From Basidiobolus meristosporus CBS 931.73 (taxonomy: Eukaryota; Basidiobolomycota; Basidiobolomycetes; Basidiobolales; Basidiobolaceae), in the NCBI GenBank assembly GCA_002104905.1, contig MCFE01000047.1:1-64000 (forward strand): a stretch of 64,000 bases of DNA. Reading direction: 5' to 3'. A program made the position numbers and the translations under genes. The notes beneath the pieces were generated by a model that was given only the letters and a program-made list of their open reading frames with translations, did no database searches and was not told the origin of the DNA. Position 1 is the stretch's first letter. Every line of letters starts with the position of its first letter. Shown here in pieces: positions 1 to 64,000 of this stretch.

Positions 1-1309
1 GAGTAACCAACTTCTGAGTCACTATGAATAATATACTGCCGTGTAGGAAGTGGTTCTCTGTCTACAATATTAATGTTAGGTAGCATATAATAGTCAAGAC
101 ATATGCAGTATAGGCAACTAAACTTGCGGGAGGAAGTATCAATACCAGTTTGTTAGTACATGTTTTCAGAAATAATTTATACTGATGTTTGACATGCGTA
201 CTAAGAATCATAGAGTATTTCTTGGCTTCTGATTGACAAAAGACATATGCAAGCCTGTCACCCGCCATAAACTCAAACAAGGCTCAATACTTAAATGAAA
301 AGAATACTAGTATTTCAAGGTTTGTAAGTAAGCCCATCACAACGACGATGATAAATAAGCATCACGACATGGGCCCGTATGTTTCATTTCATATCAATCT
401 CTCAGGTCTTTATCGCCCATTCAACAAAGTACCTTGGTGCCCCTGACCATGAATGTACATCCTCATCATATGCCTTCAAGCACCCTTGTTCGATTACCTT
501 TCCCCAGATTGAATCTACATTTTTGTCAACGTATAACCTCTAGTAGCTCATTATCTTTACTGCTTTCATACTGGAAGTGCCTTCTGTTGCATCCATCTAC
601 ATTCTTGGCGGTCCGCTTGTCGGCTTCACAAATCTTCTTGTCACTCAGAATTTGTACTCAAGAATATTGTGTGCTTTCATCTAGGATGTTCAATCCTGGG
701 TAATACGGGGAAGCTTCAGGCTGCATACACAAATAGCTTCTATTATCAGGGAAATAAGTCAGGCAGTAGCCAGAAATGCAGGTCTTCACTTTAACAGTGG
801 AGTACAAATTTTCCTTGATGATACAGTACTTGCCGACATCATGATGTCCGTTTGAGGATTTTGCACCTTAGTATATACCAGGACCGCCGTACATTCTTGG
901 GATCAGATTTGACTGAACCTATAGTAACACAGGTGGCAAAGAGAAATGTAGACACAAGGCTGGTGGGTAAGTCGATGAGTATTGCTCATCAATGTACAGC
1001 TCTATGTCAGCGCTGATTTGTTTTATAAAGCCTACCCTCTTAGAGTCTGAAAGAATATAACCCTGTGCTAGTTTAGAGATTGAGAGACATTGACCACCAA
1101 CACATTCCGGCAAGTAGTTGCACGTTTCCCTAGTAAACTGAACAATAACCACTGACTATGTTGTAGGAGGTGTAGCCTTCATTTGTCTAGTGGCAATACC
1201 TCAGGAAGCCACAAGTTGCCATTAGTTCCATGTTATGATTTAAATTTATAGGTCTTCAGTTGTGAGAAACTCCGGATATAATAGGCTTAATAAGATCTGC
1301 AAAACATTG
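1..1309. other. no supported gene (left edge to tRNA)
   Basis: I see no convincing gene here. The only open stretches are short, lack family features and mostly start at non-ATG codons. One minus-strand stretch (919-1152) has several cysteines and might be a decayed exon of a small secreted protein, but neither flanking exon could be joined to it. Confidence 0.5.
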
Positions 1310-1380
1310 GGCTCAACCGGGAATTGAACCCGGGACCTCCTCGACCCGAACGAGGAATCATACTACTAGACCATTGAGCC
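1310..1380 (-). tRNA. tRNA-Pro (anticodon CGG)
   Basis: The 71-nt minus-strand sequence folds as a complete cloverleaf. The acceptor stem pairs GGCTCAA with TTGAGCC. The D-arm GGTCTAGTAGTATGATTC is the classic A-box of proline tRNAs. The anticodon stem CCTCG/CGAGG encloses the loop TTCGGGT, which gives anticodon CGG (reads CCG). The T-arm CCGGG-TTCAATT-CCCGG is a good B-box. No intron is present and CCA is not encoded. Confidence 0.95.
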
Positions 1381-2695
1381 AAAGATAACAATTGTCATTC
1401 ACAGGGCAAACTATACCAGTAAGATGAGCGGTAGGCACTCCGTAGAGGACAATCATCTGTACTGATATAAGACCAATCATGCCGATCTGCACCCTAATAG
1501 AGTTACTCTGACAAAAATCCTATCTATCACTAATTTAGCACACAGTATATAAGGCACACCATGAATAACTATTGCAGACAGACTCGTACATGAATAAAGT
1601 ATCTTCTCCCTTGCATCCTGGATCGACTCTTACTCTCACAGGAATCCCAAGAGATTTACTATTTAGCCGGGATTTCTCTCTACGAGCGTAACATGTAAAT
1701 CAAGGATAAGCTAAGAAGAAGTAGAGGCTATTCAACAAGATTTGGAGAAGATATCTGGAGGGTTGATAAACCGGTGAAAGTTTGATACTTTGTTGATAGT
1801 AGTTAGAAGGGGCAAGCTTCCAAAAGGAGGGACCGAGATGTACTAAATAATATGTGTTATCATTGAGTGTGATCGATTGTAAGTATGCAGTTTCGAAGTG
1901 TTCGATCAATAGTGTTGAAGTGATTGGTAATGACCAGTTATGATTTAAATCATAACAACGTCTCTTCTCAATGTGAAGTTTATTTTCAGAATAAACTTTG
2001 TCATTATCACCGAAATATGTGATGCGTCACTACCAGTGCTCATCTATACCCATCTGAAGCTTATCATCCTGGAAATAAATTTCAGAAGATATTTTTAAAC
2101 GAGAGGTGATTAGCGCAATTTTAGCTAGTAATTGCAAATCTCACCCGTTCCCTATTTCAGTTACAATATCATGAATCCGATCATTTGTAGTAATCACAGA
2201 TTGGTATAGTAGTTGTCACTCTTGAGCGATTTGCGGATCAGTAACGCATTCCAAACAATTTTAACCTAGATCATCCATTTGCTGATCTGACATATCATAT
2301 TGAAGGGTTACTGACAAGCCTTGGCTGCATTGTGTCAGCTGCGATAGGCAGGTAGAAAGTTGTAGATAGTCATGACTGGAAAATATGCTAAGAATTCCGA
2401 TTGACAATCAATGCAAGAATTCCCCAGAAGATATGATGTGTCTCAAGGGCTAGGATCCATGATGAAGCATTCATAATCAATGATAGGCTTAGCTAGAAAC
2501 ATATACCATGCATCCTATAACGCACAAGCAAGGCCACATCAATCAATATATCATTACAACGCTTGAATATTTACTTTTCGAAAGGTGAGTATATTCATGC
2601 GTCCTATGAGAGAGTTGTGAATGCAAGCCCACCTCAGAATAAAAGCTGGAGCAACGCACTAGAATAAGAACATCAAACTTCAGCTACAAACAATC
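1381..2695. other. intergenic region upstream of the E1 gene
   Basis: This 1.3-kb AT-rich stretch holds no supported gene on either strand. It presumably contains the promoter of the E1 gene that starts at 2696. No clear TATA box or repeat stood out. Confidence 0.45.
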
Positions 2696-5667
2696 ATGAC
2701 CATCTCCAAGCTTAGCGGATCATCCTTCTACGGAGTTCGGGGCATAAGGAAGGCTTCAGTGCAAGAGTGTAAGGAGACTATTGATGCACGCAACTGAATC
2801 ACCAATACTTACCACCTCACCCTAGTCACAGCCCGTGAAAGAGCAAACAGAATTCAAAATAGCAATCTCGTCCGGTTGGTAGAGGCATATCGCACCTACG
2901 GCCATAAGTGTGCCAAGATTGATCCATTGGATATGTGGCGCCAAGAGTATGTTCAATCCTCTTGTGATTAAAAAAAGCGGTAACTAACAAGAAGCATATT
3001 CAGTCGTGAGCCATCCCTAAACCCGGCCATGTATGGCTTGGTCAATCCGGATACTGCATACTACCTTGAAGGTATATACTGCTTAATATCTTTATTTACA
3101 CACGCACTAACCGCCCTCTCAGGTGTTTTGGAGATGAAAGGGCTTAAGCGTGCAACACTTGCCCAGATCATTGATCACCTGGAACACACTTACTGTGGCC
3201 ATATATCATTCGAGTTCATGCACATAGCAGTAAGTTGTATACACTGCGCTTTGTTGTGAGCCTCACTAATTTCAGATTCCAGGATGATCACTTACGAAAG
3301 TGGTTTGCCCGTCAAGCGGAAACCTACAATGATATCAGATTCTCCAAGGAAGAAAAGTTCAAATTCTTGGAGTTGATCACAAAATCGGAGACTTTTGATC
3401 ATTTCATGATGCGCGAGTGTGGCCACCAAAAACAGTTCAGTCTTGAAGGTTCAGAAAGCGCGATTGTTGCCCTGCAGCAGGTTTTGGAGCTGTCCAGTAA
3501 ATACGGAGTGTTGGAAGTCGTGATGTGCTTGACACATCGCTGCCGTATGCAGATCATGATGGAGTTGCTGGGTGTCCCCAAGGACTCATTGTTCCGGAAA
3601 TTCCAAGGGCTCTCCGAGTTTCCAGAGGAGATACCCTCTCACATTATTGGGGACCTTGTCTATAACTCCCAAGCCTCCGTAGACCTGAACCTTGGTGGGA
3701 AACGTCCGCTACACGTGTCTGTGGTTCCTAACCCCTGTCACTTGGAACTTGTTAATCCTGTTGCGCTTGGCAAGGTACGAGCCAAACAGGAAGACTATTT
3801 ATCCCAGGAAACAGACGACTATAAAGTGGAAGATATGGTGATGAGCGTTCAGATGCATGGCGATGGTGGCTTCACCGGTCAAGGAGTGGTCACTGAAACA
3901 TTTGGTTTAACCAATCTCCCACACTTTACTACTGGAGGGACTGTTCACATCGTACTCAACAATCAAGTCAGCGTCACCACCGACTCTACAAATGGGCGAT
4001 CAACCAGATATTCGTCAGATATTGGGAAAGTCGTAGAGACCCCCGTCATCCACGTAAACGGTGATTACCCCGAACTAGCGGCAATTGCTGGACGAATTGC
4101 GGTCGACTACCGCAAAACCTTCGGAAAGGATATCATCATAGATATGATCACATATCGTCGCCATGGACATCACGAAGCAGAGGATCCATTTTGCGCGCAA
4201 CCCTTAATGTACAAGGAGATCAAGACGCACAATAGTGTAATCGACCTATACACCTCGCAACTGGTACAAGAGAAAATGATCGATTCCACTCAAGTCATGG
4301 CTGATATAAAGGCGAAACATGACGCTCACATCATGAGCTGCTATCGTAACGCACCAAAGTATAAGGTCCAACCGACCCATATGCTTGGGAAATGGAAGTC
4401 GATGACTGTTCCACTGGAGACTATTTGCAAGATGGACACTGGAGTAGAGCCTAATGTTCTGCGTAAAATCGGAGTACAGTCGGTCACAGTGGCGAAAGAT
4501 CTTGTCTTGAATGAAAAGATGAAAAAGCTCAATATTGAGCCCCGCTTGGCACAAATGGGGGAAGGAAAACATATTGGATACGCTGCTGCTGAAGCTATGG
4601 CTATTGGCTCACTCCTTCTTGAGGGATATAACGCCCGTATTTGCGGTCAGGACGTGGCACGTGGCGTATTTATTCCTAGGCACGCCATGATTAACTGCCA
4701 AAAGACCAATACCAAGTACACTCCTCTGAACACTCTCTCCTCTTCTCAAGGAAAGCTAGAGCTAGTGGACAGCCCACTTGGAGAGTTGGCAGTGATGAGT
4801 TATGAGTATGGCATGTCCTTGGAGACACCAAATCGATTAAACATATGGGAGGCTCAACTTGGGGATTTTTTCAACTCCGCACAAGAGGTGATCGACAGCT
4901 TCATCTCAGGGGGGGAAGAGAAGTGGCTACGACAATCGGGATTAGTACTCGTACTCCCCCATGGTTATGAAGGAGCGGGCCCTGAGCATACCTCCTGTCG
5001 CATAGAGCGCTTCCTCCAACTCTCCAGTGACCGGTTCAATGTGACCGATCCAAACATTAGCAACAATGTTAACTGGCATGTTGTCAATTGCTCTACGCCC
5101 GCTCAATACTTCCACGTCCTACGCCGTCAAATGAAGCGGAATTTCCGCAAACCTCTGATTGTTATTGGCCCAAAAAGGCTCACACGTATACCAAAGGCAG
5201 TGTCTGATCTAGATGACTTTGCACCAGGCACTTCGTTCCAACCAGTGATCCCGGATACCGAGGCCAATAGACTTATGGTACGTCGAGTGATATTCGTCTC
5301 TGGGAAACTATACTATGAATTGCTAGAGGAAAGATCCAAGAGAGGTTTGTCAGACATGATAGCTCTAGTTAGAGTGGAAGAATTTTCCCCGTTTCCCAAG
5401 GAAGATTTGGTGGAGGAAATTTCAAAGTATTCCGAGGCTTGCGAGTTTGTGTGGTGTCAAGAAGAAACCCAAAATGGCGGGGCATGGTTTTTTATGGAAT
5501 CAAGATTCAATCAAATCCTCCCAGCCCAACGTCAACTTGGATATGTTGGAAGGAGCACATGTGCCGCCCCTGCAAATGGTATTTACGTAAAGCATCTAGA
5601 TGAACAAAAACGAATTTACGAAGACGCACTCACATTGACGCCAATCCAACATCAACCATCAACTTAA
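2696..5667 (+). CDS. 2-oxoadipate/2-oxoglutarate dehydrogenase-like E1 (DHTKD1-type), altered active-site motifs
   Basis: Exons 2696-2768, 2826-2946, 3004-3071, 3123-3229 and 3283-5667 join in phase to 917 residues, matching human DHTKD1 (919). DHTKD1 is the mitochondrial thiamine-diphosphate E1 that decarboxylates 2-oxoadipate in lysine and tryptophan breakdown. Subfamily landmarks are GHKCAKIDPL, FRKFQGLSEFPE, PLHVSVVPNPCHLELVNPVA, the late block SGGEEKWLRQSG and LPHGYEGAGPEHTSCRIERF. The first 23 residues have basic and no acidic residues, as a mitochondrial presequence would. Several nearly invariant positions differ: HRGR is HRCR (about 3532-3549), GDA/GDS near the cofactor site is GDGG, NNQxG is NNQVS, and GHNE is GHHE. 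The reading frame is intact, so this may be a diverged paralogue with changed or lost activity. The family call is firm; the substrate is inferred. Confidence 0.85.
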
Positions 5668-5918
5668 TAAACATTTTGTATCATTTCCACATCAACGTCC
5701 ACTTCTCATATTCCGCGATAATGCCATCAAGTGTGCTAAGCACGACATATCCTTATTGACCTCATAAACAGGTTACTGTTGCCAATTGCAACTAGTTCCT
5801 TTGTGGGCGCTATTACAACCAAGTTGGGGATTCTCAGTTGTTAGTGGCCTACATCATGTTTCCAATAAATAGGACCCGGTGAAAGGATCGATTTTCAGAA
5901 CAACTAACTAGTGCAGCT

Positions 5919-6983
5919 ATGTCAGTAACCACCCAACGTATAGCTAATGAGGTAGAAACACCCAAAAAGAGTGCTCAGCATATCCAGGCACTGTTGCCAA
6001 CTTTTCCGAAGGCTGATTACCCTCCCCTTGAGGAGGTCACTGTGGATGATCGTGCTGCGTATGCCTCCAAGGATAAGAAATCTTTACTCGATGCAGTTAC
6101 CAAAAGGCTTGATCTGACTACCCATATTGGCACCGAACTGCATGGAATCCAATTATCCCAGTTGACCGATCAGCAGAAAGATGAACTTGCCTTACTAGTA
6201 GCCGAACGGGGAGTCGTCTTCTTTCGTGACCAGGATCTGGATATACACGAGCAGCTGGACTTGGGTCGCTACTACGGTCCCTTGCACATCCACCATACTA
6301 CGCCTCATCCAGAAGGCCTTCCCGAGGTTCACCTTATCTATCAAGATGAAAATGTAGGAGTCGATAATAGTTACCTTCCATATCCTAGCTCTCAGGATTA
6401 TTGGCATAGCGATGTATCCTATGAACTGCAACCACCCAGTTATACTACATTGAAGATCTATGCTCAGCCTGAGGTGGGTAGTGACACCTTATGGGCAAGC
6501 CAGTATACGGCCTACGATAAACTCAGCCCCATATATAAGAGATTTGTCGAAGGCCTGGTTGCTGTACATAGTGGCGTGGAGCAATCCGAAGATGCGCGTA
6601 AGAACGGAACTCATGTTCGCCGTGAACCAGTTGTACACGAGCACCCAGTGGTTCGTACCCACCCAGTCACTGGCTGGAAGGCATTGTACGTGAATCCAGT
6701 ATTCACCAGGTATATCAAGGGAGTGAGCAGACAAGAATCTGACAGCATTTTGCAGTTCCTTTACTCTCATATTACTGGAAGCTCCGATTTCCAGGTTCGC
6801 TTTAAATGGCTTCCCAACTCGGTGGCAGTCTGGGATAATCGAGTGACTGTGCATACAGTTGCACGAGACTCGTTTGGCTCGTATCGTCATGGGACTCGCG
6901 TAACCCCCCATGCGGAGAAACCCTATTTTGATACCGAAAGTAAAAGCAGGGCGGAGGAAATTAGAAAGCAGAGGAAGCAGTGA
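5919..6983 (+). CDS. TauD/TfdA-family Fe(II)/2-oxoglutarate dioxygenase (sulfonate/taurine type)
   Basis: This is an intronless gene of 354 residues starting at ATG 5919. The family uses Fe(II), oxygen and 2-oxoglutarate; fungal members such as yeast Jlp1 release sulfite from sulfonates. The facial triad is visible: HxD in WHSDVSYE, the distal histidine in WDNRVTVHTVARD, and the 2-oxoglutarate-binding arginine in YRHGTRVTP. The conserved fungal block GVVFFRDQDLDIHEQLDLG lies before the triad. Length is normal for the fungal branch. The next gene on the same strand is an anion symporter 910 bp downstream, which supports use of an imported organic anion, possibly a sulfonate. The exact substrate cannot be read from sequence; other aryloxy or sulfate-ester substrates are possible. 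Confidence 0.88.
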   Translation: MSVTTQRIANEVETPKKSAQHIQALLPTFPKADYPPLEEVTVDDRAAYASKDKKSLLDAVTKRLDLTTHIGTELHGIQLSQLTDQQKDELALLVAERGVVFFRDQDLDIHEQLDLGRYYGPLHIHHTTPHPEGLPEVHLIYQDENVGVDNSYLPYPSSQDYWHSDVSYELQPPSYTTLKIYAQPEVGSDTLWASQYTAYDKLSPIYKRFVEGLVAVHSGVEQSEDARKNGTHVRREPVVHEHPVVRTHPVTGWKALYVNPVFTRYIKGVSRQESDSILQFLYSHITGSSDFQVRFKWLPNSVAVWDNRVTVHTVARDSFGSYRHGTRVTPHAEKPYFDTESKSRAEEIRKQRKQ

Positions 6984-7892
6984 ATGCAAAATGATTTATG
7001 AATAAAGCGACATATTATGTAAAAAAGAAACTGCTTTGCAGATGAGTAACATACGAGGTATTAAATGTGACGTCTCTGTCATTCTTGCGGATGTAGCTTT
7101 TAAATCCATTTTCATAAATTACAAGGAGTTGGAGCGTGAGGTATATATGTGTGGGGTCTATGAATCAGCGTCATATTATGAAAACACTAAATGCAGAGAA
7201 CGAATCACACAACATAGACTACGGCTTTAAGCAAGTATATCCCATGCACGCAACATAAATTACGGCTTTAAGCAAGTATATCCCATGGTACTAAGACTCA
7301 TTCGCTCAATCGAGCCAAGTCAGTCATCTGCCCATCCAATCGTCAAGTGAGCTCATATTGTTAAAGAAAAGCACCACATTCTGCGAAATAATGGCGTGAC
7401 ATTGCTAACCCAATGCGACTAATCTAATCCAGACTAAGTACAAAGTCCACTACTCACTGATAAATGACTCTTGTCCTTGGTTTAACCCACCTCAGACGAA
7501 AATGAAATCTCCGATTGAATGGTGCAATTTTCCACGAAGAGAGTAAATTCAACCACAACCAATCATATGTCCTCATTAGGGATTGTAAAACTGAGCTCTC
7601 TGGTGATAGTTGGCAAACCTGTTTTACACCAGGTCATAGGAGTTGTCTCCACTATACCAATGGGACCGTGGAGAAGAACTGGTTAAGGAAAAATGGAATT
7701 TACACGACGGCTCGTGGAGTAGACAGCTGTGATAAATCATTGTTGACGCTAGAGCTTGTTATGGTGGCGTTAGCTTGTGGCATTTTACATTAATGGGATC
7801 AAATGCCACAGGCCAGCAGTCGTACCACTCTGGTCAATCCTTTAAAAAGAGGTATTCGAGCTCCATAGTAAAGTATTCTACCTGAATTCAAG
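6984..7892. other. intergenic region between dioxygenase and transporter
   Basis: No supported gene. It contains a short imperfect tandem repeat (7206-7287). Short open frames at 7036-7230 and 7515-7793 have no recognisable features and look like chance. Confidence 0.5.
7206..7287. repeat. 41-bp imperfect tandem duplication (2 copies)
   Basis: Two 41-bp units (7206-7246 and 7247-7287) share an identical 27-nt core, present at 7220-7246 and 7261-7287. The first 14 bases of each unit differ at a few positions. The units lie between the dioxygenase and transporter genes; no function is evident. Confidence 0.85.
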
Positions 7893-9416
7893 ATGGTTTT
7901 AGAGAAAAAGCCAATTCAAGAAGACATACCAACAGTGAAGCACGAGAGGTACAGCCATATTGAAGGGTATGAGCCAAGTCTCGAATGGACACCGGAAGAG
8001 GAAAAGAAGCTAGTTCGTAAGGTTGACATTCGCCTTATGACATGGGTCGGTCTGATGTTCTTCTTCCTTCAATTGGATCGTGGCAACGTTTCGAATGCCA
8101 TGACAGACAACTTTGCTGAGGATCTTGGGATAACACTCAACGAACTCAACCTCGGCGCCACTATTTTTATCATTTGCTTCGTAAGTCTTGAGATCCCCTC
8201 CAACATGGTGATCCGCCGAATTGGTGCAGAAAAATGGATACCACTCCTGATGTTCTTGTGGGGTACTGTCAGTTGGGCGCAAGCGTTTATGCACGACAAA
8301 ACCTCCTTCTATCTCTCGCGCTTGTTCCTTGGCTTTACTGAGGCCGGCTATGTCCCAGGTATCATCCTTTACATGACCACATACTACACAAGAGAGGAAC
8401 TGGCCACACGTCTATCCTGGTTTTGGGGAGTCCTCGCTTTGGCTGATGCCTCGGCTGGATTGATTGCCTTCGGCGTCCTCCGATTACGCGGAGTTGCTGG
8501 CCTCAAGGGCTGGCAGTGGCTCTTTTTAATAGATGGTATCTGCACCGTCATTGTGGCACTGCTTACATTCTTTTATCTTCCGGAAGGACCCACAAGGACC
8601 AAAGGGCTTCTTAGAGGAAAGAATGGGTGGTTTGACGATAGAGAAGTCAAAATCTTGGTTACTCGTCTAATCCGGGATGATCCTAGTAAAGCCGTTGGAC
8701 GTAGAGAGGGAGTCAAGAGATCCGAGCTATTCGCAGCCTTCACTGACCTTCGTATTTGGGGACACCTTTTTATAGGCTTCTTTGGGCTAATGGCATCATC
8801 TCCGGTTACCTCGTACATGCCGCTGATCATCAAAAGTCTTGGGTTTAGTACGGTGATTAGCAACCTGCTGACCATGCCAGCTCATCTTCTCAAATTCTTG
8901 GCTATGCTTGCTCTAACACGCAACAGCGACCGAACCAAGGACAGGGCTTGGCACGGTGTAGTTGGTACTACTTGGTTTTTATTGGGGGTTCTCCTGCTCG
9001 AATTTTTACCCGACAATACCAACAAGTGGACGCTATACGGAGTTATCATTTTCACCGTCGGTTGGCCCTATTGGCATCCCATCAATGCAGCCTGGCTTAC
9101 AGAGAATGTAGCGCCTATGGGCAAAAGATCTATAGGCTTAGCAATGTACATCATGTCCGTCAATATCAATGGACTCGTCAGTAGCCAGATTTATCGTGAT
9201 GACGACAAGCCAAGGTTTCATCGGGGCAACTGGGTACTTATTGGCCTGGCTGTACTGGCCATTCTACTATTCATTGCTCAGCGGTATCATTATATCTATC
9301 TTAACCGTCAAAGAGAACGTAAATGGAACTCAATGTCGCAAGAAGAGAGAAACAACTACCTTCTAAACACGAAAGACGTCGGCAATGACAGATTAGACTT
9401 CCGATTCACCTACTAA
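7893..9416 (+). CDS. MFS transporter, anion:cation symporter family (Dal5/allantoate-permease-like)
   Basis: Intronless gene of 507 residues from ATG 7893, the usual size for the fungal anion:cation symporter family that includes Dal5, Seo1 and vitamin permeases. The N-terminal cytosolic stretch ends in EEEKKLVRKVDIRLM, a family hallmark, followed by LQLDRGNVSNA in the first helix. About twelve hydrophobic segments follow, with the conserved SRLFLGFTEAGYVPG in helix 4 and a central loop around residues 225-280. The C-terminus is cytosolic and charged. Tandem same-strand placement after the TauD-type dioxygenase suggests import of that enzyme's organic-anion substrate, but no substrate motif is known that would prove it. 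Plasma-membrane location is expected. Confidence 0.9.
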   Translation: MVLEKKPIQEDIPTVKHERYSHIEGYEPSLEWTPEEEKKLVRKVDIRLMTWVGLMFFFLQLDRGNVSNAMTDNFAEDLGITLNELNLGATIFIICFVSLEIPSNMVIRRIGAEKWIPLLMFLWGTVSWAQAFMHDKTSFYLSRLFLGFTEAGYVPGIILYMTTYYTREELATRLSWFWGVLALADASAGLIAFGVLRLRGVAGLKGWQWLFLIDGICTVIVALLTFFYLPEGPTRTKGLLRGKNGWFDDREVKILVTRLIRDDPSKAVGRREGVKRSELFAAFTDLRIWGHLFIGFFGLMASSPVTSYMPLIIKSLGFSTVISNLLTMPAHLLKFLAMLALTRNSDRTKDRAWHGVVGTTWFLLGVLLLEFLPDNTNKWTLYGVIIFTVGWPYWHPINAAWLTENVAPMGKRSIGLAMYIMSVNINGLVSSQIYRDDDKPRFHRGNWVLIGLAVLAILLFIAQRYHYIYLNRQRERKWNSMSQEERNNYLLNTKDVGNDRLDFRFTY

Positions 9417-9497
9417 TAGACTGGTGGTGATGGTTTGAGCCTTAAATTTATTTCATTTTTATCCACCTGATGTAAAAATTCAATAAACCATGCACAA

Positions 9498-10338
9498 CTA
9501 TAGCCCCTTCAACGCCATAGAGGAGATGACAAAATTGTGTATGTCATCGAAGGAAGACTGGGTTGGATTGAATTTGTACATCTGCGAAGCGTGGTTCAAT
9601 AAAACTGCATTCATTTGATGAGATGGCCAATTACTCTACTAACCTTTTGAAGCAATTCCATGTCGGCCACTTTTCCAATATCTTCTAACTTTCCAACATC
9701 CCCCTTGACTACACTCTGGAACTCTTGCAGCAGCTATATCGATGGATTTGGTAAGAACAGGCCATCCTAGACGGGCGACACATACATGCAGCATGTACCT
9801 CTGCTTCGGTAGCATTTCCTATCTTAATCCCAACCAAAGTAGTCGAATCTTCTTTGACCCCAAAACGCTCCAAGGTTTGCGCAATCTTGTTATAGTTGAG
9901 TATGAAAACCCCGATGGTTGATTTTGTCAAAACACACTTACGTTCATGTTTGGTGAAAGGCTAAATATCGTTTCCAAAAGGAGGTTTCGTGTTTTTAGTT
10001 TCCCCAAGCTGTCCATATAAAGCGCACGGTTTGCGGCCACTAAGATCTGAAAAGTCGAGAGGATCTAACAAAAATCAGGACAATTTGGTTCAGTTCAAGA
10101 TTCTCCGGTAGCTGTATTTCAAAAATCCATCGTCGCCTTCTAACGGAAATTCCGGTCGAGCGCAAGAAATATTCGTATGGTCACCTACCATTCTAGCATC
10201 AACAAAACAACAACCAAGCTGAAAATCTCCTTCTGATACGAGACTTTTTATTTCGGAGGCGTTTGTAACGTTTTCGAATAACACCATGTTCACGGGACCA
10301 TGTTGTGTATATAAAGCCTCTTTAGTCAACACCGACAT
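9498..10338 (-). CDS. CGI121: EKC/KEOPS complex subunit Cgi121 (TPRKB homologue)
   Basis: Five minus-strand exons (10338-10189, 10046-9942, 9885-9799, 9715-9644, 9581-9498) join in phase to 165 residues; yeast Cgi121 has 181 and human TPRKB 175. The complex makes the N6-threonylcarbamoyl-A37 modification of ANN-decoding tRNAs and contributes to telomere maintenance; Cgi121 binds the Bud32 kinase. Family landmarks in order are [15 protein letters not shown], the [11 protein letters not shown] helix, [18 protein letters not shown], and the [14 protein letters not shown] strand, which parallels yeast FGIKDDSSQLICLK. The start MSVLTKEAL was chosen because it gives the usual N-terminal length; the frame remains open upstream without an ATG. 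Intron 1 is long (142 nt). The gene is divergent from the unknown gene at 10636. Confidence 0.85.
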
Positions 10339-10635
10339 ATTTTCTCTAGTGGAAGGAACACAACCAGGATGCTCTGCGAAGGGATGCACATTACCTTTTA
10401 GTAAATTTTAGATCCATACTGTGAGCAGATATTCCAATGATTTGATTAATAGCTGGTTTAAATATATGCCTATTAATGATTACTTCATCTTATCATTGTT
10501 CGTGATTAATGACAACATAAATCGTTACGGAAATAAAAAAAACCTCTAGTTCATCCTTAGGACGGTGTATGTTTTGTTGACGAGCGAATGAAGCCATATT
10601 AGATATACATATTGCGTCAAGCTGCATTTTTTGTT

Positions 10636-11530
10636 ATGTCTGGTAGCCCAGAAGTTTTTGGAGAGAATAATGTGGAAGCGGAGGCGGTTTTTACTGCGAT
10701 GAACATCACCAATATTGTAAACCCACCAACAAGCAAAAAACGAAAAGCTGAAGAGAGAACGGTAGATCCTTCCAAGACTCTCACAGCTGCTGCCAAGGAT
10801 TCTGTGACTGTAAAAGATCGCTTTGATTCCGGTGAGAAATCCAATTCAATGGAAAGATCTATTTACACAGCTTGCACTGACACGGCTCGCGCTACCTCTC
10901 TTTAGTCAAGCTCAACAATGGAATTAGATTATTACAGGCCGTAAAGGTTGGAGATCCCGTAAATATGGGTGAGCAATATTCCAACGTAAGTAGATCCTTC
11001 GTTATATTAGGTGAGCCAAATACTAATAGCTTTTTAAAGATGCTGCGCCATTGTAAGCGACAATTGGAAGGTATGCTTTCAATTTCACTCGAGCATTTCC
11101 GAGGAGCAAAGAATACTCAGCCTTTCATTACACTTTAGAAGACGACCCAGACCCAGATTCCCGTGATCTTGACCTTGAATCTGTATATAACTATCTAGCT
11201 TGGGCTATTCATCCACAAGATCAAGACTGCCATAGTGAGCCGACACCACAAGCACAACGGATCCTCCGAACCCTGCTACACAATCTATCTAGTAAGATTA
11301 TCAATTTGGGCTGCCTCGAACAACGTAAACATGTTGCGCGTAAATTAGCCTTAGTAAAGGCAAATCTTGAGGGCATCGAAGTCAAAACCACGAGCAAAAA
11401 GAAAAAAACCGATAAGGACCGGCCGGCATCAAACAATCCATTGAGCATCACTAGGCCAATGCTTGACCCGTTCAAAACGGCAGAAAACTCGCAATCCTCA
11501 TCGGATGAAGACACCATGTCACCCAAATAG
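10636..11530 (+). CDS. hypothetical protein, 232 residues, basic NLS-like tract
   Basis: I do not recognise this protein. Four exons (10636-10831, 10906-10985, 11040-11070, 11139-11530) with GT-AG borders join without frame conflict. The protein has a KKRK tract near residue 36, a short acidic patch (EDDPDPDSRDLD), a probably helical middle segment containing QRILRTLLHNLSSKI, a second lysine tract (SKKKKTDK) and a serine/acidic tail. The composition suggests a nuclear protein. Exon 3 is only 31 nt. It is transcribed divergently from CGI121 with about 300 bp between the starts, so the two may share a promoter. Confidence that it is a gene is moderate; function is unknown. Confidence 0.55.
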
Positions 11531-12003
11531 AAATATACTCACAATTAGACCAGATACCGCAACCGCAACCGCAACGATAAATGCATCTTCAAAAATCCAT
11601 AGCACACTAATTTAATAAATGCAGTACAAGTGTCGTCTATAAACGCCCCATCAATTAGTTGGTACCCAGGTATGATTGATTGATCATACGGATCTTGTTT
11701 ATTCATGTGAGTTTTTTCTTAGATTCGTATGCGATGACACCCTCATAGAATGAAAATGGCTGATCGGTTTCACACTGCTCAATCTCGTAATGCCTTTATC
11801 GATATCGGGCACCAGCAAACATGAATCTTCATTGATTATTAATGTACTATCACTGATTGGTTTTCTATCTTGATGGAAACAAGGATTTATTACAAGTGGC
11901 TTTGGGTGTTGCGGGGTGTGGGTCTGATGTACATGAATATATGGTTGGATTAATTTTGAGCGCCGCCAATATCACCATTGCATGGCTAGAATGCAGATGC
12001 TCC
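11531..12003. other. convergent 3' intergenic region
   Basis: This lies between the stop of the 232-residue protein gene and the stop of the amino-acid transporter gene, which converge. I see no additional gene; it should hold both 3' untranslated regions. Confidence 0.5.
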
Positions 12004-13284
12004 TTACTTCTGGTCACCCTTGACCTGATCTATGAGCGAAATGATGGCGTCTTTTGTGCCCAGAACGCATGCAATGGCGGAGACGATAACGATCACAGCG
12101 CACCAGAGTAGTTCGATTTTGCCCATGGAGCGGAATCCATATAGCTTCAGGTAGAGGACGATGGGAGCAATGAAGATAATGATAGAGTAGGCGAGGGCAC
12201 CGATCAGCGACATCAGACTATTGACGTATGGAAGGAACATGGCAATCAACGCCAATACCACGATAACAGCAGAGCGCAGGATGGCACGCAAGATGAATTC
12301 TTTGGAGGCTGAGTGGTATCTACGGTCAATCCTCAACATACCCTCCACCTCGTATGCGAAGCCCGTAAGATACAGAGGTGCAGCAAAGATGACGTGGAGT
12401 GTGATCATGATAATAGCAACGTAAGTCGGTGGAGTCTGTGGCAAGCTGGTATAGATAGGGGATTGAACCGTATCACCGTAGACATAATACCCGCATACTG
12501 AGATCAAGACATACATGCCACAGATGGTTGCCATCGCCATGGATAAAACCTTGGGCCATGATTTTGGGTGGGCCATTCCGGATTCAACATGAGGGTAGAT
12601 AACGTTACCACCAAAAGAGAAGCAAATGGAGGCAAGGGCTAGAGGAATGCTGGAGCTATTGAAAAAACTATGTGTAACGGTAACACCCACTCGCTCATGC
12701 ATATCTATAAAGCCCACGACCACAGACACAATGACAACTACCAATGTAGCTAAAGCACCAAAAGCGGACATTAAAGCAATCTCCTTGATTGACTTCAAAG
12801 AAACGAATGGAATCCAGATGATAGCAGCAGATATGATCACCCACATCTTTAGCCCGATGTCAACACCAAGCTTCAAAACAAGACTTTCGATGTTCATAGC
12901 GGCCAGCAGGATGTAAACACAACCAGTACCAAGCAAGATCGAATAATTGAAGGTTCTGATGAAGTATTTTCCAAACTTTCCAAACGCTGCTTCGGCGATG
13001 GCAGGATAATCGGCTAACCGCGAAACCTTATCGTAATAAAGACTCTTGATCAAGAGGTTACCAGCATAAATGGCGGCAATCGTGAAGAACACGATCAGGA
13101 TAACTGCAAACCAACCACCCTGGTGCAGGGCGAGAGGGAGTTGTAAAGTACCACTACCGGCAATAACACACACGATGTTGGCAAAGGCTCCGAAGGAAGA
13201 TCCGGTCCGGGCATGGCCGGGCACATCCTCGTACTCCAGCTGATGGACGTCTCTGACCTCTTCTTTATCCGTATAGTTCGACAT
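12004..13284 (-). CDS. vacuolar amino-acid transporter, AAAP family (AVT-like)
   Basis: Single-exon gene of 426 residues starting at ATG 13284 (MSNYTDKEEV). The amino acid/auxin permease family moves neutral amino acids across the vacuolar or plasma membrane with protons. A short cytosolic N-terminus leads into the family signature GSSFGAFANIVCVIAGSGTLQLP in the first helix (positions about 13218-13150), where an unwound helix binds substrate. About eleven hydrophobic segments follow, including ICFSFGGNVIYPHVE, the conserved helix 6 region, and YYVYGDTVQSPIYTSLPQ. The length and lack of a long N-terminal extension resemble smaller AVT members more than yeast Avt1. Substrate and direction of transport cannot be read. 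It converges with the unknown gene ending at 11530. Confidence 0.85.
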   Translation of the reverse strand: MSNYTDKEEVRDVHQLEYEDVPGHARTGSSFGAFANIVCVIAGSGTLQLPLALHQGGWFAVILIVFFTIAAIYAGNLLIKSLYYDKVSRLADYPAIAEAAFGKFGKYFIRTFNYSILLGTGCVYILLAAMNIESLVLKLGVDIGLKMWVIISAAIIWIPFVSLKSIKEIALMSAFGALATLVVVIVSVVVGFIDMHERVGVTVTHSFFNSSSIPLALASICFSFGGNVIYPHVESGMAHPKSWPKVLSMAMATICGMYVLISVCGYYVYGDTVQSPIYTSLPQTPPTYVAIIMITLHVIFAAPLYLTGFAYEVEGMLRIDRRYHSASKEFILRAILRSAVIVVLALIAMFLPYVNSLMSLIGALAYSIIIFIAPIVLYLKLYGFRSMGKIELLWCAVIVIVSAIACVLGTKDAIISLIDQVKGDQK

Positions 13285-14462
13285 GTATGGAGTAACAAGC
13301 AATTATTAGGTTTTTTAGTATTAAAGAATCAAGAGGCCAGAATATGGGAAAGCAGAGGAGGTCAATCAGCTTAAATATTCGTTTTCAACGGCCGGGACCT
13401 ATGTTACACAATTAACCCAGGAGTCATGAGACACTCAATTGAGCGCAGTAATACGAACAGTACGGATTGAGAAATACCATCAAATTGTAACGTTGCTCAT
13501 GATATCACCTGAACTTACAGATAAATTAGAAACATGTAGTTGTTGATATGGCCCGACATAATGAGGAAGGGGGCGGCAATGGTGTAGGTCAACGCAAAAA
13601 AAGTGGATGGAGCTGAATTCAGAAAACGCGCATAATCATCATGGCTAATGAATATTAAACTGAGCCCTCTCGAGGCTAATCTATATACGTAGATGAATAC
13701 CCCATATATAATGACCATATAAGCTCGTTCAGCATTTCGTCACAAATAAGTGATTTTCTAGATTATTTACCGGATTTGGTAGAAACAGTAGGTTTAGAAT
13801 TAGAGATATGCATCAGAGTAGAAAGCATCTACATCTACATGCATCAGTAACAGATACACGGGAACCAACCAGTAGACTCTTTATCTCTAAGACCAACCAG
13901 ACTTGTTACTAAATCCGTCAAGATTGATTCATGGCCCTGGCCCAAGTTGGAAATCCACTGAATGCCTCACCCAAACCCAATCTACCAATCCTCTCCGACA
14001 TTTACGAAGAAATGATCAGATGACCTGATGAGCAAAAGCGATATCACTTGTTTTCCCAGGCTACAGTAATCCCGAGGTGGATATTTCATCACTAAATGCT
14101 TGGATCAGTTCCGTTTTGTTTGCAATCTGACTAGTGAGATGATGACTTGAACTGATCGAAGATATGTCATTTCAACCAAAATGTGGGGGATGGGAAAATG
14201 TGTCAAACTGGTTTTGATCGGGTCAGCTGCAAACGTCGTGGGAAATCTGACCAGTACTCGACCCTGGGAAAAATCTGGTTGGTGCTGAAGATCCTTACAA
14301 GTGGATAGATCAGTATTGCGCGGTAAGAATCATTTCGATCATACCCTAGTGATGATTAACCTAGTCCTAGCCCTAATCGATCTTGATCAAGTATATGCTG
14401 ATGATACTCTAGAATCTGAATGTTTATTATTGTAGTGTAGTAGAAGAGAAGGTAGAGCAGGT
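13285..14462. other. intergenic region upstream of the transporter, downstream of RPS6
   Basis: This stretch contains the promoter of the minus-strand transporter and the 3' end of RPS6. I found no gene or RNA I can support; open frames are short and featureless. Confidence 0.5.
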
Positions 14463-15399
14463 TTAGTTCTTAGCGGCGGAGGCGTGTTGAGAGCTGAGTC
14501 TTCTCTTCTTGATTTCCTCCTTTCTCTCACGTTGTTCCTTGACACGTTGGGCAAGAAGCTTGGCATACTCGGCAGCAGCCTCCTTGGAGGCTTGGGAGTT
14601 CTTGCGCTTGAGGGCGATTCTGTGACGCTTGCGTTGAAGAGTAAGAGGAGTCACGAGACGTTGGATCTTGGGTGCCTTAGTGTATGGCTTCTTCTCGGCG
14701 TTCTTGGGTTGGACCTCACGACGAATGACAAACTTACGAACATCATCTTCCTTGGTCAAATTGAACATTTTTCTAAGTTTGGAAGCTCTCTTGGGACCCA
14801 AACGCTTAGGCACAGTAGAGTCGGTCAATCCTGGGAGATCTTGTTCTCCTTGCTTGACAATAACCAAGGAAAGGACAGACAGATCAGATCCAACGATACA
14901 ACCACGAACACTCTTTCTCTTACGCTCGCCAGTGCGGCGAGGGCGGTAGCAAGAGTGACCCTTGGATAGAAGAAGACGAACACGGTGTGGGAGGAGGATG
15001 CCTTGCTTCATGGGGAATCCCTGTTTGTCGTTACCACCAGTAATGCGGAAGACATAGCCCTTGAATTCGTCACCGAGAGAATCTCCTGGGACTTCACTAG
15101 ACATACGTTTATCGTAGAAAGCACGACTACAGCAATCTCGTTGAGTGAGTCTGACTTGGGGAATGGAAGCTAGTGTCATACGTACACTTTACGTTCGTCA
15201 TCGATTTCAATGGTCTTTTGACAGCCAGTAGCTGGGTTGGCGATATTCAACTAAAATATTGGTAGAATGTCAGCGAAACGATTTCCCTCTGATTCATAAA
15301 GTTCATCAATGGATGGATAAATATTCTTTTTGGATTCACTAACACATGTTGGATCCTAACGACAACCTATTCCATTCCACTGATAGTAATTACCTTCAT
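14463..15399 (-). CDS. RPS6: 40S ribosomal protein S6 (eS6)
   Basis: Three exons (15399-15394, 15250-15186, 15126-14463) give 244 residues; yeast has 236 and human 249. The first exon is only ATGAAG, so the protein starts [18 protein letters not shown] as in all eS6 proteins. Core blocks are [52 protein letters not shown] and [13 protein letters not shown]. The C-terminal tail carries [11 protein letters not shown], matching the RRxSS sites phosphorylated downstream of TOR/S6-kinase in other eukaryotes. Placing an intron directly after the start codons is typical of fungal ribosomal protein genes. It is divergent from the STIL-like gene about 300 bp away. Confidence 0.97.
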
Positions 15400-15705
15400 G
15401 TTGGATGGAAATCGTGCCCGTTAAACCTTTGTGAAAGAGGAAGTCGACAACCATCACGCCACCATATTTATTTATCAAACTCTTCATTATAATTCTCGTA
15501 GATTCCTGTCTCCAAAATTGATTTGTTGAAAACGAGGTTAAATCGCCTGCACGTTTGTTTACTTGTCTTGGAATTTGATAAATAAGCAGTCTAACATTGA
15601 ATGGATGCTATAATTTAAATTTATTAAAATATTTCTTCATATCCTTTAACCGTTATCATCGCCAATCCTAAACAGCGTTAATTCTTGCCATATTGTTCAA
15701 AGGGT

Positions 15706-18700
15706 ATGGCAAGTCATACGCCCAAATCCTCTAACGGTTCCCACTATTCCCCACGGGTTGCTCCACCGCAGCCAAAACCACTTCCCGGCATTAGCCTCTC
15801 CACTCGCAATCTGGTGCCCTTGCAGCCTCAACCTCGGCCGCATCCACTCTTCCATGCTGTACAATCGAGTGAAGATTCGGTAGCACTGAGCAATCCTCAA
15901 CAAGTTGTTGAGGCCGGTTCAACTTCAACCTCTTCCCCTTCCAACTTGAGTAAGACCCCTGTTCAACAAGCCCCTCTTGGTGCTCAGAATGAAACTCCCG
16001 AACGAACGCCTATACGTTTAATTCGTCAAGTTGCCAACAATCTAAATTTAATCAATGGTGAAATGAAGTCGAGAATGCCCGATAAAATCGTTATTGCGTC
16101 TCCACAAACCCCTGGCACGGAAAACGACTCAAGTTGGAACACTTCGCAGAATAGCTATATAAACTCTTCGAGCTTATCAACTGATGTGAGTCCTTTGAAG
16201 ATGTAAGTGCAAATCCACTTCCAAACCATTCCTTTCCTGTGTTAACCATTCGTGAAAGCCACCAAACCCCAAAGAGTGGGATAGTGTATAGTTTTTCACC
16301 CGAAAGTTTGTTGAATCGGACCTTGTACATTGGCACTACAGCTTTATCTACCGCCGTACAATATTTCTCCAAGATTTCTTATGATTCCGGTTCATAATTG
16401 GCCAAGGGGAAGAGGAGGATTCCGAAATATCGGTCTTTTTGGATAGATTTGACCCAGGAAGAAGACAAGACGACGCAAAGAGCAAGGTTCCAACTACTCT
16501 GCTCAACGAAGACCTATTGTATGAGGTTAGTGGACTGATTCTGTCTATGGTTGCGTGATAGAGGCTAAATAAGCCGGCGTGTATCAGATTGTCAATGTGT
16601 CGAACCAAGAGTCAACAAGTGACCCAACAATAGCACAGTTTAGTAAGGCTTTAGAGGTAATTCTTTCACGTTAATGGAGAGTGTTTACAACGTCAATGAA
16701 CTAACAATTTGATAAGGGGTTGGACAAGCAACTCGCTAGTTTAACAACTCAGCCTTCATCTTTGGCCTCAATTTTTTTCACTTGTGACCAGAAGGATGTC
16801 AAATGTAAGCACTTAAATCCTTCTGTTTACAGTACCAGTTAATAACCTTTTTCAAGGCAATGTAGTTGTTCCAAATGTACATTTCCGTCTTCGGTATATT
16901 AAGCCACTCAAAGTTGCCGAAGGGGATGTGTTGAATTCCCTGAAATTGAATCGCTGCCAAGATGGGAATATTGGGTAACTTTCCTTTCCAGAGCCTCTTG
17001 AAGGAGTTCCTTCTAATTCAATTCTCTCTAATAGATATATTGTTCTTGATAACTCCGGTTCGTTGAACGTGGTGTCTGAAGAAACGGTGCGAAGAAAGCA
17101 AAATAGGATAGTTGGATTGTATGTAAATGCATTTTACATTTGGAAAGGAACATTTTATTGACATTTTCAATGATTATCAGATGGGCATACAACGTGGAGG
17201 TTTCCAACAGTGGCCTGGTGGACAAGATTATTCAGTATATAGCGTGGAGATGGAAGCGAAATGGGAACAATTCCGACAGAAGGCCAATGATACTATTGTT
17301 CTTCTCATTCAATACCAATACCGGGTCTCTAGAACAGCTTTTCCTGGAGTGTTTACCCAAGGTTTGAGTTACACTATGTTGCCCTCCGGCTGGACTTCGA
17401 TTTACCTCTGTATCTTACAGATGCAACACCCAAAATATTTGGCTTACAGTTGTTGTAAGAGAATTCTTGAAAACGACCTAGAGCCAATAAGGTTCGATTC
17501 TTGGGAGTTCGTCCTCGATATATGTCCGGCCTTTCAAAAGACCATGGAGAATCGATTTGGAGTTCAAGTTTCAACAATCATTAGTCAACCCGAGTTTAGC
17601 CTCCTGGAAAGTCCAAAAACACCATTAGGGGAGAACAACGTCGACACATATCCTTTGGCCATCAATGGCGATCAATCGAATGCTACTATTTGCGATCTTT
17701 CACCTTCGCAGCAACGTACCCCACCTGTAAATAAGATTAACCAAGGCTACCAGTATGCCGGACACACCCCTCACCCGAAATCTACTCAAAGTCGCCAAAT
17801 CAACGACAGCATTTTGTTACGGGATTCCAGAGCTCCTCGCGTTACCTTCGCTTCTCAAGAAGAGGTGATATCGAATGGGGAGGTCTTCGAAGACTCTAGT
17901 ATCACCATAGAAGATCGCTTTCATAGTAAGTTTGCCCAGTTGTTCAAGTATTAATACGAAGATGACTCTAATTCTTCCTCGGAATTAGCGCCCACATACC
18001 CGTTAAAAAGTGGGGCAATTCAACCCAGTCGTGGTGGTAAGATGAGACTACCCTGGCTACTTGGCATCTATAGGTGATATTGACACCTTTTTCACTATTA
18101 GTTCCAACAAGAGAATCTCCTGAAACTTGTTGCTGCGGCTCGCATTTACCATCGACAAGCGCCCATCCAGCAACCTACGATTCGGATCATGTGGACCTTA
18201 CGAGATACCATCACCGCCTCGCTACATACCAGGCTCCAAAAACGGGGAGAGAGCCAAGGCCGATTCTTTCACACTCTTCAGTCTGCTCTTTGCACAAGCC
18301 TATCTCATCTTGTGATCTCAGCGATGGTCCTGTTGAGAGATTCACCAATAGTCTTCCAGATAGAGTGCCGTATGAATCGCCTAACCGGTCCGTGGATAAT
18401 AAGGAGCCGTATATATGTTACTCTTGCCATCAGAAAAAGCTCAATGTTCGATATATCTGTATGAACTGCAACGGTGATCAGCCAAGTGTACTCCCTACCA
18501 AACCATTACGTAACGGCACCCAGATAAAAGATAAACACTGTTGGAAGCGCAGTTGTGTGGATATGACCATCGAAGCTCCCGACGCCACACACATCGATGC
18601 ATCTACGCCAAATCAAGCCGAGAATATCTACGGAAGTGAACACAATTCGATTGAAGAAGTACGTGAGGAAGCTGTTCAGTACTGCTCCACTCCAGATCGA

Positions 18701-19887
18701 GAAGTCGGGGAAAGAGCAGACTTGGACCGATATAACTTCCACGATGACTACAGACTAGTTAAAGATCTACTATCTGCGGCGTATTGCGAGGTAGAGCGTA
18801 GGGAATCCAACAGCAGTGCCATGGAGCTAGTGAATCATAACAAGAACCCTGAGGTAGAATCGAAAAATCGGGAATCGAGATTGGACTTTTTACAACAACA
18901 AATCGATCTGCTCAAAGTGCAGCTTGCCAGCAATAGGGATAGGCCAGCTACCCTGGACTCGAACCAAATCACGACTACCCTTTACCAGCATGCCTCTACA
19001 AACACTACTGCTTTGGGTCATGGATCAATTACTGAATTAGTGCGTCGGGATGTTGGAGTGAACACCACGATACAAGAGGTAGCCCCTTGTTCCTCCCAAC
19101 ACAAGCCAACCAACCCCACCAAAAAACATCATGAGAGTGCGCAAGGTAGAAAAACGAATTCACGAGAGCGAACTCGAGAGCAACGTTTACAAATTGCCAA
19201 ACTACTTCGCAGAGTAAATGAAATCCTAGCTGAAGGTGGCGAAAGTACCATGGTCGATGATGGACCAAGCCTGAACGAGGAGAGCGAAGATATATATGTG
19301 GCTGAGGTTGCCTCCTCTGAGGATGTGGGTGATCAAGGGATAATGGACAAGATTGCTAGCATGATCTCGGATCCTGAGGAAAGTTTTTCTCTTTGCAAAG
19401 CTGATCAATCTACTCAGGCCGACATACCACAACCATCTTCCGAAACTTTCCGTGCAGTTAGATCTCAGTCTGTACGAGCGAGGGAGACTGTCACCACCAA
19501 TTCCGCGAATCAAAAGACCACCACCATTGTGAGAGACATAGAAACACAAACCAGCCAGATACTAGAGAGGTCCGGGTTCCTTCCTCGAAAAGATCTGAGG
19601 CCGTCATCAAAAAAAGTCCACTTGCATGGCAGGAAATCACGTACTGTCATGAAAAATGCTCCAGCAAATCTCGATTCAAGGGTATTCGTTGAGGAGGTGG
19701 ACGATACTACCGAGAGTGGTATTATGAGATTCACCCGAAATCCCACACAAGGCCGTAGCTTGAGTGCTAATCCCTCTCGGACATCACATGTAAGTTTTCG
19801 TCAATGGGTCACTGCCAATTCCTACTAACTTGGGTTGATTTCTAGGATGCCGTAGATAAGCTGGTCAATCGATACCTTCAAGGATAG
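15706..19887 (+). CDS. STIL/Ana2-like centriole duplication protein (candidate)
   Basis: Twelve exons join in phase to 1184 residues (human STIL 1287): 15706-16202, 16259-16355, 16415-16525, 16588-16656, 16717-16804, 16857-16974, 17035-17118, 17181-17361, 17421-17925, 17962-18036, 18102-19789, 19846-19887. STIL recruits SAS-6 and is activated by PLK4 at the new centriole. Residues 199-415 follow the STIL N-terminal domain: ISVFLDRFDPGRR (STIL has LTVDRFDPGRE), a following VPTTLLNEDLLYE strand, GYIVLDNSGSL, then IVGLW and, after a long helix, LEQLFLECLPK (STIL has LVGIW and EFYECFP). A Ser/Pro-rich region follows, then a CxxC-x10-CxxC pair (residues 714-731), a short coiled coil near residue 870 (LDFLQQQIDLLKVQL, placed like STIL's PLK4-binding coiled coil) and a C-terminal DAVDKLVNRYLQG. 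The exon 2/3 border is uncertain. The family call rests on recalled STIL sequence. Confidence 0.68.
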
Positions 19888-20033
19888 CATTACGCGGCTG
19901 CATCACTCTGTGAATATATAGATCCTTGTACATACCCGTGTTTATTTTAGCAATAGTAATCTCTAGTAGGCTTTGGAACGGTGAAGTTATGCTCGTGATA
20001 GAGAAACTGTTGGCCATCATTACTGAAATACAT

Positions 20034-20996
20034 TCAATAATAATCTATATCCTCCTCTATCTCCTCGGCCTGTTCTTCTTTCTCCCCGAGATAATTCATA
20101 CATACGAAGAATCCCTCGGTGGATTCTTTCCTCGAAGATGCTGGTTTTTCATGATAAACTTTGCCAAATTTACTTTGCAGTAAGAGCTTGAAATCACGCT
20201 CAGTTCCACCCATAAGAAACTATATATCGAGCCCATAAGCCTTGTGTAGAATGTCTCAGTTCTAGAAACAAATCATACCTTACAGACAAACGTCCCGCCT
20301 TTTCGCAAGACGGTCTCTGCAAAGCCTAACGCGCTTTCACATAAGTTCTTGAAACAAGTGCAAAACGGTTAGTGTGGCATCCTAAATGGTGGCGAGGAAA
20401 CGTGTGTATCTTACCATGATTCGGGCATGGTCTACTGCGTGGTTTCCTTGAAGAAAATAGCGCTTAGTGTGATACGCTGTAGAAGAGGAGAGTACTCCTA
20501 CTTACCGGTAAACGAAGGAGCCATATCAGACAAAACGACGTTAACTTTGCGATTGTCCAAGATCTTTTTAATGGCATTTTGCGTCGAAATATGGGTGAAA
20601 TCCTTCTGCAGTATCTCCACACCAGGAATAGGATTGATTGGTAACAGGTCTATAGCAACAACGCATCCGTCTGTTGGCTTTCTTTCTTCCCCCGCTTTCA
20701 CCTTTCGAAACACTTTTCTAGACGCAACCTGGGACCAACCACCTGGGCTTGCTCCACAATCTATACAAATGTAACCTTTCTTCAAAAATCTATGCTTGTC
20801 ATTCAACTCAACCAGCTTGAAAGCACTACGAGCACGGTAATTATCTACTGTGGCTTTCTTGACAAACTGGTCGTTTCTTTGCCTTTGTGACCATTGCTTT
20901 GCGGAAGCGTAAAAGCGTATTGATACTCTAGTTGGGTTAGGTATGAGCCTACTGCTTACACCAAAAATTGCGGTCAAGGGTGAGCCTGGATAACAT
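20034..20996 (-). CDS. MRM2: mitochondrial large-subunit rRNA 2'-O-methyltransferase, FtsJ/RrmJ family (MRM2)
   Basis: Exons 20996-20960, 20925-20506, 20446-20415, 20347-20279 and 20219-20034 give 247 residues; human MRM2 has 246. The enzyme methylates a uridine of the mitochondrial large rRNA. Visible parts are a mitochondrial presequence-like start (MLSRLTLDRN, then SIRFYASAKQW), RARSAFKLVELNDKHRFLKKG with the first catalytic lysine, the SAM site ICIDCGASPGGWSQV, SDMAPSFTGNHAVDHARIM with the catalytic aspartate, GGTFVCK with the second lysine, and the E of ESTEGFFVC completing the K-D-K-E tetrad. The first intron in this model is only 34 nt, so the start and first exon are tentative; an in-frame ATG also exists at 21032. 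The gene is divergent from the Nudix fusion gene. Confidence 0.88.
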
Positions 20997-21267
20997 TGAA
21001 CTGGTGAGGATAGAAATTTGGGATGGCGACATGCCTAACTACTAGCCTGTTTCGTGATTCCTATTTGCTGTGTTCCCTGAAAAGTTTGTTATCACTGATC
21101 AAGTCAATTCGACTTCAGAGCCCTCAAATCATGGCTAAATGGGTTTTGAACCAAGCCACAGATTAAGCAAACATCCATGAATGTCCACGTGTATAGCAAA
21201 TAGATCATAGGCATGGATGCTGGAAATGTGTGGTATTGAAAGACTATCTTCAACCTAAAGAGGCGAG

Positions 21268-22885
21268 ATGAAGAAAAGACAAGTGGTTACCTCGTTCATT
21301 GTATGTGACGTGGAGACATCTGACGGCAAGGAGGTCCTAAAGCCTGCTCGTTCCCGGTCAAGTCAAGGCCAAAGAATCCTGATACTCAAACGAAGTGAGA
21401 AAGTCCATACTTATCAGTAAATATCGAGTTTGTTCCCAAAGGGTTGACCCATCTTCCTTGTTGAATAAGGTTGTTGATTCTTTTGCTTTTGTAAGAAACC
21501 ATTGGGCTGGAGTTAGCGGGTCAATCGAGGAGCAGGACAAAAACCCTCTAGAGCGAGCACTAACGGAGATAAAGGAGGAGTTGGCACTGAATAGAGACTC
21601 GGTGGCTCTAATCCGCCCCGGAAAACCTCTGACCTTTCTAAGTAAAGAGCTGGAAACCGAATGGACGGTATTTCCATTTCTTTTCAGGCTGCTGGTTGAG
21701 CCCAACCAAATACAGTTGGATTTCGAGCATGTAGACAAGAAATGGATCAAGGTAGAGGAGCTGTCCACCTTTGAAACAGTACCAAATCTTCGGGAAGCAC
21801 TAGAAAGGGTTTATCTCCCCGAGTTCGTTCACAAAGGCTTGATCGACATGTCCAACGATCGAAATTCGGGTGCACAACAGTTGGCAGACAAGGCATTGGA
21901 GGTGGTTCGGCAGCTGGTAGTAAGTAAGGCTCTAAGAGGTGACAACATCAGCATCGAAGGCTACCTCGAGAAAATACGGATTATTGGTTGGCACCTGGTG
22001 AAGATCCGCCCCTCGATGCAAGCGGCAATCTCATCCACACTATCGGTTGTTTATAACACTATTAGCCAGGCGACAAAGGAAGGGGACATAAGTCTGGACA
22101 TATTTGAGAAGCAAGTCAGCGAGAGCATCACAACCTTCAGAAGAGAATCGCGAGAGTCCCTTCATAAACTGAACGTCCAATTCTTAGCCACCTTATTTTC
22201 TCCACTGTTCGCCGAGGCCAGCGATGACTCTAAAGCGCAACATTATTCTATCATGACTATAAGTTACAGTTCTACCGTCTTCGGGGTGTTCTGTATGCTT
22301 TGCCATCAGGTATTGATCGCGCCAATTGACCACAAACTGGATATCTACATTATGGAGTCTCGGCCATTAAACGAAGGTTCATTGGGACTGGCTGCCAAAT
22401 TGGATGACTTCTTGGCGCCTTCTGCCAACAATCCCAAAGCTAGTGCCCGCATCAGAATCCAGGTCATCACCGATGCCTCGTGTGCGTACTTCATGCCGAA
22501 GATGACCCACGTGTTACTTGGCGCCGACCATATCTCTGGAGTAGACGGTAGCGTAGTGAACAAGATAGGGAGTCTGAACCTTGCCTTGGCTGCGAAGCAT
22601 TTTGACAAGAAAGTCCACGTTGTGTCCCGGCTGGACAAGGTGTACGGGGTTGAGGAGGAGGAAGTGGAGGAGAACGAGCCGGTTGAGGTGTTTGTTTCTT
22701 ACGGGGGTGGCTTTGAGAAATGTCTAGCGCGCAAGCGAGTGGAAGTACGTAACATCTACTTTGACAAGGTCACCCCAGATCTTATTGATGGATATATTAC
22801 TGAGAATGGTCATCTCCTTCTGGAAGACATCCAATCTTTCTGGGGAGACAGACAAAAGCTTGTGACAGCTCTGTTAGATCTTTGA
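21268..22885 (+). CDS. Nudix hydrolase domain fused to eIF2B alpha/beta/delta-like domain
   Basis: Two exons (21268-21416, 21496-22885) give 512 residues. The ATG at 21268 is supported because exon 1 supplies the first Nudix strands (VVTSFIVCDVE, ILILKRSEKVHTYQ) and joins in phase to NHWAGVSGSIEEQDKNPLERA. The Nudix box is present but imperfect: GSIEE...ERALTEIKEEL has Thr where the REUXEE arginine normally sits, while the EE metal ligands remain. Residues about 165-512 are a Rossmann-like domain of the eIF2B-alpha/ribose-1,5-bisphosphate isomerase superfamily (IRIQVITDAS, THVLLGADHISGVDGSVVNKIGS). This fusion occurs in fungi; its role is not established, and it is unlikely to be a true eIF2B subunit. 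The gene is tail-to-tail with the PTPA gene. Confidence 0.85.
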
Positions 22886-22959
22886 CTTTCTTGGTGAATT
22901 TATTCAATAAAGAAAACTCATTGACGAGGATTAGCTAAGGTTGAGTGGTTATTACGATA

Positions 22960-24484
22960 TTAATCAAATGGAAGCCGTTTGGCACTTTGTGATGCAGCAA
23001 TAGCGGATGGAACTCTCATGCCACAGCAGGTGGGTGCTTCCTGGCCATAGGCATAAACGTGGGCCACCTCGCAGCAATCGTCATCTTCGTCTGGTACATT
23101 TTGGCTGCCTTCGAATCGGAGTAAAGAGCCGAACATGAAATGCTGCATAATGGGAAGCTTTCCTAGGACTTCTGCTTTGTACATCTTAATCATGCCTGAA
23201 TTGACCTTGTCCCAAGTCTTCACTCCGCTGATGTCGTCCAGCATAGGGGAATGCCATCTAAGTGATGCAGTCTTGACCTGTGTCGATGTTAGCAAAGGGT
23301 TAGCACCGGTGCGATGGCGAGTGCTTAATTGATGCAAGTACATTGTTGACGAACTTGATGCAAGCCAGATACATGTAGTCTTTGGAGAATTCCTCCACAA
23401 TGTCTTGGTCGTGAATGGCCTTGGGGCGAATATGCTTGTGACCTTGGTATTGGTGTTGAGCGAAGAACTTGCAACGCTGGAAATCACGGGTATTTACCTC
23501 GTAGTTGTGCTGCTCCAAACAAAAAAGGCAAAAAGTGGTAGTCGTCAAGTCCCCATACACCGTGAGAGCCGGCAGGCTCCAGCCAGTAGGCGAATTGAAG
23601 CTTTCGCATCAGGTCGATGTATCTAGTACAATGGATACCACCGGTCAATTCACTCTGAATCGATGAAAAGCAACCCGTCTGCCTCTTACCCATAAAACAG
23701 CTTCAGTACCAAGGCAGCGTAATCCTCTTCGTGGATTAGATTCAGCTTCTTGATGCACAACCTGGAAATCAGAGCATGCTTTGTCAACGGCCAAGATCAA
23801 ATAGTCAAGAAGTAAGTAGGAAAAGCCTACATCCAAGCAATGAAGTTCGCCTCATGTCCGGTACCATAGTCGATGCGTCGGTGATTACCAAAGCTCTCAA
23901 CCAGATATTTACTGACCTCTGGGATTGCTTCCTCGGGTACAACATCCTTCAAGAGATCAGAGGCATTCTATATTCGGGTTAGTCCTGAAAGGTCATAAAT
24001 TGGAGTAGTTTTGTGTAGTTTTATCAACCTCGGCTACCCGGTCGTACCATGTTCTAAAGGCAGGATTGCCGAAACGGCTTTGTTCATTGTGCACCGGTTG
24101 GATTTCATCTACCCAGTCGGAAAGCCTCTTGATGATGTTCAATAGCTTCTCTACCACCTACGGGAGTTCGAGAATATACAATCAATGCTCCATAACTTTC
24201 CGATATAACTTGACCCAACGAGGGATAGTGGAGCGACAACAAACCGGGGAAATATGGCAATCTGTTCTTGTTGGCTTTCCAACCACTTGCTCGTTCAAGG
24301 CGATGATAAAACCCAAATACTCCTCATAGCAATCAGACTCTAAGAAGCGAGCCAAGTCTTCTGGGGTAAGAATCTGCCGAGTGGGAACTCGAAAAGTGGC
24401 TTCGTCGCCAGGCGCTGAGTCAATGGTTGGTTTCGAATGTTGGTGCTCATGTTCGTGAGCACAGCTTGGCGAACTAGGCATCAT
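22960..24484 (-). CDS. serine/threonine phosphatase 2A activator (PTPA/Rrd family peptidyl-prolyl isomerase)
   Basis: Seven exons (24484-24245, 24157-24029, 23967-23831, 23761-23690, 23622-23498, 23442-23342, 23277-22960) give 373 residues, in the Rrd1/Rrd2/PTPA range. PTPA loads metal and activates PP2A-type phosphatases and has proline isomerase activity. Conserved blocks in order are [102 protein letters not shown] and [20 protein letters not shown]. The nucleotide-pocket [10 protein letters not shown] motif is intact. The acidic, Cys-containing C-terminal extension (EDDDCCE) is less common. Whether it corresponds to Rrd1 or Rrd2 cannot be decided without a tree. Confidence 0.92.
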
Positions 24485-24728
24485 GGAAGTGAAGTCAAAG
24501 CGATATCATCATCTGGTAAGCCTCTAAATCGAATACAAATGAATCTCATCGATTCGAAATTTTCCGAATTTGTTTTTCAAATACAATATGGGATTTATTT
24601 TTTCTTGGGTGTTGGACTGTCCTTTTCGCGCAGTCCAACTACAATCTCTTCATTAATGCTTACACGCAATTCATCTATAAGGGGAGGAGGGAGATCATAC
24701 ATCTAATCGCTCATAAGTCCAGCGATTC

Positions 24729-26433
24729 CTATTTACCAAAGCACTTCTTCAGCAAATGATAAGCCACATCACGGTGGTTCCAGTAGGAAAAATGAGCCCT
24801 TGAGCCAACCAAATATTCGTTGGCCACATAGTGGACAAAGCTCTCCTGTAGCGTAAAGTCTATGCGATGCGAGAGATCAGGGCACTGGTTGAATAGAACT
24901 GCTCGGTCTACAGACGAAGCCTCCGGCACTTCTTCATTAAATGCAACAGGCTCTGTGGGTGGACCGTCTATATCGGAGTAAAACTCCCCAAGGACCGTCT
25001 CAACAGTGTCTTCCAACTCGCTTAGCCCTTCACCCTCGCTGCTTTCCAGGGGTGTAGGAGAGATGATGCTGAATTTTTCCGCTAGATACATCACGGTACC
25101 CAAGAATCGGCGTGTGGTGGAGCTTTGCTCCTTGTCGTCCATCTCACTTGACTGCTTTTGCTCCGATTCACTCGACTCACCAGCTGGATTGGGGTCTTGT
25201 GTGAGATCGATGACCTCCATTTTTCTCCGCTTTGGTATGTCGCTATCTTCCTGCTCCAACAGGGAGCTGGAGGCTCTCTTTTCAATTTCAACCTGGGTGT
25301 ATCCAAACACTGTGGCCATCTGCCGGGAGAACACCTCCTTGGCTTGGTTGAGGGATGGTAAGCTCGGAATTATGGAGTTCATACTAATGGGAAACCGACT
25401 ATCGTAGAAATTTTCCAAAACCACAGGCGGAATGGTCTTGTATTCAGTATCTATTAAAGGCTCCAACCGATAGCCCTGTAGGATTGTGTTAGATGAGTCT
25501 ATGTATCGAGAGGATCGTAAAATGAGACATTACTATCGGGTCATATTGGTGGAAGATATTGTACAGTTCGCAATAATCCGGCAGGCGATAGGTGTCGAAG
25601 GTTTGATCTCTCATGACCATGACGGCGCCGAGAGGACTTCCGAATGTAAAGAGGTTGCGTGGCTTAAATAGAAGCTTTGTCACCTCAAATCTCAAACAGT
25701 CACGGCCATCGGCATTGACCCCTTCTTCTTGATGTGATAGAATATCATACACACATACCCCTCCCAGGCTATACCCGATGACCGAAAACTCTCCGGTATA
25801 ATACGGATGCTTTTCCATAAATGCTTCGTACTCTGCGTTCAATGCCTTGGCGACGATATCGATGATCTTCTGACCGTGGCGGTTGGTGAAGTAGTACAAT
25901 ACATCGGCTATAATATCGTTGTTGACACGTCTTACTGCAGGGCAGGTTGGAAGTGTGATGGAATTCATCCGCCTGGATACAACGTTTAGTTTGTTTCTGA
26001 ATGTGTGGCAAGCATACACTTACATGTCGACAATATCGTGAAGCACATTGTGCCATTCTAGAGGTCAAATTATAAGTAAGCCATGGCCTGGTGTACTACA
26101 ACCAGAGGAATTCCTACCTAGAGGGATAACTTCGACAGAACCTTGGACTTCGGGGAATTTAGCTGCCACCACTTCTTTGATGTTCTCACGAAACTGCTCC
26201 ACTATCATTCAGCGCTGTTGGTTAAGATTTCCGGTTGAGAACGTTTCATCTGCGCATTACCTCTCATTATGTACTTTCCTCGATTTCCGATAGTGGGGCC
26301 CATCCCGTGGACCATGAAGAAAACATGCTCAACTGTAGTAGGATGAATGAATTATAGAACTGTGCATATAACCGACTCCTATCTGTTGGAGATAAACTTC
26401 TCACGTACCTTTGTTCTCTGGTGGAGTTTCCAT
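24729..26433 (-). CDS. DDHD-domain phospholipase (PA-PLA1 family), compact form
   Basis: Six exons (26433-26409, 26332-26261, 26201-26118, 26057-26024, 25972-25534, 25475-24729) give 466 residues starting METPPENKVEHVFFMVHG. The DDHD family are intracellular phospholipases A1 acting on phosphatidic acid and related lipids at ER/Golgi membranes. The nucleophile elbow is GYSLGG, preceded by the family strand VFFMVHGMGP and followed by NLFTFGSPLG and the DPIGYRLEPLI block that opens the DDHD domain. The end, HFSYWNHRDVAYHLL, carries the conserved C-terminal histidine and aspartate region. It is shorter than yeast YOR022C (715) and lacks an N-terminal WWE-like extension. An inserted acidic linker holds a basic PKRRK patch. 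The first exon is tiny, and the gene is divergent from VPS8 with under 200 bp between starts. Confidence 0.87.
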
Positions 26434-26622
26434 ATTGTCGGAACAGAGGAAGGCTGTGAGCCAAATGTTACCATCATGCGATATTCATGTTAATCCCGAT
26501 TTAATTAATATTTAAACAGTAAAATGGCTAGATTAAATATCCAATTCATACATGTGAAATACGTGTCTGCCCGCTATCACTTTGCATATCCTGCCTCTTC
26601 ACCTTGCCACGTCTTCCATGTC

Positions 26623-29600
26623 ATGAAAACAGACACTTTTGGAATAGGTAGTTTGACTGACATAGAGTCACGTTTTAATGGTGTCCGTATACCCGAAGTG
26701 GAGCTTCCCGATTCTTCTTCCAAAACGATCGGCAATGCCGTGACTGAACTTTACAAGTTACAAGAAGACCTTCAAATATATCTTCAAGGAGGCCCAATTT
26801 TCGTAGCCAACTTGGAGGCAACCCAAAAAAGCAAGGCCCAGTCGTTACTAGAACAGGTACTGGAGGAAACTGCCCTTTACGAGGAGTTTTTGAGAAATTG
26901 TAAGCGGCAAGGAGGCGTGACACACTCTTGTGTTGGTGGTACTAATGTGTGTTTCTTTTGTAGCGGAGGACCTTCATTTGGACAAGATATTGAACGAATC
27001 CGATAGTGAAGAATTCCTAGGCACCGAAGCACTCGATTCGATATCTGTGGATTCCCCTCTTGATGTACATACACTTTACAACTTCAAAATAGTTGTGGGA
27101 ACTTTCTGTAACCGGAATCCTTTTTGTAGGATACTCAATCCAACGGCTCGCGGCCGAGCTTGCTACGTTCAGGTAGCTCAAAAGTATCTGATGTAAATCT
27201 TTACTCCACCATGGCCCACTCTCCCTCGTCTTTTGAGACCTCCTCTATCTCCTCGCGAAACAACTTCTCTCCAAGCTCTCAAAATACGTTTTCCCCCCGG
27301 ACATTCACTCCAACCCTATCACAAACCGAATACGACGACTTCATATTGGGCGTAGATACTTTGCAAGAGGCAGTCACCACAAGTGCGTTTAGATGGACCC
27401 CCCTCATGAAGATATCGAGTCACTTGTATTCAGACAGCATCAAGCATGAAATTGGCTTGCCATCTGTCTTGGCGGTAGCATTTTTCATTAGTAGTCATCG
27501 TGGTCGAATCTTCAGAAGAAACTGATGTTTTGATTGTCATTCTAGGCAAGTGGGTATATCGCTGTAGGCACCTCACGTGGATTTATTTTGCTGTATGACT
27601 TCTACCAAAATTTCGTTAGAACCCTAGACCCCAACTCCCTAGGTATCGCAGACATGTATGATTGCAACCGAGCATGATCTTGCTAACCCTCGACTCTAGA
27701 TTGCGGAGGAGTTTCGTCCTTGGCCATATCCTCGGATCATTCGGCTGTTGTTTGCGGATACGAGAGAGGCCACATCGCCATGTGGGATATCCAGAATGGC
27801 TCGCTGATCAGATCCATAACACCAATGAAACGAGGCCCTTCCCTCATCCGGAAAAATGGCCATCGATATGGGGCAAGCATCGTTCACGTCTCTTTCGTTG
27901 GAGCCGGAAAGAACAAGGTTGTCTCTGGTGACGATCAGGTACCCTAAAGGTCGAGATCAACCTGTGCATTGCCAAGTTCGCTAAATGAATTTTCAAAGGG
28001 AATGGTGTTCATTCACTTGATTTCCAAAGTCATGCTGGTCAAAAATGTAGAGACCACTCGGCTTTTGGGAAAACCACAAGAAGCAGTCGAGAAAGCTTCT
28101 CCACAAACGACTATTTTGGGTCTATCGGTACTCCCGTATGGTGAAGTGCAGCACGTGACTGACTCGCATGGGTTGATGGCCATCATCACCCCCCACAAAG
28201 TAACGTCATAACAACATGGTTGCTCGTAGGTAAAAGTGCTGACAGCCCGTACTCTAGTTACTTATTATACAGACCAAGCCCAGCCCCGAGATTGTACTCA
28301 AAGTGAAAAGGGAAATGCTTGATGCGGAGACGATAGCCAAAAATGACGAACATTTATCTGGCTGTATTGCTTGGTACCCTTCCGTCAAGAGAAGAGTTGG
28401 TAATGTCCCCTCGTTGAGTTTATCTGGAAATTCCGCTAACAATGATTGGCTTACAGTGCAAGAGCAAACAACCGATCCCCTACTAGCATTTTCATGGAAC
28501 GGCTACTTGTGTATTATCAATGTCAAGAATACTAACAGCCCACCCGCAGCTTCGCGTAAAAGAGGCCCAAACATGCAGTTTGTAAAACTTGGCGAGTGGA
28601 ACAACGACGCCTCGATTGTGGGCTTACAGTGGTTGAGTTACCAGGTATTCCCTTGCTAAGCACTCTTTGCGGCAAACCCATTGATCTCATGACCATCACT
28701 ATATAGATTTTGATTGTGATAACCAACGATGAGCAAGTGATCGCCTTCGATCCTAGAAAGATGCAAGAGTTGGAGCGGTGCAGCATCAGCACCTACAAAC
28801 TAATCTATCGAGACTTGTTTAATGCCCCTATGAAGGAATGGTTGAGCCAACAATCTGCTACTGCTCACATGGAGATGGCTTACTATCATAGTGTTCGCTC
28901 GCATCGAGGCAAGCTTTTCGCATTGGTAATTTGGGAATTTAGAGTTTGTCCCTTGTACTTCCATCTAACCATGTTGTGAATAGGGGGTGGACCAACTTTA
29001 TTTTGGCGTCATTTTATCATGGTCAGATCGAATTGTGTCTCTGATGGACGAGGGCGACTATATTAGAGCCATTCGTTTGGTTACCTCTTTCCTCTCGGGA
29101 GATTTCAATCTAGCTGTTACTGGGCTTCCTGATGATGAGGAAAGCCGCATCGTGCTGATAGGTGAGAAGCTTTTGGAGCTTATATCGGCGTCGTTGAACT
29201 ATGCCTTTTCCACAGAAAGATCCCTGGAGATTGCCGATGATAGTGAGCTATCGACGTTGGAGCCACACTACGCCATCCTTTGCCAATCTTGTTTTGACGC
29301 GTGCCTGAGCATGGATGCGGCGGACTTTTTGTTCAACACTGTTTATGAAAAGTACATTGATTTCGGATATCAAGCAGTATTCATCTCAACGCTCGAACCC
29401 TATATCCTCGAAGATAAGATCAAGGATCTTCCACCCTCGGTGATGCTTGATTTTGTTAAACACTACTCCAGTCAACCAGCCACTCTTCCTCAATTAGAGC
29501 AGTGTATCTTGCACATGAACCCATACGGCATTGACATTGACCGAGTCCTCTCTGTAAGCCGGACTGAAGGATTGTATGACGCATTGATTTATGTCTGGAA

Positions 29601-32073
29601 TCGAGGAGTCAAGGACTACACCAGCCCGATCGTGGAGTTGATCAGCGCAGCCTTGTGGCCACAGATGGATAATATATTTAGAGAGACGCTGTTGAACAGA
29701 AACAGCATCCCATCTCCCGAATCGCAGGATACAGAAATAGAAAAAGCGATTGTCTCGAAACTATTTGCCTACATTGAACACATTCTGACCGGAAGATGGT
29801 ATCCTGATGGGTCAAGCATTCCGCCCGAGGACTCGGTTGAAGCTCGTCTATCGGTGTACCAATTCCTGTTCTCTCCCGGAGTGGCCGAGTGGGTCGAAAA
29901 GGCGGGACAGATTGCGAAGATTGCCCAGCAGACTCAGGGTAATCAGTCAAAGTACCCTTATTTAAGTTTGTTGCTATCGTTTGATGTAAGCCAGCTGTTG
30001 CTGGTCCTGGAAAATGGTTTGGATGACGGCTTTTTTGACAACACGCCAACCGAGGAGGAGGATTTCCAGCATGTCAATCATTTGATCAACAGGCAGCAAA
30101 TAGTGGATGCCTTGCTCGTTATTGCTGCGCCTGACTCTACACCCTACACAAACCATATCTACTGCTTTGTCGCCCAGAGCATATTCAGATACAAGGACTC
30201 TGTTAAGTTATCTGACGAATGCCTGCACAATATCCTGGTTCATCTCACCACCAATAAACCGGCGAATACACGGCTGGAACGTCAAAAAGCTGCCCAATGC
30301 CTGCTGAAGGTCTACACGCCCCACGACGAGGGAAGTCTCACGCGGCTATACGAAGATGCCGGATTCTACCGGATTCTCGAAAACATCTACAAGAAGGGAA
30401 GGAAGTACGGACTGGTCATCACCACCTACCTCAAAGATGAGGAGCGAAAACAGGCGGTGTTTGGTTGCGTTCGAGCCTTTTTGGCCAACAGAGGAAGCAG
30501 ATTAAATGAGGATGAGCAGAACGAGGTCAGAAAGGCGTTGCTAGAGAACATCGAGCAGCTTGTTGCCATCAGTCCCCAGGAAACCGCTGGAATGATGCGG
30601 CTATATTTTAGAAGCGCCCATCATTTAGTCATTCGCCAACTAGAGTCCAAACCACAGACATTGCTGATCTATCTAAGGGCGGTTCTTGATCCGAAACCCG
30701 AGAATGAAACGTTCGCCGATGCGCCGGAACGAATTCCCTCTGAGATACACGAGCTATATATCTCCATGCTATGTACACGTGACCCCGGCTCCGTTCTCCC
30801 ATATCTACAACGTCGCCAAGGGAATGAGTATCGGATGGAGAAGGTTCTGCAGCTGTGTCAGCAGCATTCGGTGTTAGATGCAGTTATATGGATTCAAGAG
30901 ATCACCGGGAACGTCGTGGGAGCACTGAAGATGGTGATAGGCATTATCAACGAGCGCGTAAAGATCCTTATTGATATGATTGAGGCCAAGGAGATCGATA
31001 AGTGGAGCACGGACGAACAGCAAGTGGTCAGAAACGCCACCATCAAGATCATGGGCGCATTTAAGGTTGCAATCCAGCTGTGTGAACGGGCTAGTCAAAA
31101 GGCGAATCTTAGGGCAGCAAATGCCAAACTTCAAAACCCACCAAAATCCGACTACTTTCAAGAAGCAGATGAGGTCGAGACCCTGTGGTTTTTGTTGCTG
31201 AGTACCTGTGTAGATGCGTCTAAAAATATCACCAAGGTTACATCTCCGCTGGTGGGGGAAGACCCCACTCGGGAAACACCAGTAGCTGCCAAGACCATTG
31301 GGTTGTCCCTTGACCCTAGCTCGCTATCGTCGTCAACATCACCAAGCCAGTTGATTGGGCATATTGTCAGTTCCTTCAAGATTTATTTACAAACCATCCT
31401 GAACACGCTGCTCTATACCACTTCACCAGCCTCGACATTGTCCCTCCCCCGCCTTCTTCTTCGACTCATACAGTCCGACTCAATTGGAGAAGACCAGGAC
31501 TCCGGCATACAGACCGTAGCGGAATTCCGGGACGTTTTCTATGGGATCCTGGATACTTACAAATATGAGGGACAGCTCCTAGAGATGACCAACAAATTGG
31601 TTGATCGGGATCTTTTCAGCGGGGTGGAACTAGCCACTAAATACCGGTTCCGTGGGTGGAGACTCTCCCGAGGCAGATGTGAGCTATGTAGCAATGCTCT
31701 TTGGAGCATAGGTTTACAAAAAAGATCCCCGAAACTAGCGGAGCAGCTTGATATGGAATCGGAGGATAGTGCCTCCGTTAGTGCAACTCCATCCAGCCCA
31801 ACGAGTAAATCCCTTGCATCACCCAATGGAAAGGCTCCATCTACGACTGCCTCCTCCCATTCACCAATACCCCTCACACCTACCACCTCCGAGCAACCAA
31901 TCCCCAGTAACCCCGGTTCCACCGAAATCATTCTGTTTAGATGTGGCCACGGTTACCATCGGCATTGCGCAGAGTCCCTCAGCAGAATCGATGGCGGTTC
32001 CGATTGCAGGCTCTGTGCAGAGCGGAAACATCACAACTCTTCCCGAAGTCTTGGGAGCCGGTTGGGCTGGTGA
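26623..32073 (+). CDS. VPS8: CORVET subunit VPS8 (WD40 N-terminus, C-terminal RING-H2)
   Basis: Ten exons (26623-26899, 26964-27064, 27130-27474, 27546-27642, 27700-27938, 27999-28199, 28273-28399, 28457-28644, 28707-28925, 28984-32073) give 1627 residues. Vps8 binds Rab5 and, in the CORVET complex, tethers early endosomes. The N-terminus is low-complexity; WD40 blades follow (IAVGTSRGFILLYD, GVSSLAISSDHSAVVCGYERGHIAMWD, HVSFVGAGKNKVVSGDDQ). The large last exon encodes the helical solenoid starting near MDEGDYIRAIRLVTSFL. It ends in a RING-H2-like zinc domain: CELC, then a Ser/Pro-rich insert, then CGHGYHRHC and CRLC. Another in-frame ATG lies at 26524 and would add 33 residues. Intron 28400-28456 (57 nt) has no stop in frame, so its retention would insert 19 residues. 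Confidence 0.92.
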
Positions 32074-32722
32074 ATGGAGTGCGTCGACATGAGCAAATTA
32101 ATTAAATAAATTCCACTCGATTGTACTATCAGGGACGGTTCTTGGCGAATGCCTATTTTGGTATGGGGTAATGTGCATATACGCTATACAGATCGAACTA
32201 GCCTTGAGGAAACGCGGCAAGCAAGACAGACATCTCCGTTTACACTTCAACACGCCAAGAACAATGTGTGTTCCTTCAACAACGGCCATGCATCTCTCGT
32301 GATAGGGTGGACGGAATCAAGCGAATATGGAATCATCAGATACTTCCACTTGGCGCCAATGCTGCCCTTAAAATAAGGGATCCATTACAATTGCTGATAC
32401 TACGTGTATTGGATTGAGCAAATTCCTCCTATTTCTACCAATCACATCTTGAGTTACCCGAAAGACCAGTCTATTACGACCACTGAATACATTCCAATTA
32501 CATAAGAGTATCATTTTGGTGGATGTTGATTTGTACAGCTAGAAAGCAGTGCCTTGATAATCGAATAGCAGAGAATGAAACATATACGTAAACCACCTGA
32601 GCCCTGGCTTAATTTTTGGTCTCACTAGATTTGCCAGGGCTTCGAACAATCACTCTATAAGACCCACCTGATGTTTTCGGTGGGAGCCTCGTTTTGTATC
32701 CTTTTCATTTTCTCTAATCAAC
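32074..32722. other. intergenic region, actin promoter
   Basis: No gene is supported. It lies between the VPS8 stop and the actin start, and contains the actin TATA-like element at 32656. Confidence 0.6.
32656..32661 (+). promoter_or_regulatory. TATA-like element of actin gene
   Basis: TATAAG lies 67 nt before the actin ATG, a normal distance for a fungal core promoter. It is assigned by position and motif only. Confidence 0.4.
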
Positions 32723-34031
<1,309 letters not shown>

Positions 34032-34680
34032 GCACTTCCCAACCAGCTTCAACCCCATCCTCGTTACTTCAATAAATAAAATTGCACATATCTTTAATCC
34101 AATGAATGTGGCCCCCCCCCTCGGTCGCTTGCGTCATGATTGGTCTGGTCGATCCGGGTAGACGGGTTCGTCTGTGACGTCGGATCAAGTTGGCCAGTGT
34201 TGAGGCGAAGTTCGGCTTTTCTTGAGGTCACCTGGATCTGTGATTACTCTCCCTCTCAAGGGCTACCTTTCACGGCAACGAGGGTATGATGCTGGGAAGA
34301 TTGATGGAATAGTGTGGTATCCGTACTTGCGAGCGTCTAGACAGAAGATTTGACTGCGCTAAGAATCCGGTCATTCCATGCACAACAAACTGACCGCATG
34401 CGGTCGCCTACGCTACTGGTTAATACCAAGCCAACCTCGACAGGATTTATGCTTATCAACCGTATCTTGGATTATCAGCCAAACTGGTCGAATCTAATCA
34501 GGGGTAATATATTGCCTGTAAATCGAGTGGTCGCCAAGGGGAATTCCAGTATCATGCTCGTTTTCCAACAGTAGAAATGCCAAAATAGATTCACATGGTG
34601 GTAACGCATTCGTTGCTTTTCATATGTCTGAGGGTAAATCGCTCAGACGGGCTTATTGGATTTGCTGATGGTATTGATTG

Positions 34681-35075
34681 TTGTAAATTTGTACTTGCAC
34701 CTAAATACTTACATTAACTTGGTCATCTAAAACTTAGTTTATCAACATTTCTTGCCAAATTTTCTGTTGGGATTCACTTTGTTTATTTTCATCGAAATTT
34801 CTGGCACCCAGAACATCAAGATCCTTATCCAAAGCCCCCAAACGTTGCACACATGTTTTTGGAACCTTCTTGATACTAAGCTACACGCCTTTTTTCCAAA
34901 ACCTTGGAGAAGTATAAATGCCACTTTTACACTCACTACATCATCAAGTGAAGACCACAAAGTCCACCAGTTCTCCCAATTGCACCCAATATCTCCAGAA
35001 CTTTCACAACATTGATACCTTATCAAAGCAATCTTGTGATGGAATTCCACTCTAAATATAATCATCCATTCTGTA
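34681..35075. repeat. diverged repeat, copy A
   Basis: Full-length copy of a roughly 370-395-bp unit. It shares with copy C, in the same order, the blocks AATACTTAC, TTGGGATTCACTT, GGCACCCAGAACAT, TTGCACACATG, TCATCAAGTGAAGACCACA and CCAATATCTCC, at about two-thirds identity by eye. No terminal repeats or coding capacity were recognised. It is probably a decayed transposable-element fragment. Confidence 0.6.
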
Positions 35076-35117
35076 TTGCTCAAAACTTTACCAAGTACTA
35101 ATAGCTAGGCATATATG

Positions 35118-35306
35118 CAAGTGTCAATATTGCCGTTCACCTCAATACTTACATCAACTTGATCTGAGCTTTGCTTTTCCTGATCAAGTTCTCTGTCACA
35201 ATATACTTTATTTGGCTTTCACCAAAATGCCAGATACCTAGAATGTGCTATTTCTTGTTATCCAAAGGATCACAAGCTTTGTACAAAGTTTTTCATGCTA
35301 TTTATG
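35118..35306. repeat. diverged repeat, truncated copy B
   Basis: Only the first half of the unit is present: CACCTCAATACTTACATCAACTT, the CTTTATTTGGCTTTC block and CAGATACCTAGAATG correspond to blocks in copies A and C. The 3' half is missing and copy C follows directly. Confidence 0.45.
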
Positions 35307-35676
35307 TTGTAAAAATTCGCAATTACACCAAAATACTCACCTAACTTAGTGACTTGGATCATTACATGCAAATCTTAGAGAATTCTGAGCAAATTCCTTG
35401 TCGGGATTTACTTGGAATATTTTCAGCAAAACATCAGGTACCCAGAACATGAAATTTTGTTAAGTTATCCAAACAGCCCCAAACTTTGCACACATGCTCT
35501 TTGGACCTTCCTAAACATATTCTACGTATTTTTTCTGCTAAGAACATGTAGCAGCATAAATACTACTTCGACATTCAATAAATCATTAAGTGAAAACCAC
35601 ATAATCCTAGCTTGTTCTCCCAATCAATTCCAATATCTCCAAAACTCTTACAGCATTTTGCATAGCTTTAGAAAGC
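35307..35676. repeat. diverged repeat, copy C
   Basis: Same orientation and block order as copy A, starting TTGTAAAAATTCGCAATTACACC and running through GTCGGGATTTACTTGG, CAGGTACCCAGAACAT, CTTTGCACACATG, TCATTAAGTGAAAACCACA and CCAATATCTCCAAAACT. Confidence 0.6.
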
Positions 35677-38600
35677 CTTTCTAGATATATACTTGTCTGC
35701 ACCAATTCCATGAATCATATTGCTCCTTTAACCAAGCTCAAAAACCAACTGGTGAATGCTACCCAAGCCCTCTGGCTTTTCAAATATCTTTTGAGTTTCT
35801 AACTCACCTTGTCACAGGTGATAAGCCCTAAGCTAGCAAGTTTGTCCCAAAATTCTGCAACAGCTTCTGTTACCTTCAGGCATATTAACATTCAAAAATG
35901 AACAAAATTGGCATACCGAAGTAGCTCTATATTTGTGTGAAATGAGCAAAGTTTTGAAACTGAGATGGCAATGTTATAATGCTTTTTGCCATTAAGTCAA
36001 TGTGGCATATTCAGGAGTGTGGTTCTGATTTACAGATCCAGTGATTTGAAATGATGAGTGAACTTCGAAAACATTACGCGATTAACTGATTCCAATAAAT
36101 ATCGGTTTTGCTTAGATGAAAGTAATATACGTCCAAGTATATGGATAATTAGGCACCGGGCTATCCATTTGAGTATATTAGGTAAAAACCAGATATTATG
36201 AAGATTTGTGTTGACTAAGATGATGTCAAGGAGTGTCCCGAAGCTGAGGGAGGGCCTTTGAAGGCATTCTCACCATTTTCGTATTTCCACAATCCAGAAC
36301 TTGGAAGAATTGGCAAGCCGAAGTTCAGATGATTTCTAACAAATTGACCAAATATATAGTCATGAAACAGGAATGATCAGGGGCAACACAAATTGTTTAC
36401 TGGGAAGTACTAGACCCGCCTGCCCAATTATTTATATGTACATTCGAAAGTTCACATTTCAAGAAAACCGGAAATATTGGACGTGAGTGCTTAGAAATAT
36501 CGATTATAACTGTCTCTTAAAGTATCTATGCTACACTACATCCAAGCACCAATGCTTCACAAATGCCCTCAATGGACAGCCCGACCATTGCATAAGCAAA
36601 AAGAGAATAGAAAGTCCCAAAATCAAGACTATTTGTAAATGTAGATGCTTCTATTTTGGATATTCCAATGGCTACGCTTGGATTACTGGTTGTAACTAGT
36701 ATGCACGCTCCAATTCCTATTTGCCCCTCGAATCGAGAATTTCTAAAACACAAACAACGGAATTTGGCATCGGAAAGCTCAGTAAAAGCAACTACCACTG
36801 TTACTTACAAAGTCAGAATTTCCGCAATGCTTCTAAATCTCTATTATCGAAGCAACTCCTGGTTTTTTCCAAGGTCAATAGGTTAATACTGCGACGCCGA
36901 TGGTGATCTTCTTCGTCCAGCATTGGTGACTATGTCATAAGACATTGTAACCAGCGGAGGGGATAAAAGAGGTTTAATGTTACGCATTCCATGTAAGCAG
37001 ATGATCGTCCTTTCCAGCACTGTGGATCATTGGAATATGGCGTTTTGTGATCACTGGGCGTGGACTTTGACCAAGAACGATGCCTTGTGAAGTGTGGTTT
37101 GTGTGTAAAAAATGGGGAATTTCATCATCAAGAAATGGAAGAATTCGCTTCGATACAAGGCTTTGAAGGATAATGAGCTGCATATCGATACGTAACACAT
37201 CCATACGTGAGAAACGCCAGCTCTACACGGTGTAACTACTATATCCCCAAACTATTGCTGAAAGGATGAAGAAAGGTCACCAGAAACCAGCTACTTCACA
37301 TCTGGTGAGCTTCCAAGTCGTTGATTATCCATCACTCGTTATGGCCGAGACAATATGGGGAATATTCTCTAGTATATATGTATGGGGTATGCTCTCTGGT
37401 ATATCACGTTACATTGGGTAATGATCGTGATAGCACAGGCAGGGGCATAGATTTGAATCTATGGTAACAAAGTGAATGTTTGGATAATGTCAATCCAGGT
37501 TACGCTATGTTTGCTGATCACTCCTTGGTGATTTCTCGGTATGTAAATACCTATGCCTTGTCCAAAACAGCGCATGTTACACTTTGAATGGGATTATGCA
37601 AAGTGTCTTTCTATTACATAATCCATATGAGAGCGCAGTTGTTGTTGGTATTTGCTCGCATCGAATGTTGGCAAGTCTCCAAGGAGTTTGGTGGGGGATA
37701 GAAGAAGCATCTTAGGATTAGGTTGAATACGATATCATCCCCAGCAGAGACCAATTGTGGGGAGGATAACCCGATATATTCCAGAATACCTCAACGTTCC
37801 AATGTAACCAAGCTGACCACTCTAAGCCTCTCGTCGTACCATTGGCCTTGTACTCGATTCTGATGGTGATGCTATCAAAGTTATTGGCTGATGCCAAGCT
37901 TTTGGCCTCGAGCAAAACCTTTCCATTCACTCGACAACTCATCAGAAGGGGCATATGCTTTTCCTTTGGCCAGAGCGCTACTTCAACTGAGTCATCTATC
38001 TCGCTATCTTATCTACGATGATCAAGTGCCTTAATCTGAATAAATGAAATACAGTTCTCCTTCAGTAATACTGATCACTATATGGCCTCAAATGGCATAA
38101 AGGTGAGGTTTGTTGGCAGTAACAGGCAGGCCATCATCGCCTATATTTATGTAGATGTAAACTATCTCAATTGGTGACGTGGGTTGGCCTCCAATTCTGT
38201 AGCATCCTCCTGCCCAGGCACCCAAGGCCCAACGCAAGTATATTGGAATGGCTATCAATCACCCGATCCCAGCAATCGTTATGTGATGTGTGTGATTACT
38301 CACCTCTGCATGCTGTTCTTCAGCTATGACACTGAATCATCACCCATATGTATCTGGGAATGCTACCTACATCGATTTTTTCATTCACAAGAACTGAGGC
38401 TGTGGCACCTTTGTATTGTCTGTTTGTACCGAACAATCCAACACCGGTGCGTATATTATTAAGCGAGATTGTCACAAATCTAGACCTTCACCCGTTAATC
38501 ATCAATCCAACCGCTTGCTACCGTAAATCCAGGTAGATGGATGAGGTGAACCTAAATATCCCATCCAGTCAGGTTACCTCAGCTACCTTGGTGCTACGAG

Positions 38601-39862
38601 GTATGAGGATTGGAGATACACACTCAAACCCTACTAGTGCCGGGTTGCAGAGATACCGTACTACTAGGCGGCTTTTTGGAAAAATATTTCCAATCATTAG
38701 GAATCGGGGCATCATCTCTTCGATGATCAGCTACAAACCAGTCACACCCATACATTCACGTCCAGTAATCTATACTATTGCGCTGTTGGTGTACGTGAAT
38801 TACTGGTGTCTCGCGTACTATTGCACTTCCAAAGAGTGTTCTTGTTTCAATATCCTGGAGGTACCAAACCGCTATCGTGAAACTATTTAATTATTGAAGA
38901 ATCGAGCTATCGTGAAACTTCAATTAGTGAAGCAAGAATCAAGATGGCCAATGGAGGGCAGCACTTAATTAGCTCGATATGGTCACACAATTAGCTGATC
39001 GCAAATGGCGGCATCAGTGGAGATCGTCAATTAAGTGATATTTCTGTATTATCAATATGGTCAGGTGGAGGCCTATTTAATAACATTCGTAATATGCTAT
39101 TTCAGTGATGAGAAACCAGGAATCCATCAACGACGCAGCCACGACTACCAGTGCTCTGGATTCCTGCATCGCTCATCACATGCTTGCCGACAGTGTGTAA
39201 CTCCGCACTCCCAATTGGCATAGGTGAATGTTCCGTGAGTGTTCCGTGAATGTTCCAACATACTATGGTCAGGGTTCAGCACAGTCCAGTTGGCATCGTC
39301 AATACGGATCCTACCCCAGAGGTTTCAGGCTCCGCTCTGGCTGGTGGAGAAAACACTCTCGAGGCCGATGGATTTCTCGTTGGGGTTGCGTTTGACATGG
39401 TTGCACAGGTCATTTTTGGTAAACGAATGCGATGCTTCCGTAATCTTGGTATCTTTAACCATCCTGCGCTTAATTGCTTCTCTCTTTGTCTTTGGATAAG
39501 CACTAGGTTTGATCAACCTCAATCACCATTCTTCTGGGATGCCGGACCCAAACCGCTATTATTTATACTAAAGTGACGCTTCCTCTCAGGTTTCTACCAT
39601 TGGTTACTCCGGTTTCTCACTTTCATTTTCCCAAACATCTTTTGGGGCGAAATTCTTCCCTCTTATGGCAGCAGGCATGATGCTGAGCAAGGCTTCTCGA
39701 TCGATAGTCCATGACAACTTTGAGTGAGCGGCTTGCTTTCGTGCGCTCTACCAACACTGGTAAGATCAACCTTGAAGGGTAGGTACGTTCCATATATGGC
39801 GATTATTCACTAATGCCTCATGATCGCTTCTATTGGTCGAAGGTGGTCCGAAAGCACTTAAA

Positions 39863-41017
39863 ATGAGGGAGCATCGTCCGACTGGTATTTGCAATCATCA
39901 ACTCACGGTTATTAATTTTCCATCTCTGGATATGACTTATTCCTCCATATATCCCTTTTATTACGGCTCTCCCACAAAGCATGCCGATGGAGACTTCGCT
40001 GAGTTCAACTCCAATGTATGGAAAGTTAAGACCCATACTGGTCTCGGAATATCGCACACCTCAAACCCTTCGGCGCCCAAACAGTCATTGGGGAACTGCT
40101 TACCATTCAATCCAACCTACGGGCCCACCATAGATTTTAATAGTACTTACATAGACACACAAGTCAAGGTCGAGAAGCCGGAATACTTGCATTTTGATGC
40201 CCAGAACCCTCTCGTGTACGGACCAAGCTCACAGGAGGTCGCCCACCGAAAGTACTCTATTGAAAGCGTTCCCAGTCTGTACAGGGAAACCTGCTCACCT
40301 TTCGGCAATCATCTGGGCGATAACTCCTCCATAGAGAACTCCCCTCAACCGTTTTTTAGCGAGCATGATTTCATCAACTCTCCCATTGTGCAATCCCCCA
40401 AATCCACCGAATCCTACTTATGTCTGCAAGACTCAGTTTTCCATCACCCAAATGCCAAGAACACCACTGCTGCTCCTCATTATCCGAGCAGTCTGCTCCA
40501 CCCCAACCCAGTGTATCACCCATCGCTGATGTCTAGCAGCTCAGCATTTCATTTAGCAACCATGTCCCAACGTCATCACCCATATTACCCCGCTGCTCTA
40601 GATTCCCATACTCACAGTGAATATACCCATTACGAAAGGGCCGGGCATTCTCTTGACCCATCAAAAGATGTCGCAGTCAAGACGGAAGAATCCCCGCCTC
40701 GAATTAACAACCTCGAGTCGTCCCAAATAGGTGCTGGAAAACCTATAAACGTTGATCACCGCAGCAAATCATCCAACCGCCCGCCCACATCAATGATGAC
40801 CACATTCAGCTCGAAGATCATCTCGCCGACGACAAAGCGGTATCACTGCAGCATCTGCCAGAAAGGTTTTAGTCGCCCGAGCTCACTCAATACCCACATG
40901 TACTCACACACTGGGGAGAAGCCATTCCAATGCCCCTACCCAGGGTGCGGTCGTCACTTTTCGGTAGTTAGTAACCTACGACGTCACACCAAGATCCACA
41001 ATGAGAAGGCCACTTGA
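39863..41017 (+). CDS. C2H2 zinc-finger transcription factor (paralogue 1)
   Basis: Single-exon frame of 384 residues from ATG 39863; a second ATG at 39932 is equally possible. The C-terminus carries two C2H2 fingers joined by the HTGEKPF linker: finger 1 YHCSICQKGFSRPSSLNTH and finger 2 CPYPGCGRHFSVVSNLRRH, ending HTKIH. Both have the Cx2C/Cx4C...Hx3H spacing. The rest is Ser/Pro/His-rich and disordered, with a KVEKPEY and a VKTEES motif that look like SUMO-acceptor sites (psiKxE). It is a DNA-binding regulator by family; targets are unknown. A paralogue with nearly the same fingers lies tail-to-tail on the other strand (41474-42433). Confidence 0.82.
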   Translation: MREHRPTGICNHQLTVINFPSLDMTYSSIYPFYYGSPTKHADGDFAEFNSNVWKVKTHTGLGISHTSNPSAPKQSLGNCLPFNPTYGPTIDFNSTYIDTQVKVEKPEYLHFDAQNPLVYGPSSQEVAHRKYSIESVPSLYRETCSPFGNHLGDNSSIENSPQPFFSEHDFINSPIVQSPKSTESYLCLQDSVFHHPNAKNTTAAPHYPSSLLHPNPVYHPSLMSSSSAFHLATMSQRHHPYYPAALDSHTHSEYTHYERAGHSLDPSKDVAVKTEESPPRINNLESSQIGAGKPINVDHRSKSSNRPPTSMMTTFSSKIISPTTKRYHCSICQKGFSRPSSLNTHMYSHTGEKPFQCPYPGCGRHFSVVSNLRRHTKIHNEKAT

Positions 41018-41473
41018 AGTGGAATCATCTTCTCGCCCGCGCCCGCACCCGCACTCGTCTATACCATACATGCAAAAGTCCGTGGAAAAGCAAGCCATTG
41101 AGGTTCATTGCCTGGCATAATGAAGTGTACTGCCCTCTACTTTGCAAACACCTTGAATTGTATCATTTTGTTTCCAATATAAACCGTTTATTTATTGATA
41201 TATCGACCCGCTCTCAGAGGCTCCGCTGAAGTTCTAGTAAATTAATTATCAACAAACTGAAATCATTATAAATTGGCTGAACTCCCTATTATACATTCAA
41301 ATACGTTTCCCGCATCAGGTGGTGCTACAGGCTGAAGGAATGCCTTATATTACATGGACCGACCAAATTCCCCTCTAGTTGATACAACAATGCAGGCGGC
41401 TGCTGGGTATCTGTGAATCATCGGACAAGCTGGCCCACATCACGCAGTAAGCGATCACCGCCCTGTCCATTGA
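41018..41473. other. convergent 3' region between zinc-finger paralogues
   Basis: No gene seen. It holds the two 3' untranslated regions; a C/G-rich run (cgcccgcgcccgcacccgcac) follows the first gene's stop. Confidence 0.5.
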
Positions 41474-42433
41474 TCATGTTTTCTTTAGATTGTGGATCTT
41501 CGTGTGGCGTCTGAGGTTACTTAGCACGGAAAACTGCCTTCCGCAGCCATCGAATGGGCATCTGAACGGTTTCTCTCCGGTGTGAGAGTAGATATGGGTG
41601 GTGAGCGAGCTGGGCCTGCTGAAGCTCTTCTGGCAGATCAGGCATTGGTATTTTTTCGATTGCGCACGACTCACACCAGAACTTGGGCTTCCGATGGGGT
41701 TGGGATGTATGACCAGAGAATGATCGTACCCGGGCGTATCGCAGGCTAGGCCCTGCTGCTCGACAGCCAGGTAATTCCCCGCTTCATCAGGAAATTCTTG
41801 GATATGGGTGAAATTCTCTTGGTAATATTGGGCACCAAGTGGTGTTTCAGTTTTTTCTTGATAACCGCCTTCTGTAGGGAACCCGGCGACAGAGTCGGTG
41901 GATATAGGAGCGAACCCTGGCTCAACCCTTTTGAAGCCGTCGTTCACTGGCGCTTGGGAAATATCCGAACCTTGGGCTGAGGTGAACATTGTTTCTACGT
42001 AGTTATTGAATCGTTGCGAGTCTAGGCGAATTAATGGTTGTGGAATGCTTTCGCCAGGGTGGGGGGAATACTGTTCGACAGCAGTGAAGTGGCGGGAGTG
42101 GGCATCCACTAACAATGGCTCTGAGAAGGAGCTTATCTTCATGTATGGTTGGCAGGGTGTTTGGTCCCAGTCGCATATGACCGAAGAGAAGGGAAGGGGG
42201 AAATTAGGCGAGGTAGAGTTCGTGAGCAAAAAGACATCTTCCGCCTTAATCTCGGTGTTCATACCGTTTCCAAGGAAGAAAACTGAGCCTGCTGCCTCTT
42301 CTGGATTCGACTCTGATTCTCGTAGTAGCGCGGTGGTCGCGTTTTTGGATAGGAGGTTGGAGTATTCACGATACGATCTCTCGTCTAATGGTAGAGTTGG
42401 GCACAGATTTAGGTTCCTATAGGTTTTATGCAT
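41474..42433 (-). CDS. C2H2 zinc-finger transcription factor (paralogue 2)
   Basis: Frame of 319 residues from ATG 42433 (MHKTYRNLN); the frame is open further upstream but without an ATG. The two C-terminal fingers ([19 protein letters not shown] and [19 protein letters not shown], ending HTKIH) match paralogue 1 at most positions, including all zinc ligands and the base-contacting helix residues. The N-terminal region is diverged but keeps an acidic NTEIKAED motif comparable to the psiKxE sites of paralogue 1. The two genes converge with 456 bp between their stops, which fits an inverted duplication. Shared fingers imply overlapping target sites; diverged N-termini imply different regulation. 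Confidence 0.82.
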
Positions 42434-43938
42434 AATGGTTTTCCTTACAAAGCTACTGAAGAGTGACCTGTCTCGGAAAGATGGATGAAGGGTCACTCCA
42501 TGGAGATAGAAAGAAGGAACAGAAACGAAGAGATCTACAAGCGGCTGTTTATTTAACAGAATCACCGCATCGATGCATGCTAAACAAGTGGATTAAATTT
42601 TCGAGGGGTATATTGAGCGATGCCCTCCCCTCCAATTGTATTGGATGCTTTGACGCAATCCTAATAGGTGAATAAGTACTCACCTATTTCGTACCAAGGA
42701 TACCTGACATTGCTGTGCTTCCACCCATCATTTCAAATACGATGCATGCTGATTGTTTCTGTTGTATAGTGGAGTTCTCCATGATTGAAAGTGGGATGTT
42801 TCCACTTCTCCACTACTCTGTTTTCTCCATTAGTATGGCCACCATGAAACCAAGGCTCAGGCCATTCGCGTCTTCAACATGTAGAGGATTCTAGGGGTGA
42901 ATTCCAAACAATGCCAAGTTTCAGAGCAGTAGTGATCCATGTGATTTGAGGGGCTTGTAGAGCACCATTGCTACATGCAGTAGCAAGGGACTCGAACGCA
43001 GAAAGGTAGGGACGCGACTCATCACTTACTTCCCAGGATGCAGGGCTTTGATCGCCATCTCAGGATTGCTTTCACTGGCACTGAGAGCTGCGATCACCAC
43101 GGTGTTTCATATCTAAGACCATCATCTATGGTGCATGCATGGAAGGCCATATCTATTTTCTACGGTGCATGCTCTGAATGCTGCTCCTATTCAATCAAAA
43201 ACATGAGCTATTGATTTAAGGGCTTTCCAAACTAGCATTGAAATTGGGCCGTTCTAGTCATTACTTGCTGTTCTTCTCCCTAATTTTTAGAACGCGTTGT
43301 CGGTAGATGGTTTATACAGATGAAACTTAGGGGTTCGTTGTATTCAAGCTTTTCATCATGTGGCACGACTCTGAGACTAACCATACAAAAACTCGCCAAG
43401 GCCAATCAGGATGCGAGCGGGTGTCAATGTACTTGACTTGAGTGTGGTCGTGTTTTTTTCCTTAGATAGAAGTCTCATTTCAACTCCAATCCTAACCAAT
43501 CGGGATGATCAGCCTCAGATCGAATACAGATCACCATAGCAAGCTTTCCCTGTAGTCCACGTGATATGCCTAATCGAATCAACCTTATTTTATCGAATTG
43601 CTAGCGATTTCGAGTCTTGGTTTAACGCTATCCTCACTATGGCAAAAAAGAATGGTGCAAGCGGTCCAGAGCCTGCCATGGTCAATGCCTTACTTTCTTT
43701 CCACTCCCAATACTCGATGAGCGTTGGAATCTGCCACCACAGACCTCATTTTACGCAATTTCCCTGTAAATGAATGGAATAATTGTTGTTACGAGTATGA
43801 TGTATGCCCAGGTTTGTAGCCAACCAATCATCTTATATATTTTTTCATGACGTCGCACCTGACCTATTTCGTTGGAGCTCGAAATCACAATACTAATTCT
43901 CGCCAAACCTCCCTTACCTCACTACACCTTACTTTCCA
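42434..43938. other. intergenic region between zinc-finger 2 and PEF 1
   Basis: Promoters of the minus-strand zinc-finger gene and the plus-strand penta-EF-hand gene should lie here. I see no additional gene or RNA. Confidence 0.5.
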
Positions 43939-44719
43939 ATGGGTAACTTGTTCGTAGACACAATAGTGGTGACAATGACTTACTGAATGGCTTTTTAACG
44001 TTCTCTAGCGGCACCACAACCACAACAGCAGCAACTTCAAGCCTGGTTCCAAACAGTTGATGCGTATGTACTACTGGCCAATGAGCTTCCTCTCCCTTTA
44101 CTTACTCCAGTTAATATAGCGATAACAGTGGAGGCATCACTGCTGATGAGCTTCAGAAGGCTCTCCTAAACGGTAATTTACCAAAGATGATTAGCGTAGG
44201 ATTGTCTTGTATTTCTAACTGCTTGTTCCATATATCTAGGCGACTGGAGTCCTTTCAATATTGAAACCGTCCGTATGATGATTAACATGTTCGACCGAGA
44301 TGATAGCGGAACCATCAACTTCCAAGAATTTTGCGGTCTATGGAAGTATATTGAAGACTGGAAGAAATGCTTCATGAGCTTCGACCAAGACCGCAGCGGC
44401 TCTATCGATCAGAACGAGCTGAAGAATGCGATGGTTACATTCGGCTACAATCTCAGTGACCGCTTTCTCTCCTTGATTATTCGTAAATACGATAAAAAAG
44501 GTAATGATTCTCAAATATAGATACCCCAGCGAGCATCGATTCGTTCGTTAACCTTCATCCGCTTTAGGCACCGGAAACATCACCTTTGACAATTTCATTC
44601 AAGCAAGTGTCACCGTCAAGACCCTTACTGACTCGTTCAGAAGATTCGACACCGATTCTGATGGTTGGGTCAACATCAACTATGAGCAATTCTTGGAGCT
44701 TGTAGTTGCTAACCGCTAA
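43939..44719 (+). CDS. penta-EF-hand calcium-binding protein (ALG-2/PDCD6-like), paralogue 1
   Basis: Five exons (43939-43942, 44009-44063, 44120-44172, 44240-44500, 44568-44719) give 174 residues. The first exon is only ATGG; this is inferred from phase and from the homologous intron of paralogue 2. Like ALG-2 and yeast Pef1, the protein has a short Pro/Gln-rich head (MAAPQPQQQQLQ) and five EF-hands. EF1 DADNSGGITADEL and EF3 DQDRSGSIDQNEL look like good calcium loops; EF2 DRDDSGTINFQEF and EF5 are the kind used for dimerisation or weak binding. The signature WKYIEDWKKCF links EF2 and EF3. The family couples calcium to membrane trafficking and cell-cycle events. A paralogue lies tail-to-tail 141 bp away. 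Confidence 0.88.
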
Positions 44720-44860
44720 ATGGTTTTTATTATTCATTAATTCTCCCCGTGACCACTTGAAGACGGCTAAATAAAGTCTTTGATGGTTATACTGAATTTT
44801 GGATCTGGTATGGGGGTTTATTAAGGCTGTCCGCATCCCGGCAGCGGTTTGAAGTGATGA

Positions 44861-45735
44861 TTAACGGTTGCTAACAACAAGCTCCAGAAACTAACATGGA
44901 AGTGAGAAACATGGGCGGTTGTAAGGTGCTCAGGTGTACGTCTTACCTCTTCGTAACTGATATCGATACGGCCGTCCGAGTTGTCATCGAAACGACGAAA
45001 CGCGGTGGTCAACATCTGGATGGTGACGCAGATTTGGATGAAATTATCGAAAGTAACTTCACCATCATTTGGCTGGCCAGACTTCATTTTCCGGGCTATC
45101 AGAATGAAGGATTACTAATGGGAGGCGAGAGGGTTTCAGGAATTCCCATGCGATTACCATGTTTGTCATATTTACGGATCAAGGATTGGATGAATCCTGG
45201 ACTAAGGTTAAACCCGAAAGTACGTAACGCATTCTGAAGCTCGTTCTTATCGATGGTTCCGCTACGGTTTTGGTCGAAGCCAAGGAAACAGCGACGCCAA
45301 TCGTCAATATACTTCCAGAGCGCCATGAACTCTGGGAAACCGATGGTGCCACTATCATCCTTGTCGAACATGTTAATCATCAGTCTGACGGTTTCCAAAT
45401 TGAACGGAGTCCAATCCCCTATCGACCAAGGAGTCCGCATAAGCACAGAACCACATTCAGTCTCGGTACGGAAGTTAATTAGACGCCAACTCCGACTTAC
45501 CATTCAGGAGGGCCTTTTGAAGTTCATCTGCAGTGACCTGACCGCTACCGTCACTAGAAACTGTGTAAGGCTGGAGGCTCTACTACATCACATACAACGA
45601 AACGACACCTACGCGTCCACCTGCTTGAACCAAGTCTGCAATTGTTGTTCGCCTATTGGAAAGGAATAGATGTCAGGGCGGACTGTAGCTGGAAACGGGC
45701 ATTCCCAAGCAGAGCTTACCTGGAAGAGCACTCAT
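44861..45735 (-). CDS. penta-EF-hand calcium-binding protein (ALG-2/PDCD6-like), paralogue 2
   Basis: Six exons (45735-45720, 45652-45613, 45553-45501, 45418-45158, 45095-44947, 44890-44861) give 182 residues starting MSALPGEQQLQTWFKQVDA. Introns 1-4 sit at the same places as in paralogue 1, and the 261-nt central exon is the same length in both. EF1 is DASDGSG-type, reached through the acceptor at 45554. EF2 reads DKDDSGTIGFPEF, EF3 DQNRSGTIDKNEL and EF5 DDNSDGRIDISYEE. One extra intron interrupts the last EF-hand just before FLELVVSNR, the C-terminus shared with paralogue 1. A short insert (ARKMKSGQPND) precedes VTFDNF. The pair is convergent and clearly arose by inverted duplication. Confidence 0.87.
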
Positions 45736-45989
45736 GCTTATGCGGCAGAGACGGTGGTGGTCAGGAATTTATACGAATTGGGGGACAAACTCGATCGCAC
45801 CATCATTACCAATCAAATGGCGATCGGAAATGAAGCAGATTTCGTATGAAAGAAGACCTGTGTACAAGACCAGACCTTTATTTGCCTTGGAAAACATTAG
45901 GAAAACAAAATGCAGTATTGTCTATTAAAATACATGAATGAATGGATTTGTATTGACAGTGGAAATGGGAGGTATCAAGAGGCTTGGCT

Positions 45990-48173
45990 CTAAACGGCAC
46001 AAAGGATGTCCGGATACTCAGATTGCACTAGGTCAATAATCTCTTGAGTATCTAACGGGCGATGTTTGATTTGATTCAGAAGGGTTTGCAAGGATTTCGA
46101 GCTGGGCTTGACCCCGTGCTCCTTCATCTCCGACGTAAATACCCCCTTCGCTTCGTTAAACGCTTCGAATTTGCATAGAGCCTCCATGTAAGCGTTGAAG
46201 TTATTTTCACTCAATGGAAAATGTTCGTCCTTCAGCCTATTCCAAATACTGTGCAGGGTCTCAAGATCCCCATTCGTTCCGCACGAGTCCAATAGGGTAG
46301 ACACATGCGCGACAAGTTGCTTTGCGGGAAAGATTTCTCTGGCCGCCTTCCAGACTTCGAGAGTTTTGGCCCCGTCTCCCATGAAGCTATGATAATTCAT
46401 CAGTATTCCGTAAGTAAACGCATCGGACGGAAGCTTTCTCCCCGTCATCTCACGGTAAAACGGCATGAATTGCTCCAATTTGAAGTTGGAAATGCATCCG
46501 TTCATCATGATGTTGAATGTACTGGTTATCAACGGGACGTGGTTCTTCTTCATTTGCTCGAGCATGTGGAGGGCTTGGTCGAATCTAGAGTTCTTCATGT
46601 ACCCGTCGATCAGCCCGTTATACGTAAGGGAGTTGGGTCGGAGCCCAACCGCCTGCATCTCTTCGAACAGCTCGATAGCCCTGTCCATACTCGAGTGCTT
46701 ACCATAACCATTGATGAGGACTGTATATGTCTTCACATTCGGCGCTATCTGATGCGCTTTCATCAACTTGAACAACTCAGAAGCCTGGTCCAGCTGATCG
46801 ATTTTGATGTAGCCGTCGATGAGCGTTGTGTAGGTAGCTACATCTGGTTGAAGGCTATGGCTCACCATCTCACCAAAGATGGCGCTTGCCTGCTCCATGT
46901 CACGGGACTTCGCGAAGGCATGTATGAGGGAATTGAATGTGATGGTATCTGGCTTGATGCTCCGTGAAAGCATGTCTTGATATAGCTTCCATGCGTTCTC
47001 AACATCTCCTCGCTTGGCAAACGCCCCGATGAGGATGCTGTAGGTCCTTTCGTTGGGTAAAACTCCTTTCGAGAGCATGCCCTCGAAATACTCCATCGCC
47101 TTTTCAAAGTTCTGGTTTCGAACGAAACCTTGGATCAATGTTGAGTAAGTGACTACGTTGGGAGTAACACCCTGCTTGATCATCTCCTCGAGAAGAAGCA
47201 CTGCCTCGTTTAAGCAAGACTTCCGGGTATATCCCTTAAGGAGAATAGAGTATGTCCATATGTTAGGTAAGAGTCCGAGTCGAGTCATGTCGTTGAAGGC
47301 ATTGGTGGCCTGCTCCAGACTCCCGCAGTTGATTAATGCGTCGATCAGCACGGAGTAGGTGGTGATGTCTGGGACAATGCGCTGGTCCATCATTTCTTTA
47401 TATATACGTGTGGCCTGGTCGATGTTTGAGGCTTTACAACATGAATAGAGCAACAAAGAGTACGTCTCGTTGTTGGGGAGCACTTTGATTTTCTTCATAT
47501 CCGCATAAATACTCATGACCCGGTCGAACTCCTCGTACTTGTTCGAGATCTTCATGAGAGCATTGCAGGTGGTGGCATCCGATAAAATTCCATGCTGCAG
47601 CAACATCCGGTACAACTGAAAACTGAGCGCAGGCGAGTTTCGACTCAGACTAGAAATCAGCTCAATATAGAGATCGGAGGTCGGCTTAAGCCTCTTTTGA
47701 AGCATTTGCTGTAGTGTTTCTTCCACGCGCTTGACGTCTCCCCTTCTCGCGTGATGTAGAGCAAGCGCACCGAACTCGGCGCTAGAGGTAAGCTTTATAT
47801 CGTTTCGTTCAATGTATGCAATAATTCGCTGACATCTTTCGACAGCGTTTGGGTCTTTTCCCTTCACTATCAAACGCAATAGAAGGGCAACTTGCTTGGA
47901 GGGTAGGATTTCGGTCAAGTCGTGCTCGTAGATCTCGCTAAAAATCTTCCAAGCTCTAACCGAATCACGCTGACGTACTGCGGTTTCAATGCTGGGAGTG
48001 GGAGGGATTTTGGTGGTGAATCGGTTGTACCTTGAAGCTAAACGAATTTGATTGCGAGAATCTATTAAAGGAGGGGATGGCGGCACTCTAAGAAAACTTG
48101 GCTTTGGGAGATTCTTTTGGATTATGGTGGATATTCCACGTCCCAAAGCCGGCACTCGCCCAAGCTGGGACAT
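45990..48173 (-). CDS. mitochondrial pentatricopeptide-repeat (PPR) protein
   Basis: Single-exon gene of 727 residues from ATG 48173. PPR proteins bind organellar RNA, about one base per repeat, for processing, stability or translation. The N-terminus (MSQLGRVPALGRGISTIIQK) is basic and lacks acidic residues over its first 20 positions, as expected for mitochondrial import. From about residue 140 to 640 at least twelve 35-residue P-type motifs run in series, with repeated cores such as TYSVLIDALINCGSLEQA, TYSILLKGYTRKSCLNEA and TYTTLIDGYIKIDQLDQA. No DYW, SMR or endonuclease domain is attached. The high regularity and number of repeats is unusual for fungi, where PPR arrays are mostly irregular. 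The RNA target cannot be assigned by eye. Confidence 0.92.
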   Translation of the reverse strand: MSQLGRVPALGRGISTIIQKNLPKPSFLRVPPSPPLIDSRNQIRLASRYNRFTTKIPPTPSIETAVRQRDSVRAWKIFSEIYEHDLTEILPSKQVALLLRLIVKGKDPNAVERCQRIIAYIERNDIKLTSSAEFGALALHHARRGDVKRVEETLQQMLQKRLKPTSDLYIELISSLSRNSPALSFQLYRMLLQHGILSDATTCNALMKISNKYEEFDRVMSIYADMKKIKVLPNNETYSLLLYSCCKASNIDQATRIYKEMMDQRIVPDITTYSVLIDALINCGSLEQATNAFNDMTRLGLLPNIWTYSILLKGYTRKSCLNEAVLLLEEMIKQGVTPNVVTYSTLIQGFVRNQNFEKAMEYFEGMLSKGVLPNERTYSILIGAFAKRGDVENAWKLYQDMLSRSIKPDTITFNSLIHAFAKSRDMEQASAIFGEMVSHSLQPDVATYTTLIDGYIKIDQLDQASELFKLMKAHQIAPNVKTYTVLINGYGKHSSMDRAIELFEEMQAVGLRPNSLTYNGLIDGYMKNSRFDQALHMLEQMKKNHVPLITSTFNIMMNGCISNFKLEQFMPFYREMTGRKLPSDAFTYGILMNYHSFMGDGAKTLEVWKAAREIFPAKQLVAHVSTLLDSCGTNGDLETLHSIWNRLKDEHFPLSENNFNAYMEALCKFEAFNEAKGVFTSEMKEHGVKPSSKSLQTLLNQIKHRPLDTQEIIDLVQSEYPDILCAV

Positions 48174-48450
48174 GGTGGTTAATGGCAGCCAAGAAGGTAA
48201 ATTTTTTGTGTTTTGTTTGGGGCGAAGACCTCTTGCTATATTCCTAAATCGAGGGCAACCTTCTCAGCACGGTTTCATAGAAATTTTCACGGGGAATCAA
48301 ATTTTATTGAGTGATTTAGGCTGTGTGTGATTTGAAACACTCGGATTTCTCCCGCATCCCAAAAAATCCCATTTTGATCCAGATAACGCTGAATAATGAT
48401 CCAACAAATGAGTCTGAATTCCTGGCAAATGGATGGGGAAACTGGTTGGT

Positions 48451-50521
48451 TCATCTTTCCCCCACAAGTTTTCGGTGAAAATATGCCATTCTTTCACTCA
48501 GCGATTTTTTCATCTCACCTAACTTGGATGTGAAATGCTCGATGAACTTCTCCGAGAACTGGCTCAAAGGCTGTCTTGCTGTTTGAAGCCTTCGCCGAAG
48601 CTTGGTACGAAAGTGCATCCTTTTCTCCGCTAGACAGTGGAGATAGGCTTGGATGCGCAACCTGAGGCTTGCTATGGCTGCACGCAATTTCCTCTGCAGT
48701 TCGAGCGCCAGCATGACCGAACTATGCTTGATTTCCTTGACTCGGCATTGAACAGCGAAATTTGTACATCCATTAGGGTGGTGTGGATTAACAATCCGTG
48801 CAGGTCGAGGCTCGTTTCGAATATCCAATAAAGTAGCTTGTGCATTTGTTGGAGTCTGGAGAACCGAGTCTGTTGGTCGTACAATAGGCTCTGGTGGCAA
48901 TGGTGCTTCTATCAGTGTCTGATTACTATAAATAGCCAATCCCATTGTTTTATAGACTGGCTGTGTGGGATTCATGATTTTCGAGGATGTTGCGTTGTTG
49001 CTTAAATCTGGCTCGGAGACGTCAGATTCTATCCTGCCAAATAGTGACTGTAATGGGTTAGGACTGCACGTGGTTAAAGAAATGGTGGTTGCGACGGAGA
49101 TAGGTGCTGTCGATGAGTAGGGTGCTCCGTCTTGGTCTCCGTTAGCAGTGGTTGTAGTCTGATTGGCATTGGGGCATTGATCACTCTTAATATCAGCACC
49201 AGGGCTTGACCATAGTAACCAGCAGGCCAAGATGGAGAAAAATAGGAAGGTAGCAGACCATCGGATATGTGCCCATCTATTGTGTTTTTCTGGGGATGTG
49301 GCTCGCTTACTTTCCGCTTCGAGTGCATTGTGGTGAAGTTCCAAAACACGTTTGTATATGCTTCGGCTATTCAGCAAGGTGAATTCAGCGGTCGTAAGCA
49401 GTGTTTTAAAGCATGCATCTTCCTTGTATGGCAATAACCCATGTGCCAATAGTATATAGGAGTCTACAAAGGAGTGAATGCTGATAGCATTTCTTTCAAG
49501 TGTCTCCAGGATTGATGCTCGACACTTGGCAATTTCATAACCATCCAGTGCCTCCGCTCCGACTAATATAGGGACGATACTAGTTTTCTGCGCGACGAGT
49601 CTCATCCCCACGATGTCCTCTGGTTTTAGACAAGGAGTAACGAGATAGAAGCAAACGTCCACTCCATTGTGGAGTTGCTGTGTATTGGGGGTATCTTGGT
49701 CAAGAAGATTGCCAACCTGAATATAAACCCCGCTGTCCTCATAACGCACCGCCGCACTCCGTACCGTATCACGATCGTAAAGAATGGATGTAGGCAGTAC
49801 CACATAATTAATGCTAACTTTTTGTCTAGGTCTAAGGGAGTGAAATAAAGATTGACTATTAACAGGTGACGGCTCAAATAGATGAATAAGAGAATGACTG
49901 ATTTTCTCCAGGATTTGTTCTTTATCATCACGATTGCTGTTGGTTCCCATAAACAGAATATGCAAAGTCAGAGGCAGCTTGATAAGTGCTACATCATAAT
50001 CGGTATGTTGGGAGGATGTACATCTGGATCCCAGATTTGGCTCACTAAATTGGTGGTGGTAAGCGCCAGCACATAGTAAGGCCGCAATAGCAACAAGTAC
50101 CTTATTTCGCCATCACAGGCCGCTATGTCTTTTCGTTCTCCCACTTTGCTCTCCTCTGAAGTCATCGTAGTTGATGGCAGCACATCATTCTCAGGAAACA
50201 ATTCGTTGTCTTCCCGGCCTTGATCAAGTGCTTGACTGATCGTTTTGTCACCAAGTGCAAAAAGAACGTGAATATAGAGTCTTTACATGATGGAATATAG
50301 CCTCCTTACATTTGGTGTGAGGAGAGGAAGGCTGGTGGCGAAAAACCATTAAGTTCAGTAAAAGTGGGCGGTTCGGTGACGATGCTAGAGTTTTCAGAGG
50401 AGCAGTCATTCAAGCTCAGCGAATGCCAAGAGGTGGCTTCCTCAACGACCTCGAAATCCGAATAGTCTGAGCCTATCGAGTGAGAGTTCTCAAAGTTACC
50501 ACACTCCTCTGGAAAAGACAT
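48451..50521 (-). CDS. septin-like protein with degenerate GTPase motifs and a transmembrane segment
   Basis: Three exons (50521-50310, 50235-50101, 50023-48451) give 639 residues. Residues 1-115 are acidic and disordered. Residues about 130-330 follow the septin core: a strand LPLTLHILFMGTNS where the P-loop GxxGxGKT should be, DVCFYLVTPCLKPEDIVGMR (septin LYFI.PT.H.L.P.DI..M) and TSIVPILVGAEAL where the G4 motif xKAD should be. The P-loop and G4 residues are lost, so nucleotide binding is doubtful. A hydrophobic helix follows (SATFLFFSILACWLLW, residues about 371-388), then a Thr/Ser/Pro-rich region and a basic, helical tail (about 560-639). Septin-like proteins with membrane anchors exist in fungi, but I know no named equivalent. 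The exon 2/3 junction is inferred from phase. Confidence 0.66.
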
Positions 50522-51776
50522 CCTTCTTGCCGTCCACGTCACTGAAATAAATAAAAAGAACGGCCAACCTCAAGAAAGTTTAGTGCTCACTCTAACAGTT
50601 CAACTTTGCTGGTTAAGGTGTTGGTCGGTTGCCCTTAAGTAGAAGGTACAGTATAAGCTGGCAGTAAATAGGAAACCTCAAAAATATACAGCGACTATAG
50701 TTCAATAGAAGAGCTCTGATACTACATACAAGGGCCTTTCCACTGGCAATTCCTGGGAACGGAATTTGATATACTCTATGGAATGGGTTCTTAGGTTAGT
50801 GCGATGTGACTGTTGCACTTTATATAGCATTGATCACCAAAAGCTTGGTGAAGGGAAAGAATGCGATAATTTAGACCACAAGATGATCTACCTACCCATT
50901 TATTGTTGCTATAGAGATAACCAATCAACATAGTTGGTGATTAAAGAACTAACAAAGATGTGGCTGGGGTGCAATAATGCTGGGCGGAGTAACTATCGAG
51001 CCAGAATATTCATGGAATCATGGCAACAATCACGTGAGCAGTCTAATTCAACTAGCGTAATATGATCATAAATAGGAAGTTGAGTCATAGTGCGGCCCAA
51101 ATGGGAGTACAAATGTAGACGCCATGTAGGAGCCAATTCAGACTATGTCAGTTCAATAAGTAAAAGGGTAGCACAGACAAGCCAATCATGAAGCGTAGGG
51201 TTAGGTGATTGCTTGACGATAGGGTTACTTGCCAAATATCAATGGTGGCGAATTTCTTACGATCTTTGTATCTATTGAACGCTTTTGAATGCCTCATTAA
51301 TAATTGATAATGCTCCAATTGCCATACCCTTTTTTAAGACTCCGAATTTACCACCCTAAATTCATCCCCCTGTGTCTGCTAGTTTAACTTTTTTTACCAA
51401 GGCCTCCCTTCGTCTCGACTTGATATTAGCCACTCAACTCTTATTCATCATTTGTAGTTGGAACTAAGCAAGACTTCACTTTTTATTGCCCGCCCTCTTT
51501 GCATAAGTGATCATCCTGAACTAGGTGTATGTATATTTTTTATTGTTTACGTATTCTCTAGCAACGAGAATTAGTAATAATTTGATTGTAGGGAAGTTCC
51601 CGCATCAGACGCAACTCTTGACCGGTTCACTTCAAGTACCAACAAACTAAGCATATACATTTCCTTTTGTTGCTGGTACTTTTTTATAAAGTAAGTTTTC
51701 CACCCTGGAACTGCTTCTAATTTACCTCAATTTAACTATGAATCATGTCTCGGTCTTAGGAAATCGAGGCTTTGTT
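50522..51776. other. bidirectional intergenic region
   Basis: This contains the 5' ends of the septin-like gene (minus) and the PH-domain gene (plus). A probable 5' UTR intron of the PH gene runs from 51691 (gtaagtttt) to 51760 (ttag). No other gene is seen. Confidence 0.45.
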
Positions 51777-54700
51777 ATGATTTCTGTCCCTAATCCAGAT
51801 ACCAATTTCCAGAACAACGTAATAGGTAAAAGAACTGCTAGTTTGAGTGAAATCAAAGCAATAACTAATTTCTGTGTATAGCGCCAACTCAAAATTCCTT
51901 ATTAAATTCCACACATCCGATGCAGGACGAAGAATTAGCACAACAGGAGTACCAAATCCCAGAAGATGTCCTCTCTGTCTTACCCTACTTTGATGGATTC
52001 ACGACCAAATTCTACATGCATGGTTTTCTTCATAAGAAAAATGAATCCACCCCGGATGGTAGACCTTTCAAGATGCGAGACTGGACTCGGTGGTATGTTG
52101 AGTTGTGTGGGCCTGTTATGATCTTTTGGAGAGCAACTCCCGAATATACCACAAGTAATGTTGAGAAATTGAAGGCTCTGGTTGCTCCGAACTTCTTGAA
52201 CGTCTCAGATTCCATCGTAAACGTTACCCAAGAGCAGGACGGCCGTAAATTCGTATTCTCACTCAATACCTCGGGAGCAAACTGCTTTTACATGGAGACC
52301 GGAAGTTTCAACGAGCTCAATGACTGGGTTTGTGCTATTCGTCTCTCATCTTATGAGATGGCCAAATTACACCATATGTATACATATGTGATCCTAACTC
52401 GCCCCAACTTCGCCAACCACTTTTCTACATATCACACTTTTACCGAAGGCCAGCTTCAGATTAAATATGCTGGCGCTTCTCAGTGGAGACAATGCTGGGC
52501 TGTGTTGGATAATAGTAATGCTGCTTCACCTGGTGGACCACAAGTCCAGTTCTTCGAGGACAATCATTCCGGCCCTTTCCTTACGTTGAGGAAAGCATAT
52601 CAAGCCTATTCGGTATACCCCGAGAGACCGGAGCTTTCAGACGTTTCGGGAATATTCAAAGTAGAGGGGACTATAGATATCAACATTGATAATAACGGGA
52701 TTAGACCCGAATTCATTATTATGAGCGCCGAGACTCCAGATGATATGGCAAGATGGGTGGTTGCCATTTTCGATGCATACAAGCTTTTGGGAAGACCTGA
52801 GCAACTTGATATCCCTCCTGCCCCTTCCGATGCCCAAAACCTTTTCTTGGATGTTGCGCAGGTCAATCACTTAGATATGGCCCGTAACAATTCGATGGAT
52901 TGCAAGCGTTTGTTCGAGAACGTTCTTACAGGAAACAATGAGCCCCTACATGAGCAAATGATGAATATGAAGCTCGAAAATGCCCCCAAAGTCACCAGAA
53001 CCGCTACTAAATCATCAGTCAGCTTCGCACCAAACACCAAGAAGAACGGAAAGAAGCCCAAGGCCGTCCTTCCAAGTGATTCCGAAGAGTCTGATGAAGA
53101 AGTGATGGTCGAAGAATCGGATAGTGATGATGATGATGGGTTGTTCATCAGCGCACCCGCTACCCAGCAATATGGTATATTTGGCTGGTTCCAAAACTCT
53201 TACCTCTGTTCTTAGCATTGACGATTTCTTGTAGAGAACACAAGCGCACGCTCTGAACGTGAATCAGTTGAACTTCAAGCGCAGTCATTGTCCAAGGTGC
53301 CCAAGGCCAAAAAACAGCTAGCCAGCGAATCAGAATCAGATAGTGATGATGGTGAACTTTTCAAAAAAGCACCCGGTGTCCAGCAACAGGGTTAGTCTGT
53401 GCATTAACTTGAGGGTCAAGTTTGTTTAAATAACATCATCTACAGAGAAGATAGAATCTATTGCTGGAGGTGAGTCGAATGACCTCACTGCATCGGCTTC
53501 GGCCAAAGCATTGAAAGCCAAAAAGCAGTTAGCGAGTGACTCTGAAGAAGAAAGCGATGTAGATGGTACTCAGCAACATGGTAAATATGCACTGTTTCCA
53601 CGATATCTCAGAATCCAAAGTAATAGCTCCTATCTTCTACAAAAGAAGTTGGTCCCACCACCGAAAATACTACGGCCAATCTTAAGGTGCCAAAAGCCAA
53701 AAAACAATTGGCAAGTGAATCGGAGGAAGATAGTGACGATGGTGAGCTATTCACCGGGGTGCGCAGCACTCAGCAACATGGTAAATATGAGTCATTTCTT
53801 TAATGTTTCGTCGATATTGAAGTTTTGACACATTTGCTCATCCTCAAAGAATCAGAAGCTAGTACTGAGAGTGGGCCAGTTGAGCTTAATGCCGAGTCCT
53901 CGTCTAATGGAGCTCCTACAGCTAAATCACTAAAGGCTAAGAAGCAATTAGCAAGTGATTCTGAAGAGGAGAGTGACCAAGATACCCATCTATCTAATCA
54001 GCAATCGTCGCCGGCTCAGTCATTTGCAACCAAGTCTTCGGACCCTGAACCTGCGGTTCCTAAAGCTAGAAAACTCAAGGCCAAAGCCGTCTTACCATCC
54101 GATTCTGAGGAGAGCGAGCATGAAGACGAGGATCCAGTGTTCATCAGCGACAACAAAGCTTTACAGCAACAACAGCCTGTTATAGCTTTTACTGGGCCTG
54201 AAAACGACATGTACCACGATCCACGCTACGCCAGTTCCGCGAATCAATTTCCACGCCCTACATCGGCAGTTGACCCTCGACCCATGAGCTATAATACCAT
54301 GAACCCTTACCCTCAGGATATTGGACGCAGGGATCAAATGGGACGACAATATCCCCACAGCATTGCTCAGAGTGAATACGATCCAAGATACCCAGGCTGG
54401 GAGGGAGGAGCTCCAGGCGCCAGCATGTATGCACGTGATCCTAGCATGGATGCAGAGGAGAGATGGCGTCGCGAGGAGTTTGAACGTCGCCGATTTGATA
54501 TGGGCCCAGCTTCGCCTACTCTACAGTCCAGTATGTATGGCGTAGAGGATGAAATGCCCATCGGCGGCTTCAACCCAATGGATAGGCGCCAACTTGAGCA
54601 CCAGCGCTTGACCGCCATGAGAGGAAACAGCATGTATGCATACAACAACTCCAGCAGCTATGGTATGGGCATGCCTATGAACATGCCCATGAATATGCCC

Positions 54701-55990
54701 ATGAACAATGGATCTGGGTATTATGCCGGCTCTGCATACATGGATGATTCTGGATTCGATTACCACGACCCAGCTTTCGGATATTCGCCATACCAATCAA
54801 GAATGGAGCCCATGGGGCTATTGGCCGCGCATGAAGCTGCTAGACTCTCTCGCTTTGAACAGCCCAGACACGGACCTTTAATACAGGTCGATAAAAAGAA
54901 GGTCACTCATCAAGTGGGCTTAGTAGGTGCTATTGCTGCTAGGGAGCAGTACAAAGCTACACACAAATACACCAATGCCAACTCTGGTAGCGCAATGCTA
55001 GAGTTGGCTCGCGAGAGGGAGGGGGCTCTTGAAAGAGAAAAGGAGCGTATGTTGATGGAGCAAAGACAGCAGGTTTACTATCAAGAGGAGCTTCGTCGAA
55101 GGATGGGTGCAGCAAGCACTGACAGAGGTTACATGTACCCCTCTTACGGCGGTGTTCCCCCGATGAACCCAATGATGCGCCCCGGAAGCAATGTATATAT
55201 CCCTGAAGGCTCAGATGAGGAGGACAATCAAACTCTTGTAAGAGCTCTCCCGGGGCAGCGGTTTTCTTCACCACACCTTCCTCAACAGCCTCAAAGCATG
55301 TATGGAGCTCCGAGCAACCAGCATCTTTCTATCTCACCTCAGTACCCTTCCCGATTATCCGCACCAATGAATAATGATGCTGCCCCGATTAGCCCAGGTG
55401 GACTGGGCCGTCACTCGTACATGGAATCTGGCTCGTTTGCTCCAGCCGCCCGTTCAGTTCAGAATGCTGGTGTTGGATATCCTGTCAACCAACGACCAGC
55501 TTCTTCATTTGCATCAACCAACTCATCTTCAAATGTCTCCCCCGCCTCATCAAGAAATCACATAGAGTCGATCACAACAGGTTCTCAAAATTCATTTGCC
55601 CAGCCTAAGCTAGCCGAGATGTCCCCGCAACCACTTGTCATGAGCTCTCTATCTTCGGCCATGGGTGTAAGCGTCTCCAATGATATGGAGCAGAGTGGTT
55701 CTGAAAGCGAGGAGGAAAATGTTCCTACGGCCAGTGGCGAAATTTCCGACAAGTTTGAGGAGTTTATCGATGACAAAGTAGAGATGAAACCATATTCATT
55801 TGTCGATTCTCAACACCTGTACGACTCGTATCTGTCGTGGTGTCGCGTGAAGAGATTACCACCCAGTGCTCAGGCGGGGCCAGGGCAAATGGAAGCTCTA
55901 ATGATGGAAAATGGATTTACTAAGAAGAAGAAGAAAGATGCGTCCCCAGATGAAGAGCCTGAGCAGTGGTACAACATTACTATAGTCTAA
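51777..55990 (+). CDS. PH-domain protein (Skg3/Caf120-like) with Ser/Asp-rich exon repeats
   Basis: Six exons (51777-51825, 51882-53174, 53235-53390, 53446-53580, 53646-53780, 53850-55990) give 1302 residues. An in-frame ATG at 51738 would be used if the 5' UTR intron is not spliced. Residues about 60-350 hold a double-PH region (YMHGFLHKKN, WTRWYVELCGPVMIFW, later WRQCWAVLDN and FIIMSAETPDDMARWVVAIFDAYK), most like fungal Skg3/Caf120-type proteins of bud-neck and CCR4-NOT association. A middle region repeats KAKKQLASDSEEESD-like acidic units, one per exon. The C-terminal half is Pro/Met/Tyr-rich and disordered with an MNMP run, a predicted coiled coil around 55000-55100, and a conserved-looking end (KFEEFIDDKVE, LYDSYLSWCRVKRLP). 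Function is inferred only from the family. Confidence 0.8.
53235..53950 (+). repeat. array of duplicated phase-1 exons in the PH gene
   Basis: Exons 53235-53390, 53446-53580 and 53646-53780, plus the start of 53850-55990, each begin and end (or begin) in phase 1 and each encode one KAKKQLAS(D/E)SE(E)-type unit. The second and third are exactly 135 nt. Exons 2 and 3 both end CAGCAACATG and are followed by introns starting gtaaatatg. This is the pattern of tandem exon-plus-intron duplication. Confidence 0.75.
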
Positions 55991-56543
55991 TTCAAACTAT
56001 CTTTCTATGCAGATGCATGGAACCCTAAAATCCAACCGACCCGTCGGTTACTAGTACGACAGGCTTATCTCAGCAATCCTCGACCTAGTTGATCCTGACC
56101 CTTCACACCATCCATCCCACTTCGTTAATTAGCCAATGCACCTGCCTATACTTACGCATCATCCATTCCTACCACTTTCACTTTGCTGCAGATATAAACC
56201 TTTTTATTTCCTCCCATTTTTTCCTATGCATTATTCATATAACCACCATCATTCGGTTGGTTGGTTAACTATTTATAATTTTTTACGACCAAAATCTTTT
56301 CCCTCTTCGTCTATATTTGTTTCATACCTTATCCACACTGCAATAAAGTCCCATCAAGTATGTTGGTATATGACGGTTTATCCTATGAATGTGTATATAT
56401 CAACGTACATACTCGATTGTTGAATAATGTAACACTGCTAGGATAGGATATTAACATTTATTTGATTAATAGTTGGTCCATAAAATGCGGTGTAATGCTA
56501 AATGCTGATTGTTTAACTTGGCCGGAGTTAATACGAAGATTAT
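55991..56543. other. convergent 3' intergenic region
   Basis: Between the stop of the PH gene and the stop of glutamate kinase copy A. T-rich; no gene is supported. Confidence 0.55.
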
Positions 56544-57745
56544 TTATACAAGTGTGACGTAGTTTTCATGCTCTACTACCAATGGAGATTCGTTGTAACC
56601 AAGTATTTTGGAGACCATGGCCTCCTTGCAACCCTTGATACGGTCGAGTTCTTTGCTGGAATAGTTGACTAGTCCTTTGCCGACCATCACCGTGCCAACT
56701 TCTCCATTTTTGTTGATGGGCTTCTCCACCGCAATACTCACTCCTTGATTAGGGACAAATTGTCCGTCCACGCGGAGAATGTGTGAGCTGGAGAGTGCAT
56801 TAGGGTCTTTTGCCAGCTTGCTTGCAGATTCCTCATCAACCACAACTGTACCAGCAGTGTGGATCCCATGTAGAATCCACCACTTGCGGTCAACCATGGG
56901 AACTGACTTGGCAATAAAGCAGGTGTGCAATGGGACCGAAGCCTTCTTGCCATTGTCACCGCCCTCATAGTGCTCGATGATGTCAAACACGCGTTCTGGC
57001 TCGCTTCCTCGAGTGATCACTGTGTGGACTCCGGCGGAGGTGGCCAACTCAGCTGCAATCAGCTTGGTCACCATTCCTCCTGTTCCGACCGAACTGCCAG
57101 GGCTTGTTACGTTCACCTCCCTCTTTAGTTGCTCAATGTCAGTCACCTTTGACACTACCTTGGCATCAGGGTTTGTACGAGGATTGTCAGTGTACAAGCA
57201 GTCCACATCGGTCAGTAGGAACAGATAGTCCGCATGAACCATCCCGCAGTGATGGCACTCAGTGTGTCATTGTCTCCAAATCGGATCTCGTTCACACTGA
57301 TGGTGTCATTCTCGTTGACAATTGGAACCACTCCAGCTTTGAACAACTCCTCGAATGTATCCCTGGCATTGTTGTAGCGAGTACGATCGGCAAGATCCCC
57401 CTTGGTGATGAGAATCTGGGCGGTGGGTTGCTTGAACATGGAGAAGAGATCCTCATAAAGACTCATCAACTTGCTTTGACCCACGGCGGCCAATGCTTGC
57501 TTCTTGGCAAGCTCTGGTGGCTTGACATCCACGTTCAGGGCACGCATCCCGATTCCTACGGCGCCACTTGTGGTTAGCACGACGCGATGGCCAAGTGACT
57601 TCAGCTTGACGATGGTTTCCACGATATGGGAAAGGTTGGCCAGATGTGGAAGATGGGTGACTTCATCACAGATAGAGGAAGTGCCCAACTTTAAAACGAT
57701 GGTCAAGGCTCGGCTATTAGTTTGAGTAAGATTATTATTGGTCAT
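56544..57745 (-). CDS. gamma-glutamyl kinase (ProB/Pro1), copy A, frameshifted
   Basis: Starts at ATG 57745 (MTNNNLTQTN). The first step of proline synthesis, glutamate to gamma-glutamyl phosphate, is catalysed by this amino-acid-kinase-family enzyme followed by a PUA domain. The kinase core shows VLKLGTSSI, VVLTTSGAVGIGM, VPIVNENDTIS and GDNDTLSA. Compared with copy B one base is missing after 57245 (catcccgcag here, catccctgcag in B), which breaks the frame in the codons for AGMVHADYL. With that base discounted the coding length is 400 codons. Apart from this the gene is intact to its stop and almost identical to copy B through the core, so it is either a very recent pseudogene or carries a consensus error. 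Confidence 0.85.
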
Positions 57746-57814
57746 ATTGAAAGGTCTACTGCAATAAATGAGTTGACTGTCGATGATGGTGAAAGTAACC
57801 AGATGCACCGCTGG

Positions 57815-57821
57815 TTTTATA
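57815..57821 (-). promoter_or_regulatory. TATA box of kinase copy A
   Basis: TATAAAA on the minus strand, about 70 nt before ATG 57745. Its place makes the upstream in-frame ATG at 57853 unlikely as the real start. Confidence 0.55.
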
Positions 57822-58956
57822 CCCGCCATGCCGTTTGCAAATTTATACGACATACATTATTCTTACACTGGAGATTCCGGATTCATCCGGGCAACTTACA
57901 TTTCAATAATAGCTGCGTAATTTAGGTAAAAAACAAAGAATTCTAATGGACGTGAGTTTGACCGATATTTCATTGCCCATGATATGATGTCATTGCATTA
58001 GCCAACACTCCGTCTCGCTTTTGGTTCGCGTGTCACAAAAATAGTGGGGAGTAACTTCAGAGTCGACACGCATTAATCAGAATTCTTTTGGTTCAACCAG
58101 CCCGCTCCATATGTATTTACAATTATCCCAACATCTCAGCTTGTTACATATCGATTGAACATCAATGCCCACCTTACGTATATTGACGTAGCTTTCAGTA
58201 AATATAATCATCTACCAATGATATGAGTGGTAGATAAGATCAGCTTAGATAGGGGCCCGCACCTGCTCAACAAAATAAAGTTCGATCCAGAACTGCTATT
58301 TAAGTTCTCCTCATGATCCATTTCATTGGTAAATTGTCCATAAATGGGTTATGCCGCTCCAATACTGCTGCTCAAGCACATGTCTATTATTAAATCACTT
58401 ATTCTATTGGATTGGTACCGTTGACCCATACATTGATTGTTCCAATTCCTTGACATCATGGCGGTAACCGATCCCGCAATCTGTGGAAGGATATGCCCGA
58501 TATCATCATGCGTTTTATTGGTCTGATTTTGAAAAATGAAACAATTCTTTTCCACGAACGTGTGGTTCCCTTTCTGTACCTTGTACATCCAAATTAGGCC
58601 AGGAAAATTACCCGAGAATTCGAGAACCCATCCCTTTCTCTGGCACAATTCTCCATGTCGGCACCATATTGGTTACTTTGGGTTCTGGGGTAGATGTACA
58701 TAATTGGTCAATGGTTGTAAACTCCGGAGATCAAGTGATTGAGGATAACGGGTACTCCTTGAGCTACCGGCAAACTAGATTCGCTTGTTTCATGCCCCTT
58801 CGGTATTATCTGTGTTTTGACAAACACAAGTCACCCATGGAAGTGACACACGATCTGGTGCGGAAATTGATTAGACATTTTAAGTGTCGAGTCTAGGATT
58901 TATTTGTTAAGTTTAAGTCACGATATCCATTAAAATTACATTATTATATATGCTAT
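57822..58956. other. intergenic region between kinase copies A and B
   Basis: No supported gene. Short open frames (58349-58648 minus, 58669-58896 plus) have protein-like composition but no recognisable family and no ATG-anchored exon context; they may be relics. Confidence 0.45.
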
Positions 58957-60150
58957 TTACACGAGAGTAACATAATTTTCCCGTTCAACTACAAGGGGAG
59001 ACACATTGTATCCGAGCAGTTTGGAGACCATGGCCTCCTTACAGCCCTTAATACGGTCGAGTTCTTTGCTGGAATAGTTGACTAGTCCTTTGCCGACCAT
59101 CACCGTGCCAACTTCTCCATTTTTGTTGATGGGCTTCTCCACCGCAATACTCACTCCTTGATTAGGGACAAATTGTCCGTCTACGCGGAGAATGTGTGAG
59201 CTGGAGAGTGCGCTAGGGTCGGTTGCAAGTTTGTTGGCTGATTCCTCATCAACCACAACTGTACCAGCAGTGTGGATCCCATGTAGAATCCACCACTTGC
59301 GGTCAACCATGGGAACTGACTTGGCAATAAAGCAGGTGTGCAATGGGACCGAAGCCTTCTTGCCATTGTCACCGCCCTCATAGTGCTCGATGATGTCAAA
59401 CACGCGTTCTGGCTCGCTTCCTCGAGTGATCACTGTGTGGACTCCGGCGGAGGTGGCCAACTCAGCTGCAATCAGCTTGGTCACCATTCCTCCTGTTCCG
59501 ACCGAACTGCCTGGCGTTGCTACGTTCACTTCTTTCTTCAGTTGCTCGATGTCAGTCACCTTTGACACTACCTTGGCATCAGGGTTTGTACGAGGATTAT
59601 CAGTGTACAAGCAGTCCACATCGGTCAGTAGGAACAGATAGTCCGCATGAACCATCCCTGCAGTGATGGCACTCAGCGTGTCATTGTCTCCAAATCGGAT
59701 CTCGTTCACACTGATGGTGTCATTCTCGTTGACAATTGGAACCACTCCAGCTTTGAACAACTCCTCGAATGTATCCCTGGCATTGTTGTAGCGAGTACGA
59801 TCGGCAAGATCCCCCTTGGTGATGAGAATCTGGGCGGTGGGTTGCTTGAACATGGAGAAGAGATCCTCATAAAGACTCATCAACTTGCTTTGACCCACGG
59901 CGGCCAATGCTTGCTTCTTGGCAAGCTCTGGTGGCTTGACATCCACATTCAGGGCACGCATCCCGATTCCTACGGCGCCACTTGTGGTTAGCACGACGCG
60001 ATGGCCAAGTGACTTCAGCTTGACGATGGTTTCCACGATATGGGAAAGGTTGGCCAGATGTGGAAGATGGGTGACTTCATCACAGATAGAGGAAGTGCCC
60101 AACTTTAACACGATGGTCAAACTTTTACGACTCTCGGTATTCATTACCAT
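58957..60150 (-). CDS. PRO1: gamma-glutamyl kinase (ProB/Pro1), copy B, intact
   Basis: Intact single-exon gene of 397 residues from ATG 60150; yeast Pro1 has 428. The amino-acid kinase domain spans about residues 8-265: VLKLGTSSI (phosphate binding), TTSGAVGIGMRAL, VVPIVNENDTISVNE and FGDNDTLSAITAG (substrate site), LLTDVDCLYTDNPR (nucleotide region) and GTGGMVTKLIAAE (ATP lysine). The C-terminal PUA domain carries GKGLVNYSSKELDRIKGC. Feedback inhibition by proline is normal for this enzyme and maps to the kinase domain. This is the only one of three local copies with an unbroken frame. It differs from A and C at LKKEVNVATPG and SANKLATDPSALSS. Confidence 0.95.
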   Translation of the reverse strand: MVMNTESRKSLTIVLKLGTSSICDEVTHLPHLANLSHIVETIVKLKSLGHRVVLTTSGAVGIGMRALNVDVKPPELAKKQALAAVGQSKLMSLYEDLFSMFKQPTAQILITKGDLADRTRYNNARDTFEELFKAGVVPIVNENDTISVNEIRFGDNDTLSAITAGMVHADYLFLLTDVDCLYTDNPRTNPDAKVVSKVTDIEQLKKEVNVATPGSSVGTGGMVTKLIAAELATSAGVHTVITRGSEPERVFDIIEHYEGGDNGKKASVPLHTCFIAKSVPMVDRKWWILHGIHTAGTVVVDEESANKLATDPSALSSSHILRVDGQFVPNQGVSIAVEKPINKNGEVGTVMVGKGLVNYSSKELDRIKGCKEAMVSKLLGYNVSPLVVERENYVTLV

Positions 60151-60284
60151 GATGTATAAAGAATTTCAGATGAAATAGGAAAAATAAACGGACTCGGGCG
60201 ATTGCTTGAATTGTAGTAAAAGATTACTTGACAAACTTGTCGAATATGGTGTTGGATGTGGATTGAATCGGTCCGCCCACCTGC

Positions 60285-60291
60285 TTTTATA
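60285..60291 (-). promoter_or_regulatory. TATA box of kinase copy B
   Basis: TATAAAA on the minus strand about 135 nt before ATG 60150, in a context (gtATAAAAgca) similar to copy A. This leaves a longer 5' leader than in A. Confidence 0.45.
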
Positions 60292-61501
60292 CTTCCCCTG
60301 TCCAATTAAATGATATTTACGAAGGAGTTCAAAGGAATCGTTTATCCATGTGGCTCACCGGTATTTGACGTCAATATTATCTCTAATCATAACAAGTCCC
60401 CCCAATGTCCTGTGCGCTAGGAACCTTATTGATTAAGCACGTTTGATCAACAGTGATTAGTGGACGGATTTCCAAAATAGGCACTGATCCATTCTATTCC
60501 GTAGTATGGCAAATCTTACTGGTCTCCCATGGCCAGTCGACCAGTTCCCAGAATCAACTTATTTCAAGGACCTTCTTGAAAGAATCATCGGCAACGATCC
60601 AATTTGCAAATCGTAACTTGGGTCTGGCATTAATTCCCCCAACTCTGCAAAGGCTTCCTCTAGAACCTCCATCCCGCACCCGATCTAGGCACTATCCTAT
60701 CCGAAGATCTCCAGTCAAAATACAGCCTACCCTTAATTGCCAAGCGTCCGAAAACATCGAGCAAAGAAATCATGCCAGCATTCCGTGTTTTGTGGTCTAA
60801 AAATACGTACCCCATTCTAGAATCACCCAGGTTCATCTATGATGGAATACTGGAATTCCCAAGTGGGCTGGATATATATGGAAAGTCACGTTGACATCAG
60901 CGTGTGCGGTGATCGCGAATCCATGTGAAAATGTGCAGCATGTTGCATAACCTGTTGATGATATAATGGAGCTACGCGAAGGGGGAGGGGAATGTCGGTT
61001 GCCAATTCTATTAGTGTGTGGGTGCATGAATGTTAGTTGGGATCACTTGTGCTAACACATTGCTCATGCCACTGATGTTGTGCGAAGGTCAGGTTATGTC
61101 AAAGACTTGGTAAAGTCGCTTTTGACTGGTTTCATATGGTCGTCGGTATGCAGTGTGCTTCATGTCAGTGAAGAGACGAAAACCATGTATCAAGTAGCCA
61201 TATGTACGATGGCGATGATTGATTTGCAATGACATCATATCTAATCTATTTGTGTTCATACTGTTAAATCCAATAGAATAGGTTGGATAAGAAGGTTGTG
61301 TTTGAGATGGGCGAGTGAAAGCCCATCATTATAGGTGTTGACAATGGATTCAATTGCAAACCGACATTCCCAACGTCATTGAAATGAATGCAACCAGAGC
61401 ATGTAATCTTTTCATTCAACGATCCTGGCCACCCTAAGGTGTGTGCATATTGCGTTTCAATTGTTTGTGAAGTACCAGATCCTGAATGGCATGTTGGTCC
61501 G
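60292..61501. other. divergent region between kinase copies B and C
   Basis: Head-to-head promoter region. No gene can be supported; an open stretch at 60453-60800 lacks an ATG start and family features. Confidence 0.5.
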
Positions 61502-61508
61502 TATAAAT
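61502..61508 (+). promoter_or_regulatory. TATA-like element of kinase copy C
   Basis: TATAAAT about 93 nt before ATG 61601. Confidence 0.4.
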
Positions 61509-61600
61509 TGGCGAAGCTGGACAGCGGACTTCTGAAGTCCCACTCATTGAGTAATCCAATTAATCCTCCATAGATCTGTCTGCTTAGAGCTGTTGACACA

Positions 61601-62795
61601 ATGATCGAAATCAAGAGCACCGACAGACAACTGACCATTGTCTTAAAGCTAGGAACCTCCTCCATCTGTGATGAAGTCACTCATGTTCCGCACCTTGCAA
61701 ATTTATCTCATATCGTAGAGACAATTGTTAAATTGAAAGGCCTGGGCCATCGCGTGGTTCTCACTACCAGTGGTGCTGTGGGCGTTGGGATGCGTGCTCT
61801 AAACGTGGATGTAAAACCTATAGAATTGGCAAAAAGACAAGCATTGGCTGCTGTGGGTCAGGGAAAATTGATGAGTCTTTATGAGGATCTCTTCTCCATG
61901 TTCAAGCAACCCACCGCTCAAATACTTCTCACAAAAGGTGACCTGGCCGATCATACTCGTTACAACAATGCTAGGGATACATTCGAGGAGTTGTTCAAAG
62001 CTGGAGTGGTTCCAATTGTCAACGAGAATGACACCATCAGTGTGAACGAGATCAAATTTGGAGACAATGACACACTGAGTGCCATCACTGCAGGGATGGT
62101 TCATGCGGACTATCTGTTCCTACTGACCGATGTGGACTGCTTGTACACTGATCAATCCTCGTACAAACCCTGATGCCAAGGTAGTGTCAAAGGTGACTGA
62201 CATTGAGCAACTGAAGAGGGAGGTGAACGTAACAAGCCCTGGCAGTTCGGTCGGAACAGGAGGAATGGTGACCAAGCTGATTGCAGCTGAGTTGGCCACC
62301 TCCGCCGGAGTCCACACAGTGATCACTCGAGGAAGCGAGCCAGAACGCGTGTTTGACATCATCGAGCACTACGAGGGCGGTGACAATGGCAAGAAGGCTT
62401 CGGTCCCATTGCACACCTGCTTTATTGCCAAGTCAGTTCCCATGGTTGACCGCAAGTGGTGGATTCTACATGGGATCCACACTGCTGGTACAGTTGTGGT
62501 TGATGAGGAATCTGCAAGCAAGCTGGCAAAAGACCCTAATGCACTCTCCAGCTCACACATTCTCCGCGTAGACGGACAATTTGTCCCTAATCAAGGAGTG
62601 AGTATTGCGGTGGAGAAGCCCATCAACAAGAATGGTGAGATTGGCACGGTGATGGTCGGCAAAGGACTAGTCAACTATTCCAGCAAAGAACTCAACCGTA
62701 TCAAGGGCTGTAAGGAGACCATGGTATCACAGATTCTTGGATGCAGCGAGTCGCCATTAGTTGTCGAGCAGGAAAATTATGTAGCCTTAGTTTAA
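61601..62795 (+). CDS. gamma-glutamyl kinase (ProB/Pro1), copy C, frameshifted mosaic
   Basis: Inverted relative to copies A and B, starting MIEIKSTDRQLTIVLKLG. An extra c at 62153 (gatcaatcc where B has gataatcc and A gacaatcc) shifts the frame within LYTDNPRTNPD. Discounting it, the length is 397 residues, the same as copy B. The first ~280 bp differ from A and B at many third-codon positions while the protein is nearly the same, so this part has evolved under selection. From about 61980 to 62700 it is almost identical to A, sharing LKREVNVTSPG and SASKLAKDPNALSS with A against B. The last ~70 bp diverge again. The kinase and PUA domains are otherwise complete. Confidence 0.85.
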
Positions 62796-63358
62796 ACTTT
62801 CAGAACAATGTCTCTCATATTAATTGGTGTTGTAGTTATATAGTTTCATGTGTATTTCTATCGATATATTCAGTAAAGAGTTCCAAAGCTAACCTAGAAA
62901 TGCCGAGTTGCTCTCTAACTCAAAGGGATGGTAAAAACTAGTGCTCGTCCTCCAGATTCCTAGTCCACATGCGTTGGGTTTGATAGCCCACTATCTGAAA
63001 ATACAAACGCTACAGAAAATATGGTAGAAAAGCATCTGAAGCCTGAATAAATAAAAGATCGTGAATTTATTGCCACCAAAAGTAAAAGCATAATCATTAC
63101 ACAAAGGCATTGCTCTTGCTGAATCTTTCTGGTACAAACGTGGTATGGAATTAAATAGCTGTGTTTATTAAGATGTTACTTGGGTATTAGGGAAAAGATA
63201 GCCTTGAGAGATCAACTACTCAATAAGAAAACTGAACGTGAATGTGGTGGCTTTTCCTATGCCCTCTTGAGTCAGCACATGGATGATATTTGATGAGTGA
63301 TATAGATAGGTGGAGAATTTCACTGAACTATGCTAGATTTCAACTACAAGTAGCAGGA
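62796..63358. other. convergent 3' intergenic region
   Basis: Between the stop of kinase copy C and the stop of the acidic repeat gene. No gene supported. Confidence 0.5.
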
Positions 63359-64000
63359 CTATTCATTATCACCAGAGTTGGAGTCACCATTGTCATCAGC
63401 ATCTCCACCATCATCCCCTTGATCGTCACTACCATCCCCACCCCCAGTACCATCATCTCCACCATTGTCACCTTGGTCATCAGCATCATCATTGCCATCG
63501 TCTCAACACCATCCCCGCCGTTGTTGCCTTCATCATCTGCACCATCGTCCCCTTGATTGTCAGCTTCACCACTACCATCATCTTCACCTTGGTCATCAGC
63601 ATCATCATTGCCATCGTCTTCAACACCATCCCCGCCGTTGTTGCCTTCATCATCTGCACCATCGTCCCCTTGATTGTCAGCTTCACCACTACCATCATCT
63701 TCACCTTGGTCATCAGCACTATCGCCGTCGTTATCATCGTCTTCACCACTATCACCAGCATCGGCGTCATCCTCACCGTTATCGTTGGCGTCTCCGTTGT
63801 CATTGCTATCCTCCCCATCGTCCTGGCCGTCTGCACTGTCGATTTCATCTTGGTCATTTGCATCACTCTCATTAGCGTCATCGCCTTGATCGTCCGTAGC
63901 TTCGTCAACATCACCGTCGTCACCATCACCGCCATCATCCCCTTGATCAGTACCATTGTCGCCAGTATTATCACCACCATCGCCCTGGTCGTTTGAAGTA
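63359..64000 (-). CDS. Asp/Gly/Asn-rich acidic repeat protein, C-terminal part (cut by window edge)
   Basis: The informative frame on the minus strand runs from the window edge and ends ...SNSGDNE with stop codon TAG at 63361-63359. It is almost entirely D, G, N, E, S, A and Q, built from DDQGDDGG-like units, with no hydrophobic segments in the visible part. Two adjacent 39-codon units (63471-63586 and 63587-63703) are nearly identical, and the unit nearer the stop lacks one base (tctcaac at 63501 versus tcttcaac), which shifts the frame unless discounted. The N-terminus is outside the window, so a signal peptide or domain cannot be judged. It could be a cell-surface, calcium-binding-like or nuclear acidic protein. 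The low-complexity GAT/GGT/AAT repeats could also be non-coding, but the stop-free, codon-periodic pattern favours coding. Confidence 0.5.
63471..63703. repeat. 117-bp tandem repeat (two copies, one with a 1-bp deletion)
   Basis: Units 63471-63586 (116 bp) and 63587-63703 (117 bp) are identical except for one missing t near 63502. Both begin CCTTGGTCATCAGCA; a third, diverging start of the unit is seen at 63704. Confidence 0.9.

Follow-up and report, generated by a model that had tools for sequence, protein, structure and literature searches.

A STIL-family gene, with predicted PLK4 and CPAP partners, in the flagellum-less fungus Basidiobolus meristosporus

Accounts in PMC6559791 and PMC6070874 hold that centriole-biogenesis proteins are unidentified in fungal genomes apart from those of chytrids, and flagellum loss has been tied to centriole loss in a passage of PMC1599754. 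Coemansia, as portrayed in PMC6070874, has a spindle pole body that contains a cylinder of nine microtubules, yet the orthologues went undetected there. Sanchytrids are described in PMC8371127 as having singlet centrioles and as having lost delta- and epsilon-tubulin; the main text of that report makes no mention of Basidiobolus. For Basidiobolus itself, an account in PMC3281927 depicts a nuclear associated body that is superficially centriole-like, with a completely different microtubule arrangement that is not 9x3, and a passage in PMC6492006 describes an organelle that bears microtubules, is not a centriole, and is not always at the spindle poles. Among the matches listed in the open-licence literature, we found no report of STIL, PLK4 or SAS-6 in Basidiobolus.

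Here, we describe a STIL-family gene in B. meristosporus CBS 931.73. Like the chytrid set described in PMC6559791 and PMC6070874, it places centriole-assembly genes in a fungal genome; chytrids differ in having centrioles and flagella, whereas Basidiobolus has no flagellum and SAS-6 was not found in our searches of its genome. With the sanchytrids, on the description in PMC8371127, Basidiobolus shares a reduced microtubule structure; in its genome delta- and epsilon-tubulin went unrecognised in a survey made by scores and partly by eye, without a positive control. Sanchytrids retain nine singlets and a pseudocilium, whereas the Basidiobolus body is described as lacking a 9x3 order.

The STIL-family gene and its landmarks

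The window, which is the whole 64,000-nucleotide stretch analysed (C724:1-64000), belongs to an assembly of 89.0 Mb in 1311 contigs. Splice sites, a match to Pfam STIL_N and an orthologue in Basidiobolus ranarum define the gene model, whose exons are linked by ten introns, each 52-65 bases long and with GT..AG ends:

15706..19887, + strand: STIL-family gene with 11 exons, coding for some 1195 residues
15706..16202, + strand: exon 1, with 21 N-terminal residues (15706-15768) identical in B. ranarum, then a proline-rich stretch
16259..16525, + strand: exon 2, with the start of the STIL_N domain, DRFDPGR and VPTTLL, and a frame break near 16385-16394
16588..16656, + strand: exon 3, from splice analysis and B. 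ranarum comparison
16717..16804, + strand: exon 4, from splice analysis and B. ranarum comparison
16857..16974, + strand: exon 5, from splice analysis and B. ranarum comparison
17035..17118, + strand: exon 6, with most of GYIVLD and the beginning of IVGLW
17181..17361, + strand: exon 7, with the end of IVGLW, and ECLP at 17347-17358
17421..17925, + strand: exon 8, where the conserved N-terminal domain ends and the less conserved middle begins
17989..18036, + strand: exon 9, from splice analysis
18102..19789, + strand: exon 10, with the divergent middle and the C-terminal part
19846..19887, + strand: exon 11, with the conserved C-terminus DAVDKLVNRYLQG and the stop
14466-15188, - strand: ribosomal protein S6e, adjoining the STIL gene
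20501-21034, - strand: FtsJ-type methyltransferase, adjoining the STIL gene

An earlier note had proposed a clean model of twelve exons. The ten introns do join the exons, but there are 11 of these and exon 2 is broken in frame: near 16385-16394, at a place where an intron cannot fit, the conserved reading shifts frame. The break splits two conserved stretches, and the B. ranarum protein runs uninterrupted at that point. The conceptual protein used below has 1196 letters, with an X placed at the break. Small indel errors are common in PacBio data. Because CBS 931.73 is described as PacBio-sequenced in a passage of PMC7466969, such an error at 16385-16394 would be unsurprising. Elsewhere, the chosen exons agree with the B. 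ranarum orthologue. A rival splice that removes a 37-base intron (17455-17491) gave a STIL_N score of 38.7 bits against 40.5, and was rejected because B. ranarum leaves it unused and reads straight through the exon.

We show by sequence comparison that 15706-19887 is predicted to encode a genuine member of the STIL/Ana2 family. Pfam STIL_N (PF15253), the profile that had been set in advance as the refutation test, matched the full model at 36.8 bits (E 2.9e-9), exceeding the curated cut-off of 27, with the HMMER match confined to profile positions 56-159 of 404. The stretch downstream of the frame break scored 40.5 bits by itself (E 2.2e-10), and the part upstream gave no match to the profile. 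Across the whole genome, the profile found a single locus, this same gene (28.4 bits, from one exon), and no second one. With hhalign, the two Basidiobolus proteins matched human STIL at a probability of 81% (P 1.2e-5) over 168 columns with 24% identity, so that both profile comparisons came out in favour of the family assignment.

The landmarks that the earlier note had seen in residues 199-415, in the order of vertebrate STIL, are borne out by their coordinates and by the alignment with the human protein:

16442-16462, + strand: DRFDPGR, opposite human DRFDPGR
16487-16504, + strand: VPTTLL, opposite human TPTASL
16973-17050, + strand, spanning an intron: GYIVLD, opposite human GYLTMD
17108-17184, + strand, spanning an intron: IVGLW, opposite human LVGIW
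17347-17358, + strand: ECLP, opposite human ECFP

The window protein aligned with human residues 76-318 at a local score of 107, with the landmarks collinear, and 300 shuffled controls averaged 34.6 (sd 4.4) with a maximum of 52. The B. ranarum piece scored 83 against human STIL, with a shuffle maximum of 60. The human sequence was entered by hand; it scores 653.8 bits against STIL_N, which indicates that it is good in that region. Searches of PDB sequences gave no match with the N-terminal part of the window protein, and two chance matches and nothing else with the B. ranarum protein.

A protein search returned one sole significant homologue among 1311 candidates, B. ranarum K7432_004062 (P0001), which is 63% identical across the searched region and whose UniRef name comes from the STIL N-terminal domain. 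It matches STIL_N independently (29.8 bits, E 3.9e-7). The two proteins are orthologous along their full length, with 594 of 1168 aligned residues identical (51%), and differ in that the B. ranarum protein is longer (1360 residues) and unbroken in frame. Identity is highest, of four segments, in the N-terminal segment, window residues 166-460 (192/292, 66%); it stands at 93/162 in residues 1-165, 145/388 in residues 461-860, and 164/326 in residues 861-1196. Proline-rich blocks are conserved between the two proteins, and QYAGHTPHP (17751-17777, exon 8) is identical. Residues 1-21 are also identical, in contrast to the diverging sequence that follows them, and this points to a conserved motif at the N-terminus. 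Within the divergent middle lies a cysteine-rich block, YICYSCHQKK (18410-18439), whose cysteines are partly retained in B. ranarum.

Toward the C-terminus, the model contains a candidate coiled coil and a further conserved block:

18872..18934, + strand: short predicted helix ESRLDFLQQQIDLLKVQLASN, positioned like the PLK4-binding coiled coil of STIL, a candidate only
19175..19240, + strand: second conserved helix-like block REQRLQIAKLLRRVNEILAEGG, from B. ranarum comparison

The helix proposed as a coiled coil at the PLK4-binding position lies in a fitting place and is conserved, with its residues 1-12 identical in B. ranarum, but its identity with the STIL coiled coil is unsupported by sequence. 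The helix gave no match to Pfam CC_STIL (PF25775), and in ungapped scans with the human coiled coil its site came second in B. ranarum (18 vs 19) and tied for second in the window protein (15 vs 16). No STAN domain was recognised in a crude scan, short and ungapped, that used a single human segment. Taken together, the window protein resembles vertebrate STIL in its ordered N-terminal landmarks, its long, poorly conserved middle, and the corresponding places of its short helix and conserved C-terminal blocks. It differs in being about 24% identical in the aligned part, in the partial coverage of STIL_N by HMMER, in having no recognised CC_STIL coiled coil or STAN, and in belonging to an organism without a flagellum.

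PLK4, CPAP and the search for SAS-6

A genome profile search placed Plk4_PB1 at C613:76329-76673 (48.1 bits). The protein pieced together at this locus matched Pkinase (230.3 bits), Plk4_PB2 (E 3.1e-22) and Plk4_PB1 (E 7.3e-15). Among the best 60 of 224 PDB sequences, its kinase was closest to four PLK4 sequences (281.4-278.7 bits), with PLK3 next at 201.0, while its tandem polo boxes drew seven PDB matches, each of them PLK4 (one a chimera), with a best E of 1e-26. The structures closest to its last piece were of PLK4 PB3; the best of them, 4yyp (E 0.0019), is described in PMC4530586 as PB3 bound to the STIL coiled coil. This last piece matched no Pfam family at E 0.001. These comparisons show a clear predicted PLK4 in the same genome.

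The same genome is likewise shown to encode a predicted CPAP/SAS-4 G-box. At C447, Tcp10_C had two places that exceeded its cut-off of 36 (56.2 and 39.6 bits) and one that fell short of it (28.8 bits); the C447 piece matched the profile at E 2.9e-23 and five CPAP/SAS-4 PDB sequences, the best at E 2.1e-31. A fourth place, C424, was taken as chance at 13.3 bits, and the Tcp10_C search also gave a below-cut-off match in one bacterial control.

Searched without a positive control, the genome held no match to the SAS-6 profile PF16531 at E up to 10 and none to the human SAS-6 N-terminus, which suggests that SAS-6 may be absent. The SAS-6 coiled-coil profile PF18594 returned one chance place only (C563, 13.8 bits), rejected because by eye it looks like an SMC-type gene on the opposite strand. 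In the best 120 of 675 and the best 120 of 204 SAS-6 relatives, all named rows are animals and therefore uninformative on fungi. Of the partners that the earlier note had wanted sought, PLK4 and CPAP are thus present, but SAS-6 was not found in searches lacking a positive control. Of the SAS-6/PLK4/STIL module that it had placed in the fungal ancestor, STIL and PLK4 occur in this genome; the SAS-6 part is unsupported.

Tubulins gave 18 matches. Ten are full-length, and their scores were the sole ground for calling them alpha or beta. The remaining eight are fragments spread over four loci: visual reading made one of these beta-like and two gamma-like, and the fourth, with the scores of C369, was taken as a copy. 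No delta- or epsilon-tubulin was recognised among the 18, judged by scores and partly by eye, without a positive control. The gamma-tubulin-like loci C369:27993-28752 and C687:68065-68824 have equal match scores and equal spacing and represent either a duplicated gene or uncollapsed alleles; a third gamma-tubulin-like locus lies at C430.

Among cilium-related families, IFT57 gave one weak place (11.4 bits, cut-off 40), with seven prokaryotic controls equally weak, and the radial spoke family gave one (13.4 bits, cut-off 25.7), both searched without a positive control. Rotatin gave a single place at 16.4 bits, under its cut-off of 25. A CFA20-domain (CFAP20-like) gene lies at C467:80518-81111; its two pieces scored 99.5 and 100.9 bits and were confirmed by Pfam. 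Since plants that lack flagella have kept CFA20-domain genes too, this gene is no sign of an axoneme.

A possible switch for the nuclear-associated organelle

We consider it likely that a retained PLK4-STIL-CPAP switch builds or duplicates the nuclear-associated organelle of Basidiobolus. By analogy with animals, the polo boxes of PLK4 would bind STIL and PLK4 would phosphorylate it, while STIL would engage the G-box of CPAP and CPAP would place microtubules. Such a switch would most likely start and count the organelle, giving rise to a microtubule body that is reduced, not of 9x3 order, and in the service of mitosis rather than of a flagellum. In support stand the STIL_N matches, the human alignment, the hhalign result, the N-terminal conservation, PLK4, CPAP and the centriole-like body. 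We count against it that SAS-6 was not found, that coiled coil and STAN are unrecognised, that the PB3 piece has no Pfam family, that Rotatin falls below its cut-off, that the gene carries a frame break, and that the organelle is described as it is in PMC6492006. The earlier guess of a centriole remnant suits an organism with the centriole-like body depicted in PMC3281927, and STIL together with PLK4 and CPAP hints that this body beside the nucleus is a remodelled centriole.

A bolder form of this idea, which we regard as rather unlikely, is a SAS-6-free centriole pathway in which PLK4, STIL and CPAP alone template a non-ninefold microtubule cylinder; the organelle would then be a living intermediate, standing between a centriole and a spindle pole body. 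True loss of SAS-6, the setter of nine, would account for the missing ninefold order.

The missing SAS-6 match could also mean that a genuine STIL is retained for another task, such as PLK4-dependent mitotic signalling, and that the microtubules of the organelle are made otherwise; the description in PMC6492006 of an organelle not always at spindle poles points the same way. We think this unlikely, given that PLK4 and the CPAP G-box are retained as well, that all three proteins cooperate in animal centriole assembly, and that the lineage possesses a centriole-like body, as depicted in PMC3281927. Nor does the frame break lead us to favour a decaying relic whose protein is no longer made in CBS 931.73. 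A shift inside a conserved domain, with no intron and no second STIL_N locus in the genome search, is what such a relic might show; the remainder of the gene, through its last exon, nevertheless has frames that stay open and splice sites of the ordinary kind, and it still resembles the continuous B. ranarum copy, and the indel-prone PacBio reads noted above also speak against decay, which we judge quite improbable.

Basidiobolus inhabits vertebrate guts and holds many genes of bacterial origin, according to a passage of PMC7466969, a setting in which STIL might have been acquired from an animal host or might reflect contamination. Such an origin is very improbable for a gene that is flanked by fungal housekeeping genes, contains ten short introns, reaches only some 24% identity with human STIL, and is matched by an orthologue in another species, B. 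ranarum. Hardly credible, finally, is the reading that the protein is not STIL and resembles part of STIL_N by chance or convergence. The limited HMMER coverage and the unrecognised coiled coil and STAN would suit it, but the landmarks are collinear up to human residue 318, the B. ranarum protein matches STIL_N independently, hhalign recovers the relationship, and PLK4 and CPAP occur in the same genome.

The presence of STIL, PLK4 and CPAP in a flagellum-less lineage suggests separate losses of the flagellum and of the core machinery for centriole assembly. The three genes also offer molecular handles on the nuclear-associated organelle, through which the question of a centriole remnant becomes experimentally approachable.

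Other genes in the window

Farther out around the STIL locus, the genes are ordinary. An open frame of 728 residues (53804-55990, + strand) has no Pfam match at E 1e-5. Another frame, of 757 residues (45990-48263, - strand), has many PPR repeats, with PPR_2 matched in 11 stretches (E 2.8e-125); for a gene in a fungus this array is long.
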